From contig NZ_BBLW01000006.1 of NCBI RefSeq assembly GCF_000971135.1, positions 62,001 through 126,000 on the forward strand: a DNA stretch of 64,000 bases. The letters are read 5' to 3'. The DNA is from Demequina phytophila. Its GTDB lineage: Bacteria; Actinomycetota; Actinomycetes; Actinomycetales; Demequinaceae. Positions 1 through 64,000 of the stretch are shown piece after piece. Numbering within the stretch: position 1 is the stretch's first letter; each line of letters opens with the position of its first letter. The notes beneath the pieces are model-generated. The model did no database searches, was not told where the DNA came from, and saw only the letters and a list, made by a program, of their open reading frames with translations. The translations under genes were made by a program, and so were the position numbers.

Positions 1-630
1 TCGAGGCTGGAAGCCGGCCCCGGCCCCGCACGACGACCTCGTCAAACGCCAGTTCCATGCCGACCGCCCCAACCGGCTGTGGTTCTGCGACATCACGCAG
101 CACCGCGCGAAGGACGGCTGGGTCTACTGCGCCGGCGTCATCGACGCCTACTCCCGACGGATCGTGGGCTGGTCGATCTCGGACCGCATCACCGCGGACA
201 TCGTCGTCGACGCCCTCGACATGGCCCGCTGGCAACGCCGACCTCAACCAGGCACGATCGTCCACGCCGACCGAGGCGCGCAGTACACGTCGTGGGTATT
301 CGGGCATCGACTGCGCCAGGCCGGGCTGCTGGGATCGATGGGGCGCGTGGCCTCGAGCGTGGACAACGCCCTGATCGAGTCGTTCTGGTCGACCATGCAA
401 CGCGAGCTGCTCGACCGCCACGACTGGGAGTCGCGCACCGAGCTCGCATCCGCGATGTTCGAATGGATCGAGGGCTTCTACAACCCCCGCCGCCGGCACA
501 CCTCGCTCGGCGACCTCAGCCCCGTCGAGTACGAAGCCCTTCACACCCGTGCCGCCATCGCGGCATGATCAACACACCACCCGTGTCCACGAGACCGGGT
601 CAGGCTCCGAACGAGAACTCAGCCGATTCA
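1..630 (+). mobile_element. 3' end of an IS3-family insertion sequence
   Basis: The segment holds the C-terminal half of an IS3-type OrfB followed by a right terminal repeat at 607-630 that closely resembles the right repeat of the complete IS3 element at 7957-7980. The left end lies outside the window. The element stops only 7 bases before the stop codon of the pyruvyl transferase gene, so it marks the edge of the polysaccharide island. Ends inferred from sequence similarity between the two elements. Confidence 0.7.
2..568 (+). CDS. IS3-family transposase OrfB, 5' truncated by window
   Basis: The reading frame is open from the first bases and encodes the DDE integrase-like core (rve) of an IS3 OrfB. 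Visible landmarks are LWFCDIT with the first catalytic Asp, IDAYSRRIVGW, HADRGAQYTS with the second Asp and LIESFWSTMQ with the Glu, then the usual FYNPRRRHTSLG tail. It catalyses copy-out-paste-in transposition together with OrfA. The N-terminal helix-turn-helix part is outside the window, so whether the copy is intact cannot be judged. Confidence 0.85.
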   Translation, partial: RGWKPAPAPHDDLVKRQFHADRPNRLWFCDITQHRAKDGWVYCAGVIDAYSRRIVGWSISDRITADIVVDALDMARWQRRPQPGTIVHADRGAQYTSWVFGHRLRQAGLLGSMGRVASSVDNALIESFWSTMQRELLDRHDWESRTELASAMFEWIEGFYNPRRRHTSLGDLSPVEYEALHTRAAIAA

Positions 631-637
631 GACTCCC

Positions 638-1582
638 CTACTCCACCGACCGAATCGCCTCGTCCCACGAGGTTGCGAAGCTCAAAGCAGCACCCGAGCC
701 CCCGAGCCAGGTTCGTGCGTACCGCGAGAGCTTCTGGTTCGCGTTGTCAACAGCTACCACGTGACGCCCCATTTGCAGCGCGATAAGCATGGCGTGGAGG
801 CGGTCAGTTACCACGACCTCACCCAGCGCGAGCATGCGAATCCCCCGGCGCAGACGCAGGGCAGCGATGCGCTCCCACCGCGCGGGCGATGGATTGAGCT
901 GACGCTGGCCGGCCGGGCCGAGCCCCGCCGCGCGTTTCCGTGCCCACGTCGTTGCCCTCAGCACGGGACGGTCGACGGGCCAATCAAGCGCACCTGCCCC
1001 AAAACGGGCCGCAGACTCGTCATCCGCACGCCCCAACACCACAAATCGCGCGCGCGGCGCCGGTGCGTCAATCCGACCGAGAAAGTGAACCGCGTCGGGC
1101 GCCAACAGCAATCGTCCGCTCACGAGTTCTCGAACCGCGCTGAACGACTCCTCGTCGCGCACAGCGATCCGTGCCGCGGTCCGTGCACCCAACCCAGCCT
1201 CGAAATTCCTTCGGGCGTGTTCGTCTTCGAAGAACACGGACTGTGGACACTGTATTAGCACCTGGTCGTCGGGCATTTCACGCGCGAGTCTAAACCTGTT
1301 GTCCTCATGGTGGGCGTAGCGGCCGCCGATGTTCCCACCGCCATTGATCGCAACAGCTCGCACCTCCAAGCGCGAGATACCGCGCGGCAACGTCCCGATT
1401 GAATACGCAGAGCCAATATCAATACCGGCTTCGCGCGCAAAAGTCGCTTGACCCAAGAAGATCGCCGAATCGCCAACGTTGGGATAGTCTGGCACGTCAG
1501 CAAAAGACAAACTTGAGATACCCTCAAAGAGCTCGGAGAATCGCTCCATCGCGATGCGATGCATGGTTTCGGTGTACGGCAC
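638..1582 (-). CDS. Polysaccharide pyruvyl transferase family protein
   Basis: 314 residues resembling the CsaB/WcaK/EpsO family, which adds a pyruvyl ketal from phosphoenolpyruvate to a sugar of a surface polysaccharide. Typical features are an N-terminal NVGDSAI motif, the AINGGGNIGG glycine run, and the C-terminal VVTDRLHAMLIALQ helix followed by DNANQKL. The GTG start at 1582 is supported by GAGGAG nine bases upstream (1592-1597). It belongs with the flippase, polymerase and glycosyltransferases of this island. Base composition is less G+C-rich than genes beyond 18 kb. The exact acceptor sugar cannot be read from sequence. Confidence 0.8.
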   Translation of the reverse strand: MPYTETMHRIAMERFSELFEGISSLSFADVPDYPNVGDSAIFLGQATFAREAGIDIGSAYSIGTLPRGISRLEVRAVAINGGGNIGGRYAHHEDNRFRLAREMPDDQVLIQCPQSVFFEDEHARRNFEAGLGARTAARIAVRDEESFSAVRELVSGRLLLAPDAVHFLGRIDAPAPRARFVVLGRADDESAARFGAGALDWPVDRPVLRATTWARKRAAGLGPAGQRQLNPSPARWERIAALRLRRGIRMLALGEVVVTDRLHAMLIALQMGRHVVAVDNANQKLSRYARTWLGGSGAALSFATSWDEAIRSVE

Positions 1583-1997
1583 GATGTATAACTCCTCTAA
1601 ATGCGGGTGTCAATCAGGTTGCACTGAGCAACAACAAGATCGCGAACCGGATGGATTGCCCCTGGCGACGCACTACCAACACCGGTCCCGCACCTCGATC
1701 AGCAATGCCGCGACGGGATCATACCCCAATAGTCGCTGTCGGCGGCCATGCCGTCGACAGCGCGCCTAATGTATGATCACCCGCCAGTCGAAAGCACGCT
1801 AGACGGGAGCGCGCCCGCTGTCGACCCTGAAGCCCTCTCCCATGCATCCGTGCGGAGAACGAACGGGCGTCCGAGGCCTAATACGTAGGGTTAGAGTGTG
1901 CGCGGTCGGTAGCCATCAACACAATCGGACCTAGTCTGATCCGTTGCAGGGCGCGCAACCCTTCGCTGAGCAGCGTTAGCCCGAGGTCTCGCGGGAC
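1583..1997. other. Intergenic stretch with one weak hairpin
   Basis: 415 bases without a credible gene. The only structure seen is an 8-bp stem at 1734-1741/1755-1762 with a 13-base loop, about 235 bases after the PP-loop gene stop. It could terminate that transcript, but there is no T tract. The promoter of the pyruvyl transferase gene should also lie here; no convincing hexamers were found. Confidence 0.3.
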
Positions 1998-3128
1998 TCA
2001 GAGTCGTCGCAATAGACTCTTGACTTGATTCAGCAATTCCCACAATGGCGCCCGTCGCACAAATGACCGGAGCGCACGTTCAAGCTCTCGGTCCGAAGTG
2101 CCGCTCGTTTCGAGCGCGAGTAGGTTCTCGCGCGCGAACATGGCGACACGATTGCCTGAACGGAGGCGACGGAGACTCGAAGCGTCGATCACCTGCGGGA
2201 GTGTCCTACAATGATCCAGCGCGCCTGCAGCACGAAGGCTAATCATCGTGCGTACGCACTTCTCGCATTCGCCGCAGTTGTACAGACCCCCCCGGTTCTC
2301 CCAGCAGATGCGCAGGTGGTCCAGAGCGACCTGACTAACTGCAATTGACGAGACCTTTTCCGGACGCGTCCTGTCCTCGCCGTCGTGAAGGAATTCCAAC
2401 TCCGAAGAGGACCATAGGGGGTCCAAATCCGGATGCGTGCCCCAAGGAAACAGCTCTGTGACGTGGTGCGATGCCGGTATCAGCACCTCGCGGAAATGGT
2501 CTGCGAGCAGGTGGCCCACTGCTGCAAGAGCGGCGCCGTGATACTGGTCTCCCCAAGCGACATACGGGTCCGAGAGTTCCCGAACATTCGTGCGGACAAC
2601 GACGAGTTTCATCCCGAGTGCGGCTGCGGCCGCCCGTACTTCATGAAGCGCCCTGTCAGCCAGGTCAACATCCGCGAGCGGGATATCGAATCCGTGAACG
2701 AAAATCAGGTGCGTGATTACATCAGCATGGGCCAGGACCGAGTAGAAGGAATCCACTCCACCGCTGAAGAAGCAACCAACACCCGCGCTCGGCACCGCAG
2801 GAGAGCCTGTCGTGGCGCTAATGTCGACCCGCGACAGATCGCTGAACCAGTGTTCAAGCAGTTCTTGAGCGCGTTGCGCGTTCGCAAGCGCAACGCCGTC
2901 AAAATCGCCCTGAAGCACTAGCGACGATCCGACGCGCATCGCGATCGGAAGTGCAGCTGGTAGAGCCGGCGCTGAAGACGGCTTCAGCGGCACGTCGGCT
3001 TCGAACCAGAGTGTCACCGCATCGTCGGGCCCGAACACGACGTCGAACTCGAGTCGATTTGGCCCGCGTAGGCGCGCTGCAGACACTGAAACCTCGCGCG
3101 TCGTGGGCTGCGACGGCATAGAAACCAT
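1998..3128 (-). CDS. QueC/ExsB-like PP-loop ATP pyrophosphatase of unknown role
   Basis: 376 residues. The N-terminal ~115 residues are unassigned. A PP-loop FFSGGVDSFYS follows (SGGVDS at 122-127), the ATP-adenylating motif of N-type ATP pyrophosphatases. C275, C285, C288 and C291 form a Cx9Cx2Cx2C cluster like the zinc site of QueC (7-cyano-7-deazaguanine synthase). Queuosine neighbours are absent. The gene sits among surface polysaccharide genes, so adenylation of a carboxylate or amidation of a sugar is a reasonable guess only. ATG at 3128 has no clear Shine-Dalgarno; a second in-frame ATG is at 3119. Confidence 0.65.
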   Translation of the reverse strand: MVSMPSQPTTREVSVSAARLRGPNRLEFDVVFGPDDAVTLWFEADVPLKPSSAPALPAALPIAMRVGSSLVLQGDFDGVALANAQRAQELLEHWFSDLSRVDISATTGSPAVPSAGVGCFFSGGVDSFYSVLAHADVITHLIFVHGFDIPLADVDLADRALHEVRAAAAALGMKLVVVRTNVRELSDPYVAWGDQYHGAALAAVGHLLADHFREVLIPASHHVTELFPWGTHPDLDPLWSSSELEFLHDGEDRTRPEKVSSIAVSQVALDHLRICWENRGGLYNCGECEKCVRTMISLRAAGALDHCRTLPQVIDASSLRRLRSGNRVAMFARENLLALETSGTSDRELERALRSFVRRAPLWELLNQVKSLLRRL

Positions 3129-3190
3129 GCGGAGAGCGTACTAGACGGGGCGACGAGCCCTCGCCACCCGTTCGGGTACCGTTGCCTCCC

Positions 3191-4663
3191 GTGACCCACC
3201 ATGATCCACACGGCGTAAGACCCGCCCACGCCGACGTCAAGGCGCGAGCACTACGCGGCGCGAAGTGGACCGTCCTCGACAAGTGGGGCTCGCGCTTCTT
3301 CTCCTTCATCGTCTTCGCCGTGCTTGCATACTTGCTGACGCCTGAAGCGTTCGGAGTGGTCGCAGCAGCGCAGGCGGTAATTGTTCTCGTTCAGACCATC
3401 ACTGAACAAGGCATCGGCGCAACCGTAATAGTTCAAGACCGGGACGACTCCGTTTCACGAAGCACCGCTTTTTGGATGTCGCTCGCATCCGGCGTGCTTG
3501 GCGCGGCCATACTCTGGGTCTCCGCGCCACTCGTCGCGGAGATCATGCACTCGCCGCAGCTTGAGTCAGTACTTCCTGTAATCTCCGGTTACTTCATCGT
3601 GCGAGCACTCGGCACTGTGCCGGATGCTCTGTTGCTACGTCGCCTGCAATTCAAGGGTTTGGCAATCCGCACCATCGTCGCAACTACGCTCTCGGGTGCT
3701 ATCGCCATTGCGCTGGCTTTCCTTGGATTCGGAGTTTGGGCGCTGGTTGCCCAGGTCCTCGTCCAAGCCACCGCGTCGACCACCATGGTCTGGATCGCTT
3801 CGCGGTTTCGGCCCCGTCTTCAATTCGACTTTCACTCGAGTCGCGACGTACTCCGTTTCAGTTGGAAGGTGCTTGTCGTCGACCTGCTTTCCACAGGCGT
3901 AGGACAAGGAGACAAATTTGTCGTCGGTGCCGTGCTCGGCCCTGTCGCGCTCGGCTATTACACAATAGCCGCCCGCATCCTTAACGTTGTCGTAGACGCA
4001 TTTACCGGAGTCATGTCTTCGATGGCGGTCCCAGTATTCGCGCGACTCAAAAAGGATCCCGAATATACCGCCAGAACTCTCACCCGAGTGACGACCCTAT
4101 CATTGGCTGCAACGGTTCCAGCATTTGGGTTGCTCTTCTTGCTCGCTCCAGTCCTGGTTCCCACGGCATTCGGCGCCCAATGGACCCCCAGCGTGCCGGT
4201 CCTTCAGGCGCTGTGCATTGGAAGTATCGTTAGTTCAATTACATACTTTGATCGTGGTGTGCTGTACGCAGCCGATCGGGCGGACCTTGAGATCATCGCG
4301 GTTGGCGTACTTGCCGTTGGCACGGTGCTCGCCGCCTATGTGGGCGCACAGTACGGCCTCGTCGCGGTCGCTATTGCGGTCACAGCGCGTATGTTCCTAA
4401 CGTTGCCACTGCGGCTATGGTTGCTGAAGATCGCGATCGGACTGAGGTTGCGCACATACGTCTGGAGCTGGAAGGCGCCGGTCGCAGGCGCGGTCGCCCT
4501 TTTCTTCACGGCCGCGGTGCTGTCACAACTCTTGCGCGATTCACGCGAACCCGTTGAAGTTCTAGTGACTTCGGCCGGGGCTCTCCTCGCCTACAGTGTG
4601 TGCATTGCATTGCTCGACCGCAAGCTGATCCACATGCTTCGTGGGCTTGCCGCTCGTAGCTAG
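3191..4663 (+). CDS. Wzx-type polysaccharide flippase
   Basis: About 490 residues with 12 or more hydrophobic segments spread over the whole length. The pattern is that of MOP-superfamily lipid-linked oligosaccharide flippases (RfbX/AmsL type), including an N-terminal ALRGAKWTVLDKWGSR amphipathic stretch and the LLTPEAFGVVAAA motif of the first membrane pair. It would move undecaprenyl-linked repeat units outward for Wzy. GTG at 3191 is chosen; an in-frame TTG at 3184 minus two (3182) is the alternative, and neither has a good ribosome site. The stop codon abuts an IS3 remnant at 4664. Lower G+C than the second flippase at 28 kb. Confidence 0.85.
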   Translation: MTHHDPHGVRPAHADVKARALRGAKWTVLDKWGSRFFSFIVFAVLAYLLTPEAFGVVAAAQAVIVLVQTITEQGIGATVIVQDRDDSVSRSTAFWMSLASGVLGAAILWVSAPLVAEIMHSPQLESVLPVISGYFIVRALGTVPDALLLRRLQFKGLAIRTIVATTLSGAIAIALAFLGFGVWALVAQVLVQATASTTMVWIASRFRPRLQFDFHSSRDVLRFSWKVLVVDLLSTGVGQGDKFVVGAVLGPVALGYYTIAARILNVVVDAFTGVMSSMAVPVFARLKKDPEYTARTLTRVTTLSLAATVPAFGLLFLLAPVLVPTAFGAQWTPSVPVLQALCIGSIVSSITYFDRGVLYAADRADLEIIAVGVLAVGTVLAAYVGAQYGLVAVAIAVTARMFLTLPLRLWLLKIAIGLRLRTYVWSWKAPVAGAVALFFTAAVLSQLLRDSREPVEVLVTSAGALLAYSVCIALLDRKLIHMLRGLAARS

Positions 4664-4764
4664 GGTACCGCGCGGCGAAGACACGCACTCAGTCTGCACG
4701 GCAACTGCGTGACGACCTGCGCATCCCCGAGGTCGCCCGCCTGCATGCCGAGAACTGCGGCGTG
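4664..4764 (+). pseudogene. Fragment of an IS3 OrfB
   Basis: This short stretch matches the inside of the complete IS3 OrfB around 7126-7230 at both base and protein level (YRAAKTRT, then RQLRDDL.IPEVARLHAEN). It begins directly after the flippase stop codon and breaks off where the outer inverted repeat of the nested IS stack begins. It is a dead remnant of an earlier IS3 insertion. Confidence 0.75.
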
Positions 4765-4872
4765 TTGACGGCGCTCTCTGAAATTCCCCAGTTCTGCTCT
4801 CTGAATGGGACTGCCCCGGCTTTGGTTGACATCTGAACTTTGAGGATTCGTCCTCACTGGAAGGATGTCCCT

Positions 4873-4959
4873 GTGACCAAGCCCTACCCCCAAGAGTTTC
4901 GCGATGACGTCGTGGCGGTCGCCCGCCGCGCCCAGGCACCGCTGAGCCAGATCGCCTGA
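4873..4959 (+). pseudogene. Truncated IS3 OrfA (first 28 codons)
   Basis: GTG start followed by KPYPQEFRDDVVAVARR and LSQIA, the opening of the OrfA helix-turn-helix protein of IS3 elements. The frame ends at a TGA created at the junction with the inserted IS1634-like element around 4957. It belongs to the interrupted outer IS3. Confidence 0.75.
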
Positions 4960-6676
4960 CTTGGCTCACGCGCCGGCCGTCGGCGATGGCGCATCCGGTG
5001 TACCTGGGGTGATGGTCGGCGCTTAGTGCGTTTTCACGCACTAAGGGGATGGCGTCTAGGGTCTCGGTGTGGCGTTCATCAGGCGGGTGCGGACCGCGTC
5101 GGGAGCGACGGCGGTCCAGATCGCCGAGTACGCCGGCGGGCGGCAGCGGATTGTGCGTCATGTCGGGTCGGCGCATACGGAAGCCGAGCTGGGGATCTTG
5201 CTTGAGCAGGCCGGCCAGCTGCTCGGCGATCCCGATCAGGGCGCGCTCGAGTTCGACGTCACCCCCACCCCGCTGGTCGCGGACCTCGTGAGTCCGCGAC
5301 GCGACGACCTTGTTGACGTGGAGCCGCGCAGCACGGCGGCGCGTCGTGATGGGTCTGGTCGGGTCGTCGGCACCGACTCGCGGCTCTTGTTCGACGTCCT
5401 GGCCCGCGTGTACGCGTCCTTGGGGTTCGACGCCGTCGACGACGACGTGTTCCGCGACCTGGTGATCTCGCGGATCGTGGAGCCGACCTCGCTGCTCGAT
5501 ACCGGGCGCGTGCTCACGGACTTGGGGCGTACACCGGCGTCGTACGCGACGATGAAGCGCACCCTAGGTAGGTCGATGGCGGGCGGCTACTGCAACACAA
5601 TCGCCGCCGCCTGCTTCACCCACGCGATGAACGCCGGCGACATCTCGCTGGTCTTGTATGACGTCACGACGTTGTACTTCGAGGCAGAGAAGGAGGACAG
5701 CCTGCGCAAGGTCGGCTACTCGAAAGAGCGTCGCGTCGACCCACAGGTCGTCGTCGGACTCCTCGTCGACCGCAACGGCTTCCCGCTCGAGATCGGATGC
5801 TTCGAAGGCAACAAGGCCGAGACCCTCACCCTGGTGCCGATCGTGCGCCAGTTCCAACAGCGCCACGGCCTGGCGGAGATCGTCATCGTCGCCGACGCGG
5901 GCATGCTGTCCGCGACGAACCTACGCGAGCTCGACGACGCAGGGCTGAACTTCATCGTCGGGTCCCGCGTCACGAAGGCACCAGTGGACCTGGAGTCCCA
6001 CTTCCGGTGGCATGGCGACGCCTTCGTTGACGGGCAGGTCATCGACACCATCACCCCACGCACCGGGCATGCTCGCAAGGACGGCGCGTCGAACCCGCTG
6101 GTCAAGGCCGAACCCATCTGGAACGCCGACCACCATGAACGCTCGTGGCGGGCCGTGTGGGCGTACTCCGCCAAGCGCGCCGTGCGCGACAACCGCACCC
6201 TGACCCTGCAAGAGCAGCGGGCCCGTGACGTCGTGTCCGGTGACAAGGCCGCACGTACGCCCCGCTTCGTGAAGACGACCAACGGTGCACGCCGGCTCGA
6301 CGAGGCATCACTGGCAAGGGCGCGACGGTTGGTCGGACTCAAGGGCTACGTCACCAACATCCCCGCCACTCCCATGCCCGCCCGTGAGGTCATGACCAGC
6401 TACCACGCACTATGGAACGTCGAACAGTCGTTCCGGATGTCGAAGACCGACCTACGCGCCCGGCCCATGTTCCACCACACCCGCGACGCGATCGAGGCAC
6501 ACCTGACCATCGTGTTCACCGCCCTGGCCGTCAGCCGCGAGATCCAAGCCCGCACCGGACTCGCGATCCGCAACGTCATCCGTCAGCTACGGCCGCTACG
6601 GTCCGCGACCATCGCGATCAACGGCACCGAACAGACCTTCACACCCGAGATCCCCGAAGCCGAGCAAGCCATCCTC
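4957..6676 (+). mobile_element. IS1634-like element, right end lost
   Basis: The element carries a nearly full-length transposase and an upstream hairpin. Its left boundary is placed at the OrfA truncation point. Its right end is missing because the next IS3 begins exactly at the transposase stop codon. No right terminal repeat remains, so it should not be able to move by itself. Confidence 0.6.
5022..5045 (+). promoter_or_regulatory. Hairpin ahead of IS1634-like transposase
   Basis: A perfect 10-bp stem (5022-5031 with 5036-5045) closed by a 4-base loop lies 24 bases before the transposase start. Such hairpins near IS ends are known to limit expression by hiding the ribosome site or by blocking transcription entering from outside. 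Confidence 0.5.
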
Positions 6677-6679
6677 TGA
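5069..6679 (+). CDS. IS1634-family (IS4 superfamily) transposase
   Basis: 536 residues of a DDE transposase. An N-terminal domain of about 150 residues precedes the RNase H-like core with LYDVTTLYFE (first Asp), IVADAGMLS (second Asp), the KTNGARRLDEA/GLKGYVTNI segment typical of IS1634 proteins, and ALWNVEQSFRMSK with the Glu and the YREK-like helix. The stop codon TGA is the first three bases of the neighbouring IS3's terminal repeat, so the natural C-terminus is probably a few residues longer. A GTG at 5069 is used. Confidence 0.85.
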   Translation: MAFIRRVRTASGATAVQIAEYAGGRQRIVRHVGSAHTEAELGILLEQAGQLLGDPDQGALEFDVTPTPLVADLVSPRRDDLVDVEPRSTAARRDGSGRVVGTDSRLLFDVLARVYASLGFDAVDDDVFRDLVISRIVEPTSLLDTGRVLTDLGRTPASYATMKRTLGRSMAGGYCNTIAAACFTHAMNAGDISLVLYDVTTLYFEAEKEDSLRKVGYSKERRVDPQVVVGLLVDRNGFPLEIGCFEGNKAETLTLVPIVRQFQQRHGLAEIVIVADAGMLSATNLRELDDAGLNFIVGSRVTKAPVDLESHFRWHGDAFVDGQVIDTITPRTGHARKDGASNPLVKAEPIWNADHHERSWRAVWAYSAKRAVRDNRTLTLQEQRARDVVSGDKAARTPRFVKTTNGARRLDEASLARARRLVGLKGYVTNIPATPMPAREVMTSYHALWNVEQSFRMSKTDLRARPMFHHTRDAIEAHLTIVFTALAVSREIQARTGLAIRNVIRQLRPLRSATIAINGTEQTFTPEIPEAEQAIL

Positions 6680-7980
6680 ATCGGCCTGCGTTTCGTTCCG
6701 TCCTATCGACAAGGATGGAACCCATGACTCGTTACACCCCGGAGATGCGTGAGCGCGCGCTGAGGATGCTCGCGGAGGCGATCCCGGATCACCCGAACTT
6801 GTGGAGCGCGATGCGGCACGTCGCCGGGCTGCTGGGCATGAGCCCCGAGACGCTCCGCGTGTGGCATCGCCGCCTCGAGGTCGACGCCGGCGTCAAGCCG
6901 GGCGTCCCTAGCGACGCGGCCGAGGAGATCAAGCGGCTTAAGCGTGAGAACGCCGAGCTGCGCAAGGCCAACGAGATCCTCAAGGCTGCGAGCGTGTTTT
7001 TCGCCAAGGAGCTCGACCGCCCCTGACCGACATGATCCGGTTCATCGACGAACACCGCGATCAGTTCGGGGTCGAGCTCATCTGCCGCGTCCTCAGACGG
7101 GCAGTCCAGGGCTTCCTCACCTCGCGCGGCTACCGCGCGGCGAAGACGCGCACGCCGTCCGCGAGGCAGCTGCGTGACGACCTGCTCATCCCCGAGGTCG
7201 CGCGCCTGCACGCGGAGAACTACGGCGTGTACGGCAGGCGCAAGATGCACGCGCTTATGCGTCGGCAAGGGTGGGACATCGGCCGCGACCAGACTGAACG
7301 CCTCATGCGCGCAGCCGGCGTGCGTGGTGTGAAGAAGTCCAAGCGGACCTTCACGACCAAGTCCGATCCGAAGGCGGTGTTGCCGCGGGACCTCGTCAAC
7401 CGCCACTTCGCGGCCGACGCACCACGACGGCTGTGGGTCGCGGACATCACCTACGTCGCGACGTGGTCCAGCTTCGCCTACGTCGCATTCGTCACCGACG
7501 TCTTCTCCCGTCGGATCGTGGGCTGGAACGTCGCGTCGACCCTCAAGGCCGAGATCCTGCCCTTGCAGGCCCTCGACATGGCCGCGTGGGACGCCGGCGG
7601 CGACCTCACCGGTCTGACGCACCACTCGGACCACGGCTCGAACTACATGGCAATGGTCTACACCGACCGCGTCGTCGAATTCAGTGCGAAGCCGTCGACG
7701 GGAACCGTCGGCGACAGCTACGACAACGCCCGCGCCGAGGCGATCAACAACCTCTACAAGACCGAGCTGATCCGCCAGCGCGGACCGTGGAGGACGGCTG
7801 AGCAGGTCGAGCTCGCCACCCTCGAGTACGTGTGGTGGTGGAACAACCAGCGCCTGCACGGCGAGCTCGGGATGCGCACACCGCTCGAGGTCGAAGAGGC
7901 CTACTACGCTGGCCTCGAATCACCCCAACCGGTACCTGCCGGACAGGGAAACTCAGCGGAACGAAACTCAGGCCGATTCA
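6677..7980 (+). mobile_element. Complete IS3-family element (inner IS3)
   Basis: 1304 bp bounded by 24-base terminal inverted repeats at 6677-6700 and 7957-7980 that differ at one position. It contains OrfA and OrfB in the -1 frame relation typical of the family. No target duplication is visible: the left neighbour is the IS1634-like gene and the right neighbour the tail of the outer IS3, so later deletion or recombination has altered the flanks. Confidence 0.8.
6724..7026 (+). CDS. IS3-family transposase OrfA
   Basis: 100 residues: an N-terminal helix-turn-helix (TRYTPEMRERALRML ... LLGMSPETLRVWHRR) followed by a leucine-zipper coiled coil (EIKRLKRENAELRKANEILKA) used for OrfA/OrfAB multimerisation. 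The ATG at 6724 follows AAGGATGG; an in-frame ATG at 6715 is less likely. The T run at 6997-7001 (GTGTTTTTC) near the 3' end could be the slippery site for -1 frameshifting into OrfB. Confidence 0.85.
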   Translation: MTRYTPEMRERALRMLAEAIPDHPNLWSAMRHVAGLLGMSPETLRVWHRRLEVDAGVKPGVPSDAAEEIKRLKRENAELRKANEILKAASVFFAKELDRP

Positions 7981-8126
7981 GTTGCAGAAGAACGTCCTCA
8001 ACACCAGGCGCTGGGATACCCGCGAGGAGCTGCGCCTCGAGATGGTTCGCTGGATCGAGACCAAGTACAACCGACGCCGCCGACAGCGCGGCCTTGGCAA
8101 ACTCACCCCCGTCGAGCTTGAGATGA
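7032..8126 (+). CDS. IS3-family transposase OrfB with read-through C-terminus
   Basis: OrfB lies in the -1 frame relative to OrfA. It shows the HTH_21 region (ENYGVYGRRKMHALMRRQG), then the DDE core: LWVADITYVAT, THHSDHGSNYMA and DNARAEAINNLYKTELI. The true enzyme should end around YYAGLESPQPVPAGQ. Here no stop occurs inside the element, and the frame runs through the terminal repeat (to 7980) and for about 48 more codons into the neighbouring IS3 remnant in a wrong frame, giving an Arg/Ser/Ala-rich tail. Confidence 0.8.
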   Translation: MIRFIDEHRDQFGVELICRVLRRAVQGFLTSRGYRAAKTRTPSARQLRDDLLIPEVARLHAENYGVYGRRKMHALMRRQGWDIGRDQTERLMRAAGVRGVKKSKRTFTTKSDPKAVLPRDLVNRHFAADAPRRLWVADITYVATWSSFAYVAFVTDVFSRRIVGWNVASTLKAEILPLQALDMAAWDAGGDLTGLTHHSDHGSNYMAMVYTDRVVEFSAKPSTGTVGDSYDNARAEAINNLYKTELIRQRGPWRTAEQVELATLEYVWWWNNQRLHGELGMRTPLEVEEAYYAGLESPQPVPAGQGNSAERNSGRFSCRRTSSTPGAGIPARSCASRWFAGSRPSTTDAADSAALANSPPSSLR

Positions 8127-8152
8127 TCTACACGACCGCAATCGCGGCCTGA
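7982..8152 (+). pseudogene. C-terminal fragment of outer IS3 OrfB
   Basis: The frame reads LQKNVLNTRRW, IETKYNRRRRQRGLGKLTP and ends with MIYTTAIAA, the characteristic final 55 residues of an actinobacterial IS3 OrfB. It directly follows the inner IS3's terminal repeat and is followed by the outer element's right repeat at 8171-8195. It overlaps the read-through tail of the inner OrfB in another frame. Confidence 0.8.
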
Positions 8153-8304
8153 CGACTACAACCCCCGATCGTCAACCGAACTCGGGGCAGTCCCCGCTAA
8201 CCTACCCGCGCGACCTGGGGAACTTCGCCGAGCAACTCTGGGGAAATTCGGCGAGCGCCGTCAGTGTAAGGGGGCTCTTCGCAGTTGACGGTCCCGCGAC
8301 ACAC

Positions 8305-9174
8305 TCATGCACTCCTGCCCAGGCGCCGCGCCACGTAGCGAGCTTGGCTAGCACTGAGGCGCTGCGCGCTTTCGAGGATCCCGCGCCGTACGCGTTCCCG
8401 GTCGACCGCTCTCAAAGAAGCGAAAGCGCCGTCGGCCGACGACTCCGACGCGCCGACCGCATCTACCTCGATACCTAGTTCGTGCGCCACGGCATGCCGG
8501 TAGCTCTCCATGAGTGCATCATCAACTGACGCTCGCAACCACTCTTTGTCGCGGCTCGTCTGAGAGGCGTGAATTCGATAGAGAATCCCCGGAAGCGCCA
8601 GTTGCTGAATGCTATGGCCGTGGGCCACGAGCCGAAGCCAAAGCTCGTAGTCCTCCGCGATCGTGTCGGCGTAGCCGCCTACGTCCGCAAGAGCCGCCCG
8701 TCGGCCCGTCATAGTCGGATGGACAAGGACGTTGGTCGCCAGAAGATGAAGCGGCACCGCTTCGCGCGAAAGTGGTATCGGCGCTGCCATTCCGATCGGC
8801 AATCCTCGTCGATCTATGTGGATTGCAGACGAGAAGACTATCGCCGGCGCGTCGCCTTCAAATGCCGAGAGCTGCTGACGAAAGCGATGCGGCATGCACA
8901 CGTCATCAGCATCCATCCTGCCAACGAACTCGCTGTCAGTAGTACTCATCAGGCGCTGAAGTGCACCAGCGACGCCCAAGCCCTGTGATTCCCGGCGCAA
9001 TGAAAGACGCGGATCAGTGATTGTCGCGAGAACCTGCGGCGTCTCGTCGGTGCTTGCGTCGTCGAGTATCGCGAGCTCCGAGTCTTTCGGAAGTGCCGCA
9101 AGCGTCGATTTCACAGCGCGCGAAACGTAGGGTGCGGCATTGTGGACTGGCATCAGCACGGTCAGCCTCGGCAA
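8305..9174 (-). CDS. Family 2 glycosyltransferase
   Basis: 289 residues beginning PRLTVLMPVHNAAPYV, a GT-A fold nucleotide-sugar transferase. The diphosphate-sugar site is visible as ILDDAST, the metal-binding DXD as RMDADDV, and the acceptor region as DYELWLRL. It probably adds one sugar to the lipid-linked repeat unit in the cytoplasm. The frame is open further upstream to 9336, but the TTG at 9174 is preferred because GAGGAGG lies eight bases before it (9183-9189) and the fold begins there. Followed downstream by the IS stack. Confidence 0.85.
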   Translation of the reverse strand: MPRLTVLMPVHNAAPYVSRAVKSTLAALPKDSELAILDDASTDETPQVLATITDPRLSLRRESQGLGVAGALQRLMSTTDSEFVGRMDADDVCMPHRFRQQLSAFEGDAPAIVFSSAIHIDRRGLPIGMAAPIPLSREAVPLHLLATNVLVHPTMTGRRAALADVGGYADTIAEDYELWLRLVAHGHSIQQLALPGILYRIHASQTSRDKEWLRASVDDALMESYRHAVAHELGIEVDAVGASESSADGAFASLRAVDRERVRRGILESAQRLSASQARYVARRLGRSA

Positions 9175-9342
9175 GTCAAGAACCTCCTCGTATTTGAGCG
9201 CTCGGTGCGCCTGATGCTGTGTACTCCCTCGAGAGGCAACGGCACAGTCCAGAAGTGAACGTCTGGCATTGGACCTGTTGATCGCCACTTGATTGATGGC
9301 AAGCCCTGCGGGCGGCCTGGCCATACTGCTGCGCAACCACCA

Positions 9343-10701
9343 CTAGCTACTGGTCCGGTTGCGCCGATGTCTTGCAGTACGCACGTTTCGCGCACTAGCG
9401 TGCGCAAGACGACGGCTAGCCTGTTGCCCGTGACCGAGGTCGAGCGAACGCGAGACCAGGGAACTCGCGTACGCCAATCCCGCGAGGGCGACTATCGCTA
9501 GGACGAACCGTGCTACTGACCTAGTGTTGTACTGAAGCGATAGGGCAAAGGACATGTAGTAAAGCATGAGCAGGAGGTTCGGCACCATCCGGCTCCCCCG
9601 GGCTGCAACTACGTTCACAAGTGCGTAGGTGCTAAGAGTCGCGGCAACCACCGCAACCAACAGCAGCCAGATAGAAAGGGAGGAGAGCTCTCCAACTGCG
9701 TTGAATGGAATGAAGTAATGAACGCGGAGTTCGGGGCTTCTAGCCGCCCAAGCGGCCGCGGACGACGGCAATGGATTCATGCTCAGCCACAGGTCCGACC
9801 AGGCAAATTCATGCAAGTCGGCGACATAGCCCGTCAGAGGTACAGCGAAGACCAGATTGCCCAGGACCAGCGAGCCGCTTGACGACCAGTCGACCACCGA
9901 ACCCGTGACCACTGCGGTGACATACGGACCCAGCCCGTGAGATCCTGCGGCGGCTTCGCGTAGCGACACGACTAGCGCAAGCGCCAGAAAACTTGCCAAG
10001 GCTGCGCTGACGACTCGCGTAACCGAGGCGCGGCCGCGCACAGAATAGCCAATGGCTAGCGCCATCAGCGGCAATAGCGCGAGTTGCCGACTTGCCATTG
10101 CGAATGTAGCCAGAACCTGCACAGCAATGAGGACGCTAGCCAAGAATCGCGCCGCGCCACGGGTCGTCTCCGCCACGAGTACCGAGATGGCGAATCCTGA
10201 CGGGAGGAGGAATCCTGCGTACGCGGCCAGAGCAGGGATAGCTGGCTGCGGGATGTACGTGCTTCGCGACAAGAGATTTTCAGCGCCATAAACGAGAACG
10301 CCAGCCAGCGTTAGCAGCGATGCGCCAATTAGAAGTCCTAGCGCAGCCGATCCGCTAATGACTAGATCTCCACCTTCTCGCCACCGAAACGCCTTACCGC
10401 CCGGTCGGGCACGGCTGACAATCGCGCTTGTCGCGATCGCTGCCCCGCCAGCCAGCCAGAACACGATCACTGACCGGCCAATGTCCGCGCTCTGCCAAAC
10501 AATCGCCGACGGGCCATCGGACGCGTTCTCTGCAAACGACTCATATCCCACAATGGCTACCGTGCCGAGCAGGACCGCCGCGAGGCCAGGCACCGCCACT
10601 AGCGCGGCAATGTTGTCTCGCCGAACCATTGAGACAAATATCGAGACCGCGGCAATGAGCACAATGGCGCCAATGAGTTGGAGTTCGATAATCGTTAGCA
10701 C
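9343..10701 (-). CDS. Wzy-like O-antigen/capsule polymerase (putative)
   Basis: 452 residues with about 11 hydrophobic segments and one large loop between residues ~250 and 310, the layout of Wzy repeat-unit polymerases. The family is too divergent for a motif-based call, so the role rests on topology and on its place between glycosyltransferases and near a flippase. It ends in an Arg/His-rich cytoplasmic tail. GTG start at 10701 without a strong ribosome site. A second polymerase candidate lies at 26.2-27.8 kb. Confidence 0.65.
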   Translation of the reverse strand: MLTIIELQLIGAIVLIAAVSIFVSMVRRDNIAALVAVPGLAAVLLGTVAIVGYESFAENASDGPSAIVWQSADIGRSVIVFWLAGGAAIATSAIVSRARPGGKAFRWREGGDLVISGSAALGLLIGASLLTLAGVLVYGAENLLSRSTYIPQPAIPALAAYAGFLLPSGFAISVLVAETTRGAARFLASVLIAVQVLATFAMASRQLALLPLMALAIGYSVRGRASVTRVVSAALASFLALALVVSLREAAAGSHGLGPYVTAVVTGSVVDWSSSGSLVLGNLVFAVPLTGYVADLHEFAWSDLWLSMNPLPSSAAAWAARSPELRVHYFIPFNAVGELSSLSIWLLLVAVVAATLSTYALVNVVAARGSRMVPNLLLMLYYMSFALSLQYNTRSVARFVLAIVALAGLAYASSLVSRSLDLGHGQQASRRLAHASARNVRTARHRRNRTSS

Positions 10702-10834
10702 CTGCTACCAGCCGACGTCGAATCAAGTTCCCGCGCGCTTGGAACTTCATCCGCGCTACGGCGCTTCGTTCCCCTCCAGACGCCTGCACCCGCCTCGGAG
10801 TAGCGATGCCCGCGTTTTTGCCGTGTCTCGTGCC

Positions 10835-11965
10835 TCACCTCGCGCGTGCCTCGGCGATCGCAGTGGCGTAAGTGTCAATCAACACATCGGTGGTTGCTGC
10901 CGGGCTCCACTCTGACTCGTAGAGTATGCGTGCCCGGGCGCCCATCGCTTCTGCGGACGCCACATCTGCAAGAATCGTCATCATTGCCTCAGCAACATCG
11001 GCGACTACGGGCTTCACGACCAGCGCCGAGTCAGTAGCCCGCAAGGTCCCCTCGAGACCGCAGTCTTCCGTGATGATCATGGGAGTGCCCAGCGCAGCAC
11101 CCTCGATGACTACCATGGGCGCGATTTCGCCAACGGATGGCAGCACCATGGCCGAACTGCTCGCTAGTAGTGCCATCACATCGTCCCGCTGAAGCGCGCC
11201 GCGTATGTCAAAAGCTTGCTCATGGCCAGATTCGGCGATGAGTCGCTCTACCGCGCGCAGTGAGCCCTGATCCGGCCCCGCGATTACAAACCGAACATTG
11301 GGTTGACCGCGCAGAACTTCCAGGCCAGCTCTCACAAACACTTCGGGCTGCTTGCGCTGCTCAAGCCTGCTCACGAAAACGAAAGTGGGCATACCCTGCG
11401 GATTCCTCGTAGGCAAACCGTCTGCGCTTACGGAATTGGTGACGTGTTGCATGGTCGATCGCGCTACACCGTAGTCCGCCAATTCCGATCTTTCGACGTC
11501 AGTGAGCGTGAGCCAACTACCGATCGAATCGAGATATGCGTCGCGATTGAGCTTGTCGAACATTCGAGTGGACAATGACCGCGGGGGGCCGATCATACCG
11601 TGACACTGCGCGACGATCGGAACGCCCAGACGATTGAGCGTACGTACGGCTGTTGTAGTGAGGTAGTCCCTTGACAGGTGGACATGTGCGACATCTACAT
11701 CTGCTGCCAAGCCTTCAATCGTGGCACGCACACCAGGTGAGTAGAGACCCCGCAGGCCGGCTCCGGGAAAGAGAGTGCGTGCGTGCAATAGAACGGCTTC
11801 CGCGTGAAGCTGCTCGGCATCCGGGACCCGGCCGAGCCAACTGCCCACAAGTTCAACGGAATATCCAAGTTCCCGTAGCGCCCTTGTCTGGCCAAGCGCT
11901 ACCGTCCATACGCCGCCCGAGACCGCGTCCGGTCCGGCGAGACCTCCGACCTGAAGAATCCGCAC
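10835..11965 (-). CDS. Family 4 glycosyltransferase
   Basis: 376 residues with a GT-B fold: N-terminal RILQVGGLAGPDAVSGGVW with the glycine-rich acceptor loop, HVHLSRDYL and AQCHGMI in the first domain, then FVFVSRLEQRKQPEVFV and the EX7E motif in GEIAPMVVIEGAALG. It is likely a retaining transferase using a nucleotide sugar. GTG start; the stop of the upstream GT2 gene is three bases away, and GAAGG lies inside that gene's end, so the two are translated together. Confidence 0.85.
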   Translation of the reverse strand: MRILQVGGLAGPDAVSGGVWTVALGQTRALRELGYSVELVGSWLGRVPDAEQLHAEAVLLHARTLFPGAGLRGLYSPGVRATIEGLAADVDVAHVHLSRDYLTTTAVRTLNRLGVPIVAQCHGMIGPPRSLSTRMFDKLNRDAYLDSIGSWLTLTDVERSELADYGVARSTMQHVTNSVSADGLPTRNPQGMPTFVFVSRLEQRKQPEVFVRAGLEVLRGQPNVRFVIAGPDQGSLRAVERLIAESGHEQAFDIRGALQRDDVMALLASSSAMVLPSVGEIAPMVVIEGAALGTPMIITEDCGLEGTLRATDSALVVKPVVADVAEAMMTILADVASAEAMGARARILYESEWSPAATTDVLIDTYATAIAEARAR

Positions 11966-11968
11966 GAC

Positions 11969-12835
11969 CTAACCTTCGGCGCCGACGTGTGCCACTACTT
12001 GGGTCGACCGCAGACGAGTCTGCTCGCGATACTTGACTCCGATCTGCCAGTAATAGCCAGAAAGCGCGATCGCGTAGTCACGCCCAGCCCGTCCATCAAG
12101 GAACCCGAGCCGAATGACATAGGAGTAGACGAAGAAGACGAGCGGCTTCGCAGGAACTCGAGCCCAGACACGTCCCAGTGTGGAGCGGTTGGCTGCTACA
12201 TGCTCACCCGTACCGGGCGTCGCAAGCAGGTGCGCCTCCCATTCCGCGTAGCGATTGTGGCGGTCAAACCACGTGCCGACGGGGTCCTTGTCATCGTGGC
12301 TCAGTCGCCCGCGCAGCCGTCCGATTGGCTTCTCGGACTGCGGCTGATAGTGGCCTTCGACCTCGCGGATCCCGGGCGCGTCAAGATCGTCAACCTCGGG
12401 GAATCGGCAAACACGCGTATCCAACAGGGATCGCTTGACCACCCGATGTCCGTGATCAAGGAAGCGACCGGCAAACTTGTAGTGAAGTACGAGATCGTAG
12501 GCGCCAAATGTGCCTGCTTGAAGTTCATCGGTTCGCGCGTGGAGCTCGTCAATCAGTTCAGCCGTCGGCGACTCATCAGCGTCGAGCAGAAGCACCCAGT
12601 TGTTGCGCGCGCCGCTGTTCTCTAGCGCCCACTGCTTCTTCTTCGGATACGTCCCGTCCCAGGAGAACTGGACGACCTTCGCGCCGAACTCTTGTGCAAT
12701 AGCAGCGGTATCGTCGACGGAGTGCGAGTCAACTACAATAACTTCGTCGAAGTTTTCAAGGCGGCGAAGGCACTCCGCGATTCCCTCGGCTTCGTTCTTT
12801 GTGAGGACGATTGCAGAGATAGGCAATCTGATCAA
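11969..12835 (-). CDS. Family 2 glycosyltransferase, WaaE/LgtF-like
   Basis: 288 residues opening PISAIVLTKNEAEGIAECL, then VDSHSVDDT, the metal site LLLDADESP and the HGHRVVKRS region seen in WaaE/KdtX-like beta-glucosyltransferases. The C-terminal part has a hydrophobic stretch (PLVFFVYSYVIRLGFLDG) that probably holds it at the membrane, as in that family. The TTG at 12835 follows GGGGGAG at a normal distance. It heads a two-gene unit with the GT4 downstream. Confidence 0.8.
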   Translation of the reverse strand: MIRLPISAIVLTKNEAEGIAECLRRLENFDEVIVVDSHSVDDTAAIAQEFGAKVVQFSWDGTYPKKKQWALENSGARNNWVLLLDADESPTAELIDELHARTDELQAGTFGAYDLVLHYKFAGRFLDHGHRVVKRSLLDTRVCRFPEVDDLDAPGIREVEGHYQPQSEKPIGRLRGRLSHDDKDPVGTWFDRHNRYAEWEAHLLATPGTGEHVAANRSTLGRVWARVPAKPLVFFVYSYVIRLGFLDGRAGRDYAIALSGYYWQIGVKYREQTRLRSTQVVAHVGAEG

Positions 12836-13274
12836 AATACTCCCCCATTTGCTGCTTCGCTGAATTCGAGTGCAGTGCAGGACTGATCGCTAGTTTGCTC
12901 CAACCGGCACGGAGCACCAACGCCGCGGACTGGCGCTGACGACGGCCTTGTACCCGACAGTCACACTCCGGGCAATTGTACGGCCTCCATCGTGCGCGTC
13001 GGACGCAGTGGCCCGGATGCGGCGAACGCCACCATCGTCCGCGCGCAGATTCGATCATCCGGCATCCTGACAGCGCGTGCCCGAAACTGCCGCCAAATCA
13101 TCGTCCGCTCAGCAACGACGCATTAGCCGCTCCTCCCCGACGCACGACCCGACCGCCTCGCGCCTTGCACTAACCTTCGTGTATACGAGATACGAGAATG
13201 AGCAGTCCGTCCCAACTAGCCGGTCCCGATACCTTCGAGCTATCTCGTCCGCAACCAACTTGGGGGAATAGACC
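12836..13274. other. Divergent intergenic region before gmd
   Basis: 439 bases separating the leftward glycosyltransferase pair from rightward gmd. No gene is credible. The only pattern noticed is a 7-base tandem repeat (ATACGAG twice, 13183-13196) 79 bases before gmd. Promoters for both directions should be here, but no convincing -35/-10 pair was found. It also marks the change from the less G+C-rich island to G+C-rich genes. Confidence 0.4.
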
Positions 13275-14324
13275 ATGCCGAAGAAAGCCTTCATCACAGG
13301 CATCACGGGCCAGGACGGCTCGTACCTAGCCGAACTGCTGCTCAGCAAGGGCTATGAGGTCCACGGCCTCATCCGCCGTGCGTCGACATTCAACACGCAC
13401 CGGATCGACCACCTGTACGTGGACCCGCACGACCCGTCCGCGAAGCTATTCCTCCACTACGGCGACCTCTCCGATGGCGCACGCATGGTCACGCTCCTCG
13501 CGGAGATCAACCCCGACGAGGTCTACAACCTCGCGGCCCAGTCGCACGTTCGCGTGAGCTTCGATGAGCCCGAGCACACCGCCGACACCACCGGCACGGG
13601 CACCATCCGCCTCCTCGAGGCCGTGCGCCTCTCGGGAATCAAGACTCGCTTCTACCAGGCATCCACCTCGGAACTCTACGGCGCGACGCCGCCGCCGCAG
13701 AGCGAGACGACGCCCTTCTACCCGCGCTCGCCGTATGCCGCCGCGAAGCTCTATAGCTACTGGATCACCAAGAACTACCGCGAGGCGTACGACATGTTCG
13801 CGGTCAACGGGATCCTCTTCAACCACGAATCCCCGCGCCGCGGCGAGACCTTCGTGACGCGCAAGATCACACGCGCCGTGGCGCGTATTCAGGCCGGCGT
13901 CCAGAAGGACATCTACCTGGGCAACCTCGACTCGATCCGCGACTGGGGCTACGCAGCCGAGTACGTCGAGGGCATGTGGCGCATGCTGCAGGTCGATGAG
14001 CCCGAGGACTTCGTGCTCGCCACCGGAGTCGGCTACACGATCAAGGACTTTCTCGAGACGGCCTTCGGTCACGCGGGCCTCGACTGGCAGGAGTTCGTGA
14101 AGTTCGACGAGCGCTACCTGCGCCCCACCGAGGTCGACGCCCTCATCGGTGATCCGTCGAAGGCCGCCGACAAGCTCGGCTGGGTCCCGACGATCGACGG
14201 CAAGGAGCTGGGCAAGCTCATGGTCGACGCAGACATCGAGGCCCTCGAAAAGGGTGCCGAGTGGCGCGACACCGTCAACCTCGCCTCGTGGACCACGAAC
14301 GACTCCCTCCAGGGGCTCAAGTGA
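13275..14324 (+). CDS. gmd: GDP-mannose 4,6-dehydratase
   Basis: 349 residues of an extended short-chain dehydrogenase. The NADP-binding [14 protein letters not shown], the [12 protein letters not shown] loop, the catalytic Thr/Ser in QASTSELYG and the YAAAK Tyr/Lys pair are all present, as is the [15 protein letters not shown] substrate segment diagnostic of Gmd. It converts GDP-mannose to GDP-4-keto-6-deoxymannose, the first step to GDP-L-fucose. ATG is preceded by GGGGGAA. The stop overlaps the start of fcl in a GTGA junction. Confidence 0.95.
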
Positions 14325-15301
14325 CCGCGGTCGACGGCGTCGAGTACTCACCGGCACCGCTCGACCGCGACGCGACGTTCTACGTTGCTGGCCATCGCGG
14401 CCTGGTGGGTTCGGCGATCGTCCGGCGGCTTGAGAGCGCGGGCTTCACGAACATCGTGGGCCGTTCCTCGTCTGAGCTCGACCTCAAGGACCGCGACGCG
14501 ACCTTCGCCTTCTTCGCCCAGACCAAGCCCACCTACGTGGTGCTGGCTGCAGCGAAGGTCGGCGGGATCATGGCCAACAGCACCTATCCGGTGGACTTCC
14601 TGTCCGACAACATCCGCATCCAGACCAACGTGATCGACGCCGCGCTAGCACACGACGTCGAGCGGTTGCTCTTCCTGGGGTCGAGCTGCATCTACCCGAA
14701 GTTCGCACCGCAGCCCATCCCCGAGGACAGCCTGCTCACCGGTCACCTGGAGCCCACCAACGACGCATACGCGATCGCGAAGATTGCCGGCATCCTCCAC
14801 ATCCAGGCCGCACGCCGTCAGTACGGCAAGGCGTGGATCTCGGCGATGCCGACCAACCTCTACGGCCCGAACGACAACTTCTCCCCGCAGGGCTCTCACG
14901 TGCTCCCGGCGCTCATCCGCCGTTACGACGAGGCCGCGAAGTCGGGTGCGGCCGCCGTGACAAACTGGGGCACGGGTTCGCCGCGCCGCGAGTTCCTGCA
15001 CTCCGATGACATGGCCGACGCCTGCCTCCACCTGCTCGAACACTACGACGGTCCGTCGCAGGTCAACGTGGGCACCGGCAGCGACCTCGCCATCAAGGAG
15101 ATCGCGGAGACCATCGCGAGCGTCACGGGGTTCGAAGGCAGCACCGAGTGGGACACCACGAAGCCCGATGGCACCCCGCAGAAGTTGCTCGACGTCTCGC
15201 ACCTCGCGGAACTCGGGTGGAGCGCGCAGATCTCCCTCGAGGAGGGCCTGCGCCGCACCCACGAGTGGTACCAGGAGAACGCCGCGCATCTGCGCGGCTG
15301 A
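14321..15301 (+). CDS. fcl: GDP-L-fucose synthase
   Basis: 326 residues: [16 protein letters not shown] dinucleotide site, [16 protein letters not shown] with the active-site Ser/Cys, and the YAIAK catalytic pair. It epimerises and reduces the Gmd product to GDP-L-fucose. The GTG at 14321 overlaps the gmd stop (GTGA), so the pair is translationally coupled; an upstream in-frame ATG at 14261 lies deep in gmd and is rejected. Supplies fucose or a related deoxysugar to one or both polysaccharides. Confidence 0.95.
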
Positions 15302-15308
15302 CCTCGAG

Positions 15309-15355
15309 GCGAACGGGGGCTGGCGCATCTGAACGATGCGCCAGCCCCCGTTCGC
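15309..15355. terminator. Bidirectional terminator after fcl
   Basis: A perfect 21-bp stem (15309-15329 with 15335-15355) and a 5-base loop lie between fcl and the convergent glycosylphosphotransferase gene. There is no U tract, as is usual in high-G+C actinobacteria. It can serve both transcripts. Confidence 0.85.
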
Positions 15356-15359
15356 GATA

Positions 15360-16844
15360 TCAGTACGCTCCGCGACCGAACAGCACTGCGCCGACCGTAC
15401 GCATCACGATGACGAGATCGCCCGCAAGGCTCCAGTTCTCGGTGTAGTACAGATCGAGCCGCACGCTCTCGTCCCACGATAGATCGCTGCGTCCGCTGAC
15501 CTGCCACAGGCCCGTGATGCCCGGTTTGACCAGTTGCCGCCGCGCGACCCGTGCGTCCTCCCACTGGTCTACCTCCGACTGCAGCGGCGGGCGCGGTCCT
15601 ACGATCGACATGTCGCCCTTAAGCACGTTGATGAGCTGGGGCACCTCGTCGATGCTGAAGCGACGCAGCACCTTGCCGATGGATGTTACGCGAGGGTCGT
15701 CCTTCATCTTGAAGAGGACCTCGTTGCCCTCAGCGCGCTGCTGCTCGCGTAGGGCGTCCAGCCGCTGTTCGGCGTCGACGTACATCGACCGGAACTTCAG
15801 CATGGCGAACGGTCGGTGATCGCGCCCAATGCGTTCCTGGCGGAAGAACACGGGTCCAGGACTGGTGACCTTGACGAGCGCCGCGACCACGAGCATGGGG
15901 ATCGACCCCAGAGCAAGTAGGGCCAGCGCGGTGAGCCGGTCGCTGATCGACTTGAGGTAGTACTTGCCACCCTCGAACCGGGGGATATCGACGTGGAGCA
16001 AGGGCAGTCCCTCAACAGGACTCATGTAGACGCGAGGTCCGGCAACGTCGACCATCGCGGGGGCAACGATGAGGCCGATGCCCGTGCCTTCGAGCTCCCA
16101 CCCGAGCTGACGAGACTCACGCAGCGACATCGCATCCGTCCCAGAGAGCAGCACGTACTCGGCGTTTTCGCGCTTGGCGACCTCCGCCGCTTCCTCCAAT
16201 GATCCGAGGAGTGGCACGTCGTGCAGATCCTCGTCGACGAACCGGTGTCCCGTGGGGAGGCACGCGCCGATCACGCTGTAGCCCGCACGCCGCGAGCGCC
16301 GGATACGGCGGATCATCTGCTGCGACGTGAGCATCGGTCCGACCACAATCACCTGGGCCAGCAGTTCGCCACGATCCCGTTGGGCGTGCATCCACGACCT
16401 CCAGGCGGCGCGGTAGACCAGCAACGCAACGGTGCCCACAGGGATCGCGAAGAGCAGGTATCCCCGGCTCACCTGCCACTGCGTGAGGAACCCAACGATG
16501 GCTACCACCGTGAACGTGTGCCACGATGCCGCGAGGACGCGCTGGAACTCTTGCGGCCCGTGGCCCAGGATCAGCGCTTCACGCGACCGCGTCCATCCGA
16601 GAGCGAGCACCCACAGTGCGCTCACGACCACGGTGACCTGCCAATATGCGGGCGTGTCGCGGCCAGTCACCGACACGAAGGGATCCCAGCCGAACCGCGC
16701 TGCATGCGCGCCGACCATGACGAGAGTCACCACAACGACATCCGTCAAGAAGAGCCGGGACTCGTATTTGCGTGCCCAGCCGCGTGCTCCGAACATCCTC
16801 TGCGTTGAGGCACGTCGAAGCGCCTCGCCCCCCATGGCCGTCAT
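15360..16844 (-). CDS. Polyprenyl glycosylphosphotransferase (repeat-unit initiation), set 1
   Basis: 494 residues. Four N-terminal membrane segments and a Rossmann-like middle domain (QVIVVGPMLTSQQMI) precede a fifth membrane helix and the bacterial sugar transferase domain: SPGPVFFRQERIGRDH, MLKFRSM, RRFSIDEVPQLINVLKGDMS, VGPRPPL, GITGLWQVSGRS. It transfers a sugar-1-phosphate to undecaprenyl phosphate, starting the repeat unit (WbaP/CpsE type). Closely similar over its whole length, including the final RGAY/KGAY, to the gene at 31.1-32.6 kb. Confidence 0.92.
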   Translation of the reverse strand: MTAMGGEALRRASTQRMFGARGWARKYESRLFLTDVVVVTLVMVGAHAARFGWDPFVSVTGRDTPAYWQVTVVVSALWVLALGWTRSREALILGHGPQEFQRVLAASWHTFTVVAIVGFLTQWQVSRGYLLFAIPVGTVALLVYRAAWRSWMHAQRDRGELLAQVIVVGPMLTSQQMIRRIRRSRRAGYSVIGACLPTGHRFVDEDLHDVPLLGSLEEAAEVAKRENAEYVLLSGTDAMSLRESRQLGWELEGTGIGLIVAPAMVDVAGPRVYMSPVEGLPLLHVDIPRFEGGKYYLKSISDRLTALALLALGSIPMLVVAALVKVTSPGPVFFRQERIGRDHRPFAMLKFRSMYVDAEQRLDALREQQRAEGNEVLFKMKDDPRVTSIGKVLRRFSIDEVPQLINVLKGDMSIVGPRPPLQSEVDQWEDARVARRQLVKPGITGLWQVSGRSDLSWDESVRLDLYYTENWSLAGDLVIVMRTVGAVLFGRGAY

Positions 16845-16974
16845 GTGCGCAAGGGTACCTGGATGGGGTCTTGGCTCGATACAAGGGTCAGGTCGCCACG
16901 CTCTCGCATGGCAAAATTAGTCGGCGTGGGGGACGCTCCCTTGCACGCGCGCGACAAGAACCCCGGGGAGACAC

Positions 16975-18348
16975 GTGGAGCTACAGGACTATCTCAGGAT
17001 CCTTCGGAAGAACTGGATTCTCATCCTGCTGCTGACCGTTCTCGGGGCGGGCGCTGGCCTTGCCTATTCGATGGTGGCGACTCCGACCTACGCGGCTTCC
17101 TCCAAGGTCTTCGTGTCCACCTCGGGAGGGTCGACAGTGTCGGATCTCGCGACGGGCAACACGTTCGCTCAGCAGCGCGTGAAGACCTACGCGGACCTCA
17201 TCAACACGGCAGCCGTGCTCCAGCCGACCATCGACGCCCTCAGCATCGATATGAGCGTCGCGCAACTGCGAGGCAAGATCTCCGCGACGTCACCCCTCAA
17301 CACCTCGGTGATCGACATCTCGGTCTCCGACTCCGACCCGGTCTTCGCGGCCTCGCTCGCCACGGAGGCCGCGAACCAGCTCATCAGCGTCGTCGAGGAT
17401 ATTGAGACGACCGACAGCGCGGACGGGTCCCCCGTCAGTCTCACCGTCGTCCAGGAAGCCGAGGTGCCACAGGCGCCGATCAGCCCCAAGAAGGCGCTCA
17501 ATGTCGCGCTCGGACTGCTGCTCGGTCTCGCTATTGGTGTCGGGATTGCACTGCTCCGCACGACGCTCGACACTCGGATCCGCGGCGAGCGTGACCTCGA
17601 GCGCATCACCGACGCGCCTGTGCTCGGCGGAATCGTGTTTGATCCCAAGGCGAAGCAGCGTCCGCTCCTGGTCCACGAGGACGCGCGCAGCCCGCGCGCA
17701 GAATCGTTCCGGACCTTGCGCACCAACCTTCAATTCCTCGACACGGAGCGCTCGACGCGCAGCTTCGTCATCACGTCCTCAATCCCGTCCGAGGGGAAGT
17801 CGACCACGGCGGCTAATCTCGCGATCACTCTGGCGGATGCCGGCGCCCGGGTCCTCCTTGTGGGCGCCGACCTGCGTCGTCCGAAGATGGCGCAGTACAT
17901 GGGCATCGAGGCTGGCGTGGGCCTTACCGATGTCCTCATTGGGCGCCTCGACGTCGAGCACGCGGTGCAGCGTTGGGGGCGCAGCGAGCTGTACCTTCTG
18001 CCCGCCGGGTCGATTCCCCCGAATCCGTCTGAGTTGCTCGGGTCCTCGCGCATGGACGAACTCATCAAGCAGCTCGACGAGCGGTTCGACGTGGTCCTTT
18101 ACGACGCCCCACCGCTGCTTCCGGTGACGGACGCTGCCGTTCTTGCCAAGCTCGTCGGCGGTGCGGTCGTCATCGTTGCCGCCGGCAAGACCCACGCGCC
18201 GCAACTCGACAGCGCGCTCCAGTCGCTCGAGACCGTGGGCGCACACGTTTCGGGACTGGTGCTGTCGATGCTGCCGGCCCGAGGACCCGATGCTTACGGA
18301 TACGGCCGGTACGGGTACACGTACGAAGAAGAAGAAGCCAACAAGTAG
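16975..18348 (+). CDS. Wzz-CpsD type tyrosine autokinase, set 1
   Basis: 457 residues fusing a Wzz chain-length domain (membrane helices near 13-35 and 174-194) to a BY-kinase. Walker A is PSEGKST (271-277) and Walker B YDAPP (D377). A cluster of five tyrosines (441, 443, 446, 448, 450) near the C-terminus is the likely autophosphorylation tail. The Walker A' motif reads VGADLRRP: the first Asp of the usual DADLRRP is Gly297. It controls polysaccharide length and export through phosphorylation cycles. GTG start after GGGGAG; divergent from the glycosylphosphotransferase gene. Confidence 0.9.
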   Translation: MELQDYLRILRKNWILILLLTVLGAGAGLAYSMVATPTYAASSKVFVSTSGGSTVSDLATGNTFAQQRVKTYADLINTAAVLQPTIDALSIDMSVAQLRGKISATSPLNTSVIDISVSDSDPVFAASLATEAANQLISVVEDIETTDSADGSPVSLTVVQEAEVPQAPISPKKALNVALGLLLGLAIGVGIALLRTTLDTRIRGERDLERITDAPVLGGIVFDPKAKQRPLLVHEDARSPRAESFRTLRTNLQFLDTERSTRSFVITSSIPSEGKSTTAANLAITLADAGARVLLVGADLRRPKMAQYMGIEAGVGLTDVLIGRLDVEHAVQRWGRSELYLLPAGSIPPNPSELLGSSRMDELIKQLDERFDVVLYDAPPLLPVTDAAVLAKLVGGAVVIVAAGKTHAPQLDSALQSLETVGAHVSGLVLSMLPARGPDAYGYGRYGYTYEEEEANK

Positions 18349-18354
18349 TTGATG

Positions 18355-18398
18355 CGACGAGGGCCCCACGCTACGGCGGATTCTTGGGGCCCTCGTCG
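18355..18398. terminator. Terminator between autokinase and DUF4012 gene
   Basis: A 14-bp perfect stem (18355-18368 with 18385-18398) with a 16-base loop lies 6 bases after the kinase stop and 11 before the convergent DUF4012 stop. It can serve both strands. Confidence 0.75.
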
Positions 18399-18409
18399 TC
18401 TCTCGCCCT

Positions 18410-20197
18410 CTAGCAGCCGGTGGCCCCCTCCGCGAGGCGCTCGATAGCTACCTCTCGCGGTCCCGGTGTCTGGACGTACTCGGGCGGAAGCACGCCGTCT
18501 ACGTGCGCGTCAACCTCGAACTGAAGCGTGGTCGACGCGCCCGGCGCAAGCTCGATCCGAGCGGTCGCCAATGTCCGACCGGCTTGATGCTCGGGGCGCA
18601 CCTTGATCTTGTCACCATCCAACGTTGCGCGAGTGATGCCTGTGCCGACGGCGGGATAGACGAGGACATTCGCGTGAAACTCAGCTAACGGGACGAATAT
18701 GCCCTCGCCGGCGACATACTCGGGCAGCGACTCGGCGTCACCATCGAAGGTATGGGTATAGGTAATCGAGATGGTCTGGCCCGCGATCGAACCGTCCGCG
18801 CACATCCGGTCGGTCACGGTCGCTTCAGCGTCGATGTAGTAGCCGATCTTCGAGCCCGATCCATCGTTGACAAACACCCCGACCGTGCCTTCGCGCTCGA
18901 GGAATGCACCCGCGATCCGGGTGGGCTGGAGGAGGTCCTGCTCGTGCGCGGCTGAGGACCACACCATCAATCGGCCTGCGTCAATCGCGCGCTCGACCCC
19001 CTGGACCGCAGACCCGCGGCCCGAGGTGATCTCGCCGAACAACGCCGCGGAGGCGCGCGCGAAGAAGTCATCCTGGTCGGCAGGATTGGCGTACTCGAAA
19101 TACGCGTCGCTGAGCATGACGTCCGCGAGGTTGTCCGAGGTGATCTCGAACGGACCCACCGCAACTGGGGCGGCGCCCTCGAGCATCCACCCGAGCGCGA
19201 TCGGGTCGATCGACACGACGCCGTCGACCTCGTCGCCTCCGCCCGCGGTCCAGAATCGGGTCATCAACTCGGCTGCACGCGGGAACTCGGGTGTGAAGTT
19301 CACATCCTGGGGGAACATCTGCATCTGGTCACCGAAGATGCGCGCCTCATCCGTGGAAAGGCCACCCACTCCGTCGTACTTCACGAGGCTGCTCGCTGGA
19401 CGAAAATCGCCCAGTTCAATGCGCCCGTCCTGGACGGCGATCTCGATGATCGCTCCTGGGATCCCGCCGGAGGCGCGCGGCTCGGCGTTGTTCTGCACCA
19501 TCACCAGATAGGTGCGCTCGCCCTCTCCACCGAGCATCGACGGCAACAGCTCAGCCGCCGCGTGCGCGGAGCCCACCAGTCCGGAGAGCTCGTCGACCTG
19601 CTCGCGCAGGTCGAGGAAGGGCGTCGCGACCTGGTCGACCGTGTGCGCGAGGCTGACGTCGCCGAGAGCCGCGGACTGCGCGTCCAGTGCTCCCACAGCC
19701 GCCGCCAGAGGCTCGCGGTAGGGCTCGAGAACGTACGGGTCGATGCGGCCGTTCTCGAAGCCGGGCACGGCGAGCGCGTCGAGGCTGTCCATCTGCGCGA
19801 GGGGCGCGAGCGCCTCCGTCGCCATCGCGTCGACGGCGTCACCGGCGGCCATGAGCGGCCGCACCTGGTCCGAGACCCACGGCATGCGCGCCGCGAGCGA
19901 CCAGTGGAACCCGGAAGTGGCGTCCGCGAACGCACGCGCGGACTCCTCGAGGCCGTCGACCTCCGCGGCGAGCGCGGAGGCGTCGCGGTTCGAGACGGCC
20001 TCCTTGGCGGCGGTCGCGTGCGCGGTGAGAGCGTCGGAAGAGTCGAGCATGGTCTTCGCGTCCCACGTGAACAGCGCGCCCACTCCCACCACCACGACCC
20101 CAAAGCCTCCTACCATCCACGGCCACACGCGGCGACGCTTGCGGGCGGGTTGCGGCGCGGGCTGGCCTGCGGCCGACTCGGGGGTGGCGTCGCTCAT
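18410..20197 (-). CDS. DUF4012 membrane-anchored protein, set 1
   Basis: 595 residues: a short basic cytoplasmic N-terminus (ARKRRRVWPW), one membrane helix at about 27-46, then a large extracytoplasmic part. Residues ~50-200 are Ala-rich and probably helical; from about 225 the DUF4012 signature VMVQNNAEPRASGGIPGA follows. DUF4012 proteins recur in polysaccharide clusters of Actinobacteria and Chloroflexi without a known activity; a role in transferring or assembling polymer outside the membrane is only inferred. The last residue is Cys, as in the paralogue at 20.9 kb. ATG is preceded by GAAGGA. Confidence 0.85.
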   Translation of the reverse strand: MSDATPESAAGQPAPQPARKRRRVWPWMVGGFGVVVVGVGALFTWDAKTMLDSSDALTAHATAAKEAVSNRDASALAAEVDGLEESARAFADATSGFHWSLAARMPWVSDQVRPLMAAGDAVDAMATEALAPLAQMDSLDALAVPGFENGRIDPYVLEPYREPLAAAVGALDAQSAALGDVSLAHTVDQVATPFLDLREQVDELSGLVGSAHAAAELLPSMLGGEGERTYLVMVQNNAEPRASGGIPGAIIEIAVQDGRIELGDFRPASSLVKYDGVGGLSTDEARIFGDQMQMFPQDVNFTPEFPRAAELMTRFWTAGGGDEVDGVVSIDPIALGWMLEGAAPVAVGPFEITSDNLADVMLSDAYFEYANPADQDDFFARASAALFGEITSGRGSAVQGVERAIDAGRLMVWSSAAHEQDLLQPTRIAGAFLEREGTVGVFVNDGSGSKIGYYIDAEATVTDRMCADGSIAGQTISITYTHTFDGDAESLPEYVAGEGIFVPLAEFHANVLVYPAVGTGITRATLDGDKIKVRPEHQAGRTLATARIELAPGASTTLQFEVDAHVDGVLPPEYVQTPGPREVAIERLAEGATGC

Positions 20198-20254
20198 CGG
20201 TGTCCTTCAGGTGGGGGGCTGCGGCGCCCAGGTTACCCGTGTCCAGGCACGGCA

Positions 20255-20292
20255 ACGGCCTCGGGTCCGCCGTCCGGCGGACCCGAGGCCGT
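20255..20292. terminator. Terminator after small surface protein gene
   Basis: A perfect 17-bp stem (20255-20271 with 20276-20292) and 4-base loop, 9 bases after the stop of the leftward surface-protein gene. It separates that gene from the DUF4012 gene downstream. Confidence 0.85.
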
Positions 20293-20300
20293 GTGAAGCG

Positions 20301-20807
20301 TTACGCGTTCTGCGCGGCGCGGCGACGCGCGCCGATGAACACGGTCGCGGCGCCCGCGACCAGCAGGCCGGCGGCACCCGCCGCGAGGCCGACGTTCTCG
20401 AAGCCGGTGCCGGAGAGCTCGTCGCTCGAACCCGCGGTCCCGGCGGCGACGACCTCGATCGAGGCGGTGTCCACGGCCTCGCCGTCGACGATCGCCGTGA
20501 GACCCAGGGTGCCGGCGGTGCTCGGCGCGGTCACGGTGAAGCTCGCGGCCCCTCCGGAGATGGTCTTGGTCGCGGACGTCACGGTGCCCGCGATCGAGGC
20601 GTCCGCGCCGGACGTGGTGGCCTGGAGCGCGGCGTCGGAGCCCTCGGGCCCCTCGACGTCGCAATCGAACGGCTGGCCCACCTCGATGATGGAGACGTCG
20701 CAGCCGATGGCGTCCTCACCGCTGGTGTAGTCCTCAGCGAATGCGGCGGTTGGAGCAAGAATGGCCGCGCCTGCCAGCGCGGTCACGGCAAGGGTACGTA
20801 CGAACAT
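20301..20807 (-). CDS. Small secreted surface protein with LSGTG/TM/Arg tail, set 1
   Basis: 168 residues. A Sec signal peptide (LAVTALAGAAILAPTAAFA, cleavage AFA/ED) is followed by a beta-rich region with two Cys and no recognised domain. The C-terminus carries ELSGTGFENVG, a hydrophobic helix and GARRRAAQNA, the layout of a sortase signal with LSGTG in place of LPXTG/LAXTG. ATG at 20807 follows GGGAGG, so the ATG six codons upstream is rejected. Function unknown; possibly a wall-linked partner of the polysaccharide system. A smaller analogue lies at 32.6 kb. Confidence 0.7.
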   Translation of the reverse strand: MFVRTLAVTALAGAAILAPTAAFAEDYTSGEDAIGCDVSIIEVGQPFDCDVEGPEGSDAALQATTSGADASIAGTVTSATKTISGGAASFTVTAPSTAGTLGLTAIVDGEAVDTASIEVVAAGTAGSSDELSGTGFENVGLAAGAAGLLVAGAATVFIGARRRAAQNA

Positions 20808-20862
20808 GGTGGAGCCTCCCAGCACACGGCGCCCTCAGCAGCGCCGTTTTGACAACCCATGC

Positions 20863-20871
20863 ATCATAACA
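20863..20871 (-). promoter_or_regulatory. Possible extended -10 promoter for surface protein gene
   Basis: On the minus strand TGTTATGAT gives an extended -10 element (TGN plus TATGAT) about 55 bases before the ATG at 20807. No -35 hexamer is recognisable, as is common with extended -10 promoters. The resulting leader contains a 7-bp hairpin (20826-20832/20841-20847). Confidence 0.35.
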
Positions 20872-20925
20872 ACTGTTCACCCATCATTTCGGGGCCCGAG
20901 GTAAACATCCCGTTACGTCCGCTTC

Positions 20926-22701
20926 TCAGCACGTGGAGGATTGCTCGAACGCCAACTGCGGCTGGTTGGGCCGAGGCCCCGGCGTCATCTGCAACCCCGG
21001 CAGGCCCAGCCCCGCCTCGGTCGCCTGCAATTCGTAGACAAGGTTCACCTGCCCGCCGGGCTTGAGCTCGATCCGCCTCTGCGACATCGCGCGCCCGTCG
21101 TGGACGTCCTCGACCACCTCGGAGTCCTCGCCGTCGCGGGTGACGCCCGCGAGCGAGAAGCCCGCCGGCGGGTAGACCACCACATTGGCGTGGAACTCCC
21201 CGCGGGGCACGTACTGAGGGATGCCGATGATGTAGCCCGGCAGATCCTTGACGTCACCCTCGTAGCCGTGGCGCAACTCCACCTCGACGCTCATCGAGTC
21301 GATCGATCCGTCGTTGCACTGGTAGGCCGTCACCAGCACGTCGGACCCGATGTAGTAGCCGATCTTCGAGCCCGACCCGTCGTTGAGGAACACGCCCAGG
21401 GTGTCGGAGTTCTCGAGGAACGCCCCGCCCACGCCGGTCGACGCGAGCAACGCCTCCTCATCCGCGTCCGCGGACCACAGCAGGAACCGGTGCGCGTCGA
21501 TCGCCTGCTCCACACCCGACACCGAGGCAGCCTGCCCGCCCACCACCTGCGCGAATAGCGCGGCGGCGGTGCGGGCGAAGAACTCGTCCTGCTTGAGCGG
21601 GTCGTCATAGAGGAAGTACGCCTGGTTGAGCATCACCTGCGCGAGGTTCTCCCCCGTGATCTCGATCCCGCCCGCCTCCAGCGGCGCCGAGCCCTCGAGC
21701 ATCCACCCCAGCGCGACAGGGTCGATCGACACCACCGCGTCCGGCCGCTCGCCGTACTTCAGCTCCCAGAAGTCGACCAGGATCTCCGCGGTGCGGGGGA
21801 ACTCCGGGGTGAAGTTCGCGTCATGCGGGTACGTCTTCATGCGGTCCGAGTAGATCCGCTCCTCGTCCTCCGTGATCTCCACCCGGCCCGCGTCGTCGAT
21901 GAGGTCGCGCGCCGCGGCGTAGCGCCCGAGCTCCATGCGCCCGTCATCGACCGTCAGTTCGAAGTACGCTCCGGGGAGCCCGCCCGTGGTGCGCGGCTCG
22001 GCGTTGTTCTGCACCACCACCAGGTAGTGCCGCGCCCCCTCGCCGCCCAGCATGGACGGCAGCAGCTCCGCGGTCGCGTGTGCGCCCTCGACCAGCCCGC
22101 CGAGCGTCTCGATCTGGCGCTCGAGCCCTCGCACCAGGTCGTTGACCGGCAGCCACGACCGCGACGTGTCCACCGCCGCCAGGGTCTGCGCTTCCGTGGC
22201 GAGCGTCTCGGCGGCCACCGCGAGCGGCTCGCGGTACTCCTCGAGCACGTACGGGTCCACGCGGCCGCCCTCGAAGCTGGGGACCTCGAACGCCGCCAGG
22301 CTGTCCTGGCCCGCCAACGGCGCCAGGGCATCGTCCGCCACCGCACCCACGGCCTCCCCCGCAGCGACCAGCGGCGCGGCCTGCAGCCGCAGCCACGGGA
22401 GGTGGGACGCCAGCCACCAGTGCGGACCCGAGGTCGCGGACTCGAACGTCCGCGCAGCCTCCTGGACCTGCGCCACCTCGCTCGAGAGCGCCTCCGCGTC
22501 CGCCGCGGTCAGCGCCTCCTGCGCCGCCTCCGCATGCTGGTCGACGGCGGTCGCCGCCGAGGTGAGCCGGGCCGCGTCGTAGGTCAGCCACGCGAGCATT
22601 CCGCCGAGCACGAGCAGCACCACACCCACGACCATCCACGGCCAGCGGCGCCGCCTTTTGCGCGGGCGCGCCTTGTCCGCGGCCGCGACTTCCTCGGCCA
22701 T
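20926..22701 (-). CDS. DUF4012 membrane-anchored protein, set 2
   Basis: 591 residues, full-length paralogue of the protein at 18.4-20.2 kb with the same plan: basic RPRKRRRRWPW, one membrane helix (~20-42), Ala-rich helical region, then the DUF4012 core with VVVQNNAEPRTTGGLPGA and the VSIDPVALGWMLEGSAPLE segment. It also ends in Cys. ATG is preceded by GAGGGAGGGG. It is the last gene of a leftward unit with the GT4, autokinase and polymerase genes, which ties DUF4012 to chain polymerisation and length control. Biochemical role unknown. Confidence 0.85.
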   Translation of the reverse strand: MAEEVAAADKARPRKRRRRWPWMVVGVVLLVLGGMLAWLTYDAARLTSAATAVDQHAEAAQEALTAADAEALSSEVAQVQEAARTFESATSGPHWWLASHLPWLRLQAAPLVAAGEAVGAVADDALAPLAGQDSLAAFEVPSFEGGRVDPYVLEEYREPLAVAAETLATEAQTLAAVDTSRSWLPVNDLVRGLERQIETLGGLVEGAHATAELLPSMLGGEGARHYLVVVQNNAEPRTTGGLPGAYFELTVDDGRMELGRYAAARDLIDDAGRVEITEDEERIYSDRMKTYPHDANFTPEFPRTAEILVDFWELKYGERPDAVVSIDPVALGWMLEGSAPLEAGGIEITGENLAQVMLNQAYFLYDDPLKQDEFFARTAAALFAQVVGGQAASVSGVEQAIDAHRFLLWSADADEEALLASTGVGGAFLENSDTLGVFLNDGSGSKIGYYIGSDVLVTAYQCNDGSIDSMSVEVELRHGYEGDVKDLPGYIIGIPQYVPRGEFHANVVVYPPAGFSLAGVTRDGEDSEVVEDVHDGRAMSQRRIELKPGGQVNLVYELQATEAGLGLPGLQMTPGPRPNQPQLAFEQSSTC

Positions 22702-22728
22702 GTCCCCTCCCTCAGCGGTGGCGGTAGG

Positions 22729-23973
22729 TCAGGAGACCTCCACCGTCGTGTCGAGCCCCAGCACCGTCACGAACGCGTCGATCGCGGCGTCCTCCGCGAG
22801 CACCGCCTCGCGATACGCGCGGCCGTTCGCGCCCAGCGCGTCCGCGCGCACAGCATCCGCGGCGAGCGCTAGCGCGCCGTCGACGAGCGCGTCCGGATCG
22901 CCCGACGTCACGACCTGGCCGGCGTCGGCGGCGCGGACCTCGTCGGCGGTCACGCCCGACGGGTCGGTCGCGGCGAGCACCGGCCGTCCCGCGTCGAAAT
23001 ACGAGGTGAGCTTCGACGGCACCGCCATCTCGGAGACGCCGGGCGCCTCGTGCACCAGGAGGATGTCTGCCGCGGCAAGCGCGCCGCGGAAGGCCTCGTC
23101 GTCGAGCGGGGCGAGGAAGTCGAGGTTGCTCAGGCCCTGAGCGGCGTCCTCGAGCCGCGCGCGCTCGCCGCCGTCGCCGAGCATGACGAATCGAAGTTTT
23201 TCGCCGCGCTCCTCGGCACGGCGCGCCGCGGTCACCACGTGCTCGAGGCCCTGCTTCACGCCCATGTTGCCCGCGTGGAGGATGACGGTCTCCCCACCCC
23301 AACCGCGCTCACGTCGCGCGGCCGCGCGGTCGATGGGCGCGTGCGGTGCGAGGTGCGTCCAGTTGCGGACGATGGAGACCTTGTCAGGGTCCACGCCATA
23401 GTCCTCGACCACGGCGCGCTTGAAACGGTCGTGGATGACGATCACGCGATCCGAGCCGCGCAGCATCGAGCCCTCGACCGCGTGCAAGATCTTCGCGACG
23501 GCGCCACCGCCGGACGTCTCCTGCTGGCCACGCCCGTAAAGGTCCTGGATCCAGACCGCGAGCTCCGCGTCGCGGTGGGTGACGCGGGCGCGCAGCCGCG
23601 CGATCGCGGAGCTGAACAGCGCCGGCGACACGAGCAGCACCACGTCCGGCTTGCCCCACGGCGCGAACACCGACCGCGCACCAAGCGTGATCTCCGACAG
23701 CAGCCGCGGCACCCCCTGGGGGCGGCGCGGCACATAGTGAAGGACGCGGCGCACGTCGACGCCCGCGTCGTCCTCACGCGACTTCCACTTCTTGAAGCCG
23801 GGGTAGATCTCCCACTCGGGGTAATGAGGCTGCGCGGTCAGCACCCGGATCGCGCGACCGCGCTTCGCAAGCGCCCGGGCCAGCGCACCCGTATACGGGC
23901 CGATGCCGGTCCGCTCGGGCGGGTAGTTGATGCCGACGATCAGGACGTCGCTGGACTCCGCGGTGGCGCTCAC
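22729..23973 (-). CDS. Family 4 glycosyltransferase, WcaI-like
   Basis: 414 residues of GT-B fold resembling WcaI-type transferases: GINYPPERTGIGPYTGALA at the N-terminus, LTAQPHYPEWEIYPGF, the IQDLYGRG segment, HAGNMGVKQGLEHVV at the domain linker and HEAPGVSEMAVPSKLTSY in the donor site. WcaI of colanic acid synthesis adds fucose or a related sugar, which would fit gmd/fcl nearby, but donor choice cannot be inferred safely. GTG start after GAGGGG. Lies 76 bases after the autokinase gene and 27 before DUF4012. Confidence 0.8.
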   Translation of the reverse strand: MSATAESSDVLIVGINYPPERTGIGPYTGALARALAKRGRAIRVLTAQPHYPEWEIYPGFKKWKSREDDAGVDVRRVLHYVPRRPQGVPRLLSEITLGARSVFAPWGKPDVVLLVSPALFSSAIARLRARVTHRDAELAVWIQDLYGRGQQETSGGGAVAKILHAVEGSMLRGSDRVIVIHDRFKRAVVEDYGVDPDKVSIVRNWTHLAPHAPIDRAAARRERGWGGETVILHAGNMGVKQGLEHVVTAARRAEERGEKLRFVMLGDGGERARLEDAAQGLSNLDFLAPLDDEAFRGALAAADILLVHEAPGVSEMAVPSKLTSYFDAGRPVLAATDPSGVTADEVRAADAGQVVTSGDPDALVDGALALAADAVRADALGANGRAYREAVLAEDAAIDAFVTVLGLDTTVEVS

Positions 23974-24049
23974 TCGTTCCCCTCACGCGAACCCACGGGC
24001 GGGGTCACACGGGTCAAGGGTATTGCGCGGCCGCCCTTCACTGTCGCCC

Positions 24050-26191
24050 TCAGCTCGACTCGGACGAGTCGCCGCCGCCCACGACGCGGACGCCCGCCGT
24101 CACCGGCTCGGCCTCCCCGTCATCCTCGACCTCGGGGATCGCCACGGACTCGTCGGCCGCCTCGATGCGCTCCTTCTCCGTGGCCTCCGCAAGCTCGCGC
24201 TCGACCTCCTCGAGGTCCCCGGCGAACTCGGACTCGTCGATCTCGGGCACCGGGATCGAGTCCTCGTCGTCCTCGTCCGCGACAGCCTCGGGCTCGGCGG
24301 ACTCGTCGGACTCATCCTCGGCGTCCGCCTCGGCCTCGACCGCCTCGATCGCCTCGTCCGCGTCGTCGACCTCCACCACCTCGTCGGCGTCCAGGGCGCC
24401 CTCAACACCCTCACCGTCGACGACGCCCTCGGATCCGCCTGCCGGCGGCTCCTCCTCCGCGGTCTCGGTGGCGTCGAGCGCGAGGTCCAGCGCGTCCTGC
24501 TCGACGGGCGGCACGCTCGCCCGCGACTTGCCGCGTGGGCGCGGCGGCTTCCTCCGCGCGCGCTCGCCTCCGCCGCCGGACGCGGCGGGGCCGGGACTGT
24601 CCAACGGCTCGTCCTCCTCGGCCGCGGCCTCGGCGACGGGCTCAGCCTCGGGCTCCGACGAAACCTCCGCAACCTCCCCGGCGGCGACCTCGTCTCCCGG
24701 CGAGGCCACCGCATCGTCCACCGTCGCGACAGGCTCGACCGGCGCATCGTCCCCCGCAACGTCCGCAGCGACGGCGGCCAGCTCAGGCTCCGGTTCGGCG
24801 GGCGGCGCCTCGAGGGCCTTCTTGTCCCCCGACGCGTACACGTACGCCCCCGAGCGGTACGGCGACCGGTACGCGCCGCGCACCGGCACGCCGTCGAGGA
24901 TCACGCCGATCGCGCGACCCTTGACCTTCTCCAGGTCGCCGATCGCCTGCTCGAGCTCGTCGATGGTGGTCCGCCCGGCGCGCGCCACCACCAGCGCGCC
25001 GTCCGTGCGCGCGGTCAGCACCGCGGCGTCCGTGACGGGCAGCAGCGGCGGCGTGTCGACCAGCACCATGGTGTCCGGCGGGAACGAGTACAGCAGCTGG
25101 TGCATCGCGTCCGAGGCGAGCAGCTCCGACGGGTTGGGCGGGATGGAGCCCGACGCGAGCACCTGGAAGTGCCCCGTGGTGCCGTACGTGTGCAGCGCCT
25201 TGTCCAGCGCGATCCGCCCCACCAGCACGTCCGTGAGCCCGATCGCGTCGGGCAGGCCCAGGTTGGTCGCGACCGCGGGACGGCGCAGGTCCGCGTCCAC
25301 GAGCACCACGTCGCGGCCCGCCTCCGCGATGGCCTCCGCGAGCTTGGCGATGGTGGTGGACTTGCCGTCGCCCGGCAGCGCCGACGTCACCACGATCACC
25401 CGCGGCGGGTGATCGATGTCCACGAACTGCAGGTTGGTGCGCAGCTGACGGATGGACTCCTTCATCGCGAAGTCGTCGCCGCCGGCCGTCACGCCGGCCT
25501 TCGCGATCTGCTGGTTGAACGGCAGCGCGCCCACCACGGGGATGTCGAACAGGCTCTCGATGTCCGCGGGCTTGCGCAGGCGGCGGTCCTGCGTGGACCG
25601 CACCACCGCGACCACGATCCCCACCACCAGGCCGATGATCAGGCCCAACGCCACCGTCAGCTTGACGTTCGGCGACGTGGGGACGTCCGGCAGGGACGCG
25701 GTGTCGAGCGCCATCAGGCCCACCGCCGCCGGGGAGCCGCCCGTCGCGGTCGCCTGCGCGTTCTCGATCTCCGCCACCACGGACGTGGTCGCCACCACCC
25801 ACGCGTTCGCGAGGTCGCGTGCGGCCTCCGGCGTGGGGCCGTGCGCGTAGATGCGGATCACCGCGGTGTCGGTGGAGTTCGCGATGGAGACCTGGTCGAG
25901 GAGCTCGTCCGCGGTGAGGTCGGAGCCCACCATCTCCCCCGCCCGCGCCGCGACCGTGCGCGACTTCGCGATGTCGACGTAGCTCTTGACGTTCGACTCC
26001 GCGTCGTTGCCCACGATCGATGATCCGTCGCCCGCCGAGGCGTCCGTGGTGATCACCGCGGAGCTCGCCGCGGTCCACACCTTCTCCTGGACCATGGTCC
26101 AGCCGAACGCGAGCGCGCCGCCCACCAGCGTCATGGCGAAGATCGCCAGCCAGTGCGAGCGGAAGATCCGCATGTACTCCTGGAGCGTCAT
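24050..26191 (-). CDS. Wzz-CpsD type tyrosine autokinase with acidic tail, set 2
   Basis: 713 residues. The Wzz part has membrane helices near 13-35 and 176-198; the kinase has Walker A PGDGKST (273-279), an intact Walker A' VDADLRRP (D299, D301) and Walker B VDTPP (D379). Tyrosines at 441, 445, 450 and 452 form a short cluster. Residues 453-713 are a Glu/Asp/Ala/Pro-rich extension without any Tyr, interrupted by one basic patch (ERARRKPPRPRGKSR). This tail is absent from the set-1 kinase and from typical BY-kinases. The ATG overlaps the polymerase stop (ATGA), so both are coupled. Confidence 0.9.
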   Translation of the reverse strand: MTLQEYMRIFRSHWLAIFAMTLVGGALAFGWTMVQEKVWTAASSAVITTDASAGDGSSIVGNDAESNVKSYVDIAKSRTVAARAGEMVGSDLTADELLDQVSIANSTDTAVIRIYAHGPTPEAARDLANAWVVATTSVVAEIENAQATATGGSPAAVGLMALDTASLPDVPTSPNVKLTVALGLIIGLVVGIVVAVVRSTQDRRLRKPADIESLFDIPVVGALPFNQQIAKAGVTAGGDDFAMKESIRQLRTNLQFVDIDHPPRVIVVTSALPGDGKSTTIAKLAEAIAEAGRDVVLVDADLRRPAVATNLGLPDAIGLTDVLVGRIALDKALHTYGTTGHFQVLASGSIPPNPSELLASDAMHQLLYSFPPDTMVLVDTPPLLPVTDAAVLTARTDGALVVARAGRTTIDELEQAIGDLEKVKGRAIGVILDGVPVRGAYRSPYRSGAYVYASGDKKALEAPPAEPEPELAAVAADVAGDDAPVEPVATVDDAVASPGDEVAAGEVAEVSSEPEAEPVAEAAAEEDEPLDSPGPAASGGGGERARRKPPRPRGKSRASVPPVEQDALDLALDATETAEEEPPAGGSEGVVDGEGVEGALDADEVVEVDDADEAIEAVEAEADAEDESDESAEPEAVADEDDEDSIPVPEIDESEFAGDLEEVERELAEATEKERIEAADESVAIPEVEDDGEAEPVTAGVRVVGGGDSSESS

Positions 26192-27831
26192 GAGTCCCCC
26201 CGGTCTCTCGCGCCTCGCGCCAGTGTAGGACCACGCATCCCCCGCGTGGAAGATCCGTTTTCACCGCTATTTGACAGGTTCGGGCGGACGATGCGGCGGG
26301 TGCGCTTGCGCGCCCCGTCCAGCAGCCCGGCCGCGGGTCCCGTGACGAGGTAGCAGGCCACCACCAGCGCCATGCCCTTGCTCATGGATTGGAGCAGCGG
26401 CCCGCGCATGAGGATGAATCCGTAGCCGGCGAGCAGCGGCAGCAGCAGCGCGACGAAGGTGGTCTTGCCGAATCCGACGTGGTCGCGCGTGAGGTCCAGC
26501 CTGTCCTCCAGGCGCCGCGCGCCCCACCCGAACAGCAGGAACGCCGCCCCGAGCCCTATCCAGCCGAAGTCGATCCACACCTCGAGCGGCAGCGGCGAGC
26601 TGAGGTTGGTGATCGCGAGGTCGAAGTGTTTGCCCAACAGGACGCCGGTGTCCTCGCCCTTGCCGCTCCAGAGGGATCGTGGGACGAAGAAGAGCACGGC
26701 GGACCCGGTCTGGAGGCCCCGGGTGAAGCCCTCGTCCTGGACGTAGTCGACGCCGTTGGCGGTCATCACCACCTGGTCGTAGTCCTTGGTGGAGATCTTC
26801 TCCGCGACGGAGGTCACCTGCACCTGAGAGCCCTGGCCCACCGCGTCGTAGCGGGTGACGTCCGTGTACGGGAAGATCACGAGGGCGCCGAGGATGCCGA
26901 GGGTCACCGCCGCCGTGAATCTGCGGCGGCTGAGGCCGGGGATCGCGTAGGCGATGCCGACGAGGACGGTGAGGGCCCAGTAGCGGGCGGTCACCAGCGG
27001 GTTGTTCACGATGACGTTGAGGCCCAGCACGAGCGCGAACCACAGGAAGTCGGTGGCCTCGCGCTTGCCCTTGTCCAGCAGCACGATGATCCAGCCGATC
27101 AGCGCCACCAGCGCCGGCCCCACGCTCGCCGCGAGGATGATGGTCGCCATCGCCTGGTTCCCGTCGGACCGCAGGCCGGCGTCTACGTACGCCTGCGTGA
27201 GCGCGGCGCGGCTCTGGAAGAACACGGCGGGGCCGCCCAGCGAGCCGACGTAGATCCCCGTGGACAGCGTCGCGAACACGCTGAGCCCCACCAGGCGCGG
27301 CCGCGTCATGACGCGGCCCTGGGCCCGGACATCGTCCGGTGTGGTGGTGGCGGCCTTGGGGCCGCCCGTGCGCTTGGCGAGGTGGTGGCCCAGCTCGAAC
27401 GCGATGGCCGCGGCGAGGAACAGGAGGCCGGCCTCGGCCATGTCCTCGATCGCGACCAGGAAGTACCCGAAGCTCTGCGTGTTGAGCTGCGCGAGCGGCA
27501 CCACGCCCGCGGAGATGTAGAGGAACATCCAGAACGTGCCGGCGACGATGTGCGGGCGGGGTTGCGCGATCAGGATCGCCAGGCGGATGGCCGAGGCGCA
27601 CGTGATGAGCAGCGCGATCGGGTACAGGCCGGGCGAGATGGACGCCTGCTCCTCGGTGACCGGGAGCAGCAGGATCGGGAGCGCGATCGCGAGGATCGCG
27701 AAGCACAGCGGGATCGCGTCGAACGCGGCGCCGCCCAGGGTGCGGGCCCGGGCGAAGGCGCGCGACAGCCGGGTGTGGGCGGGACCCAGCTGGGCCTTCC
27801 CATGCTCAAGGCTGTGCCGCACCTCCGTCAC
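26188..27831 (-). CDS. Wzy-like polysaccharide polymerase, set 2 (putative)
   Basis: 547 residues with about 12 membrane segments and a periplasmic-side loop around residues 320-420, the arrangement of O-antigen/capsule polymerases. It is followed with a four-base overlap by the autokinase gene, a common partner of Wzy. GTG start at 27831 is supported by AAGGGGG. First gene of a leftward four-gene unit and divergent from the second flippase. Confidence 0.7.
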   Translation of the reverse strand: MTEVRHSLEHGKAQLGPAHTRLSRAFARARTLGGAAFDAIPLCFAILAIALPILLLPVTEEQASISPGLYPIALLITCASAIRLAILIAQPRPHIVAGTFWMFLYISAGVVPLAQLNTQSFGYFLVAIEDMAEAGLLFLAAAIAFELGHHLAKRTGGPKAATTTPDDVRAQGRVMTRPRLVGLSVFATLSTGIYVGSLGGPAVFFQSRAALTQAYVDAGLRSDGNQAMATIILAASVGPALVALIGWIIVLLDKGKREATDFLWFALVLGLNVIVNNPLVTARYWALTVLVGIAYAIPGLSRRRFTAAVTLGILGALVIFPYTDVTRYDAVGQGSQVQVTSVAEKISTKDYDQVVMTANGVDYVQDEGFTRGLQTGSAVLFFVPRSLWSGKGEDTGVLLGKHFDLAITNLSSPLPLEVWIDFGWIGLGAAFLLFGWGARRLEDRLDLTRDHVGFGKTTFVALLLPLLAGYGFILMRGPLLQSMSKGMALVVACYLVTGPAAGLLDGARKRTRRIVRPNLSNSGENGSSTRGMRGPTLARGARDRGDS

Positions 27832-27911
27832 CGATATCCCCCTTCTCGGCGTGAGGCCTTCTCAGGGTCAGGGTAGTCGCGCGGGCTTGTTGCGGATAGG
27901 GGTGGATTTTT

Positions 27912-27986
27912 CGGGTGAATCACCCGTGACGCGCATCAATGTCGCAGGTATGGTTGCACTGCGTCACGATTCGGATGAACGTGACG
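27912..27986. promoter_or_regulatory. Dyad sites between divergent wzy-like and wzx-like genes
   Basis: The 180-base divergent spacer holds a 15-base palindrome (7-bp arms around one base, 27912-27926). It also holds three copies of CGTGACG or its complement (27925-27931, 27962-27968, 27980-27986), the last two forming an inverted repeat with 11 bases between. They look like operators controlling both directions of set 2; no regulator gene is adjacent. Confidence 0.4.
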
Positions 27987-28011
27987 TTCTAGCAACCGGA
28001 CGGATGCGCGG

Positions 28012-29211
28012 ATGAGACGACAGTTCGTCACACTCCTGGGGGCGCGCGGGACGGCCGGCCTGGCACAGGCCGCGGTACTCGTGCTGGTCGCCCGGTGGAT
28101 GCACGTCGCCGACTACGGCGCGCTCATGGGCTGGGCGGGCGCGCTGCTGGTCGCGGCCACCGTCGCGGACCTGGGCGTGAGCGGGTACGTGCTGGTGCAG
28201 CTGCCCAAGGGGCGGCTCGACACGGTGCGGCGGGCGCTGAGGCTCAATACGGTGACTTCTCTCTTGGGTGGCGTGCTGTTCGCTTTGCTTGGCGTCTTTC
28301 TTGCGCCCGCCGGGCTGGCTGCCGCTTTTGCCGTGCTCGCCGTGGCCGCGTTCCTCGAGAAGAACACCGAGACGCTCACGTACGTGCGCATCGCGCAGGG
28401 CGACAAGGTGATCCCTGCGGTGTCGATCCTGCTGCGGCGGCTGCTCAACCTGGCGCTGACGCCGCTGCTGTACTTCGTGTTCGGGGTGCCCGCCGCGCTG
28501 GCCTATGCGCTCGGGTACGCGATCGCGTGCGCCATCGCGCAGGTCCACGCGCGCCGGCCGGTGCGCCGGTCCATCCCCGCGGGCGAGCTCGAGGGGACGT
28601 GGGCGGTGCTGCGGCACTCGCTGCGCATCATGGTGGAGCTCGCGGCGGGCGGGGCGCGGACGCTGGACACGGCGGTGGTCGGGTTCGTGGCCGGTGGGGC
28701 GGCGGCGGGTGCGTACGCGGCGGGTACGAGGCTGGCCAACCCCTTTGTCATAGTCGCCGGGACGCTGTCGAACGTGCTGATGCCGCACGTGTCGTTGGCG
28801 GATCACGAGGCGTCGCGGCGTATTGCCCGGAGGCTCGCGCTGGCGACCGTAGTGCTGGGGGCCGTGGTGATCCCGGTGGCGTGGCTGATCTCGCCGCTGC
28901 TGCCGTGGCTGCTGGGACCCGGATACGAGGAGTCGCAGCAGGTGTTCGCGTGGGCGCTCCCGGCGATCTTCTTCGTGGGGATGTCGACGGCCTTTGCCGG
29001 CTACCTGCAGGCGCTGGGCCGGTCGGGCTTCGTGGCGGTCGCGGCGGGGGTCAACGCGCCGGTGCTGCTGGGGGCCGTCGCCCTCGGTGCGTCCCTGGGG
29101 GGCGCCGCGGGGGCCGCCCTGGGGCTGTGCGCATCGTCCGCGCTGTACGTGGTGGTGCTGGGGGTGAGGTCGCTGGTGGCGACACGGGCGCCGGAGACTG
29201 TTTCTAGTTGA
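28012..29211 (+). CDS. Wzx-type polysaccharide flippase, set 2
   Basis: 399 residues, hydrophobic over its whole length, with the N-terminal ARGTAGLAQAAVLVLVARWM segment and the MHVADYGALMGWAG loop typical of MOP-family flippases. It is shorter than the 490-residue flippase at 3.2 kb and appears to be a compact variant with about 12 helices. ATG at 28012 lacks a strong ribosome site. Likely exports the second polymer's lipid-linked repeat unit. Confidence 0.8.
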   Translation: MRRQFVTLLGARGTAGLAQAAVLVLVARWMHVADYGALMGWAGALLVAATVADLGVSGYVLVQLPKGRLDTVRRALRLNTVTSLLGGVLFALLGVFLAPAGLAAAFAVLAVAAFLEKNTETLTYVRIAQGDKVIPAVSILLRRLLNLALTPLLYFVFGVPAALAYALGYAIACAIAQVHARRPVRRSIPAGELEGTWAVLRHSLRIMVELAAGGARTLDTAVVGFVAGGAAAGAYAAGTRLANPFVIVAGTLSNVLMPHVSLADHEASRRIARRLALATVVLGAVVIPVAWLISPLLPWLLGPGYEESQQVFAWALPAIFFVGMSTAFAGYLQALGRSGFVAVAAGVNAPVLLGAVALGASLGGAAGAALGLCASSALYVVVLGVRSLVATRAPETVSS

Positions 29212-29223
29212 CCCCCCGACCGC

Positions 29224-29318
29224 TCTCCACACGGATTCTGCAACTGCACCCCTTCTGGTCGGGCGATGCGGCGGGAGTTGCAGGTGGATCCCGGCTGAGC
29301 CGTGATTCTGTGTGGAGA
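29224..29318 (+). repeat. 95-bp inverted-repeat element, copy A
   Basis: Nested arms TCCACAC ... GTGTGGA (29226-29232, 29310-29316) enclose CTGCAACT ... AGTTGCAG (29238-29245, 29276-29283), the inner arms being 30 bases apart. The same arms and the same 30-base spacing occur at 49531-49626 in mirror orientation. It lies between the flippase and the phosphatase gene. Confidence 0.7.
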
Positions 29319-29368
29319 CTGGCACGGGGGCCCATGTGGAGAAGGGCGTGCGCCGCTATCCTCGGGCC

Positions 29369-29911
29369 ATGACCACCGTCCTGACCGTGTGCACCGGCAA
29401 CATCTGCCGCTCGCCCGCCGCGGAGCTGCTGCTCGCGCGCGCCCTGGGCGACCTGGCGACGGTCTCGAGCGCGGGGACGCACGCGCTGGTGGGCCACGGG
29501 GTGCCCGGCGAGATGCTCCACGAGCTCTCCACCGACGGCATCGACGGCTCGCAGCACGCGGGCCGGCTCCTCACGGAGCGGATCATGAACTCCTCGGACC
29601 TCATCATCACGATGACCGCCGAGCACCGCCAGCTCGCCGTCCGCACCGGGCCGGCCGCGCTCAAGCGGACCTTCACGCTCGCGGAGCTCGCGGCCGCCGC
29701 CGGCACCGGAGCGGTGCTCGAGGGCGACACCCCGGCGGAGCGGCTCGCGGACATCCCGCGGTCGATCGCCGCGCACCGTCACGTGCTCGCCGGCTACGAG
29801 CTCGACGACGTCCCCGACCCCTACCGCCGCTCGCAGCAGACGTACCACGACGTCTACGACCTCATCCGCGGCGGCGTCGCCGAGTTCGCCGACTGGGTCT
29901 ACGAGGGCTGA
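29369..29911 (+). CDS. Low-molecular-weight protein tyrosine phosphatase (Wzb-like)
   Basis: 180 residues. The P-loop VCTGNICRS (C8 to R14, CX5R) is at the N-terminus and the general-acid DPYRRS loop near the C-terminus, so the catalytic set is complete. Such phosphatases remove phosphate from the tyrosine tail of BY-kinases, cycling polymerisation on and off; two candidate substrates are encoded in this window. ATG at 29369 is chosen because the fold starts there, although the frame is open to 29312. Convergent with the next gene, one base apart. Confidence 0.88.
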   Translation: MTTVLTVCTGNICRSPAAELLLARALGDLATVSSAGTHALVGHGVPGEMLHELSTDGIDGSQHAGRLLTERIMNSSDLIITMTAEHRQLAVRTGPAALKRTFTLAELAAAAGTGAVLEGDTPAERLADIPRSIAAHRHVLAGYELDDVPDPYRRSQQTYHDVYDLIRGGVAEFADWVYEG

Positions 29912-31039
29912 TCAGGCCGCGGGCTGGGGCGCGCCCGTCTGGGGCGTCGCGACCATGTCCTCGACCTGCTGCGCGGCGTGCTCCCACGTCCACCGTTCCC
30001 GCGCGTACTCGCACAGGGACGCGGCGGCGCCCCCGGCATCGTCCCTCGCGGCGCTGCTGAGGCCCTCGGCGAGCTTGTCGACGTCCTGCGGGTAGGTGCG
30101 GGCGACGCCGTCGTGCTCGGCCTCGAGCATCGCGACCACCCGGTCGCTGGTGACCACGCCGAGGCCCGCGGAGGCGGCCTCGGAGACGGCGATGCCGAAG
30201 GACTCGTCGTCGGAGGCGAGGATGAAGACGCGGTGCGTGCGCAGCAGCTCGCGGCGCTGATCCTCCTCGACGGTGCCGACGAAGGTGACGTGGTCGGCGA
30301 TGCCGAGCTCCGCCGCGAGCGCCTGCGGGTCGTACGGCAGCCCGGGCTCGATGGGGCCGCCGACCGTCATGTCGTGCCCGCGGTCCTTGAGGCCGCTGGC
30401 CGCGTAGGCGCGCAGCGCGAGGTCGAGGCGCTTCTTGGGCGCGACGCGGGACAGGAACAGCACGCCGCGGCGCTCCTTCCAGGGCGTGTCGATGAGGTGG
30501 AGCGCCGGGTCGACACCCAGCACCATGGTGTCGGTGCGGGTGTAGCCGCGCTCGCGCAGGTAGCCCTCGTCGCGCCGGGAGTCGGAGACCACCACGTGCG
30601 CGTGCTTGAGCGTGGGCCCGAGCATCACCTTGTCCCACACGGCGTTCATCGCGGGGTGGCGCGGGTGGTGGTCGGGGGTCCACACGCCGTGCGGCGCCGC
30701 GAGGAACGGCACACCCTGACGGCGCGCCTCCCGCATCCCGAACACCGAGGCGAAGCTGTACACGCCGTGGATGTGGACCAGGTCCGCGTTGCCCACGGCC
30801 TCCTTGATCGCTGCGTGAAGACCCCGCCCGTACGCCCACTGCCCCGGCCCCATCAGAGGGATGAGGGTGACGTCCGCGCCGGGGACCCGGCGGTCCTCGT
30901 CGGACTCGACCAGCAGGTCCGTCGCGACGACGCTCACCTCATGCCCCCGCGCCTTCTGCACGGGGACCAGCCCGCGCAGCAGCGTGGTCGGGCCGCCCAG
31001 CCGACGGCTGGTGCCTGGCGCGATGTGCAGGATCCTCAT
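29912..31039 (-). CDS. Family 4 glycosyltransferase
   Basis: 375 residues, GT-B fold: HIAPGTSRRLGGPTTLLRGL glycine loop, LVHIHGVYSF and APHGVWTP in the acceptor domain, LFLSRVAPKKRLDLAL at the linker and EX7E within DDESFGIAVSEAASAG. It probably adds a sugar to the set-2 repeat unit. ATG at 31039. The stop is immediately adjacent to the convergent phosphatase stop. It lies downstream of the glycosylphosphotransferase gene and may share its transcript. Confidence 0.85.
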   Translation of the reverse strand: MRILHIAPGTSRRLGGPTTLLRGLVPVQKARGHEVSVVATDLLVESDEDRRVPGADVTLIPLMGPGQWAYGRGLHAAIKEAVGNADLVHIHGVYSFASVFGMREARRQGVPFLAAPHGVWTPDHHPRHPAMNAVWDKVMLGPTLKHAHVVVSDSRRDEGYLRERGYTRTDTMVLGVDPALHLIDTPWKERRGVLFLSRVAPKKRLDLALRAYAASGLKDRGHDMTVGGPIEPGLPYDPQALAAELGIADHVTFVGTVEEDQRRELLRTHRVFILASDDESFGIAVSEAASAGLGVVTSDRVVAMLEAEHDGVARTYPQDVDKLAEGLSSAARDDAGGAAASLCEYARERWTWEHAAQQVEDMVATPQTGAPQPAA

Positions 31040-31101
31040 GTGTACCCCTCCTCAGCCCTCGCCCACCCCTCAGCCGGCGAGGCTCCTGTGTGATGTGCCT
31101 G

Positions 31102-32586
31102 CTAGTAGGCGCCCTTGCCCGCGACCACGGCCCAGACGGTCCTGAGCAGGATCACGGCGTCCAGGCCGAGCGTCCAGTTGTGCGTGTAGTGCAGATCCAG
31201 CCGCACGCTCTCCTCCCAGGAGAGGTCGGAGCGGCCGCTCACCTGCCACAGGCCGGTGATGCCGGGACGGACCAGCTGGCGGCGGAACACGTCCGCGTCC
31301 CACAGCTCGGTCTCGGAGGGCAGCGGCGGGCGCGGGCCCACCAGCGACATGTCGCCCTTGAGGACGTTGAACAGCTGCGGGAGCTCGTCGAGCGAGTAGC
31401 GGCGGATGATCTTGCCGACCGGCGTGATGCGGGGATCGTCGCGCCGCTTTCCCAGGACCCCGTTGCCGTCATCCTGCGCGAGCGCCTCGGCGCGGCGCGC
31501 GTCCGCGTCCATGTACATGGAGCGGAACTTGAGCATCTGGAACGGCTCGTGGTCGAGCCCCACGCGCTGCTGCTTGTAGAGGACGGGGCCCTTGCTGGTC
31601 ACCTTCACCGCGATGGCGATGGCGAGCATGGGGAGGGCGAGCAGGAGGACGATGCCGGCCGCACCCACCTTGTCGGCGGCGTACTTGAGCGCGCGGCTGG
31701 GTCCCGAGAAGTGCGGAGGCTCGACGTGCATGAGCGGCAGGCCGGCGACCTGGCTCACCAGCACGCGGGGAGCCGCGACGTCCACCACGGTGGGCACCAC
31801 GATGAGGCCGATGCCCGTGTCCTCCACCGCCCACTCGAGCCGGCGGGCCTCCGCGAGCGACACGTCGTCGTTGCCCGCCAGCACGATGTACTCGGCGCCG
31901 GCGCGCTGGGCGGCGACCGCGGCATCGTCCACCGAACCCAGGACGGGGACGTCGGGGAGGTCCTCCGCGAGCGGGCCGACCGTCGGGTTGGAGCCCGTGG
32001 CCGTGCCGCGGGCACCCGAGAGGCAGACGCCGACGATGCTGTACGCGTGGTCGTAGTCGCCGTTGAGGCGCCGGACCATCTGCGCGACGGTGCGGCGCGG
32101 GCCCGCGATGATCACCGGCTGGCGCAGGCGGCCCGACTTGCGTTGCGTGTGCAACCACGCGCGCCACGCCCGGCGGTAGCCGAACAGGACGAGCGTGCCG
32201 ACGGGCAGCGCGAACAGCAGGTAGCCGCGGCTGAGCGCCCAGCCGCCGAAGAACCCCACGACCGCGACGATCGCGAACGTGCGCAGGCCGGCGGCGAGGA
32301 CGCGCTGATACTCGTCGGGGCCGGAGCCGATGATGCGGATGTCACGCGACCGGGTCCAGCCGAGCTCGAGGATCCACAGCACCGAGATGCCGATGGTCGC
32401 CCAGATGTACGCCGGCGCCGCGGGACCCATGAGCGGGATGAACGGCTCCCACCCGAAGCGGAGACCGTGCGCGATCACCATGGTCATCGCGACCACGAAC
32501 GCATCCGTGAGCGCGATGCGGCGTTGGACGCTGCGCTGCCACTGCCTGGAGCGCTGCCCCACCGGCGCGGTTGCCGCTAGCACCAT
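31102..32586 (-). CDS. Polyprenyl glycosylphosphotransferase, set 2
   Basis: 494 residues, exactly the length of the set-1 enzyme and similar throughout. Four N-terminal helices (from TDAFVVAMTMVIAHGLRFGW), a middle Rossmann-like domain and the sugar transferase domain with SKGPVLYKQQRVGLDH, MLKFRSMYMD, RRYSLDELPQLFNVLKGDMS and GITGLWQVSGRSD are visible. It starts the second lipid-linked repeat unit. ATG at 32586 follows GGGGGGA at six bases. Confidence 0.92.
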   Translation of the reverse strand: MVLAATAPVGQRSRQWQRSVQRRIALTDAFVVAMTMVIAHGLRFGWEPFIPLMGPAAPAYIWATIGISVLWILELGWTRSRDIRIIGSGPDEYQRVLAAGLRTFAIVAVVGFFGGWALSRGYLLFALPVGTLVLFGYRRAWRAWLHTQRKSGRLRQPVIIAGPRRTVAQMVRRLNGDYDHAYSIVGVCLSGARGTATGSNPTVGPLAEDLPDVPVLGSVDDAAVAAQRAGAEYIVLAGNDDVSLAEARRLEWAVEDTGIGLIVVPTVVDVAAPRVLVSQVAGLPLMHVEPPHFSGPSRALKYAADKVGAAGIVLLLALPMLAIAIAVKVTSKGPVLYKQQRVGLDHEPFQMLKFRSMYMDADARRAEALAQDDGNGVLGKRRDDPRITPVGKIIRRYSLDELPQLFNVLKGDMSLVGPRPPLPSETELWDADVFRRQLVRPGITGLWQVSGRSDLSWEESVRLDLHYTHNWTLGLDAVILLRTVWAVVAGKGAY

Positions 32587-32624
32587 AGGTTGTCCCCCCG
32601 GTCAGCCCTTGTGCGTTGTGGTGG

Positions 32625-32984
32625 CTACTGCGCGTCCTCGGGCTCGTTGCGCCGAGCCGCGACGATCACGGTGGTGGCGCCCGCGAGGAGCAGCACGCCC
32701 GCCCCGAGAGCCATGGTGGTGCCGGCGAAACCGGTGGCCGAGAGGAGCTCGGCCTCGGTGGTGACGGTGCCCGTCTTCTCGGGCGTGCGCGTGTTCTCGA
32801 CCACGACGGTGCCCGTCTTGGGCGGCGTGGTCTTCGTCGGGGTGCTCGTGGTCTCCGACGGTGTCGGGCGCGGCGGGATGGTCCCGCTGTCCGGACTCGG
32901 TGCGATGTATGCGAAAGCGGCGGCCGGGGTCAGGGTGATCCCGCCTGCCAGAACTGCGATTGCGATGGTGCGACGGATGTTCAC
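32625..32984 (-). CDS. Small secreted surface protein with LSATG/TM tail, set 2
   Basis: 119 residues: signal peptide ending AAAFA, then a Pro/Thr-rich stalk (PTPSETTSTPTKTTPPKTG), then ELLSATGFAGTT, a hydrophobic helix and ARRNEPEDAQ. The C-terminal layout equals that of the protein at 20.3 kb, with LSATG at the sortase-motif position. The stalk lacks any folded domain, so it may serve as a wall anchor. GTG at 32984 follows GGGGGAA. It precedes the second glycosylphosphotransferase in the leftward direction. Confidence 0.7.
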   Translation of the reverse strand: MNIRRTIAIAVLAGGITLTPAAAFAYIAPSPDSGTIPPRPTPSETTSTPTKTTPPKTGTVVVENTRTPEKTGTVTTEAELLSATGFAGTTMALGAGVLLLAGATTVIVAARRNEPEDAQ

Positions 32985-33178
32985 GTCACTTCCCCCTCAT
33001 GCCCTCAGCGAGCACGGCCCCCCGGCTGGCTCGGTTTCGACAGTAGCACCGCGTGTCCGGTTTGTCCGCTGTTTTCTGTTCGTCCGGATGGGGATTCGCG
33101 GGATTCTTGCGCCGGGGGTCCGTGGGGTGGTGCGGGCCGTGCGGCTGGGGTGGGATCGGGGCGGGCCGCCTCCATCGA

Positions 33179-33232
33179 GTTGATCGGATCGCGCAGATCT
33201 TCGGCGCGTTTTGTGCGCGGGTGTATCACCGG
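33179..33232 (+). repeat. 54-bp dyad repeat, copy 1
   Basis: Fits the geometry TGAT-8-GCAG-16-CTGC-8-ATCA, with GTGC in place of CTGC, two bases before and CCGG after. Lies between the small surface protein and the DUF559 gene, 60 bases from copy 2 in the same orientation. Confidence 0.8.
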
Positions 33233-33292
33233 AGCTGATGAGCGCCGTGCGGCTCGCATGGGGCGCCGCGCCGAGCGCGCCGGCCTCGGCAA

Positions 33293-33346
33293 CCTGATCC
33301 GATCGAGCAGATCCGAGGCCTGTTTTCTGCGCTGGCGTATCAACGG
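33293..33346 (+). repeat. 54-bp dyad repeat, copy 2
   Basis: Exact fit to TGAT-8-GCAG-16-CTGC-8-ATCA followed by ACGG. It ends 25 bases before the stop codon of the DUF559 gene. Confidence 0.85.
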
Positions 33347-33371
33347 CAGCTCGGTGCCTCGAGGGCCGAGC

Positions 33372-34313
33372 TCACGCCGCAGGAAGCCGCGCCGCGATCG
33401 TCTCCGCGAGCATCCGCCGACACCACTCCGGCCGGTCCCGCAGCTCCTTGAAGGAGAACCTCACCGGGAGCCAGCCGATCGAGGCGAACTCGGTGTTCCG
33501 CTCGCGATCGCGCGCGACGGCCTCGGGGCTGGTGTGGTCGGCATCGCCGTCGCATTCGAGGTCGATCCTCGCGGCACGGTGGATCCCGTCCGGCCTCCGC
33601 CGCCGGCCCTGCACCACCATCGGGACCTGCCACTCGAGTTCGGCGAACTCCTCGCCGGTGAACACCTCGCGCTTGGCCATGACCTCGGTGGGCGAATGCG
33701 CGCCGGCAAGGAACTCGCCCATGATGGCGTCGAACTCGGCGCGATCGGGCAGTCGCCTGCGTTCCTTGGCCGCGCGGATCAGTGCGCGCGGGCGCACGAT
33801 GTTGAGCCAAAGCGCCTCGTAGAGGATCGACTTGCGGCGCTCGGGTGGCGCACAGGCCCACGCATCGAGGAGCGCGATCGCCGCCGGGGCGCACTTCGCC
33901 ACCTTGCCCCACCGCGGGACGGTCGGCAGCGTGGTCCTCCTGAGGTGCACCCACGCGGGCACGTGCGCGCTCCATTCGAGCGGCCCGATGCAGCACACGT
34001 CCTCAGGCGCCGGATAGCGGGCGTCGAACAGGTGGAGCGCGGACTCCCCCGTGATCAGCACCTTGCGCTTGGTCCACACCCAGACCGCCTCGCAGCGCAT
34101 GGCGTGATCGTCGTTCAGGTTCGCGTGCACGTACACACCAGGGAGCAACGCCACCAGGAGGCCCTCACGCGTCGCGAGCTCGAGCCCGTAGCGCCCGATC
34201 TCCTTGATGAGATCCCCGCGCCGCACCGCGCGCTCTCGAAATCGCGAGGGCTCCCCGCCGATGCGGGCGAGCAGCACGTCGATCTTGCGCTGCACCTTCG
34301 CCGATCGCCCCAT
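33372..34313 (-). CDS. DUF559 (Vsr-like fold) putative nuclease with AbiEi-like N-terminus
   Basis: 313 residues. The N-terminal part (RRGDLIKEIGRYGLELATREG ... LLPGVYV) resembles the AbiEi-type winged-helix domain often fused to DUF559 in Actinobacteria. The C-terminal part has DLECDGDADH, VARDRERNTEFASIGW and LPVRFSFKELRDRP, the restriction-endonuclease-like core of DUF559, with candidate catalytic Asp/Glu in LECDGD. No toxin partner is adjacent. Copies of the 54-bp repeat lie 25 bases after its stop and 143 bases before its start. Role as a DNA-acting enzyme is inferred from fold only. Confidence 0.65.
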   Translation of the reverse strand: MGRSAKVQRKIDVLLARIGGEPSRFRERAVRRGDLIKEIGRYGLELATREGLLVALLPGVYVHANLNDDHAMRCEAVWVWTKRKVLITGESALHLFDARYPAPEDVCCIGPLEWSAHVPAWVHLRRTTLPTVPRWGKVAKCAPAAIALLDAWACAPPERRKSILYEALWLNIVRPRALIRAAKERRRLPDRAEFDAIMGEFLAGAHSPTEVMAKREVFTGEEFAELEWQVPMVVQGRRRRPDGIHRAARIDLECDGDADHTSPEAVARDRERNTEFASIGWLPVRFSFKELRDRPEWCRRMLAETIAARLPAA

Positions 34314-34456
34314 GCAGGAATGGTGAGGCGCGGTGGGACCTCGGTGAAGGCGCGGTCGCGGATCTGTGGAGAACGCGGGTGGGCGCTGCGTCCGGGGACG
34401 CGGGCCGCGGGCTGCGACGCACGAGCCGCACGAGCCGCACGAGCCACCCCTGCCAA

Positions 34457-34510
34457 GTTGATCCGATCGTGCAGATCCGGGGCCGCTTCTCTGCGCCGGT
34501 GTATCAGCGG
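34457..34510 (+). repeat. 54-bp dyad repeat, copy 3
   Basis: Exact fit to TGAT-8-GCAG-16-CTGC-8-ATCA with GCGG after it. It lies upstream of the DUF559 gene, in the same orientation as copies 1 and 2. Confidence 0.85.
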
Positions 34511-34538
34511 GAGGTCGAGCGCCCGGACGGCGGACCCA

Positions 34539-35015
34539 CTACTCGGCCGCCACCACCGCACCTTCGAAGAGCTCCGAGCACGCCCGCATGCCCGAATCCG
34601 AGCCGTCCGGCAGCGGGTCCGCCTCGACGCACGCCACGGCGCCGATGGTGAACTCCGGATCCAGGATGTTCGCCCGGTGGCCCGCGGATCCCATCCACAG
34701 CTCCACCACCGCCTCGGCGCTCACGTCCGTGCGCGAGAGGTTCTCCCCCGCCTTGGCGCCCTCGTGGCAGGTGGAGACCAGGACGTCGTGCTCGAGGTCG
34801 GCATCACCCGCGAACGGCTCCGCGCGCTCCGCGGCCTTCTGGGCCAGGCACTCGTTCCACTTCAGCGGCTCGAGCTTCGCCTCCACCCGGGCGTCGTTCG
34901 CGATGTCGAAGAGGGACCGCGCGAGCTCGTCGGGCGGCGTGGGACCCGCGGAGCAGCCCGCCAGCACGGCCGCCCCGATCGCAAGCGAGGGCAACACGCG
35001 AGCCAGCCCACGCAT
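34539..35015 (-). CDS. CAP-domain lipoprotein
   Basis: 158 residues. A lipoprotein signal with lipobox LAGC (Cys21) precedes a CAP/SCP domain: ELARSLFDIANDARVEAKL with the N-terminal helix, KWNECLAQKA, GENLS, and the AEAVVELWMGSAGHRANIL signature, where the His belongs to the CAP cavity. Extracytoplasmic CAP proteins of bacteria have no settled activity. ATG at 35015 lies two bases after the stop of the upstream YdcF-like gene, so the two are co-translated; a longer frame reading to 35141 is rejected. Confidence 0.8.
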   Translation of the reverse strand: MRGLARVLPSLAIGAAVLAGCSAGPTPPDELARSLFDIANDARVEAKLEPLKWNECLAQKAAERAEPFAGDADLEHDVLVSTCHEGAKAGENLSRTDVSAEAVVELWMGSAGHRANILDPEFTIGAVACVEADPLPDGSDSGMRACSELFEGAVVAAE

Positions 35016-35017
35016 CG

Positions 35018-35566
35018 TCAACAGCCGTCCTCGAGCCACACCTTCACGAACGCCGCGCTCTGATACGCGTAGTGATACGCCCAGTACCAGGGGTCCAGGT
35101 GCTCGCCGGAGCTCAGGTACGCGATGTCGCCGTCCCAGCATCGTTCCATGATGACCCGAGTGCGCGTGAGGTGCGGCGTGGTGGTGATGACGGCCACCGA
35201 CTCCCAGCCCTCCTGGTCCACCAGCGAGCGGAGCCAGCGCGCCTCGCCGCGCGTGGTGAACGGGTCGGGCTCGGAGCAGAAGACCTCATACCGCTGAGCC
35301 GAGTCGCACGCGGCGGCGGCCTCGTGCCACTTCCCTCGCTCCTCGTCGTCCTCGCCCAGCGAAACGACCATGGTGTCGGTGAGTCCGTCGGCGATCATCT
35401 GCTCGGCGAGCTCCATCCGGGTGTCCGTGGGCGGCCCGATGACGTAGACGGCGTCGACGGCGCGCGGTTCGTCATGCGCGGGGAACACGTACAGCGGCAG
35501 CCCGATCAGAACCACGAGGCCTGCGAGCGCCGCCGCCAGGATGAGGAGCCGTTTCACGTGCGGCAC
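35018..35566 (-). CDS. YdcF/SanA-like (DUF218) membrane protein, copy 1
   Basis: 182 residues: one N-terminal membrane helix (LLILAAALAGLVVLIGLPLYV) and an extracytoplasmic domain with AVDAVYVIGPP, MVVSLGED, FTTRGEARWL and VAVITTTPHLTRTRVIM, the DUF218 order of motifs. The DUF218 family (SanA, ElyC, YdcF) is tied to envelope integrity. It ends in Cys, and its tandem neighbour upstream has the same length and plan. Translationally linked to the CAP lipoprotein gene. Confidence 0.75.
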   Translation of the reverse strand: MPHVKRLLILAAALAGLVVLIGLPLYVFPAHDEPRAVDAVYVIGPPTDTRMELAEQMIADGLTDTMVVSLGEDDEERGKWHEAAAACDSAQRYEVFCSEPDPFTTRGEARWLRSLVDQEGWESVAVITTTPHLTRTRVIMERCWDGDIAYLSSGEHLDPWYWAYHYAYQSAAFVKVWLEDGC

Positions 35567-35622
35567 CCTAGCGCGGCCAGGTTGCGGCGAGGTGACGGGC
35601 GTCTCTCAGGGGGACGATGCCC

Positions 35623-36171
35623 CTAGCAGCCCCGCTCCACCGCCACCTTCGCGAAGGCGGCGGTCTGGTAGAGGTACTGCTGGACCCAGAGCTCGAACCA
35701 GAGCGGCTCGCCGGACTCGAAGTACGCGATGTCGCCGTCCCAGCAGCGGCCCATGATCACGCGCGTGCGGGAGATGTGCGGGGCCACGGTGATGACGCCC
35801 ACGGACTCCCAGCCGTGCTCCTCCTGGAGATCGCGCAGCCAGCGGGCCTCGCCGCGCGTGGTGAAGGGGTCGGGGGTGCCGCAGATGATCGTGTAGTCCT
35901 GCGGGCTCTCGCACGCCTCGACGGCCTGCGGCACCCACGCGCGCTCCGCGGGGTCCTCGCTGATGGAGACCACCACGGTGTCGGTGAGGCCGTCCGCGAC
36001 CATCTGCTCGGCGAGGTCCATGCGCATGTTCATCGGCGAGCCGAGGACGTAGACGGCGTCGACCGCGCGGGGCTCGTCGTGGGCGGGGTAGACATAGAGC
36101 GGCAGGCCTACCAGCACGAACGCCGCCACCGCCGCGACCAGCGCGAGCAGCACCTTCCCCAGCCTCCCCAT
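35623..36171 (-). CDS. YdcF/SanA-like (DUF218) membrane protein, copy 2
   Basis: 182 residues, tandem duplicate of the next gene with shared PLYVYPAHDEPRAVDAVYV, DPFTTRGEARWLRDL and SRTRVIMGRCWDGDIAYF. It also ends in Cys. The ATG at 36171 lies in the centre of a perfect 14-base palindrome (36164-36177) and has no Shine-Dalgarno, so the start could be shielded in the mRNA or read leaderless. The frame is open far upstream through the Gfo gene, but that is an antisense-free artefact of high G+C. Confidence 0.75.
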   Translation of the reverse strand: MGRLGKVLLALVAAVAAFVLVGLPLYVYPAHDEPRAVDAVYVLGSPMNMRMDLAEQMVADGLTDTVVVSISEDPAERAWVPQAVEACESPQDYTIICGTPDPFTTRGEARWLRDLQEEHGWESVGVITVAPHISRTRVIMGRCWDGDIAYFESGEPLWFELWVQQYLYQTAAFAKVAVERGC

Positions 36172-36215
36172 GGGGAGAAGGTAACCCGCGGGCGCCGCCG
36201 GGCGGAATGGGCGGT

Positions 36216-37346
36216 TTACCCCCAGGCCTCGTCCCCGACCACCACGTCGCGGCCGGTCTCCGCGGACTCGAGGATCGCGAGCGACAGCGCGTGGTCCCAC
36301 AGGCCCTCGGCGAGCGGGTACGGCGCGGGGCCCTCGCCGCGCGCCCAGAGCCCCATGTCGAGGAGGATCTGCGCGACCGCGAGGTCGTCCTCCGACATCC
36401 GCGAGCCGTGCCACGCGTTCCGGTAGATCACGGAGCCGTCGAAGCTGCTGTGGAACAGCGCGTTGCCCTCGAGGCTCAGGTCCACCCCGGTGCGGCGGTG
36501 CTCGATCCGGCTCTCCACAGGGCCGTCGGCGGTGAAGCGCAGCACGGAGTCGTCGGCGATCTCGCCGTGCGAGCCCCGGATCACGATCCGCCGGTGCAGG
36601 GACGGGTTCCACCACTGGTTGTCGACGAAGTCGTACAGCCCCATCCCGGCGTGCCCGAGGTCGAGCGTCGCGACCGTGGTGGTGCGGGGCTGCGGCTCGG
36701 GCACCGTCCCGGACGGAGCGACCCACCCCGCGGGGGTCAGCGGATCCACCATGGGCGCGGTGAAGGTGCGGGCGGTGACCCGCGCCCCGGCGCCGCTCAC
36801 GGGGGAACCCGACCCGAGCATCGTCCGGATCAACGAGACCGCGTGATAGAGGTGCGTCGAGGACAGCTGCACCTGGTGCGGCGCCCCGATGACGCCCCTC
36901 GCGAGGAGCGCGAGGCGGGCGGCGTGGCCGGGCATGCGGGTGTACTGCTCGGCGACCTGGACCAGGCCCGAGTCCCCCACGTCGGACCACAGCGCGCGGA
37001 GCCCCGGCAGGTCGGGCGCGGGCGGGGTCTCGGCGAGCACCGGGACCCCTGCGGACACCACGTCCCTGATCACGCCGGGCGACGCCTCCCACGGCACCGC
37101 GACCACCACGAAGTCGGGGCGCAGCGCGAGCGCCTGCTCGAGGCCCGCGACCGGCAGGCGGTCGTGCAGGTGCGCCGAGAACGGGGCGGCGTCGCGGCGC
37201 GACTCGACCAGGGCATCGTGCGCCCGGGACGGCGTCCGCCCCACGATCGCGACCGACTCGAGCGCCTCCGGCGCCATCGCGGCCAGGCGCAGCATGAACC
37301 GCGTGCGCCAGCCCGTGCCGACCACCGCGAAGCGCACCGGATTCAC
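36216..37346 (-). CDS. Gfo/Idh/MocA-family oxidoreductase
   Basis: 376 residues with the N-terminal Rossmann fold (VRFAVVGTGWRTRFMLRL) and the usual alpha/beta C-terminal domain. The family's EKP motif, whose Lys is normally catalytic, reads LAETPPAP here, so the Lys is Thr; either this is a variant subgroup or it lacks the classical dehydrogenase activity. The GTG start overlaps the stop of the FAD/Fe-S dehydrogenase gene (GTGA), implying coupled translation and related substrates, probably a hydroxy acid or sugar acid. Confidence 0.8.
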   Translation of the reverse strand: MNPVRFAVVGTGWRTRFMLRLAAMAPEALESVAIVGRTPSRAHDALVESRRDAAPFSAHLHDRLPVAGLEQALALRPDFVVVAVPWEASPGVIRDVVSAGVPVLAETPPAPDLPGLRALWSDVGDSGLVQVAEQYTRMPGHAARLALLARGVIGAPHQVQLSSTHLYHAVSLIRTMLGSGSPVSGAGARVTARTFTAPMVDPLTPAGWVAPSGTVPEPQPRTTTVATLDLGHAGMGLYDFVDNQWWNPSLHRRIVIRGSHGEIADDSVLRFTADGPVESRIEHRRTGVDLSLEGNALFHSSFDGSVIYRNAWHGSRMSEDDLAVAQILLDMGLWARGEGPAPYPLAEGLWDHALSLAILESAETGRDVVVGDEAWG

Positions 37347-40219
37347 GAGGAACGCTCGACCAGCAGCTGCGCGAGGTGGCGGCCCTGGACGCCGGCGAGG
37401 TCGTCGGCCTGGGTGCGGCAGGACACGCCGTCGGCGAGATAGATGCTCCCGGACGGCGCGGAACGCAGGGCGGGCAGCAGCGAGTTCTCCGCCACCGCGA
37501 CCGACGTCTCGTAGTGGCCCTTCTCCGTGCCCCAGTTGCCCGCGAGCCCGCAGCAGCCCGCGGTCTCCGTGACGGTCGCGCCGGCGCGCGCGAGCAGCTC
37601 GCGGTCCGCCGCGTACCCCATCACCGAGTACTGGTGGCAGTGCGGCTGGACCACCGCGGTGACGTCGCTGAGGTCCGGGACGCGCCAGCCGTCGCGGGGC
37701 TTGGCGGGCGCGCGGCCGGTGAGGACCTCGGCGAGCGTGTAGGTGGACGATGCCACGGCCAGGGCACGCGGGTCGTCCGGCAGGAGTTCGGTCAGGTCCC
37801 CGCGGAGGACTCCCATGCAGGACGGCTCGACGCCCACGATGGGGACGCCGTTGACCGCCCAGGGGCCCAGCACGGTGAGCAGGTGCTCGAGGTGGCGGCG
37901 CGCGCCGTCGAGCTGGCCCGTGCTGATCCAGGTGACGCCACAGCAGGCGTCGCCGGCGACCACCACGACGTCGAGGCCGGCGTCCTCGAGGACCTTCACG
38001 ACCGCTTCGGGGATCTCGGGGTCGAGGCCGTCGGTGAAGGAGTCCGCCCAGAGGACGACGAGGTTGTCGAGCCTGGTGGCTTTGGCGGGGTTCGCGCGGC
38101 GCGTGCGGGCCGTCTCGCTGCGGCGGAACGGGACCTTGAACTCGGGCAGGTTCCGGCGCGTGTCCATGCCCGCGATGGAGACGGCGAGCTTCTGGATGGG
38201 GCGCGGCCTGAGCACGGCGCTGATGAGGCGCGGCGCGAGGCCCACCACCTTGAGCCAGCGCGGCAGCCACCCGATCGAGTAGTGGGTGACGGGGCGCACC
38301 TTGTTCTTGTAGGTGCGGTGGAGCACCTCGGACTTGTAGGCGGCCATGTCGACGCCGGAGGGGCAGTCGCTGCTGCAGGCCTTGCAGCTGAGGCACAGGT
38401 CGAGGCTCTCGCGGACCTCGGGCGCGGTGAGGCCGCCGATGAGCGTGCCGTTGAGCGCGTCCTGCAGCACACGGGCGCGACCGCGGGTGACGTCCTTCTC
38501 GTCGCCGGTGGCCTGGTAGCTGGGGCACATGAAGCCCGAGCCGGAGCCGATCGAGTCCGCGCGGCACTTGCCCACGCCCGTGCAGCGGTGGACGGCCTCG
38601 GCGAGGTCGCCGTGGTCGTGCTCGAGAGCCAGGCCGATGCTGGGGGTGCGCTTCGCGGCCGGCCTCCTCAGGTGGGCGTCCAGCGGGTCCGGGTCGACGA
38701 TCACCCCGGGGTTGAGGAGATTCTCGGGGTCGAAGAGGTGCTTGACGCCCTTGAAGAGGTCGATCGCCTCGGGGCTGTACATGGTCGCGAGTAGCTCGGA
38801 GCGGGCGCGGCCGTCGCCGTGCTCGCCGGAGAGGCTCCCGCCGTGCTGGGCGACCAGGGCCGCGGCGTCCTCCATGAAGGCGCGCAGCGGGCGGCCGTCC
38901 TCCTGCAGCGGGATGCCGAGCCGGACGTGGATGCAGCCGTCCCCGAAGTGCCCGAACGGCTGACCCTCGACGCCGTGGCGTTCCATGAGCGCGTCGAAGT
39001 CGCGCAGGTACGCACCGAGCCGTGCCGGCGGGACGGCGGCGTCCTCCCAGCCGGGCCACGCCTCCTGGTTGGTGGAGGTGCGACCGGCGAGACCGGCGCC
39101 GTCCGCGCGGATCGCCCACAGGCGGGCGGCCTCCTTCGAATCCTCGACCAGGCGCCAGCTGTCCGTGCCGGAGTCCGCGGCGAGCGCGGCCAGGGTGGCG
39201 CGCGCCTCCTCCTCGGTGTCGCCGCCCACCTCGACGAACAGCCAGCCCTCGCCGTGCGGCAGGTCCGGGACCGGGCCGGTCGCGTCGGCGACGCGCCGCA
39301 CCAGCCGGGCATCCAGGCCCTCCACCGCCTGGGGCGAGTGGGCGAGCATGGGGACCACGGCATCGGCCGCCGCGGGCATGTCCGTGTACCCGAACGCCGC
39401 CGTGAGGCGGACCGGCGGGACGTCGACCAGGCGGACGGTGGCCTCGAGGATGGTCGCGAGGGTGCCCTCGGAGCCCACGAGGAATCGCGCGAGGTCGCCG
39501 CCAAGCTCCGGAAGGAGGTGCTCGAGCGAATAGCCGGAGACCTGGCGCGAGAAGCGCCCGAACTCGGTGCGGATGAGCGCGAGGTTCGCCTGGACGAGCT
39601 CCTCGAGACCCGGGATGGCGGACGCGCCGCGGGCGCCGGCCGTGAAGCGGCGGCCCAGGCCGTCGAGCGCCTCGAGCGCGACCACGTTGTCCGCGGTCCG
39701 GCCGAACGCGACGGCGTGCGGGCCGCAGGCGTTGTTGCCGATCATGCCGCCGAGCGTCGCGCGCGTGGAGGTGGACGGGTCGGGTCCGAAGCGCAGGCCG
39801 TTGCCCGCGACTCGCTTCTGGAGCTCGGAGAGGATGACGCCGGGCTGGACGCGCGCGGTCTTCGCGTCGAGGTCGACGTCGAGGATGCGGGTCATGTGGC
39901 GGCTGGTGTCGAGCACCAGGCCCGGGCCGATCGCGTTGCCCGCGACCGAGGTGCCGCCGCCGCGCATGGTCACGGGGACGCGGGCGTCGCGCGCGGTCGC
40001 GAGGGCGGCCTCCATGTCCGCGGCGTCGCGCGGGTATGCGACCACCTGGGGCGGGATGCGGTAGTTGGAGGCGTCCGTGGAGTACTCGGCGCGGCGGCGC
40101 GGGCTCGCGTCCACCTCGCCGTCGATGGCGCGATCGAGCGCGGCGGCGAACGCGGCCGTCTCGGAGGACTCGGTGGTTCCTGAGGGGGTGCGCGGCGCCG
40201 TGGTGGTCACGCGCGCCAT
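37343..40219 (-). CDS. FAD-linked oxidase/Fe-S oxidoreductase fusion (D-lactate or 2-hydroxyacid dehydrogenase type)
   Basis: 958 residues. An FAD-binding PCMH domain (MRGGGTSVAGNAIGPG, GMIGNNACG, FLVGSEGTLA) and FAD-oxidase C-terminal domain (FGHFGDGCIHVRL, GEHGDGRAR) are followed by a 4Fe-4S region (LCLSCKACSSDCPSGVD) and two CCG-type cysteine-rich domains (GDACCGVTW, TAGCCGLAGNWG). This is the architecture of YdiJ/Dld-type D-2-hydroxyacid dehydrogenases feeding electrons to the respiratory chain. ATG at 40219 is chosen because the open frame farther upstream would run through a 54-bp repeat. Confidence 0.85.
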   Translation of the reverse strand: MARVTTTAPRTPSGTTESSETAAFAAALDRAIDGEVDASPRRRAEYSTDASNYRIPPQVVAYPRDAADMEAALATARDARVPVTMRGGGTSVAGNAIGPGLVLDTSRHMTRILDVDLDAKTARVQPGVILSELQKRVAGNGLRFGPDPSTSTRATLGGMIGNNACGPHAVAFGRTADNVVALEALDGLGRRFTAGARGASAIPGLEELVQANLALIRTEFGRFSRQVSGYSLEHLLPELGGDLARFLVGSEGTLATILEATVRLVDVPPVRLTAAFGYTDMPAAADAVVPMLAHSPQAVEGLDARLVRRVADATGPVPDLPHGEGWLFVEVGGDTEEEARATLAALAADSGTDSWRLVEDSKEAARLWAIRADGAGLAGRTSTNQEAWPGWEDAAVPPARLGAYLRDFDALMERHGVEGQPFGHFGDGCIHVRLGIPLQEDGRPLRAFMEDAAALVAQHGGSLSGEHGDGRARSELLATMYSPEAIDLFKGVKHLFDPENLLNPGVIVDPDPLDAHLRRPAAKRTPSIGLALEHDHGDLAEAVHRCTGVGKCRADSIGSGSGFMCPSYQATGDEKDVTRGRARVLQDALNGTLIGGLTAPEVRESLDLCLSCKACSSDCPSGVDMAAYKSEVLHRTYKNKVRPVTHYSIGWLPRWLKVVGLAPRLISAVLRPRPIQKLAVSIAGMDTRRNLPEFKVPFRRSETARTRRANPAKATRLDNLVVLWADSFTDGLDPEIPEAVVKVLEDAGLDVVVVAGDACCGVTWISTGQLDGARRHLEHLLTVLGPWAVNGVPIVGVEPSCMGVLRGDLTELLPDDPRALAVASSTYTLAEVLTGRAPAKPRDGWRVPDLSDVTAVVQPHCHQYSVMGYAADRELLARAGATVTETAGCCGLAGNWGTEKGHYETSVAVAENSLLPALRSAPSGSIYLADGVSCRTQADDLAGVQGRHLAQLLVERSS

Positions 40220-40318
40220 TCTTCCACCCCGTGTCCGCTCGCTTGCCAGGGACGTCGGGCCCGGGATCGGGGTGGGGGCCGGGCGGGGTCGGGGGTCCGC
40301 GGCGGGTTCCCCGTTCCG

Positions 40319-40372
40319 ATTGATAGGCCGGAGCAGGTTCTGGGCGATTCTTCTGCACCGCCGTATCAGCGG
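40319..40372 (+). repeat. 54-bp dyad repeat, copy 4
   Basis: Exact fit to TGAT-8-GCAG-16-CTGC-8-ATCA with GCGG after it, upstream of the FAD/Fe-S dehydrogenase gene. Confidence 0.85.
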
Positions 40373-40527
40373 ACGGAGGCGCGAGCGGCGAGGCGCCTCA
40401 TGCCGGAGCCCTGGTGACACATCAGGGTCCGCTGCGGCCTGGTGACACGGTGCTCTACGCACGCGTGTGCGAGCACCACCGTGCCGCGCCGAGGCGACGA
40501 GCACTCACGTGCGATGGGGACACGGCG

Positions 40528-40560
40528 CCGCGATGCTCCATTGGCCGCGATGCTCCATTG
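40528..40560 (+). repeat. Tandem 16-base repeat abutting a 54-bp repeat
   Basis: The sequence CCGCGATGCTCCATTG occurs at 40528-40543 and again at 40545-40560. The second copy runs into the first four bases of 54-bp repeat copy 5, so the duplication includes the repeat's edge. Confidence 0.8.
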
Positions 40561-40610
40561 ATAGCCCGGTGCAGAAAATCCGCGGCACATCTGCCCTCGT
40601 GTATCAACGG
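40557..40610 (+). repeat. 54-bp dyad repeat, copy 5
   Basis: Exact fit to TGAT-8-GCAG-16-CTGC-8-ATCA followed by ACGG. It starts inside the tandem 16-base repeat. Confidence 0.85.
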
Positions 40611-40715
40611 ACCGTCGGGGCCACGCGCATGCGAGGGACCTCGCCCGCACCACGCCCATCTATTGCAAATGTGCCAAATAGGACGCACGATGGGAGCGGA
40701 ACCCGGGGGAGGATC

Positions 40716-41333
40716 ATGCAACCGTTGCGTGCGTTGGCATTCGCGACCATGGTCGCGGCCGGGGTCGCGGGGGGCGCGGCGGTGGCCACGTCGCTCCCTG
40801 CGCTCACCAGCCCCGCGATCTTCGTGGACGGGTTCGGCGACATCAACGTCAACGTCTCGTGCGGCTCGCAGATGAACCTCGACATCGCCTACCAGGTGGC
40901 GCCCGAGCTGGAGTGGGAGTTCGTGGTGACCACGTCCGAGGGCGACGTGTTCTTCCTCACCGACACCGACGGCGACCTCATGGGCTTCCACCCGGTCATC
41001 CCCGCGGAGGACCTGCCGGACGTCAACTACACGTTCACGGTCGACGGCATGTACGGCGACGAGAGCTACCCCGGCCTGTTCTCGGGCAGCGTGGTCTGCA
41101 CCACCGAGCCGCCCGAGCCCTCGATCACGCCGTCGCCGACCATCACACCCGAGCCCTCGGTCACCCCGGAGCCGACCGTCACCGCCGAGCCCACGGACAC
41201 GGCGGAGCCCACCACCACGCCCGAGCCGAGCGAGTCCGCGACCGACGGCACCGACGGCGGCGACGTGGGCGTGCTCGACGAGACCGCGGGCGGCGCCTCA
41301 CCCGTGCCCGGCGAGGCGGGCTACACGGGCTAG
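40716..41333 (+). CDS. Small secreted protein with Pro/Thr/Glu stalk and YTG terminus
   Basis: 205 residues. A signal peptide (to about residue 30) leads into an unassigned ~100-residue domain with two Cys, then a low-complexity stalk of TPEPTV/TAEPTD-type repeats, and the end SPVPGEAGYTG. There is no C-terminal membrane helix. The same PVxGxAxYTG ending and the same GGAGG-ATC-ATG start context occur in the large secreted protein at 42.7 kb. The last four bases overlap the convergent arsC. Function unknown; surface-exposed or released. Confidence 0.7.
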   Translation: MQPLRALAFATMVAAGVAGGAAVATSLPALTSPAIFVDGFGDINVNVSCGSQMNLDIAYQVAPELEWEFVVTTSEGDVFFLTDTDGDLMGFHPVIPAEDLPDVNYTFTVDGMYGDESYPGLFSGSVVCTTEPPEPSITPSPTITPEPSVTPEPTVTAEPTDTAEPTTTPEPSESATDGTDGGDVGVLDETAGGASPVPGEAGYTG

Positions 41334-41740
41334 GTGGAGACCACCGACGGCCCGGGCTCCAGCCCGAGCGACTCCATGAGCGCGCGGACGCGGCCGTCGA
41401 TCTCGTCGCGCTGCGCCTCGGAGGGGCCGGGCTCGATGGACCAGTCCTCGTAGCGCTTGCCGGGGATGTACGGGCAGGCGTCGCCGCAGCCCATCGTGAC
41501 GATCACGTCCGCCTCCTGGAGCTGCGCGTCGGTCCAGCGCTTGGGGTGCTCGTGGGTGATGTCGATCCCGACGGCGGCCATCGCGGCGACCGCGCCGGCG
41601 CTCAGCGCCTCACCCGGCTCCGAGCCGCCCGACCACGAGGTCGCGCGCTCCCCGGCGTAGTGCGCGAACAGGCCGAGCGCCATCTGGGACTTGCCTCCGT
41701 TCTTCACGCAGAGGAACAGGACGGCGGGCTTGTCGGTCAT
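41330..41740 (-). CDS. arsC: Arsenate reductase, LMW-PTPase type
   Basis: 136 residues with the phosphatase-like fold: VLFLCVKNGGKSQMA P-loop, then MGCGDACPYIPGKRYEDW with the additional Cys residues of thioredoxin- or mycothiol-linked arsenate reductases, and the Asp of YEDWSIEPG. The P-loop reads CX5K rather than CX5R, as in some actinobacterial ArsC proteins. It reduces arsenate to arsenite for export. It follows the ArsR-ArsC fusion gene by 10 bases and is probably co-transcribed with it. No arsenite pump gene is nearby. Confidence 0.85.
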   Translation of the reverse strand: MTDKPAVLFLCVKNGGKSQMALGLFAHYAGERATSWSGGSEPGEALSAGAVAAMAAVGIDITHEHPKRWTDAQLQEADVIVTMGCGDACPYIPGKRYEDWSIEPGPSEAQRDEIDGRVRALMESLGLEPGPSVVST

Positions 41741-41750
41741 GAGATTCCTT

Positions 41751-42413
41751 TCAGAGGGACGATGCGAGGGTTGCGGCGAGCCGCGTGACGCGCGGCTCGA
41801 GGGCGTCGAAGGCGGCCGCGAACGCGCGGCTGGTGCCCTCGGCGACGGGGTCGGGGATGGACCAGTGGAGATCGCCGCCGCAGTCCTCGTACGCGAGGTC
41901 GCACACGGCGATCACCAGGTCACCGGGCTCGCGGGTCGCGTCGAGGGCGGCGGGCGCGAGGGCGACGGGCTCGAGACCGCGGCGGCCGAGCTCGTCGAGG
42001 GCGAGCGGGTGGATCCGCGCGGCGGGCGCGGTCCCGGCCGACGCCACGGGGACGATGCGCCGGGCGCCCAGCATCGCGGCGGCCAGCTGGGAGCGGGCGG
42101 AGTTCGCGGTGCAGGTGAACAGGACGCGCGCCGGGCGCGGGGCGTCGCCGGCCCGGTCGCCGTCGAGGGCCGCCGCGACCAGCGGGCTCCACGCGAGCGT
42201 GAGGTAGGAGCGGCGGCCATCCGCGTCGGAACGCCGCCGCGTCACCACTCCAGCGTCCTCGAGCACGCGCAGGTGGTGCGCGAGCAGGCTCGAGCTGAGC
42301 TCGGCGCGCGCCGCGAGCTGCCCGGGCGAGAGGTCGCCGTCCGCGAGCGCGTCGACCAGCGCGAGGCGATGCGGGTCGGCGAGCGCCGCGAGGACGGCGA
42401 GACGGTCGGTCAC
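41751..42413 (-). CDS. ArsR-type regulator fused to an ArsC/LMW-PTPase domain
   Basis: 220 residues. Residues 1-80 are an ArsR winged helix (LADPHRLALVDALADGDLS ... LSSSLLAHHLRVLEDAGVV). From about 95 an LMW-phosphatase-like domain follows, with VLFTCTANSARSQLAAAML (CX5R intact) and VCDLAYEDCGGDLHWSIPDP. Such fusions occur in actinobacterial ars loci and combine sensing with arsenate binding or reduction. GTG at 42413 is chosen, just downstream of a palindromic operator at 42426-42443; the frame is open farther upstream without reason to use it. Confidence 0.85.
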   Translation of the reverse strand: MTDRLAVLAALADPHRLALVDALADGDLSPGQLAARAELSSSLLAHHLRVLEDAGVVTRRRSDADGRRSYLTLAWSPLVAAALDGDRAGDAPRPARVLFTCTANSARSQLAAAMLGARRIVPVASAGTAPAARIHPLALDELGRRGLEPVALAPAALDATREPGDLVIAVCDLAYEDCGGDLHWSIPDPVAEGTSRAFAAAFDALEPRVTRLAATLASSL

Positions 42414-42425
42414 ACCGCCAATATA

Positions 42426-42443
42426 TCTCAACCCACGTTGAGA
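42426..42443. promoter_or_regulatory. ArsR-type operator
   Basis: TCTCAAC and GTTGAGA form a perfect 7-bp dyad around four bases, next to an AT-rich run (ATATAT), 13 bases before the ArsR-ArsC start. The placement and TTGAG half-site suit autoregulation by the fused ArsR domain. Confidence 0.65.
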
Positions 42444-42712
42444 GAACACCCATCCCCCGCCGAACCCGGCCCCGTACGAGGCGCGACATTCGGCGCGGCG
42501 GTGCGGGCGCATCGGCCTCTCAGGCGCAAGACTTGAGCCGATAACGCATTCCCTTTTGTCACATCCTTCACGCCCGTATAACGGCGTCACATGCGTGTAT
42601 GTGGAATTCTTCACAGCTTTGACGGTGGTTTCCGGGGGCCGGACCATGGTCCCAGCTGGGGAGCTGGGCGTCATTGTTGACGCCGGATCACCCTTCCCAG
42701 CAGGAGGGGATC

Positions 42713-45106
42713 ATGAAGCTGAGGAAGACTTGGGTGGGTGCGGTCATCGCCGCGCTCACCATGATGGTGGCATCGCCCGCCATGGCGACGCAGGGCGACC
42801 CGCAGCCGGGCAACGACGGCGTCCACAAGGTCTGGGTATGCAAGTACTCGGGCACGCCGTACGTCGACGAGGTGCTCAAGCCGGGCAAGAACCCGATCGC
42901 CGTCGACGGCAACGCCACGACCGGCACGTACTTCAACGACGGGCAGGGTCAGTCCTACGTGCTCGACCAGGTCACGGACGAGAACACCGAGCAGGGCGAG
43001 CGCTACACGGGCGGCAAGACCTGCCCCGAGGGCCGCTCCTTCGACTGGAACTGGCAGTACCCGGCGCCCACCTGCGACGCGCTCACGGTGACCTACCCGG
43101 CCGCGCTTCCCGCCGGCCAGGCCAACGACGTCAACGTGCGCATCAAGAACCTCGCCACCGGCGAGGAGAAGACGCTGAACTTCCACAAGAACGGCGGCAC
43201 CTGGACCGGGACGCAGACCTTCACGTTCGCGTCGCACCCGAGCTGGCCGGGCTGGAGCTACTACGCGGTCGTGTGGACCCAGGTGGCCGGCACCAACTAC
43301 CACTGGCAGGGCACCGTCACGTGCGGTGAGCGCGAGAAGCCCACGAAGCCCGACACCAAGGTCGAGAGCACCCAGTGGGAGGTGTCCGACTACATGTGCG
43401 AGTCGGAGACCGTGACGCTCACCCGCGAGACCACCACCACCACGTACACGTGGGACGAGAACGCGTGGGAGTGGAAGTCCTCGAAGTCGACCGAGACCGC
43501 GACCGACTCGCGTGCGATGACGGAGCAGGAGAAGGCCGCGCAGTGCGAGCAACCGCCCGTCGACGTCTGCCTCAACCTTGACGGCATCCAGACCGAGGTG
43601 CCCGACGGCTACAAGTCCGACGGCAACGGCACGTGCTGCAAGTGCACGCCGCCCCCCGTGGTCGACAAGTGCCTCAACATCGACGGCGACCAGGCGACCG
43701 TGCCCCAGGGCTACACCCGTGACGGCAACGGCGACTGCTGGACCGCCAAGCCGGACATGAAGGTCGAGAAGACCGAGTGGTCGGTGTCCGACTACAAGTG
43801 CACCCCCGACAAGGTCACGGAGACCCGCAACGTCACGACCACCACGTACACGTGGGACACCGTGACCGGCACGTGGACGTCTCACGTCGAGACGACCTCC
43901 GAGACCCGCATGCGGGCCATGACTTCTGAGGAAGCCGCGCAGTACTGCCCGCCGGCGCCCAAGAAGGTGTTCGTCTGCAAGTACGTGAAGACGCCTGGCG
44001 GCTCCTTCGAGGTGGCGCAGACCGGCAACAACCCGATCTCCGTGTCCACCAACGCGATCCCCGGTTGGGATGACTCGAAGTCCCTCGAGGACAACCCGAA
44101 GTGGTTCGCGGACGCTCACGAGCTGTCCATGGTGATCGGCTGGGACGAGGTCCAGGGCGACGGCCAGAACAACGAGCCGTCCATCGACGACTGCCTCATG
44201 CCGCCCAAGGTCGAGGTCAGCGACTGGAGCGGTGAGCCCCAGTGCGGCGTGGACTTCTACTTCGAGTCCGCGACCGAGACCACCACGTCCTACCTGCTCA
44301 ACAAGGTGGACGGCGTGGGCACCTGGGTTCCCGTGGTGACCTACAAGCAGCTCGAGCGCAAGGTCTACGTCGAGGCCGTGCCGTGTGAGGATGCCTCGGC
44401 ATCGGTCACGGTGACGCCCGCGACGTGCGACGCACCCGGATCGGTCGCGGTGGCGACTGCTGAGAACGCGAGCCTCTCCGGTTCGCTCGACCAGACGCCC
44501 GGCACCCACGAGGCGACCTTCGTCGCCGACGACGGTCACGCGTTCGAGGGCGGCGACACGACGCTGGTGGTGGAGTACACCGTTGAGGACCAGCTGACCG
44601 AGGGCTGCGGCGAGGTGGAGGTGAGCCCGGCGTCGATTGACGGGACCCTGGTGGGCGAGGTCTGCACCGCCGACGCGCCGTTCCTCCAGTACGACATCAA
44701 GCTGGACGACCCGGACAACGTGTCGACCGACGACGGCACCGCGACCATCACGTTCGTCCACCCGAAGAACCCGGCGAAGAACTGGTCGACCACCGTGGAC
44801 ATCGGCTCCGGCCGGATCCTGTGGCCGGGAGCCAGCCTCGACGCCAACGGCGTGGCGAACAACTGGCCCGGGTACAGGTACGTGCCCTCGAAGGACGCCT
44901 GGGTGTCCGTGGGCAACGGCAACTACGGCTGGACCCGCTCGGACAACACGCAGGTGATCATCCAGGTCAACCCGAGCAAGTCCTTCACGGTCTCCTACCC
45001 GCCGGCCACGCCGGTGTGCAACTCGGAGCCGCCTGAGACGGTGGTGAGCGTCCTCGACGCCCCGCCTGCCACCCCGGTGACGGGAGTGGCGAGCTACACG
45101 GGCTGA
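42713..45106 (+). CDS. Large secreted Cys-rich repeat protein with YTG terminus
   Basis: 797 residues. A signal peptide (cut after SPAMA) precedes three module types, each present twice: a VCKY...NPI module (about residues 40 and 420), a KVExTxWxVSDYxC...TTTTYTWD...C module (about 213 and 348), and a CLNxDGxQxxVPxGYxxDGNGxC module (about 286 and 320). The C-terminal half is beta-sandwich-like with ATP-free, adhesin-like spacing. It ends PATPVTGVASYTG with no membrane anchor. ATG at 42713 follows AGGAGGGG; an upstream ATG at 42674 is rejected. No family recognised; an exported surface or matrix protein is inferred. Confidence 0.7.
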   Translation: MKLRKTWVGAVIAALTMMVASPAMATQGDPQPGNDGVHKVWVCKYSGTPYVDEVLKPGKNPIAVDGNATTGTYFNDGQGQSYVLDQVTDENTEQGERYTGGKTCPEGRSFDWNWQYPAPTCDALTVTYPAALPAGQANDVNVRIKNLATGEEKTLNFHKNGGTWTGTQTFTFASHPSWPGWSYYAVVWTQVAGTNYHWQGTVTCGEREKPTKPDTKVESTQWEVSDYMCESETVTLTRETTTTTYTWDENAWEWKSSKSTETATDSRAMTEQEKAAQCEQPPVDVCLNLDGIQTEVPDGYKSDGNGTCCKCTPPPVVDKCLNIDGDQATVPQGYTRDGNGDCWTAKPDMKVEKTEWSVSDYKCTPDKVTETRNVTTTTYTWDTVTGTWTSHVETTSETRMRAMTSEEAAQYCPPAPKKVFVCKYVKTPGGSFEVAQTGNNPISVSTNAIPGWDDSKSLEDNPKWFADAHELSMVIGWDEVQGDGQNNEPSIDDCLMPPKVEVSDWSGEPQCGVDFYFESATETTTSYLLNKVDGVGTWVPVVTYKQLERKVYVEAVPCEDASASVTVTPATCDAPGSVAVATAENASLSGSLDQTPGTHEATFVADDGHAFEGGDTTLVVEYTVEDQLTEGCGEVEVSPASIDGTLVGEVCTADAPFLQYDIKLDDPDNVSTDDGTATITFVHPKNPAKNWSTTVDIGSGRILWPGASLDANGVANNWPGYRYVPSKDAWVSVGNGNYGWTRSDNTQVIIQVNPSKSFTVSYPPATPVCNSEPPETVVSVLDAPPATPVTGVASYTG

Positions 45107-45120
45107 TCCCTCGGTGTAGC

Positions 45121-45166
45121 GCCCGGCGTGGCGCGGCCTTCCTCAGCGGGCCGCGCCACGCCGGGC
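45121..45166. terminator. Terminator after large secreted protein
   Basis: A perfect 18-bp stem (45121-45138 with 45149-45166) with a 10-base loop, 15 bases after the stop codon and followed by ATCTTCAT. Confidence 0.85.
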
Positions 45167-45254
45167 ATCTTCATGTCCCCGGGGCGGGGGGGACGGCGGG
45201 CACGGGGGACGATGCGCGGGCCGCCCGGGCGTCCGATGCCCTGGCTCTGCGGCT

Positions 45255-45308
45255 CCGTTGATACACCGGCGCAGAAATCCGGCGACTTCTCTGCACTGGA
45301 TGATCACT
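45255..45308 (-). repeat. 54-bp dyad repeat, copy 6 (inverted)
   Basis: On the minus strand it fits TGAT-8-GCAG-16-CTGC-8-ATCA followed by ACGG. It lies between the secreted protein's terminator and the convergent L,D-transpeptidase gene and is the only copy in this orientation. Confidence 0.85.
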
Positions 45309-45353
45309 TGACCGCGAGGCGGCCCGGCCCGGCAGCGGCGCCGCCACCCACCG

Positions 45354-46139
45354 CTACGCAGCGTCGATGTAGACCGGCGTGCCCAGCGGGATCCCCGCCT
45401 CCGTGACCATCTCGGTGATCACGTCGTTGGGCACGCGGATGCAGCCATGGGAGACGGCGCGGCCGAAGGAATCGGGATCGTTGGTCCCGTGGATCCCGAT
45501 CACCGCATCGCCGCCCGCGAAGGAGTCAAGCACGGGCGAGTAGCCCGACAGCCCGTACGCGTACGGGCCGTACGCGCCGTCCGGGTCCGGCGGCTGCAGC
45601 AGCTCGCGGATGAAGTAGACGCCGCCGGGGGTGGGGAGCTCGTCGGTGCCGAGCCCGATCTCCGTCGTGAGGACCTTCTTATCGCCGTCCCACACGGTCA
45701 GCGTGAAGTCTCCGAGGCTGATCTCGACCGACATGTCCGTCGCGCTCACCGTCGCGTTGTCCGCGGAGATCCATCCCGTCGACCCGTTGGGCCGCACCGG
45801 CAGGTACACCTCGAGCCACGACCCCTGGATCTGCTTCACCAGGAACACCAGCGGCGTCGCCTCGGGCACGGTGAGCACGTCCTCGGCGCGGATCACCTGC
45901 TGCTCGCTGCCGTCGGGCTCCGTCAGCACGGTCACCTTGGTGCCGCGGACGGTCGCGATGTAGGAGGGCTCGGCCTGCTCGGTCGCGGACGGCTCGGGCG
46001 TCGGCGTGGTCGAGGCCGTCACCGCGGGCACGGGCGCCGCGGTGGACGATGCCGCGGTCGCCTCGGGCTCCGAGGCGGGGGTGCACGCGGCGAGAGCCAG
46101 TGTGGCGACCATGGTGAACAGCGCGACGACGCGGCGCAT
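45354..46139 (-). CDS. L,D-transpeptidase (YkuD) lipoprotein
   Basis: 261 residues: lipobox LAAC (Cys19), a Thr/Pro/Ala linker to about residue 58, an SH3-like or small beta domain (~60-130), then the YkuD domain with IGIHGTND and the catalytic SHGCIRVPN (Cys233, His231). It forms 3-3 cross-links in peptidoglycan or tethers proteins to it, outside the membrane. The domain order is usual for actinobacterial Ldt proteins. A 17-bp terminator of the upstream MFS gene separates it from that unit. Confidence 0.9.
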   Translation of the reverse strand: MRRVVALFTMVATLALAACTPASEPEATAASSTAAPVPAVTASTTPTPEPSATEQAEPSYIATVRGTKVTVLTEPDGSEQQVIRAEDVLTVPEATPLVFLVKQIQGSWLEVYLPVRPNGSTGWISADNATVSATDMSVEISLGDFTLTVWDGDKKVLTTEIGLGTDELPTPGGVYFIRELLQPPDPDGAYGPYAYGLSGYSPVLDSFAGGDAVIGIHGTNDPDSFGRAVSHGCIRVPNDVITEMVTEAGIPLGTPVYIDAA

Positions 46140-46179
46140 CGGACCTCCCTCAGACCCTCGGCGTCACCACACTACGACG

Positions 46180-46219
46180 CGGCCGCCCGACCCGGGTAAC
46201 TTCCCGGGTCGGGCGGCCG
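46180..46219. terminator. Terminator after MFS gene
   Basis: A perfect 17-bp stem (46180-46196 with 46203-46219) and 6-base loop, 22 bases after the MFS stop codon in the leftward direction. Confidence 0.85.
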
Positions 46220-46241
46220 GCGCATCGTCCCTCGAAAGGTG

Positions 46242-47567
46242 TCAGGCGGTGACGAGCTCCCGCTCCTCCGGCTCGATGGCCGGGGCGTCGCCGCGGGACT
46301 TGTCGTCACGCATGAGGAAGCTGGCGATCACCGTCACGCCGATGATGACCACGGTCATGATGAGGTAGGCGTTCGCGAAGCCGATCGACTCGTACGCGGC
46401 GCCGAACGGGAGCGAGAACGCCGCCACACCGATCGACTTGGCGACTCCGAAGCCGAGCATGTACGCCGTCGCGGAGATCTTCACGTCGAACATCCGGGTG
46501 ATGTACTTCATGACCGACACCAGCATCAGCGGCATCTCGATGGCGGCGAGCAGGCGCCACGCGATGAGCGCCTCGGTGGTGGTGACCAGCGCGGAGCCGA
46601 GCACGCGGACCACGAGGATCGCGGCGAAGAGCTGCAGGCCGCGCTTGGCGCCGATCTTGTTGACGAACCACGGCGCGATCAGCATGACCGCGGCCTCGGT
46701 GAAGATCTGGATGGTGACCACCTGCGAGAACAGGGTGACCGGGTCGCCGTGGCTGACGTGCTGCGCGAAGTAGATCGAGAACTGCTGGTCGAACACGTCG
46801 TAGAGCGCGGCGGTGCCGAACATCAGGACCACGAACCCGATGAAGCTGCGGTCCGTGAACAGGCGCTTGATGGTCTCCTTGGAGACCTTGGTCGACGAGG
46901 TCTCGCCGGCCTGTGCGCTGGCCTTGGCCTGCTCCGGCACCTTCGCGACGAACAGCAGCACTCCGAGCACGATCGCGCAGAACGATGCCGCCCACCAGAT
47001 CGAGTCCGGGTTGACGTTCGCCCACATCCAGCCGGCGACCAGGGTGATGGTTCCACCGGCGATCGAGCCGAACAGGCGCGCGTGGCCGTACTCGAACTCG
47101 TTGGCGCGGGAGGCGCGCTCGTTGAAGGCCTCGACCACGGACACGCCGGCCAGGAGGACCAGGGCCATGAACATGCCGCCGACCACGGCGGCGCCCACCA
47201 TGTTCCACTCCATCAGCGGCGGGAACACGAACGCGAAGAACGGGCCGACCATCGCGCCGCACAGCACCACGAACGCGAACAGGTGCTTCTTGAGGCCCAG
47301 GCGATCCTGGAGGTAGCCGTACAGCGGTTGGAGGCACAGCGCCGTGATCGCCATCACGGTGTTGATGAGGCCGATGTTGCCCTCGCCCATGCCCTTCTCC
47401 GACAGCCACAGGCCGTGGAAGGAGAAGAAGATCTGCCAGATGGCGAAGTAGAAGAAGTACAGGCCGCCGTAGTTCCAGAACACGCCGCGCTTGAGCGAGT
47501 CGCGCAGGGTGGAGGTGGTGGTGGCTGTCTTCTCGGGGGCGTTCGGGGCGGGAGCGTCGGCGCTCAT
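46242..47567 (-). CDS. MFS oligosaccharide:H+ symporter (LacY-like)
   Basis: 441 residues with 12 membrane segments in two halves split by a hydrophilic loop around residues 210-235. The opening FWNYGGLYFFYFAIWQIFFSF and the QPLYGYLQDRLGLKKHL loop match the oligosaccharide:H+ symporter branch (LacY, RafB, CscB). The ATG overlaps the stop of the GH43 gene (ATGA), so import and hydrolysis of an arabinose-containing oligosaccharide are produced together. Substrate inferred from that neighbour only. Confidence 0.8.
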   Translation of the reverse strand: MSADAPAPNAPEKTATTTSTLRDSLKRGVFWNYGGLYFFYFAIWQIFFSFHGLWLSEKGMGEGNIGLINTVMAITALCLQPLYGYLQDRLGLKKHLFAFVVLCGAMVGPFFAFVFPPLMEWNMVGAAVVGGMFMALVLLAGVSVVEAFNERASRANEFEYGHARLFGSIAGGTITLVAGWMWANVNPDSIWWAASFCAIVLGVLLFVAKVPEQAKASAQAGETSSTKVSKETIKRLFTDRSFIGFVVLMFGTAALYDVFDQQFSIYFAQHVSHGDPVTLFSQVVTIQIFTEAAVMLIAPWFVNKIGAKRGLQLFAAILVVRVLGSALVTTTEALIAWRLLAAIEMPLMLVSVMKYITRMFDVKISATAYMLGFGVAKSIGVAAFSLPFGAAYESIGFANAYLIMTVVIIGVTVIASFLMRDDKSRGDAPAIEPEERELVTA

Positions 47568-48583
47568 GCGGTCATTCCTTCGGGGGGAAGCACCTCGATC
47601 GAGGTGGGGGTGGGTCGTGAGTCCGGCTGGGGGGTACCCCAGACGGGCCTGCCGTCGGCGTCGAACGGCAGCACCTGCGCACGGGCCTGACGGTTGGGCT
47701 CCCACAGGGGGTTGCCCACCAGCTCGGTGTAGGTGCGGGCGTGGTAGACGAGGACGGTGTCGCCGTCCTCGGTCTCCGTGAAGCTGTTGTGGCCGGGACC
47801 GTAGATCCCGTGCTCGGGGGCGGAGGTGAGGACCGGCTCGGTCTCCTTGGTCCAGCTCGTGGGGTCCAGCAGGTCGCTGGCCGCGTCGGCGGTGAGGAGG
47901 CCCATCGCGTACTCGACGCCCGTGCCGGACGCGGAGTAGGTGAGGTAGATCCGTCCGTCGCGCTGGAGCACGGACGGGCCCTCGTTGACCCAGAAGGTGA
48001 CGGTCTCCCACGCGTGCTCGGGCTTGGTGAGAAGCGTCGCGGCGGTCGCGAGCGTCCAGGGGTTCTCCATGCGCGCGATATAGAGGTTGGAGTGGCCCTT
48101 GACCTCGAAGTCCTGCTGCGCCCACACCAGGTACTGGTCGCCGTCCTTGACGAAGCTGGTGGCGTCAAGGGCGAAGGACTCCCAGCCGGTGTCGACCTGG
48201 CCCTTCTCCGTCCACTCCCCCGTCATCGGGTCCTCATCGAGGCACTCGAGCACGAAGATGCGGTGGTTGAAGGTGTCGTCGGAGTCGGGGGCGTCGACCG
48301 TGATGTCGGCGTTGGGCGCCGCGGCGTAGTAGAGGTACCAGGCGTTGTTCACGCGGTGGAGCTCGGGCGCCCAGATGAGGTGCGACTGCGCACCCTCGTG
48401 ATGCTTGGTCCAGATGGTGACCTCGCGGGCGGCCTGCAGGTCCTCGAGGGACGCGGCGCGGCGCAGGACGATGCGGTCGTACAGCGGGTACGAGCCCGTG
48501 AAGTAGTACTGGCCGTCGTGGCGCAGGACGCACGGGTCCGCGCGCTGCAGGACGATCGGGTTCGGGATCGGTGCACTCGACAT
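47564..48583 (-). CDS. GH43 glycoside hydrolase (alpha-L-arabinofuranosidase type), copy 1
   Basis: 339 residues forming a five-bladed beta-propeller of family GH43. The three catalytic acids are present: base Asp16 (QRADPCV), pKa-tuning Asp140 (FALDATSF) and acid Glu201 (WVNEGPSV). IYGPGHNSFT is also typical. There is no signal peptide, so it works in the cytoplasm on imported oligosaccharides. ATG at 48583 follows GAGGAG. An operator-like site lies at 48595-48608. Shares all landmarks with the gene at 49.6 kb; arabinosidase versus xylosidase activity cannot be separated from sequence. Confidence 0.88.
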   Translation of the reverse strand: MSSAPIPNPIVLQRADPCVLRHDGQYYFTGSYPLYDRIVLRRAASLEDLQAAREVTIWTKHHEGAQSHLIWAPELHRVNNAWYLYYAAAPNADITVDAPDSDDTFNHRIFVLECLDEDPMTGEWTEKGQVDTGWESFALDATSFVKDGDQYLVWAQQDFEVKGHSNLYIARMENPWTLATAATLLTKPEHAWETVTFWVNEGPSVLQRDGRIYLTYSASGTGVEYAMGLLTADAASDLLDPTSWTKETEPVLTSAPEHGIYGPGHNSFTETEDGDTVLVYHARTYTELVGNPLWEPNRQARAQVLPFDADGRPVWGTPQPDSRPTPTSIEVLPPEGMTA

Positions 48584-48594
48584 GGGGACTCCTC

Positions 48595-48608
48595 TGTGAA
48601 CGGTAACA
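48595..48608. promoter_or_regulatory. LacI-type operator before GH43 copy 1
   Basis: TGTGAACGGTAACA is a CG-centred partial dyad (5 of 7 pairs) 11 bases before the GH43 start codon, overlapping the ribosome-site region. It resembles the GTTACCGGTAA sites at 60.8 kb, so the same or a related LacI protein may act here. Confidence 0.4.
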
Positions 48609-48845
48609 GGGTACCTTTTTGTCGCACTCTGTGACCAATTCAGAATAGTTGGTGGTGTGCAACTATTACGGGACCTGGTGCCCAAATCGGACAAGGTGAG
48701 GGGCGCATCGTCCCGTGGCGCGGTGCTGCCGGGCCCGTCGGGCGCGCTCGACAGCGCCCCGCGCTCCACTCTCTCCCCTCCACATCCCATGCGATCCGGG
48801 ATACGATCCGTGGCACCCGTGATCCCCGAACGCGAGGAGGCAGCG

Positions 48846-49496
48846 TTGCCCGCCGAAAGCAAGGCTGACCAGGCATACCGCATCCTGCGCGAGGGCCTCG
48901 GACGTGGGGAGTTTCTTCCAGGCCACCGGCTGGTGATCGACCAGCTCGTGCGCGCGCACGACATCAGCTCGGTGCCGTGGCGCGAGGCCATCAGACGCCT
49001 GGAGGCGGAGCGCTGGGTCGAGATCATCCCGAACGCCGGTGCGGTGGTGCGACCGGTCGGCGAGGACGAGCGTCGGAGCACCATGCGGATCCTCGCGCGA
49101 CTCGAGCCGCTGGCGATCGCGCTCGCGGCGGACCGTCTCACGCCGACCGACCTCACTCAGGCGCGGGAGCTCAACAAGGACGCCCGCCGCGCCCTCGCGG
49201 ACTTCGACGCAGCGCGCCACGCGGCGCTCGTGCGCGACCTCCGATCGCTATTGCGGTCCCGCTGCCCCGACGCACGCCTGGTCGCCATGGTCGATGAGGA
49301 GGCGCTGCGCCTGGAGCTCGCGGACCGCGTCTCGCCCGCCCACGCGCCCGGGCGGGTGGCGGCCAGCTTCGACGAGCACGCGGAGCTGCTGGACCTCATC
49401 GATGCCGGCGCGTCGCCCGAGCGCATCGAGGCCGTCGCTCGCGAGCACCTCGAGCGCACCCTGGGCGCGCTCGAGGCGACATCTGCGCTGGGGTGA
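48846..49496 (+). CDS. GntR-family transcriptional regulator (FCD type)
   Basis: 216 residues: an N-terminal winged helix (YRILREGLGRGEFLPGHRLV ... SSVPWREAIRRLEAERWVEIIPNAG) and an all-helical C-terminal ligand domain of FCD type, which usually binds a small carboxylate or sugar acid. TTG at 48846 is chosen because GAGGAGG lies five bases before it and the fold starts there; the open frame extends back to 48657. It is divergent from the GH43-MFS unit and a candidate regulator of it. Confidence 0.82.
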   Translation: MPAESKADQAYRILREGLGRGEFLPGHRLVIDQLVRAHDISSVPWREAIRRLEAERWVEIIPNAGAVVRPVGEDERRSTMRILARLEPLAIALAADRLTPTDLTQARELNKDARRALADFDAARHAALVRDLRSLLRSRCPDARLVAMVDEEALRLELADRVSPAHAPGRVAASFDEHAELLDLIDAGASPERIEAVAREHLERTLGALEATSALG

Positions 49497-49530
49497 CCCC
49501 GGCATCGTCCAGGCCGGGTACCGCGGCCAG

Positions 49531-49626
49531 ACTCCACACACGGACCGTGGATGAAGCGCTTCACCGCTGCAACTCGCGTCGCGTTCCTCGAGGAACGCGA
49601 CGCGAGTTGCAGATCTCGTGTGGAAA
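49531..49626 (-). repeat. 95-bp inverted-repeat element, copy B, with 46-base palindrome
   Basis: A perfect 46-base palindrome (49567-49612) is enclosed by TCCACAC (49533-49539) and GTGTGGA (49618-49624). The outer and inner arms and the 30-base inner spacing match copy A at 29224-29318, but in mirror orientation. It lies between convergent GntR and GH43 genes and can act as a bidirectional terminator. Confidence 0.8.
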
Positions 49627-49644
49627 GCGGTCGGGGTGGGAGCG

Positions 49645-50673
49645 TCAGGCCGGGGCGACCTGCGCGAGACCCGCGGGCGGCAGCACGTCGGTCGAGGTGG
49701 GCGCCGGGCGCGTGAGGGGAACGGGCGTGCCCCAGACGGGCTCGCCGTCCACGAACGGCAGCACCTGTGCGCACGCCTGACGGTTGGGCTCCCACAGCGG
49801 GTCGCCCTCCAGCTCGACGTACGTGCGGGCGTGGTACACCAGCACGGTCTCCCCTGAGGGCGACTCGGTGAAGGAGTTGTGGCCCGGGCCGTAGATGCCC
49901 ACCGACGGGTCGGACGTGAAGACCGGGTCCTGCGCCTTGGTCCAGGACGCGGGGTCCAGCGGGTCCGCGTCCGCGGACGCCGTGAGGAGGCCCATCGCGT
50001 ACTCGGGGCCCGTGCCGGACGCCGAGTAGCTGAGGTACAGCCTCCCCTCCTTCTGCAGGACGGAGGGCCCCTCGTTCACCCAGAAGCGCACGACCTCCCA
50101 GTCGAGCTCCGGCTTGGTCAGCATGACCGCCGGCGTCGCGAGCGTCCACGGGTTCTCCATGCGCGCGATGTAGAGGTTCGAGTTGCCCTGGATGGCGAAG
50201 TCCTGCTGAGCCCACACCAGGTACTGAGCGCCGTCCTTGACGAACGACGTGGCGTCGAGCGCGAACGACTCCCAGCCGGTGTCGACCTTGCCCTTCTCCG
50301 TCCAGGTGCCGGTCAGCGGGTCGTCGTCGAGGCACTCGAGGCAGTAGACGCGGTGGTTGAAGGTCGCGGCGGTGCCGGGCTCGTCGGGCGAGGGCGCACC
50401 ATCGGGCGCGGCCGCGTAGTAGAGGTACCAGGCGCCGTTTACGAGGTGGATCTCGGGGGCCCAGATGAGCTGCGACTGCGGCCCCTCGGCGTGCTTGGTC
50501 CAGACGGTGACCTCGGCGGCGGACTGCAGGTCCTCGAGGCGCTCCGCGCGACGCAGGACGATGCGGTCGTACAGCGGGTACGAGCCCGTGAAGTAGTACT
50601 GGCCGTCGTGGCGCAGGACGCACGGGTCCGCGCGCTGGAGCACGATCGGGTTCGGGATGAGTTCCGTGGGCAC
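49645..50673 (-). CDS. GH43 glycoside hydrolase (alpha-L-arabinofuranosidase type), copy 2
   Basis: 342 residues, paralogue of the enzyme at 47.6 kb with the same triad positions (Asp16, Asp140, Glu201) and long identical stretches in the first 60 residues. Cytoplasmic, no signal peptide. GTG at 50673 follows GAGGAGG by seven bases. Its upstream operator (50708-50723) differs from that of copy 1, so the two enzymes may respond to different sugars. It stands alone rather than coupled to a transporter. Confidence 0.88.
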   Translation of the reverse strand: MPTELIPNPIVLQRADPCVLRHDGQYYFTGSYPLYDRIVLRRAERLEDLQSAAEVTVWTKHAEGPQSQLIWAPEIHLVNGAWYLYYAAAPDGAPSPDEPGTAATFNHRVYCLECLDDDPLTGTWTEKGKVDTGWESFALDATSFVKDGAQYLVWAQQDFAIQGNSNLYIARMENPWTLATPAVMLTKPELDWEVVRFWVNEGPSVLQKEGRLYLSYSASGTGPEYAMGLLTASADADPLDPASWTKAQDPVFTSDPSVGIYGPGHNSFTESPSGETVLVYHARTYVELEGDPLWEPNRQACAQVLPFVDGEPVWGTPVPLTRPAPTSTDVLPPAGLAQVAPA

Positions 50674-50707
50674 GGATGGGCCTCCTCGTCGTTGAGACAG
50701 GGACTGA

Positions 50708-50723
50708 TTTGCAACGTTGTAAA
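50708..50723. promoter_or_regulatory. LacI-type operator before GH43 copy 2
   Basis: TTTGCAACGTTGTAAA is a 16-base CG-centred dyad with 14 matching positions, 35 bases before the GTG. CG-centred TTGCAACGTTG sequences are classic LacI-family sites. It differs from the GTTACCGGTAA type at 60.8 kb. Confidence 0.6.
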
Positions 50724-50842
50724 AGAGTGTAGGGCACGCCGGGCGGGTGTGGGAACGGGCGGATGAACCGCGCGAGATCCCGGCACCGGCATCCGCGCCC
50801 GCGGAGGTCCGCGACCCTACGATGAGCGCGAGGGGGTGGGCC

Positions 50843-52504
50843 ATGGACGGCGCGACACACGAGGCCATTCCGACGGTGCGCGAGCAGCTCAGGGACATGC
50901 TGCGCGCGATGGCGAACGGGGCATCGCTGCGTGGCGTCGCGCTCGTGGTCGCGGGAGCGGTGGTGCTGGCGCTGCCGACCGCCACCCAGTGGGTCGCCCA
51001 GGTGGTGGCGATCGGCGCGCTCGGCGTCACCGGCCTCATGGACCTCTTCTACGCGATCACCGGTCGGCGCTGGCTGGGACGCCGGATCAACAGGATCGTC
51101 GCGGCGCTACGCGGCCTCATGACTACCGCCATCGCGGCGGCCCTCGCCTTCGTGGCGTGGTGGGATCCGACCGGCGGCACGCTGAGCCTCGCCGCCGTGG
51201 TCGCCGCGCTCGGCATCTACGTGGCGTTCCGCGGGCTCATCGGCGTCATCGACGTGCTGGTGCGGCCCCGCCGGCGCGAGCGCCTGGTCCGCCTCGCGGC
51301 CTCGGGGCTCGCGCTCGCGGCGGGCATCCTCGCGGCGCAGGTGCCCGAGGCGATCGCCCGCACCGTGCTCGTCTCCGCCGCGACGGCGGCCGTGATCGTC
51401 GGTTTCCTGCTCATCGCGTGGGGCATCCGCCGTGCCGAGGGCGGCAGCGGGCTCGACCCGTCGCGCGCCTCGATCGGTCAGGTGCTGTGGGACTGGGTCC
51501 GTGGCTCCGACGTGGGCGACGAGGCCCGCGCCGAGCAGGTCGAGGCCCTCTACTTCGAGAACCCCGGACGCCTCAACAAGCTGGGCACCTGGTGGGTGAT
51601 GCTCGCGCTGTCCGTGGCGATCGCGACGTTCGCGGTGCTCGCGGACTCGACCGCCGTGGTGATCGGGGCGATGCTGGTCGCGCCGCTCATGACGCCGATC
51701 GTCGGGCTCGCGGGCGCCCTGGTCAACGGGTGGGCGCGGCGCGCGTTCCACTCCGCGGGCCTGGTGGCCGGCGGCGTGGTCGCCGCGATCTCGCTGTCCT
51801 ACGGCCTCGCCTCGTGGTCACCCGTCGCGATCGCGTTCGACACCAACTCGCAGATCGTGTCGCGCGTCACCCCCAGCACCGTCGACATGCTCATCGCCCT
51901 CGCGGCCGGCGCGGCCGGCGCGTACGCCACCGTCAACAAGCGCGTGGCCTCGGGCATCGCGGGCGTCGCGATCGCCGTGGCGCTCGTGCCGCCGCTCGCG
52001 GTGGTGGGGACGAGCCTCAGCGGCGAGCGCTGGGCCGATGCCGGAGGCGCGTTCCTGCTGTTCCTCACCAACTTCGTCGCCATCGTGCTCGCGGCGTGCG
52101 TGGTGTTCATCGGGACCGGGTTCGCGCAGCCCGACGTCCTGCGCAGCAACCCGCGCAGGCTGCTCCTCACGCTGTCGCCGTTCGTCATCCTCGCGGCGAT
52201 CGTGCTGCTGCCGCTCATGCTCCGGTCCGAGGGCCAGCTCGCCACATCGTCGCTCAACCGCAGCGCGGAACGCGCCGTCGAGGAGTGGCTGGGCTGGGAC
52301 ACCGAGTTCGCGATCCGCAGCGTCAGCGTGTCCGGCACGGAGGTATCCGTGGCGGTCGAGGGCCCCGGCGACACCCCCGCGCCCGAGGACCTGCAGGAGC
52401 GGCTGCTCGACGCGTTCGACGCCGCGGTCGCCGTCCACCTCGAGGTCATCCCGGTCGAGGTGACCACCCTCCCGGCGGTCACGCCCTCGCCGTCCTTGGG
52501 ATAG
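50843..52504 (+). CDS. DUF389 membrane protein with HdeD-like N-terminal half
   Basis: 553 residues. The first ~200 residues form about six short hydrophobic helices like HdeD/DUF308 proteins. Then comes a DUF389 (TIGR00341-type) domain with NKLGTWWVMLALSVAIATFAVLADSTAVVIGAMLVAPLM, split here as GAMLVAPLMTPI, and ALVPPLAVVG. A soluble C-terminal domain follows. Function of DUF389 is unknown. ATG at 50843 follows an AGGGGGTGG stretch; ATG at 50822 is possible. No operon partner except the lipoprotein 32 bases downstream. Confidence 0.78.
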   Translation: MDGATHEAIPTVREQLRDMLRAMANGASLRGVALVVAGAVVLALPTATQWVAQVVAIGALGVTGLMDLFYAITGRRWLGRRINRIVAALRGLMTTAIAAALAFVAWWDPTGGTLSLAAVVAALGIYVAFRGLIGVIDVLVRPRRRERLVRLAASGLALAAGILAAQVPEAIARTVLVSAATAAVIVGFLLIAWGIRRAEGGSGLDPSRASIGQVLWDWVRGSDVGDEARAEQVEALYFENPGRLNKLGTWWVMLALSVAIATFAVLADSTAVVIGAMLVAPLMTPIVGLAGALVNGWARRAFHSAGLVAGGVVAAISLSYGLASWSPVAIAFDTNSQIVSRVTPSTVDMLIALAAGAAGAYATVNKRVASGIAGVAIAVALVPPLAVVGTSLSGERWADAGGAFLLFLTNFVAIVLAACVVFIGTGFAQPDVLRSNPRRLLLTLSPFVILAAIVLLPLMLRSEGQLATSSLNRSAERAVEEWLGWDTEFAIRSVSVSGTEVSVAVEGPGDTPAPEDLQERLLDAFDAAVAVHLEVIPVEVTTLPAVTPSPSLG

Positions 52505-52536
52505 GTGCGCGCCGCCGCCCGGCGTACCGTGAAGGT

Positions 52537-53184
52537 ATGGGCACGATGCGGCGGTCGCCGTACGCGGTCCTCCTCGCCGCGGCGATGCTCGCCGGGTGCA
52601 CGTCGAGCCCCTCCCCGTCGGTGACGCCGAGCGCGACGCCCGCGCCGACCGTCACCGCGACTGCGACCGTGACGGCCTCGCCGTCGCCGGCCCCCACCTC
52701 CTCCCCCGCTCCGCAGGATTGCGCGACGTTCGGGACCTCGGCTGCCGGCGCATCGTCGCCCGACTGGGCCTCCTCACTCGCGAGCGGGCTGTGGGGCGTG
52801 ACGCAGCGTGTGGGCGTGCACGAGTGCTACGACCGCTGGGTGCTCGAGTTCGCGGGCGACGGCGAGCCGGGGTGGCAGGTGACGCCGCACGACGCGAGCA
52901 CGTTCGCGACCGACGCGTCGGGCGAGGACCTCGCGCCGCCGCTGGCGGGCGGAGCGTCGCTCGAGATCCTGGTGGGCGCGTGGTACGACGGCACAGCGAT
53001 CTCCCAGGCGGGATACGCGGGCCCGCTGTCGGTGACCGGGTCGGGCGCGATCCGGGAGGCGCGGATCGTGGGGGCGTTCGAGGGCATCACCCAGGTGGGC
53101 CTCGGACTCGATGAGGCGAGGCCCTACCGGGTGACGTGGCTCGAGGATCCCCCGCGGCTGGTGGTGGACGTGTTCACCGGATGA
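52537..53184 (+). CDS. AMIN-like domain lipoprotein
   Basis: 215 residues: lipobox LAGC (Cys21), a Ser/Pro/Thr/Ala linker to about residue 62, then a ~150-residue beta-rich domain with VHECYDRWVLEFAG, GWQVTPHD and the closing YRVTWLEDPPRLVVDVF. This is the actinobacterial AMIN-like domain, related to AMIN modules that bind the cell wall. Located on the outer face of the membrane. ATG follows GAAGG. The long upstream continuation of this frame overlaps the DUF389 gene and is not coding. Confidence 0.7.
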   Translation: MGTMRRSPYAVLLAAAMLAGCTSSPSPSVTPSATPAPTVTATATVTASPSPAPTSSPAPQDCATFGTSAAGASSPDWASSLASGLWGVTQRVGVHECYDRWVLEFAGDGEPGWQVTPHDASTFATDASGEDLAPPLAGGASLEILVGAWYDGTAISQAGYAGPLSVTGSGAIREARIVGAFEGITQVGLGLDEARPYRVTWLEDPPRLVVDVFTG

Positions 53185-53188
53185 GCGG

Positions 53189-53246
53189 CCGTCGCTGAGT
53201 TCCCCGCTGGAGCGCGAGACCTCACGAAACCGTCGGTGAGTTCCCC
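53189..53246 (+). repeat. 17-base direct repeat between convergent genes
   Basis: CCGTCGCTGAGTTCCCC (53189-53205) recurs at 53230-53246 with one change, in the 82-base gap between the lipoprotein gene and the convergent GH42 gene. No hairpin terminator was found there. Confidence 0.5.
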
Positions 53247-53266
53247 ATGGCGCGCGGGGGCGCGGC

Positions 53267-55237
53267 CTACCCGACCTCCACCACCCGCACCTCACCGGGC
53301 TCGAGCGTCGCCGCGCCGCCGTCCCACTCGACCTCGGCCGCAGCAGCGCCGTGGTTGATGAGGAACAGCTTCTCGCCGCGGCGCGCCGCCTCCACCTCGC
53401 GAGACGCGGAGGTCGCCACCGGCGCCACCCCCGAGTCCTCGAGCAGCCGCGCCACCACCGCGTCCGCGAGCGCGTCCGACGGCTGGGTCGCGACGTACCA
53501 GGCCGCTCCGTCGCCCGACCCGGAAGGCGCCCGGCGCGTGATGGCGGGACCGCCGGCGGCGAGGCCCTCGGTGAAGGTCGCGAGGACGTCGGCGGCATCG
53601 GCGTGAACCACCTCTGACCAGCCCTCGATCTCGCCGGCGAGCTCGCCGGCCACCGCGGACAGCGGAGCACCAGCGGGCGCGTCGAAGAACTGGTCCGGGT
53701 GCGCGAACGGCGCGAACTCCTCGACGCGGACGCCGAGCATGGACGCCCACGACCCGAGATACCCGGACGGCAGCACGCCCAGCCCGAGGTCCAGGATCGC
53801 CGACTGGTACGTCACCAGCACCGTCGCCCCGCGCTCGCGCGCCGCCGCGACCCGCTCCTGCACGTCGGGCGTCACCACCTGCATCGACGGCACGATCACC
53901 AGGTCGTACCCATCAAGCGAGGCGGAACGCGACGCGAAGTCCACCGTCACGCCCGCGCGCCACAGCGCGTGGTGCCAGGCGAGCACCGCACGCACGTAAG
54001 AGATGCGCGCGGGGGTGTCGTGCTGCTCGATCGCCCACCAGGAGTCCCAGTCGAACATCACGGCCACGCGCGACGGCACGCGCGTCCCGATCACGTCCGT
54101 GAGCCCCGCGAGCTCCTCACCGAGCGCGCAGACGTCCCGGTAGATCCGGGTGTCCTCGCCGGCGTGCGGCACCATCGCGGAGTGGAACTTCTCGCTTCCG
54201 CGCACGGACTGTCGCCACTGGAACTGCATGATGCCGTCCGCGCCGCGCGCGATCGACTGCAGCGACAGCCGCCGGAAGCCGCCCACGGGCTTGGGGGCGT
54301 TGCGCGGCCGCCAGTTGACCGCGGACGTCGCCTGCTCCATGAGGATCCACGGCTTCTCCCCCGCAAGCGAGCGCATGAGGTCGCGCACCGCCGCCGCGAA
54401 CGGGATCGAGCGCGGGTCCGCGGGGTCCGGGTAGGCATCGTCGGTGACGAAGTCGACGTGCTGCGCCCACGCCCAGTAGTCGGCGGCCTTGAAGAAGCCC
54501 ATGAAGTTCGTGGTGATGGGCTTGTCCGAGCGCGCGCGGATGATCTCCGACTCCATCTCGTGCAGCGCCAGGAGCGCGTCCGAGCTGAACCGGTCGAAGT
54601 CCAGCTGCTGCGTCGGGTTGATCGAGGCGGGTGCCGCGCGCGGCGGCATGATCTCCTCGAACGAGGCGTAGTGCTGCGACCAGAAGGCGGTGCCCCAGGC
54701 ATCGTTCAGCGCCTCGATGTCGCCGTAGCGCTCGGCGAGCCAGGCGCGGAAGGCGACCGCCGACTCGTCCGAGTAGCAGCGCGGCACGTGGCAGCCGTAC
54801 TCGTTGTTGACGTGCCACGCGATGACCGCGGGGTGGTCGGCGTACCGGTGGACGATGCGCTCGGCCAGTCGCGCGGCATAGCGGCGGTAGGTCGCGGAGC
54901 TGGGGCTGTAGTGCTGGCGCGAGCCGACGCCGAGGACCGTGCCGTCGGCCATCACGGGAAGGACGTCGGGGTGCTCGCGCACCAGCCACGGCGGCGGCGC
55001 CGCGGTCGCGGTCGCGAGGTCCACGGCGATGCCTCCGGCGTGGAGGCGGTCGATCACGTCGTCGAGCCAGGCGAAGTCGAACTCGCCGTCGGCCGGCTCG
55101 AGCTTCGCCCACGAGAACACGCCCACCGTCGCGACGGTGACGCCTGCACGCTGCATGAGGCGCACGTCGTCGTCCCACACGTCGGGGGCCCACTGCTCGG
55201 GGTTGTAGTCGCCGCCGTACCAGAGGCTGTCGAACAT
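53267..55237 (-). CDS. GH42 beta-galactosidase, copy 1
   Basis: 656 residues: a TIM barrel (YGGDYNPEQWAPDVWDDD at the start, WHVNNEYGCH with the acid/base Glu, WILMEQATSAVNW with the nucleophile Glu), then the trimerisation domain and a short beta-domain to the C-terminus. The length and motifs are typical of GH42. No signal peptide, so it cleaves imported galacto-oligosaccharides in the cytoplasm. ATG at 55237 follows AAGGAG. It is the last gene of the leftward transport operon. Confidence 0.92.
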   Translation of the reverse strand: MFDSLWYGGDYNPEQWAPDVWDDDVRLMQRAGVTVATVGVFSWAKLEPADGEFDFAWLDDVIDRLHAGGIAVDLATATAAPPPWLVREHPDVLPVMADGTVLGVGSRQHYSPSSATYRRYAARLAERIVHRYADHPAVIAWHVNNEYGCHVPRCYSDESAVAFRAWLAERYGDIEALNDAWGTAFWSQHYASFEEIMPPRAAPASINPTQQLDFDRFSSDALLALHEMESEIIRARSDKPITTNFMGFFKAADYWAWAQHVDFVTDDAYPDPADPRSIPFAAAVRDLMRSLAGEKPWILMEQATSAVNWRPRNAPKPVGGFRRLSLQSIARGADGIMQFQWRQSVRGSEKFHSAMVPHAGEDTRIYRDVCALGEELAGLTDVIGTRVPSRVAVMFDWDSWWAIEQHDTPARISYVRAVLAWHHALWRAGVTVDFASRSASLDGYDLVIVPSMQVVTPDVQERVAAARERGATVLVTYQSAILDLGLGVLPSGYLGSWASMLGVRVEEFAPFAHPDQFFDAPAGAPLSAVAGELAGEIEGWSEVVHADAADVLATFTEGLAAGGPAITRRAPSGSGDGAAWYVATQPSDALADAVVARLLEDSGVAPVATSASREVEAARRGEKLFLINHGAAAAEVEWDGGAATLEPGEVRVVEVG

Positions 55238-55289
55238 CGAGGTTGCTCCTTTGCAGTCGAGTGTCAGGGGCCCGGGTTCCCTGGTGGCG

Positions 55290-56213
55290 TCAGCCCTTGA
55301 CGCTGCCCGCCGAGAGACCACTCTGCCAGTAACGCTGAAGGAACAGGAACGCGACGATCAGCGGGACGATGCTGATGAACGAGCCGGTGATCACCGTCGA
55401 GAACAGCACCTCGCCGCCGCCGCCGGACGTCCCCGCGGACTGCATCTGCGCGAGACCCACCGTGAGCGGGTAGAGGTCGGAGCTGTTGAGCATGATCAGC
55501 GGCAGGAAGTAGTTGTTCCACGTCGCGACCAGCGCGAACAGGAGCACCGTGATGAAGCCAGGGACCAGGAGACGGAACGCGACCGTGAAGAAGGTGCGGA
55601 ACTCTCCGGCACCATCGACGCGGGCGGCCTCGATGAGCGAATCCGGCACCGCGTCAGCCGAGTACACCCTCATGAGGAACACGCCGAACGGGCTCACGAG
55701 CGACGGGACGATGATCGCCCACACGGTGTTGGTCAGCCCCGCGGAGCTGAACAGCAGGTAGGTGGGGAGCGCGAGCGCCGTCAATGGGATCATGATGGCG
55801 CCGAGCACGATACTGAACATGAGGTTCGAGCCGCGGAAGCCGTACTTCGCGAAGCCGTACCCGGCCAGGGTCGCGAGGAACGACGCGCCGACCGCGCTCA
55901 CGCCCGCGTAGAGGAGCGTGTTGAGAGCCCAGCGACCGAAGATGCCGTCCTTGTAGCCGAACACGCCCTGGATGTTGTCCCACAGGGCGAAGCTGTCGCC
56001 GAACCAGAAGCCGAACGTCGAGAACAGGTCGCTCGTGTCCTTGGTGCTCGCGATCGCGAGCCACACCAGCGGCAGCAGGAAGTAGAGCGCGAGCGCCCAC
56101 ACGATCACCGAGAGCGCGGTGCTGCGCTCACGCCCACGCCGGTGGCGGCGGGGCCGGGGCTTGTGGAGGCCGGCTGCGCTCGAAGCCGCACCGGCGTTCA
56201 TGGTGGCGGTCAT
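55290..56213 (-). CDS. Carbohydrate ABC transporter permease (MalG-type)
   Basis: 307 residues with six membrane helices and the EAA loop that contacts the ATPase (EAARVDGAGEFRTFFTVAFRLLVPG region, first 17 residues diagnostic). The N-terminal basic stretch (RPRRHRRGRERS) faces the cytoplasm. Its ATG overlaps the stop of the upstream permease gene (ATGA). Together with that gene and the binding protein it forms a CUT1 importer. An ATPase is not encoded in the window, so a shared MsiK-type subunit is expected. Confidence 0.9.
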   Translation of the reverse strand: MTATMNAGAASSAAGLHKPRPRRHRRGRERSTALSVIVWALALYFLLPLVWLAIASTKDTSDLFSTFGFWFGDSFALWDNIQGVFGYKDGIFGRWALNTLLYAGVSAVGASFLATLAGYGFAKYGFRGSNLMFSIVLGAIMIPLTALALPTYLLFSSAGLTNTVWAIIVPSLVSPFGVFLMRVYSADAVPDSLIEAARVDGAGEFRTFFTVAFRLLVPGFITVLLFALVATWNNYFLPLIMLNSSDLYPLTVGLAQMQSAGTSGGGGEVLFSTVITGSFISIVPLIVAFLFLQRYWQSGLSAGSVKG

Positions 56214-57151
56214 CGCCGCACCTTCCTCTCAGCGCGCTGCGAGCTCAGCTGGACCACGTACGACATGACCGCGATGACGAGCCCCAGGAGGAACGCGATG
56301 GCGGCGGCGTAGTTGACGTCCTGGTTCACGAACGCGACGTTGTAGGCGTAGAAGTTCGGGGTGAAGCCGTTGGTGATGACCACGGGCGCGATCGAGTCGA
56401 GCAGCGCCGGCTCGTTGAAGAGCTGGAACGTGCCGATCACCGAGAAGATGACGGTCAGCATGATCGCCGGGCGGATCGCAGGGATCTTGATGCTCAGCGC
56501 GATGCGGATCTGGCTCGCCCCGTCGATCGCCGCGGCCTCGTAGAGCTCCGTCGGGATCGACCGGAGCGCGGCGTACATGATGATCATGTTGTAGCCGACG
56601 TACTCCCACGTGACGATGTTCATCATCGAGCCGAGGATCCCGGACTCGCCCAGCATGTCGGGCGGCGTGAGACCGAGCGCCTCGAAGCCCTGGGCGATGG
56701 GCCCGAAGTCCGGGCCGTACAGGTATCCCCACATGAGGGTCGCGACCACGCCGGGGACGGCGTACGGCATGAAGGCCAGCAGGCGCGCGCTGCGGGACGC
56801 CCGCGTGCGGCCGCTGTCGATCGCGAGCGCGAGGAACAGCGCGAGGCCGAGCATGATCGGCACCTGGATCACCAGGAACAGCGCCATGCGGCCCACGCCG
56901 CCGAGGAAGGCCTCGTCCATGAGGGCCTCGGCGAAGTTCTTGAGACCGACGAAGGCCTCGCCGCCGATCAGCTTCTCCTCGAAGAGGCTGAGATACGCCG
57001 AGTAGCCGAGCGGCACGAGCACCATCGCGACGAACAGGACCATGAACGGCAGGACGAAGAGGTACCCGACAGCGGAGTGCCTTGCCTTGCCCCGCGAGGG
57101 CTTCGATCGCGCCGCCCGGCGGGCGGGGGCGTCGACGGTGGTGACGGCCAT
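56210..57151 (-). CDS. Carbohydrate ABC transporter permease (MalF-type)
   Basis: 313 residues, six membrane helices, with the EAA loop YEAAAIDGASQIRIALSI. The start is ATG 57151 with AAGGAGG eight bases upstream; an ATG six codons earlier is rejected. It lies 71 bases after the binding-protein gene, with a stable hairpin between that may lower its expression relative to the binding protein. Partner of the MalG-type permease downstream. Confidence 0.9.
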   Translation of the reverse strand: MAVTTVDAPARRAARSKPSRGKARHSAVGYLFVLPFMVLFVAMVLVPLGYSAYLSLFEEKLIGGEAFVGLKNFAEALMDEAFLGGVGRMALFLVIQVPIMLGLALFLALAIDSGRTRASRSARLLAFMPYAVPGVVATLMWGYLYGPDFGPIAQGFEALGLTPPDMLGESGILGSMMNIVTWEYVGYNMIIMYAALRSIPTELYEAAAIDGASQIRIALSIKIPAIRPAIMLTVIFSVIGTFQLFNEPALLDSIAPVVITNGFTPNFYAYNVAFVNQDVNYAAAIAFLLGLVIAVMSYVVQLSSQRAERKVRR

Positions 57152-57182
57152 GGGAACGGCCTCCTTCACTTCGGTGTGATTT

Positions 57183-57215
57183 CGGTGCGGGGGCGCCGGC
57201 TGCGCCCCCGCACCG
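57183..57215. terminator. Intra-operon hairpin after solute-binding protein
   Basis: A perfect 14-bp stem (57183-57196 with 57202-57215) and 5-base loop, just after the binding-protein stop and before the permease genes. Such hairpins act as partial terminators or 3'-end stabilisers that raise binding protein over permease levels. Confidence 0.7.
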
Positions 57216-57222
57216 GGTTGGC

Positions 57223-58584
57223 CTACTGGACGGTGAAGCCCTGCTCGGTCGCGTAGTCGACCAGCTGCTGCTGCCAGTCGTCGAGCGCGCTCACGGCGTC
57301 ACCCTTCTTCTCGAGCGCCACGCCCACGGTCTCGTTGTACGACGAGTAGGCGAACTCCATGAACGGCAGCCACTGGAACTCGGGGTTCACCGTCGCGGAG
57401 ATCTCGGCGAAGATCTTGTTCACCTGCTGGCCGCCGAAGAACTCGACCCCGGCGTCGGTGAACTCCGGGTCCTCGAGCACCGACAGCGCCGCCGGGAACA
57501 GGAACTGCTCCTGCGCGAACATCGTCGTGGGCTCGGGCTCGGCGTTGATCCACCGCGCGAGCTCGTACGCGGCGATCGGGTTCTCGGTGCTCGCCAGCAC
57601 GGCGTCGGAGGAACCGCCCCAGTTGCCCGACACCTCGGTGCTCGCGTCCCACTGGGGAAGCGGTGCGGCGCCCCACTTGCCCGAGGTCGCCTCGGCGGTG
57701 CCCTGAAGGAAGATCGGACCCCAGGCCGGCACCAGCCAGCCCGCGTAATTGCCGTTGGCGATGTTCTGGAACCAGTTGTCGGTCCAGCCCGCGTCGGTGG
57801 AGACCAGGTCCGCCTGGGCGAGGTCCTGCCAGTACTGGACCACGTCCTTCGCGCCGTCGGAGTTGACGTCGATGGTGACCGTCTCGGCACCGTCGTAGCC
57901 GAACGGCTCGAGGCCGGCCTGCCACAGCAGCGCTACCATCTGCGTGGGCTCGTTCGCCGCGAGGTTGGAGATGTAGGAACCCGTCTTCTCCTTGACCTGC
58001 TTCGCGGCCTCGGCGTACTCGTCGTACGTGGCGGGAGGCGCGTCGTAGCCGGCCTCCTTGAGGATGTCGGTGCGGTAGAGGTTGCCCATCGGGCCGGTGT
58101 CCTGCGGGATGGCCCACACGCCGTCGTTCACGGCGACCTGGTTCCAGACCCACTCGACGTAGTCGCTGCCCAGCTCGCCCGCGCCGTACGGCGTGAGGTC
58201 GAGCAGCGACTCGGTCAGCGTGAAGCTCGGGATGTACTGGTACTCGATCTGCGCGACGTCCGGGGCGCCCTCGCCCGACTCGATCGCCGAACGCAGCTTC
58301 TGGTAGTGCTCGAGACCCTGGCCCACGTTCTCGACGGTGACGTCGATCTCCGGGTACGCCTCCTCGAACAGGGCGACCTGGTTCTCGATGTCGGGGACCC
58401 ACGTCCAGAACGTCAGCTTGGTGGGGGTGGACATCGCCTCGTCGAACTCGTCGGTCGCGACCTCCGGCGAGGCGCTCGCCTCGCCGGTGCCGCCGTCGTC
58501 GCCGGCGCTGCAGCCCGTCGCGATGATGGAGAAGGCGGCGGCAGTGCCTGCCAGCGCCATTGCTGTCCTACGTGCCTTGTTCAT
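57223..58584 (-). CDS. Extracellular sugar-binding lipoprotein (CUT1 ABC transporter)
   Basis: 453 residues. Lipobox IATGC (Cys25) is followed by the family 1 solute-binding fold: LTFWTWVPDIENQVALFEE at the start of lobe 1, VPAWGPIFLQG and GNWGGSSDAVLAS in the hinge and ligand region. It captures an oligosaccharide, probably a galactoside given two flanking GH42 genes, and hands it to the permeases. ATG follows AAGGA; 15 bases separate it from the upstream GH42 gene. Confidence 0.9.
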   Translation of the reverse strand: MNKARRTAMALAGTAAAFSIIATGCSAGDDGGTGEASASPEVATDEFDEAMSTPTKLTFWTWVPDIENQVALFEEAYPEIDVTVENVGQGLEHYQKLRSAIESGEGAPDVAQIEYQYIPSFTLTESLLDLTPYGAGELGSDYVEWVWNQVAVNDGVWAIPQDTGPMGNLYRTDILKEAGYDAPPATYDEYAEAAKQVKEKTGSYISNLAANEPTQMVALLWQAGLEPFGYDGAETVTIDVNSDGAKDVVQYWQDLAQADLVSTDAGWTDNWFQNIANGNYAGWLVPAWGPIFLQGTAEATSGKWGAAPLPQWDASTEVSGNWGGSSDAVLASTENPIAAYELARWINAEPEPTTMFAQEQFLFPAALSVLEDPEFTDAGVEFFGGQQVNKIFAEISATVNPEFQWLPFMEFAYSSYNETVGVALEKKGDAVSALDDWQQQLVDYATEQGFTVQ

Positions 58585-58599
58585 TCCTGTTCCTTCTCT

Positions 58600-60729
58600 C
58601 TAGTGACCCGGGGTCAGGGTCTCCGGGTGGTCCGGCTCCGCGACGAGGACCATGGAGGCCCACGCCGCGAGGTCGACGTGATCGCCGGCGGCGTGCTCCG
58701 CGCCGGTGACGGGGTTCGCGAGCGGTCGCACCAGCGCGACGCTCGCGGGGTTCCAGCCCCAGTTGAAGACGAACCACACGCGGCGGCCGTCGGGGAGGGT
58801 GCCGGACGATGCGGTGACGGCTTCGGGAGGATCGGCCAGGACCGTGTTGCGAGTCGGGCCGAGCGCATCCTCGACCACCGCCGCGGCCAGCTCGCGCGAC
58901 GGGACGCAGCCGACGGTGGTGACCGCACCGGCTCGACGGTCAGCCCGCGTGACCGCGGCGAAGTCCGAGAACCGCGGGTGGTCGTAGGTCGCGAGCACCC
59001 TGGCGTCCGCCGGCATCAGCCCGTCGAGCCACAGGTCGGCGGCGGCACCCTCGGGCAGGCGCAGCTCGCCGCCCGTCACCGGGACCGGCGCGTCGAGGTT
59101 CGAGAACTCCTCGTACGCCACGCCTGCGGCGTCGACCAGGCCGGGAGGCGCGACCTGGTGGCGGGCGCGCGCCTCGGTGTCGGCGTAGGCCGTGCGGGGG
59201 CCAAGCACCAGGTGACCCCCCGCGGCGACGTAGGCGTCGAGGAGGGCGATGTCCTCGTCCGAGGCGATGTAGAGGCCGGCCGCGATGAGCACCGGGAAGC
59301 GTCGCGCCAGCTCGACGGCGCCCAGGTCGTGCGCCTGCCCCACATGGAGGATGCGCGCCTGCGCCCGCGCCGCGAACGCGCCGTCGTAGAACGCGTCGAC
59401 GATCCGCTCGTAGGGGTCGCTCGCGTCGCCGGCCGGCAGCCGGAACGGGGGCTGGAACTGCAGCGCGTGCTTGCTCGGGATCGACCACAGGACGGCCACC
59501 TCGGCGTCGGGCTCGTAGCCGTCGAGCAGGCCGCCGATCGCGTCGAGCGACGCGCCGATCTCCGCGATCTCCCGGTACACCCGCCCGGGTTCGAGGCTGT
59601 GGGGCAGCACGCCGCCCCAGTAGGTCTCGGCGCCGTAGGGCAGCGTGTTCCACTGCCAGTACTCGATGAGCTCGGCGCCGCGGGAGACGAGCGCGAACGC
59701 GGCCTGGGTGAGCTGCCCGGGGTACGGCGGGTAGTTGGTCGCGCAGTCGCCGATCGCCTGCGCATTCGTCTCGGTGACCAGGTAGCGGGCCTGCTTCGAG
59801 GAGAACATGCGGTCCCCCTGGCGGAACAGCGTGGGCACACCGCTGGTGGTCCAGTTGTGCGGGCTCGGCCGGCGGTCCCGCATGTCCAGACGGTCCTGCA
59901 TCCCGTAGTACGGGTTGCCCGCCGTGACGGTGAGGGGCTCCGCGGTGCGCTGGTCGTCGAGGGCCGCGCGCGGGTACTGGAAGCACGTGGTGACGAACTG
60001 GTCCTCGGACCGGTACTCGTCGACGATGCGCGACTGCCAGGCGATGAACTCCGCGGTCAGGTCCGCCTGGAACGTCCGCCACGCGAGGTCGTACTGGGGG
60101 AACGAGTTGCCATCGGGGCGCCACAGCTCCGTCCAGTGCAGCAGGCGGTGCGACCAGTACGTGAGGCCCCACTCGCGGTTGAGGGTGTCGACGTCGCCGT
60201 AGGTACGCTCCAGGTGCGCGACGAACTTCGCGAACACCCCGTCGTTATGCAGGATCTCGATGCCCGGCTCGTTGTCGACCTGGAACCCCACGACGCCGGG
60301 GTGGCGCGCGTAGCGTCCCAGGATCGCGCGGATGACACGCTCGGCGCGACGGCGGAACTGGGGGTGCGTGAAGTCCATCTCCTGGCGGGCACCCCACGGG
60401 ATGGGCTCGCCCGTCGCGCGGTCCGCCGCGATCTCGGGGTGAGCGACCTGCAGCCACGGCGGGACGGCGTACGTGGGGGTGCCGAGGATCACCGACATGC
60501 CGCGCGCGTGCGCCTCGTCGAGCGTGGGCAGCAGCCACTCGAGGTCGAACTCGCCATCGACCGGCTCCCACGTCGACCACACCGACTCGCCGACGCGGAT
60601 GGTGGTGATGCCGGCCGCGACCATGAGGTCCAGGTCCACCGCGAGGCGGTCGTGACGCTGGTACTCCGGGTAGTACGCGACCCCGAGGCCGATGCGCTTG
60701 GCGGCAGCGCCGTCGCTGCTGTGATTCAT
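58600..60729 (-). CDS. GH42 beta-galactosidase, copy 2
   Basis: 709 residues, GH42 barrel with GVAYYPEYQRHDRLAVDLDL, FQVDNEPGIE (acid/base Glu) and RYLVTETNAQAIG (nucleophile Glu), then the trimerisation and C-terminal beta domains. It is longer than copy 1 and not closely alike, so the two likely prefer different linkages. First gene of the five-gene transport operon. ATG at 60729 follows GGAGTGG. Two GTTACCGG operators lie within the 90 bases upstream. Confidence 0.92.
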   Translation of the reverse strand: MNHSSDGAAAKRIGLGVAYYPEYQRHDRLAVDLDLMVAAGITTIRVGESVWSTWEPVDGEFDLEWLLPTLDEAHARGMSVILGTPTYAVPPWLQVAHPEIAADRATGEPIPWGARQEMDFTHPQFRRRAERVIRAILGRYARHPGVVGFQVDNEPGIEILHNDGVFAKFVAHLERTYGDVDTLNREWGLTYWSHRLLHWTELWRPDGNSFPQYDLAWRTFQADLTAEFIAWQSRIVDEYRSEDQFVTTCFQYPRAALDDQRTAEPLTVTAGNPYYGMQDRLDMRDRRPSPHNWTTSGVPTLFRQGDRMFSSKQARYLVTETNAQAIGDCATNYPPYPGQLTQAAFALVSRGAELIEYWQWNTLPYGAETYWGGVLPHSLEPGRVYREIAEIGASLDAIGGLLDGYEPDAEVAVLWSIPSKHALQFQPPFRLPAGDASDPYERIVDAFYDGAFAARAQARILHVGQAHDLGAVELARRFPVLIAAGLYIASDEDIALLDAYVAAGGHLVLGPRTAYADTEARARHQVAPPGLVDAAGVAYEEFSNLDAPVPVTGGELRLPEGAAADLWLDGLMPADARVLATYDHPRFSDFAAVTRADRRAGAVTTVGCVPSRELAAAVVEDALGPTRNTVLADPPEAVTASSGTLPDGRRVWFVFNWGWNPASVALVRPLANPVTGAEHAAGDHVDLAAWASMVLVAEPDHPETLTPGH

Positions 60730-60774
60730 AGATCCACTCCGTTGTTGATCCCTGCACCTGCCCGATAGGTCCGG

Positions 60775-60788
60775 TGTTACCGGCAACA
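60775..60788. promoter_or_regulatory. LacI-type operator 1 of the galactoside locus
   Basis: TGTTACCGGCAACA is a CG-centred dyad with one mismatched pair, between the divergent GH42 and LacI genes. Its centre lies 31 bases, about three helix turns, from operator 2. Confidence 0.7.
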
Positions 60789-60805
60789 TCGGGCGACAAC
60801 GGCGA

Positions 60806-60819
60806 TGTTACCGGTAATA
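60806..60819. promoter_or_regulatory. LacI-type operator 2 of the galactoside locus
   Basis: TGTTACCGGTAATA repeats operator 1 with one mismatched pair. The two sites sit on the same DNA face, which suits cooperative binding by LacI dimers and shared control of both divergent transcripts. Confidence 0.7.
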
Positions 60820-60843
60820 TCGAAGAGCGCAACCCTCGGGAAT

Positions 60844-60859
60844 GTCACGGTTCCGTGAC
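60844..60859. promoter_or_regulatory. Dyad site upstream of lacI-like gene
   Basis: GTCACGG and CCGTGAC form perfect 7-bp arms around two bases, 51 bases before the regulator's ATG. The sequence differs from the two GTTACCGG sites, so another regulator may bind here. Confidence 0.4.
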
Positions 60860-60910
60860 CTTCAGGGGGTAGCGTGCAGGCAGGCGACGTGCGATGGAGG
60901 ACCGAGAGCC

Positions 60911-61996
60911 ATGGCTGAGCAGGCGATCCCGACACCGGGAACCGCGGATCGGGATGCGGGCGCCGTCCGCGCGCGCAGCCCCCGAAGCGCGACCTCAGGC
61001 GCGCGTAGGCCGGCGACCATCTACGACGTCGCGCAGGCGGCCGGCGTGTCGCATCAGACGGTGAGCAGATATCTCAAGGGCTTCGAGGGGATCCGCCCCG
61101 AGACCAGGGCCAAGGTCGAACGAGCGCTCACGGATCTCGAGTACCGCCCCAACCTCACCGCCCGCTCGCTGACCACGGGACGCTCGCGACGCATCGGCGC
61201 CCTCACGCACGACATCGACAAGTACGGCCCCAGCAAGATCCTCGGGTCGGCGTCCGCCGCGGCGCGCGACGCGGGCTACGTGCTGGACGTCGTCGCGCTC
61301 GACACGGGTGACATGGACTCGATCGCGCAGGCGCTATCCATGATCGCCGAGCACGACGTCGAGGCGATCCTCGCGTTGTCCTCGACCGACGAGATGACCA
61401 AGGCGTTCGCGCAGATCGACTTCCGCGTGCCCGCGCTGATCGCGACCGAGCCCGACGAGCCCGCGCGCGTCGCCTCGCAGTTCGCCACCGTCGGGATGCC
61501 CGCGCTGGTGGGCCATCTCGCCTCGCTGGGTCACCGCCGGATCCTTCACCTCGCGGGGCCGTCGCAGTGGTCGGCCGCGCGCAACCGTACGCGCGCGCTC
61601 GAGAACGCCGCGACGGAGCAGGGCCTCGCCGTTGTCCGGACCATCGAGGGCGATTGGTCGGCGCAGTCGGGGCACGCGGCTGTCAGCGGTCTCGCGGCCC
61701 TCGAGGCCACCGCGATCGTGTCCGCCAACGACCAGATGGCGCTGGGCGCGATCCTCGCGCTCAGCGAGCGCGGTCTCTCCGTGCCGGACGACGTGAGCGT
61801 CACCGGCATCGACGACATCCCCGACGCCGCCTTCTACCTCCCCCCGCTCACCACGCTCCGCATGGACCTCACCGGGCGCGGCCGGGCCGCGGTGCGCGAG
61901 CTGATCGGCCGCATCGACGGCTCCGAGGCGCACGAACCGCGCGCCGTGCAGTCCGAGCTGATCGTGCGCCGCTCGACGGGACCCGCTCCGCGCTGA
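60911..61996 (+). CDS. LacI-family transcriptional repressor
   Basis: 361 residues. After a ~35-residue Arg/Ala-rich leader comes the LacI helix-turn-helix (TIYDVAQAAGVSHQTVSRYL), the hinge (NLTARSLTTGRS) and a periplasmic-binding-protein-like core ending VTGIDDIPDAAFYLPPLTTL. It likely represses the divergent GH42-transport operon through the two GTTACCGG sites and is relieved by a galactoside. ATG at 60911 with GGAGG about ten bases upstream. Confidence 0.9.
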   Translation: MAEQAIPTPGTADRDAGAVRARSPRSATSGARRPATIYDVAQAAGVSHQTVSRYLKGFEGIRPETRAKVERALTDLEYRPNLTARSLTTGRSRRIGALTHDIDKYGPSKILGSASAAARDAGYVLDVVALDTGDMDSIAQALSMIAEHDVEAILALSSTDEMTKAFAQIDFRVPALIATEPDEPARVASQFATVGMPALVGHLASLGHRRILHLAGPSQWSAARNRTRALENAATEQGLAVVRTIEGDWSAQSGHAAVSGLAALEATAIVSANDQMALGAILALSERGLSVPDDVSVTGIDDIPDAAFYLPPLTTLRMDLTGRGRAAVRELIGRIDGSEAHEPRAVQSELIVRRSTGPAPR

Positions 61997-62005
61997 TCGA
62001 CCCGC

Positions 62006-63682
62006 TCAGCGGTCGTGCCGCCGCCCGAAGATCACGTGCAGCAGCGGCACCACCGACGCGACCATGAGGGCGATGCCGGTGCCCGGGTCGTCGGCGTGCA
62101 GGCGCGCGCCCGCGATGAGCATCGCGGCGAAGATTAGTGCCGATACCAGGCGCCGCGCGGTGTGCTCGAGGCGGCCGAACGTGTCCTCGAGCTTGGGCGC
62201 GTTGATCGCCAGCCGGCCGTCCTCGACCGTGGTGAGCACCGCGTCGAGGCGCTTGGGCAGGTGCCACGCGACCTGCGCGTTCTCGCGCAGCTGGCCGCCC
62301 AGGTCGCCCAGCACGTTGCCCGCCTCCGCGCGCAGCAGCTGCGACGCGTAAGGCTCGACGGAGTCCCACACGTTGTATCGCGCGTCGAGCGATGTCGACA
62401 GCCCCGAGGTGAGCGACAGCGCGCGGATGATCAAGAGGAAGTTCTCGGGCAGCTGGAACGGCAGGGTCAGCATGACGTCGCTGAACTCGAGAGCGAAGTC
62501 GCGGAACTCGCGCGGGTCCAGCTCGCGCAGCTCCGCGAAGCCCATCCCGCCGAACCGCGCGAACACCTGCGTGAGGACCCTCTCGAGCTCCTTGGTGTCC
62601 GCGGAAGGCAGCAGGACCCCGGCATCGTGCATCGCGACCACCATCCCGCGGCCGTCGCGCGCGGCGGCCGCGATGATGAGCTTGCGCAGGCTCGCGCGCA
62701 GCCGGTCGGGGACCGCGCCCATCATCCCGAAGTCGACGAACGTGAGGGTCCACTCCGGCCCCTCGCCTCCCGACCGGGGCGTCACGAAGATGTTGCCCGG
62801 GTGCGGATCCGCGTGGAAGAAGCCGTGCACGAACAGCTGGTCGAGCATCACCTCCGCGAACACCTTCGCCACGGTGCGCGGCTCGATGCCGGCGGCGTGC
62901 ATGGCGTCGACGTCGGTGATCTTGATCGCGGTGACGTCCTCGAGCGTCAGCACCCGGCGGGTGGTGCGCTCCCACACGATCGCGGGCACGCGCACGCGGG
63001 GGTCGTTCGCGAAGGCCTCCGCGAAGCGCTCGGCGTTGGCGGCCTCGTGGATGTAGTCGATCTCCTCGAGACTGGTCGCCGCGAACTCCTCGATGAGCCC
63101 CGGCATGTCGACGCGACGCGACACCACGCGCAGGCGGCTCAGCCACGCGCCCACGCGGCGCAGCGCGGACAGGTCCACGGCGACGATCCCGGCGATCCCG
63201 GGGCGCTGGATCTTCACCACGACCTGGGTGAAGCCCATCTCCTTCGCGACGGACGATGCGAGTGTCGCCCGATGCGCCTGGCCCAGCGACGCGGCGGCGA
63301 CGGGGACCTCGTCGAACTCGGCGTAGACCTGGCCGAGCGGGACCCCGATCTCCTCCTCCGCGAGGGCGCGGATCTGCTCGAAGGGCACGGCGGGGACCTC
63401 GTCCTGGAGGTCCTCCAGCTCCTTGGTGATCTCGGGCGGAAGCACGTCGAGCCGGGTCGACATGAACTGGCCCAGCTTGATCATGAGCCCGCCGAGGTCG
63501 ACCGCGAGGCTGCGGAAGCGACGCGCGAAGCGGTGCATCCGGGAGGCGCGCGTGCGCTCGGTGACGCGGCGGAAGCCGACGCGTGGGAGCAGCAGCTCGT
63601 ACCACCAGAACAGCACGATCGCGCGCGCGGCGAACCGCAGGATGCGGCGGTAGCGCGCGCGGCCTTGCAGGACGTCGGGCAT
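62006..63682 (-). CDS. ABC1/UbiB-family atypical kinase
   Basis: 558 residues. The KxGQ motif (IKLGQFMSTR) and the Ala-rich nucleotide loop (AAASLGQAHRA) of ABC1/AarF/UbiB proteins are present. So are VVVKIQRPGI with the ATP-binding Lys, HGFFHADPHPGNIF and the FVDFGMMG metal-binding Asp. The C-terminal end has two hydrophobic helices that anchor it to the membrane. Family members aid quinone or lipid metabolism; in bacteria without ubiquinone the substrate is uncertain. Convergent with lacI, nine bases apart. Confidence 0.88.
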   Translation of the reverse strand: MPDVLQGRARYRRILRFAARAIVLFWWYELLLPRVGFRRVTERTRASRMHRFARRFRSLAVDLGGLMIKLGQFMSTRLDVLPPEITKELEDLQDEVPAVPFEQIRALAEEEIGVPLGQVYAEFDEVPVAAASLGQAHRATLASSVAKEMGFTQVVVKIQRPGIAGIVAVDLSALRRVGAWLSRLRVVSRRVDMPGLIEEFAATSLEEIDYIHEAANAERFAEAFANDPRVRVPAIVWERTTRRVLTLEDVTAIKITDVDAMHAAGIEPRTVAKVFAEVMLDQLFVHGFFHADPHPGNIFVTPRSGGEGPEWTLTFVDFGMMGAVPDRLRASLRKLIIAAAARDGRGMVVAMHDAGVLLPSADTKELERVLTQVFARFGGMGFAELRELDPREFRDFALEFSDVMLTLPFQLPENFLLIIRALSLTSGLSTSLDARYNVWDSVEPYASQLLRAEAGNVLGDLGGQLRENAQVAWHLPKRLDAVLTTVEDGRLAINAPKLEDTFGRLEHTARRLVSALIFAAMLIAGARLHADDPGTGIALMVASVVPLLHVIFGRRHDR

Positions 63683-63720
63683 CAGCTCTCCCCGATCCCC
63701 GACGGCCTGACGACGGCTCG

Positions 63721-64000
63721 TCAGCCCTCGGCGAGGATCGAGTAGATCTTACGTCGGGCCTGGTCGAGGACCTCCACGGCCTGCTCGTGCTGCTCCGGGG
63801 AGCCGGAGCGGCCCACCTGGGCGACGGCCTGCGCGAGGTCGAAGCCGGCCTTCGACAGCGGGCCGATGCGCCCGGCCTCCTTGGTCTCGGTCGGGGCCCA
63901 GGGCGCGTCCTTGGCGGCGTCCGCGGCCTCGTCCCTGGCGGCGTCGGTGAGCGAGTAGACCTTGCGGTCGTTCGTCATCTCCGCGGTGACCAGACCCTCG
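63721..64000 (-). CDS. PadR-family transcriptional regulator, 5' cut by window
   Basis: The frame continues past the ATG at 63978 to the window edge as EGLVTAEMTNDRKVYSLTD, the wing and following strand of a PadR winged helix, with a C-terminal helical dimerisation part ending RRKIYSILAEG. The internal ATG is therefore not the true start. It lies 38 bases before the UbiB-like gene in the same direction, so it may control it. Confidence 0.8.
   Translation of the reverse strand, partial: EGLVTAEMTNDRKVYSLTDAARDEAADAAKDAPWAPTETKEAGRIGPLSKAGFDLAQAVAQVGRSGSPEQHEQAVEVLDQARRKIYSILAEG

What the first reader, a model, noticed from the sequence alone, without database searches (positions are those of the whole stretch)
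40716..45106. Two secreted proteins end in a shared PVxGxAxYTG motif
The 205- and 797-residue secreted proteins are unrelated along most of their length but finish VLD...PVPGEAGYTG and VLD...PVTGVASYTG. Neither has a C-terminal helix. Both also share the GGAGG..ATCATG start context. The end motif may be a recognition tag for processing, export or assembly.
Basis: seen in the sequence. Interest (0 to 1): 0.5.

Follow-up and report, generated by a model that had tools for sequence, protein, structure and literature searches.

The report
Surface-protein tail paired with wall enzyme
Two secreted proteins of this Demequina-type bacterium end in a short tag (YTG at the very end) that recurs across actinobacteria next to the gene of one kind of cell-wall enzyme, which suggests an undescribed way of fastening proteins to the cell wall without sortase.

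Summary
P0001 (40716-41333) and P0002 (42713-45106) end PVPGEAGYTG and PVTGVASYTG, with no helix after. Of 30 fetched P0002-homologue loci in the genus, 29 have the [YF][TA]G end. In 44 Demequina genomes 42 of 43 LDTs of its motif class have an adjacent gene ending [YF]xG. Outside the genus, related LDTs sit beside secreted proteins ending P-A-x-P-V-x3-P-x-[YF]-T-G, in three other gene arrangements: 50 of 79 regions; 52 of 770 near frames against 0 of 2039 distant ones. In 396 genomes of the order, 31 of 52 with the LDT and 0 of 344 without it have such a tail at a protein end (insensitive profile). Some tailed proteins, P0001 included, have no lysine, so Braun-type attachment cannot serve them. 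Best reading: a helix-less, sortase-like wall signal whose final Thr-Gly imitates the end of a peptidoglycan stem, making the protein the acyl donor. Pairing is shown; recognition, cleavage and attachment are inferred. My paper searches listed no description of it.

The parts
40706..40712 (+). ribosome-binding site of P0001 (ordinary)
   Evidence: GGGGAGG upstream of ATG at 40716
40716..41333 (+). P0001: secreted 205-aa protein; signal peptide (by eye), small domain, Pro/Thr/Glu-rich stalk, YTG tail; no lysine in 205 residues
   Evidence: translation; Lys count; no Pfam match; homologues in the genus
41286..41330 (+). C-terminal tail of P0001: AGGASPVPGEAGYTG
   Evidence: tail profile hit G000:C7:103286-103330
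42703..42709 (+). ribosome-binding site of P0002 (ordinary)
   Evidence: GGAGGGG upstream of ATG at 42713
42713..45106 (+). P0002: secreted 797-aa beta-rich protein (adhesin-like by appearance) with YTG tail
   Evidence: translation; alignment with 18 homologues; AlphaFold2 model mostly strands but pTM 0.25, last 32 residues pLDDT<50
45059..45103 (+). C-terminal tail of P0002: APPATPVTGVASYTG
   Evidence: tail profile best hit of the genome, E 1.2e-4
45354..46139 (-). YkuD-type L,D-transpeptidase lipoprotein (261 aa): lipobox LAAC, beta-rich domain, catalytic domain with HGTN..SHGCIR; convergent with P0002, gap about 248 bp; proposed partner of the tails
   Evidence: Pfam PF03734 61.2 bits over cut-off 23.4; model pLDDT 83.9 whose best PDB match is B. 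subtilis YkuD; neighbour survey

Best explanation
The tails are the sorting signal of a wall-anchoring system made of a dedicated L,D-transpeptidase (LDT) and secreted proteins ending [YF]-T-G-COOH. The protein is exported by its signal peptide; its flexible, often Pro/Thr/Glu-rich stalk spans the wall and presents the free C-terminus to the LDT, which is held at the membrane (in Demequina mostly as a lipoprotein). The terminal -Thr-Gly stands in for the -L-diamino acid-D-Ala end of a peptidoglycan tetrapeptide: glycine is the only coded residue that is not L. The LDT cysteine attacks the Thr carbonyl, releases glycine, and passes the protein's new C-terminus to an amine of the wall. This would be sortase-like chemistry (cut between T and G) on a YkuD fold, which by acting on a free terminus needs no hydrophobic helix. 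Shown by genomics: the tail, its conservation, its pairing and co-occurrence with this LDT class, the intact LDT catalytic motif. Inferred: recognition by the LDT, cleavage, covalent attachment, acceptor amine.
For: Pairing inside the genus: YkuD in 40 of 44 genomes, 55 hits. Of 43 hits with an S[HS]GC motif, 39 have a convergent gene ending [YF][TASVP]G 41-516 bp from the LDT stop, 2 (G037, G013:C71) a head-to-head ..FTG gene (gaps 46 and 26 bp), 1 (G012) ..KASFTG upstream on the same strand, and 1 (G014:C33, 33 bits, a remote YkuD) none. The other class (SNGC, 12 hits) has such a gene directly adjacent once (G040). Four genomes have two S[HS]GC enzymes, each with its own tailed gene. A lipobox pattern was recognised in 38 of the 42 linked LDTs. 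Pairing outside the genus: 50 of 79 regions by automatic scan, plus L230 cut by a contig end and three ..YTR cases; 52 of 770 secreted-looking frames near the LDT against 0 of 2039 elsewhere, p=1.6e-30 (not corrected for relatedness); arrangements same-strand upstream 27, same-strand downstream 14, divergent 9. On an LDT tree the linked label needs 6 changes, shuffled mean 28.8. Co-occurrence in 396 genomes: LDT in 52 at E<=1e-25, tail profile in 35; the 4 tail hits in genomes without LDT are not at protein ends, leaving 31 of 52 against 0 of 344. Tailed proteins also lie away from the LDT in G060 (three) and G076 (one), ending at a stop right after the tail. Some carry choice-of-anchor Q or Q and U domains. 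LDT donor chemistry releases a terminal D-Ala through a thioester (PMC13235563, passages). P0001 has no Lys; 7 of 63 Demequina and 9 of 26 other tailed proteins have none in the crudely predicted mature part.
Against: No biochemistry. Three tailed proteins end ..YTR, not ..YTG (G538, G474, G489), at odds with a strict need for glycine. Position -2 is T in only 31 of 47 genus tails (A 10, V 3, P 2, S 1). No LDT is known to me to take a coded protein C-terminus as donor. Some YkuD-domain enzymes are carboxypeptidases (Csd6; PMC6403190, passages), and one, DpaA, detaches Lpp (PMC8263019, listing only), so trimming or release is possible. Sortase is present in all 44 genomes. In 25 of 79 non-genus regions I found no adjacent [YF]TG or [YF]TR gene: 4 are cut at a contig end, L268 has ..NFAG, 6 have ..VTG, 15 have neither. 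P0002 itself has 39 Lys, so a Lys route is not excluded for it.
Confidence: 0.52

Rival explanations
1. The tail is a docking motif read by the LDT, but attachment goes through another amine of the protein (N-terminus or a Lys) acting as acceptor, as for Lpp or N-terminally linked outer-membrane proteins.
For: Known LDT-made protein links use the C-terminal Lys side chain (Lpp, OutB) or the N-terminal Ala/Gly of outer-membrane proteins; two of the Lpp boxes quoted there (VRTYKK, S/RYTK) have Tyr at -3, the place of Y/F here, though OutB itself (VRTTKK) does not (PMC12274547, passages). The ..YTR exceptions fit a docking role more easily.
Against: P0001 and others have no lysine. The conserved end is Gly, which offers no side-chain amine. 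An N-terminal link would not by itself explain C-terminal conservation.
Confidence: 0.2
2. The tail recruits, regulates or is trimmed by the LDT without lasting attachment: the secreted protein is a scaffold or pseudosubstrate, or the enzyme is a carboxypeptidase or detaching enzyme.
For: Pairing and co-occurrence would look the same; YkuD enzymes that trim or detach exist (Csd6 passage; DpaA listing).
Against: Several tailed proteins per genome, some far from the LDT, choice-of-anchor domains and stalk-like linkers look like anchored clients rather than one regulator.
Confidence: 0.14
3. Another factor reads the tail (a sortase, or a PDZ or tail-specific protease) and the LDT is nearby only because both serve the wall.
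For: Sortase genes in 44 of 44 genomes; T-G is also where sortase cuts (recalled). PDZ or tail-specific proteases were not searched for.
Against: Sortase presence does not follow the tail: the 6 genomes without an S[HS]GC LDT have sortase but no full tail by profile (that profile also missed 6 of the 38 genomes known to have tails). Four gene arrangements with the LDT are hard to explain by shared function alone.
Confidence: 0.1
4. Chance or simple inheritance: a family with a conserved end and conserved gene order, without a tag.
For: Within Demequina many P0002-type genes are homologous and lie in the same place beside the LDT.
Against: Proteins without detectable similarity share the tail; linkage in other families and arrangements; genome-level co-occurrence.
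Confidence: 0.03

Closest known systems
Sortase / LPXTG cell-wall sorting (PF04203)
   Same: C-terminal signal on secreted, often stalked surface proteins; T-G at the proposed cut; dedicated membrane-bound cysteine transpeptidase (sortase features recalled)
   Different: No hydrophobic helix, no positive tail, no LPXTG; the protein ends at the G; the paired enzyme is YkuD-type, not sortase
L,D-transpeptidase attachment of Braun lipoprotein (ErfK/YbiS/YcfS) and of OutB in Dickeya
   Same: YkuD-domain enzyme paired with a short C-terminal box on an exported protein
   Different: There the protein is acceptor through C-terminal Lys (PMC12274547, passages); here the end is Gly and some clients have no Lys; here in actinobacteria and on many different clients
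LDT attachment of outer-membrane proteins through N-terminal Ala/Gly (as cited in PMC12274547, seen as passage)
   Same: LDT-made protein-wall link
   Different: The conserved feature here is the C-terminus; these bacteria are monoderms (recalled)
Choice-of-anchor domain proteins (NF041518, NF041766)
   Same: Domain families named for occurring with various anchors (meaning recalled); carried by tailed proteins L213, L215 and L080 beside LDTs
   Different: The window proteins have no such domain, and no NCBIfam model over its cut-off covers their tail

Membership tests
YkuD L,D-transpeptidase (PF03734) | catalytic domain over curated cut-off | tested here: met
   window 45354-46139: 61.2 bits over 23.4; fold match to YkuD 4a1i/1y7m
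YkuD L,D-transpeptidase (PF03734) | catalytic His, Ser-x-Gly-Cys and Arg retained | tested here: met
   HGT, S, GC and R invariant in 28 tail-linked LDTs; HG, S, GC, R invariant in 40 LDT sequences, linked or not
YkuD L,D-transpeptidase (PF03734) | L,D-transpeptidase activity | not testable with these tools
   needs purified enzyme
Sortase substrate (LPXTG-type) | motif followed by hydrophobic helix and charged tail | tested here: not met
   both proteins stop at YTG and nothing helix-like follows in any frame
Sortase substrate (LPXTG-type) | gene linkage or co-occurrence with sortase | tested here: inconclusive
   sortase in 44 of 44 genomes, so no contrast; the window genome's one sortase hit lies on another contig, C10
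Braun-type LDT client (Lpp box) | C-terminal Lys | tested here: not met
   ends in Gly; P0001 has no Lys
Braun-type LDT client (Lpp box) | covalent link to peptidoglycan made by an LDT | not testable with these tools
   needs wall mass spectrometry
Exosortase/PEP-CTERM type signals | C-terminal transmembrane helix and Arg cluster (recalled) | tested here: not met
   no helix at the C-terminus
Choice-of-anchor proteins | NCBIfam choice-of-anchor domain | tested here: not met
   window proteins: none; met for LDT-neighbour proteins L213, L215 and L080

The most novel reading that the evidence does not exclude
A further kind of covalent surface-protein sorting: an L,D-transpeptidase that acts as a sortase, taking the free C-terminus of a secreted protein (-Thr-Gly, a coded mimic of the L-residue-D-Ala end of the stem peptide) as acyl donor and joining it to the wall; widespread in Actinomycetota, including two Acidimicrobiales bins, with a -PVTG/-DVTG variant beside a deeper group of LDTs.
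Probability: 0.45. Interest if true: 0.92.

Novelty: new variant of a known kind. Interest (0 to 1): 0.8.

Why it matters
If right, many secreted actinobacterial proteins without an annotated anchor are wall-bound, and a set of YkuD enzymes annotated only as cross-linkers are protein-attaching enzymes. It would give L,D-transpeptidases a new substrate class, a short genetically encodable tag for wall display or ligation, and a simple test: one purified enzyme and one peptide. It would also bear on how some proteins with choice-of-anchor domains are held when they lack a known anchor.

Tried and rejected
Sortase as partner: present in 44 of 44 genomes, so no contrast. Plasmid search with P0002: no match. 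Pfam and NCBIfam on P0001/P0002: nothing over cut-off; a sub-threshold Ten1 match is not believable. Hidden helix after the stops: none. Third tail-like place in the window genome (C10:125338): E 0.2 and not at the end of its frame. A first neighbour count outside the genus (26 of 78) and a first tree count (22 changes) were too pessimistic because competing frames hid tailed genes; replaced. A hand-typed tail table held copying errors; replaced by the scripted count. The signal-peptide and mature-protein patterns are crude, not predictors. The P0002 model (pTM 0.25) is too poor for a fold search. Genus-level count of 38 of 38 genomes with against 0 of 6 without (p 1.4e-7) is uneven, since the 38 were helped by looking at neighbours; by profile alone it is 32 of 38 against 0 of 6 (p 1.3e-4). 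The order-level test is the fairer one, but profile A5 was built from tails of genomes that have the LDT and found tails in only 31 of the 52.
Full report
Observation. P0001 and P0002 are as described: two secreted proteins ending PVPGEAGYTG and PVTGVASYTG, with no hydrophobic stretch after either stop in any frame. Their shared start context is an ordinary ribosome-binding site. No Pfam or NCBIfam family passes its cut-off on either protein.

Conservation in the genus. Searching 44 genomes of the genus with P0002 gave matches in 34, with P0001 in 23, some only through its Pro/Thr-rich stalk. Of the 30 P0002-homologue loci fetched, 29 contain a frame ending [YF][TA]G. Over 47 distinct tails, selected on [YF][TASVP]G at the end, -3 is Y 43 / F 4, -2 is T 31, A 10, V 3, P 2, S 1, -9 is V in 40 and -12 is A in 41. 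A profile of the tail finds P0001 and P0002 in the window's genome and one place that is not a protein end. The genus is Demequina: contigs of the same length recur under that name (292964 and 97724 bases).

The partner. Next to P0002, convergent and about 248 bp away, is a lipoprotein with a YkuD L,D-transpeptidase domain. YkuD occurs in 40 of 44 genomes with 55 hits, and I fetched a region around each. By the residue in the S-x-GC motif 43 hits have H or S and 12 have N. Of the 43, 39 have a convergent gene ending [YF][TASVP]G within 41-516 bp, two have a head-to-head ..FTG gene, one has ..ATPATPVKTKASFTG upstream on the same strand, and one (G014:C33) is a weak remote YkuD without. Of the 12 N-type enzymes one (G040) has a ..FTG gene directly downstream; four more have one several kb away. 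G004, G020, G028 and G043 have two S[HS]GC enzymes, each with its own tailed gene. The six genomes without such an enzyme (G032, G033, G034, G036, G039, G040) show no full-length tail by profile at E<=0.3, but the profile also missed six of the 38 genomes that have tails. Sortase is in all 44.

Beyond the genus. With the LDT alignment A2 I searched 396 genomes of the order and 394 of the class, and examined 79 regions: all 22 non-genus places and 57 of the 106 further places, best first plus a spread of weak ones, not at random. A secreted-looking frame ending [YF]TG lies within 1.2 kb of the LDT in 50 of 79. L230, cut by its contig end, also has one (..PNFTG), and three end YTR (L250, L260, L266). 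Of the other 25, L235, L239, L244 and L283 lie at a contig end, L268 has ..DPNFAG, L277, L278, L281, L284, L285 and L287 have ..VTG, and 15 have neither. Near the LDT 52 of 770 secreted-looking frames have the tail, elsewhere in the same regions 0 of 2039 (p=1.6e-30); without the signal-peptide pattern there are 3 elsewhere. The arrangements differ: 27 same-strand upstream, 14 same-strand downstream, 9 divergent, against convergent in most of Demequina. The consensus of 50 distinct non-genus tails, selected on [YF]TG, is P-A-x-P-V-x3-P-[NSHTY]-[FY]-T-G: -5 is P in 41, -9 is V in 37, -12 is A in 31. The ..VTG tails have the same spacing to a PV pair. On a tree of 132 LDTs the linked label needs 6 changes against a shuffled mean of 28.8 (FastTree; labels set by hand; three contig-edge rows left out..YTR counted as linked..VTG and ..FAG as unlinked).

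Genome-level test. Tail profile A5 over the 396 genomes hits 35 at E<=0.02; 31 of these are among the 52 with the LDT. The other four (G235, G265, G269, G389) were read out: the match lies inside a frame that goes on for 28 to 260 residues, so they are false. In G060 three more tailed proteins and in G076 one more lie away from the LDT, each ending at a stop right after the tail, so clients need not be neighbours. Fisher p with the four counted against me is 6.5e-28; relatedness is not corrected for, A5 was built from genomes having the LDT, and it missed 21 of the 52, many of which are known to have tails.

What the tailed proteins are. They vary: small Pro/Glu/Thr-rich proteins, beta-rich proteins with open frames up to 2133 residues, DUF11-repeat proteins next to the PVTG variant (L204 and L207 over the cut-off, L210 just under), and proteins with choice-of-anchor Q (L213, L215) or Q and U domains (L080, beside the N-type LDT of G040). 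The model of P0002 is low-confidence with an unstructured end; that of the LDT is good and matches B. subtilis YkuD best.

Mechanism. LDTs acylate their cysteine on the donor's carbonyl with loss of the terminal D-Ala, then pass the chain to an amine; a tripeptide lacking D-Ala cannot be donor (PMC13235563, passages only). Known protein attachment by LDTs uses the protein as acceptor, through C-terminal Lys (Lpp, OutB) or N-terminal Ala/Gly (PMC12274547, passages). Here the end is Gly. P0001 has no lysine, and 7 of 63 Demequina and 9 of 26 other tailed proteins have none in the crudely predicted mature part, so the Lpp route cannot serve these. Glycine is the only coded residue that could sit where D-Ala sits, which would explain why the tail must end there and why no helix follows. 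That is inference. Three ..YTR ends, variation at -2, and YkuD enzymes that trim (Csd6) or detach (DpaA, listing) speak for caution. Demequina peptidoglycan is A4beta with ornithine (PMC4400432, passage); the acceptor amine is unknown.

Known or not. Ten paper searches ran (three of them returned no paper; 58 was about Demequina walls). I saw no title or abstract start in the listings that describes a C-terminal YTG/FTG tag or a protein C-terminus as LDT donor; four papers were seen as passages, none read whole. The library lacks most subscription papers, so this does not prove novelty.

Verdict. The pairing of tail and enzyme is, I think, close to certain (about 0.97); that the tail is read by the LDT about 0.8; covalent attachment through Thr with loss of Gly about 0.5. 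These are judgements, not computed.

Noticed in passing
L284:5731-6339 (-), downstream of its LDT: A [2Fe-2S] small subunit (Fer2_2) without an obvious signal peptide ends PIPVPVKTKLPVTG, the same variant tail as secreted neighbours of related LDTs; perhaps a redox enzyme fastened to the wall, perhaps chance.
   Followed up: partly
L250, L260, L266 (read in L300-L302): Three tailed proteins upstream of LDTs end in YTR instead of YTG while relatives of the same groups end YTG.
   Followed up: partly
L204, L207, L210, L277, L278, L281, L285, L287: L,D-transpeptidases with secreted neighbours ending PVTG or DVTG, as if an LPXTG-like signal stopped right after its glycine.
   Followed up: partly
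window 53184 (end of + frame from 50836): A lipoprotein with a Ser/Pro/Thr linker also ends ..VVDVFTG, without the PV context and not hit by the tail profile; probably chance.
   Followed up: no
window 41330-42674 (-): Two genes that look by eye like a low-molecular-weight phosphatase / arsenate reductase and a larger fused version lie between P0001 and P0002; a gene with a similar end (..RRLAATLAS) neighbours the P0002 gene in several other Demequina genomes.
   Followed up: no
L080:6499-8829 (+); L101, L103, L104, L127: Demequina proteins ending ..VDPVxxAxxxxFTG (choice-of-anchor Q and U in L080) occur in regions of the second, SNGC-type L,D-transpeptidase; only in G040 directly adjacent.
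   Followed up: partly
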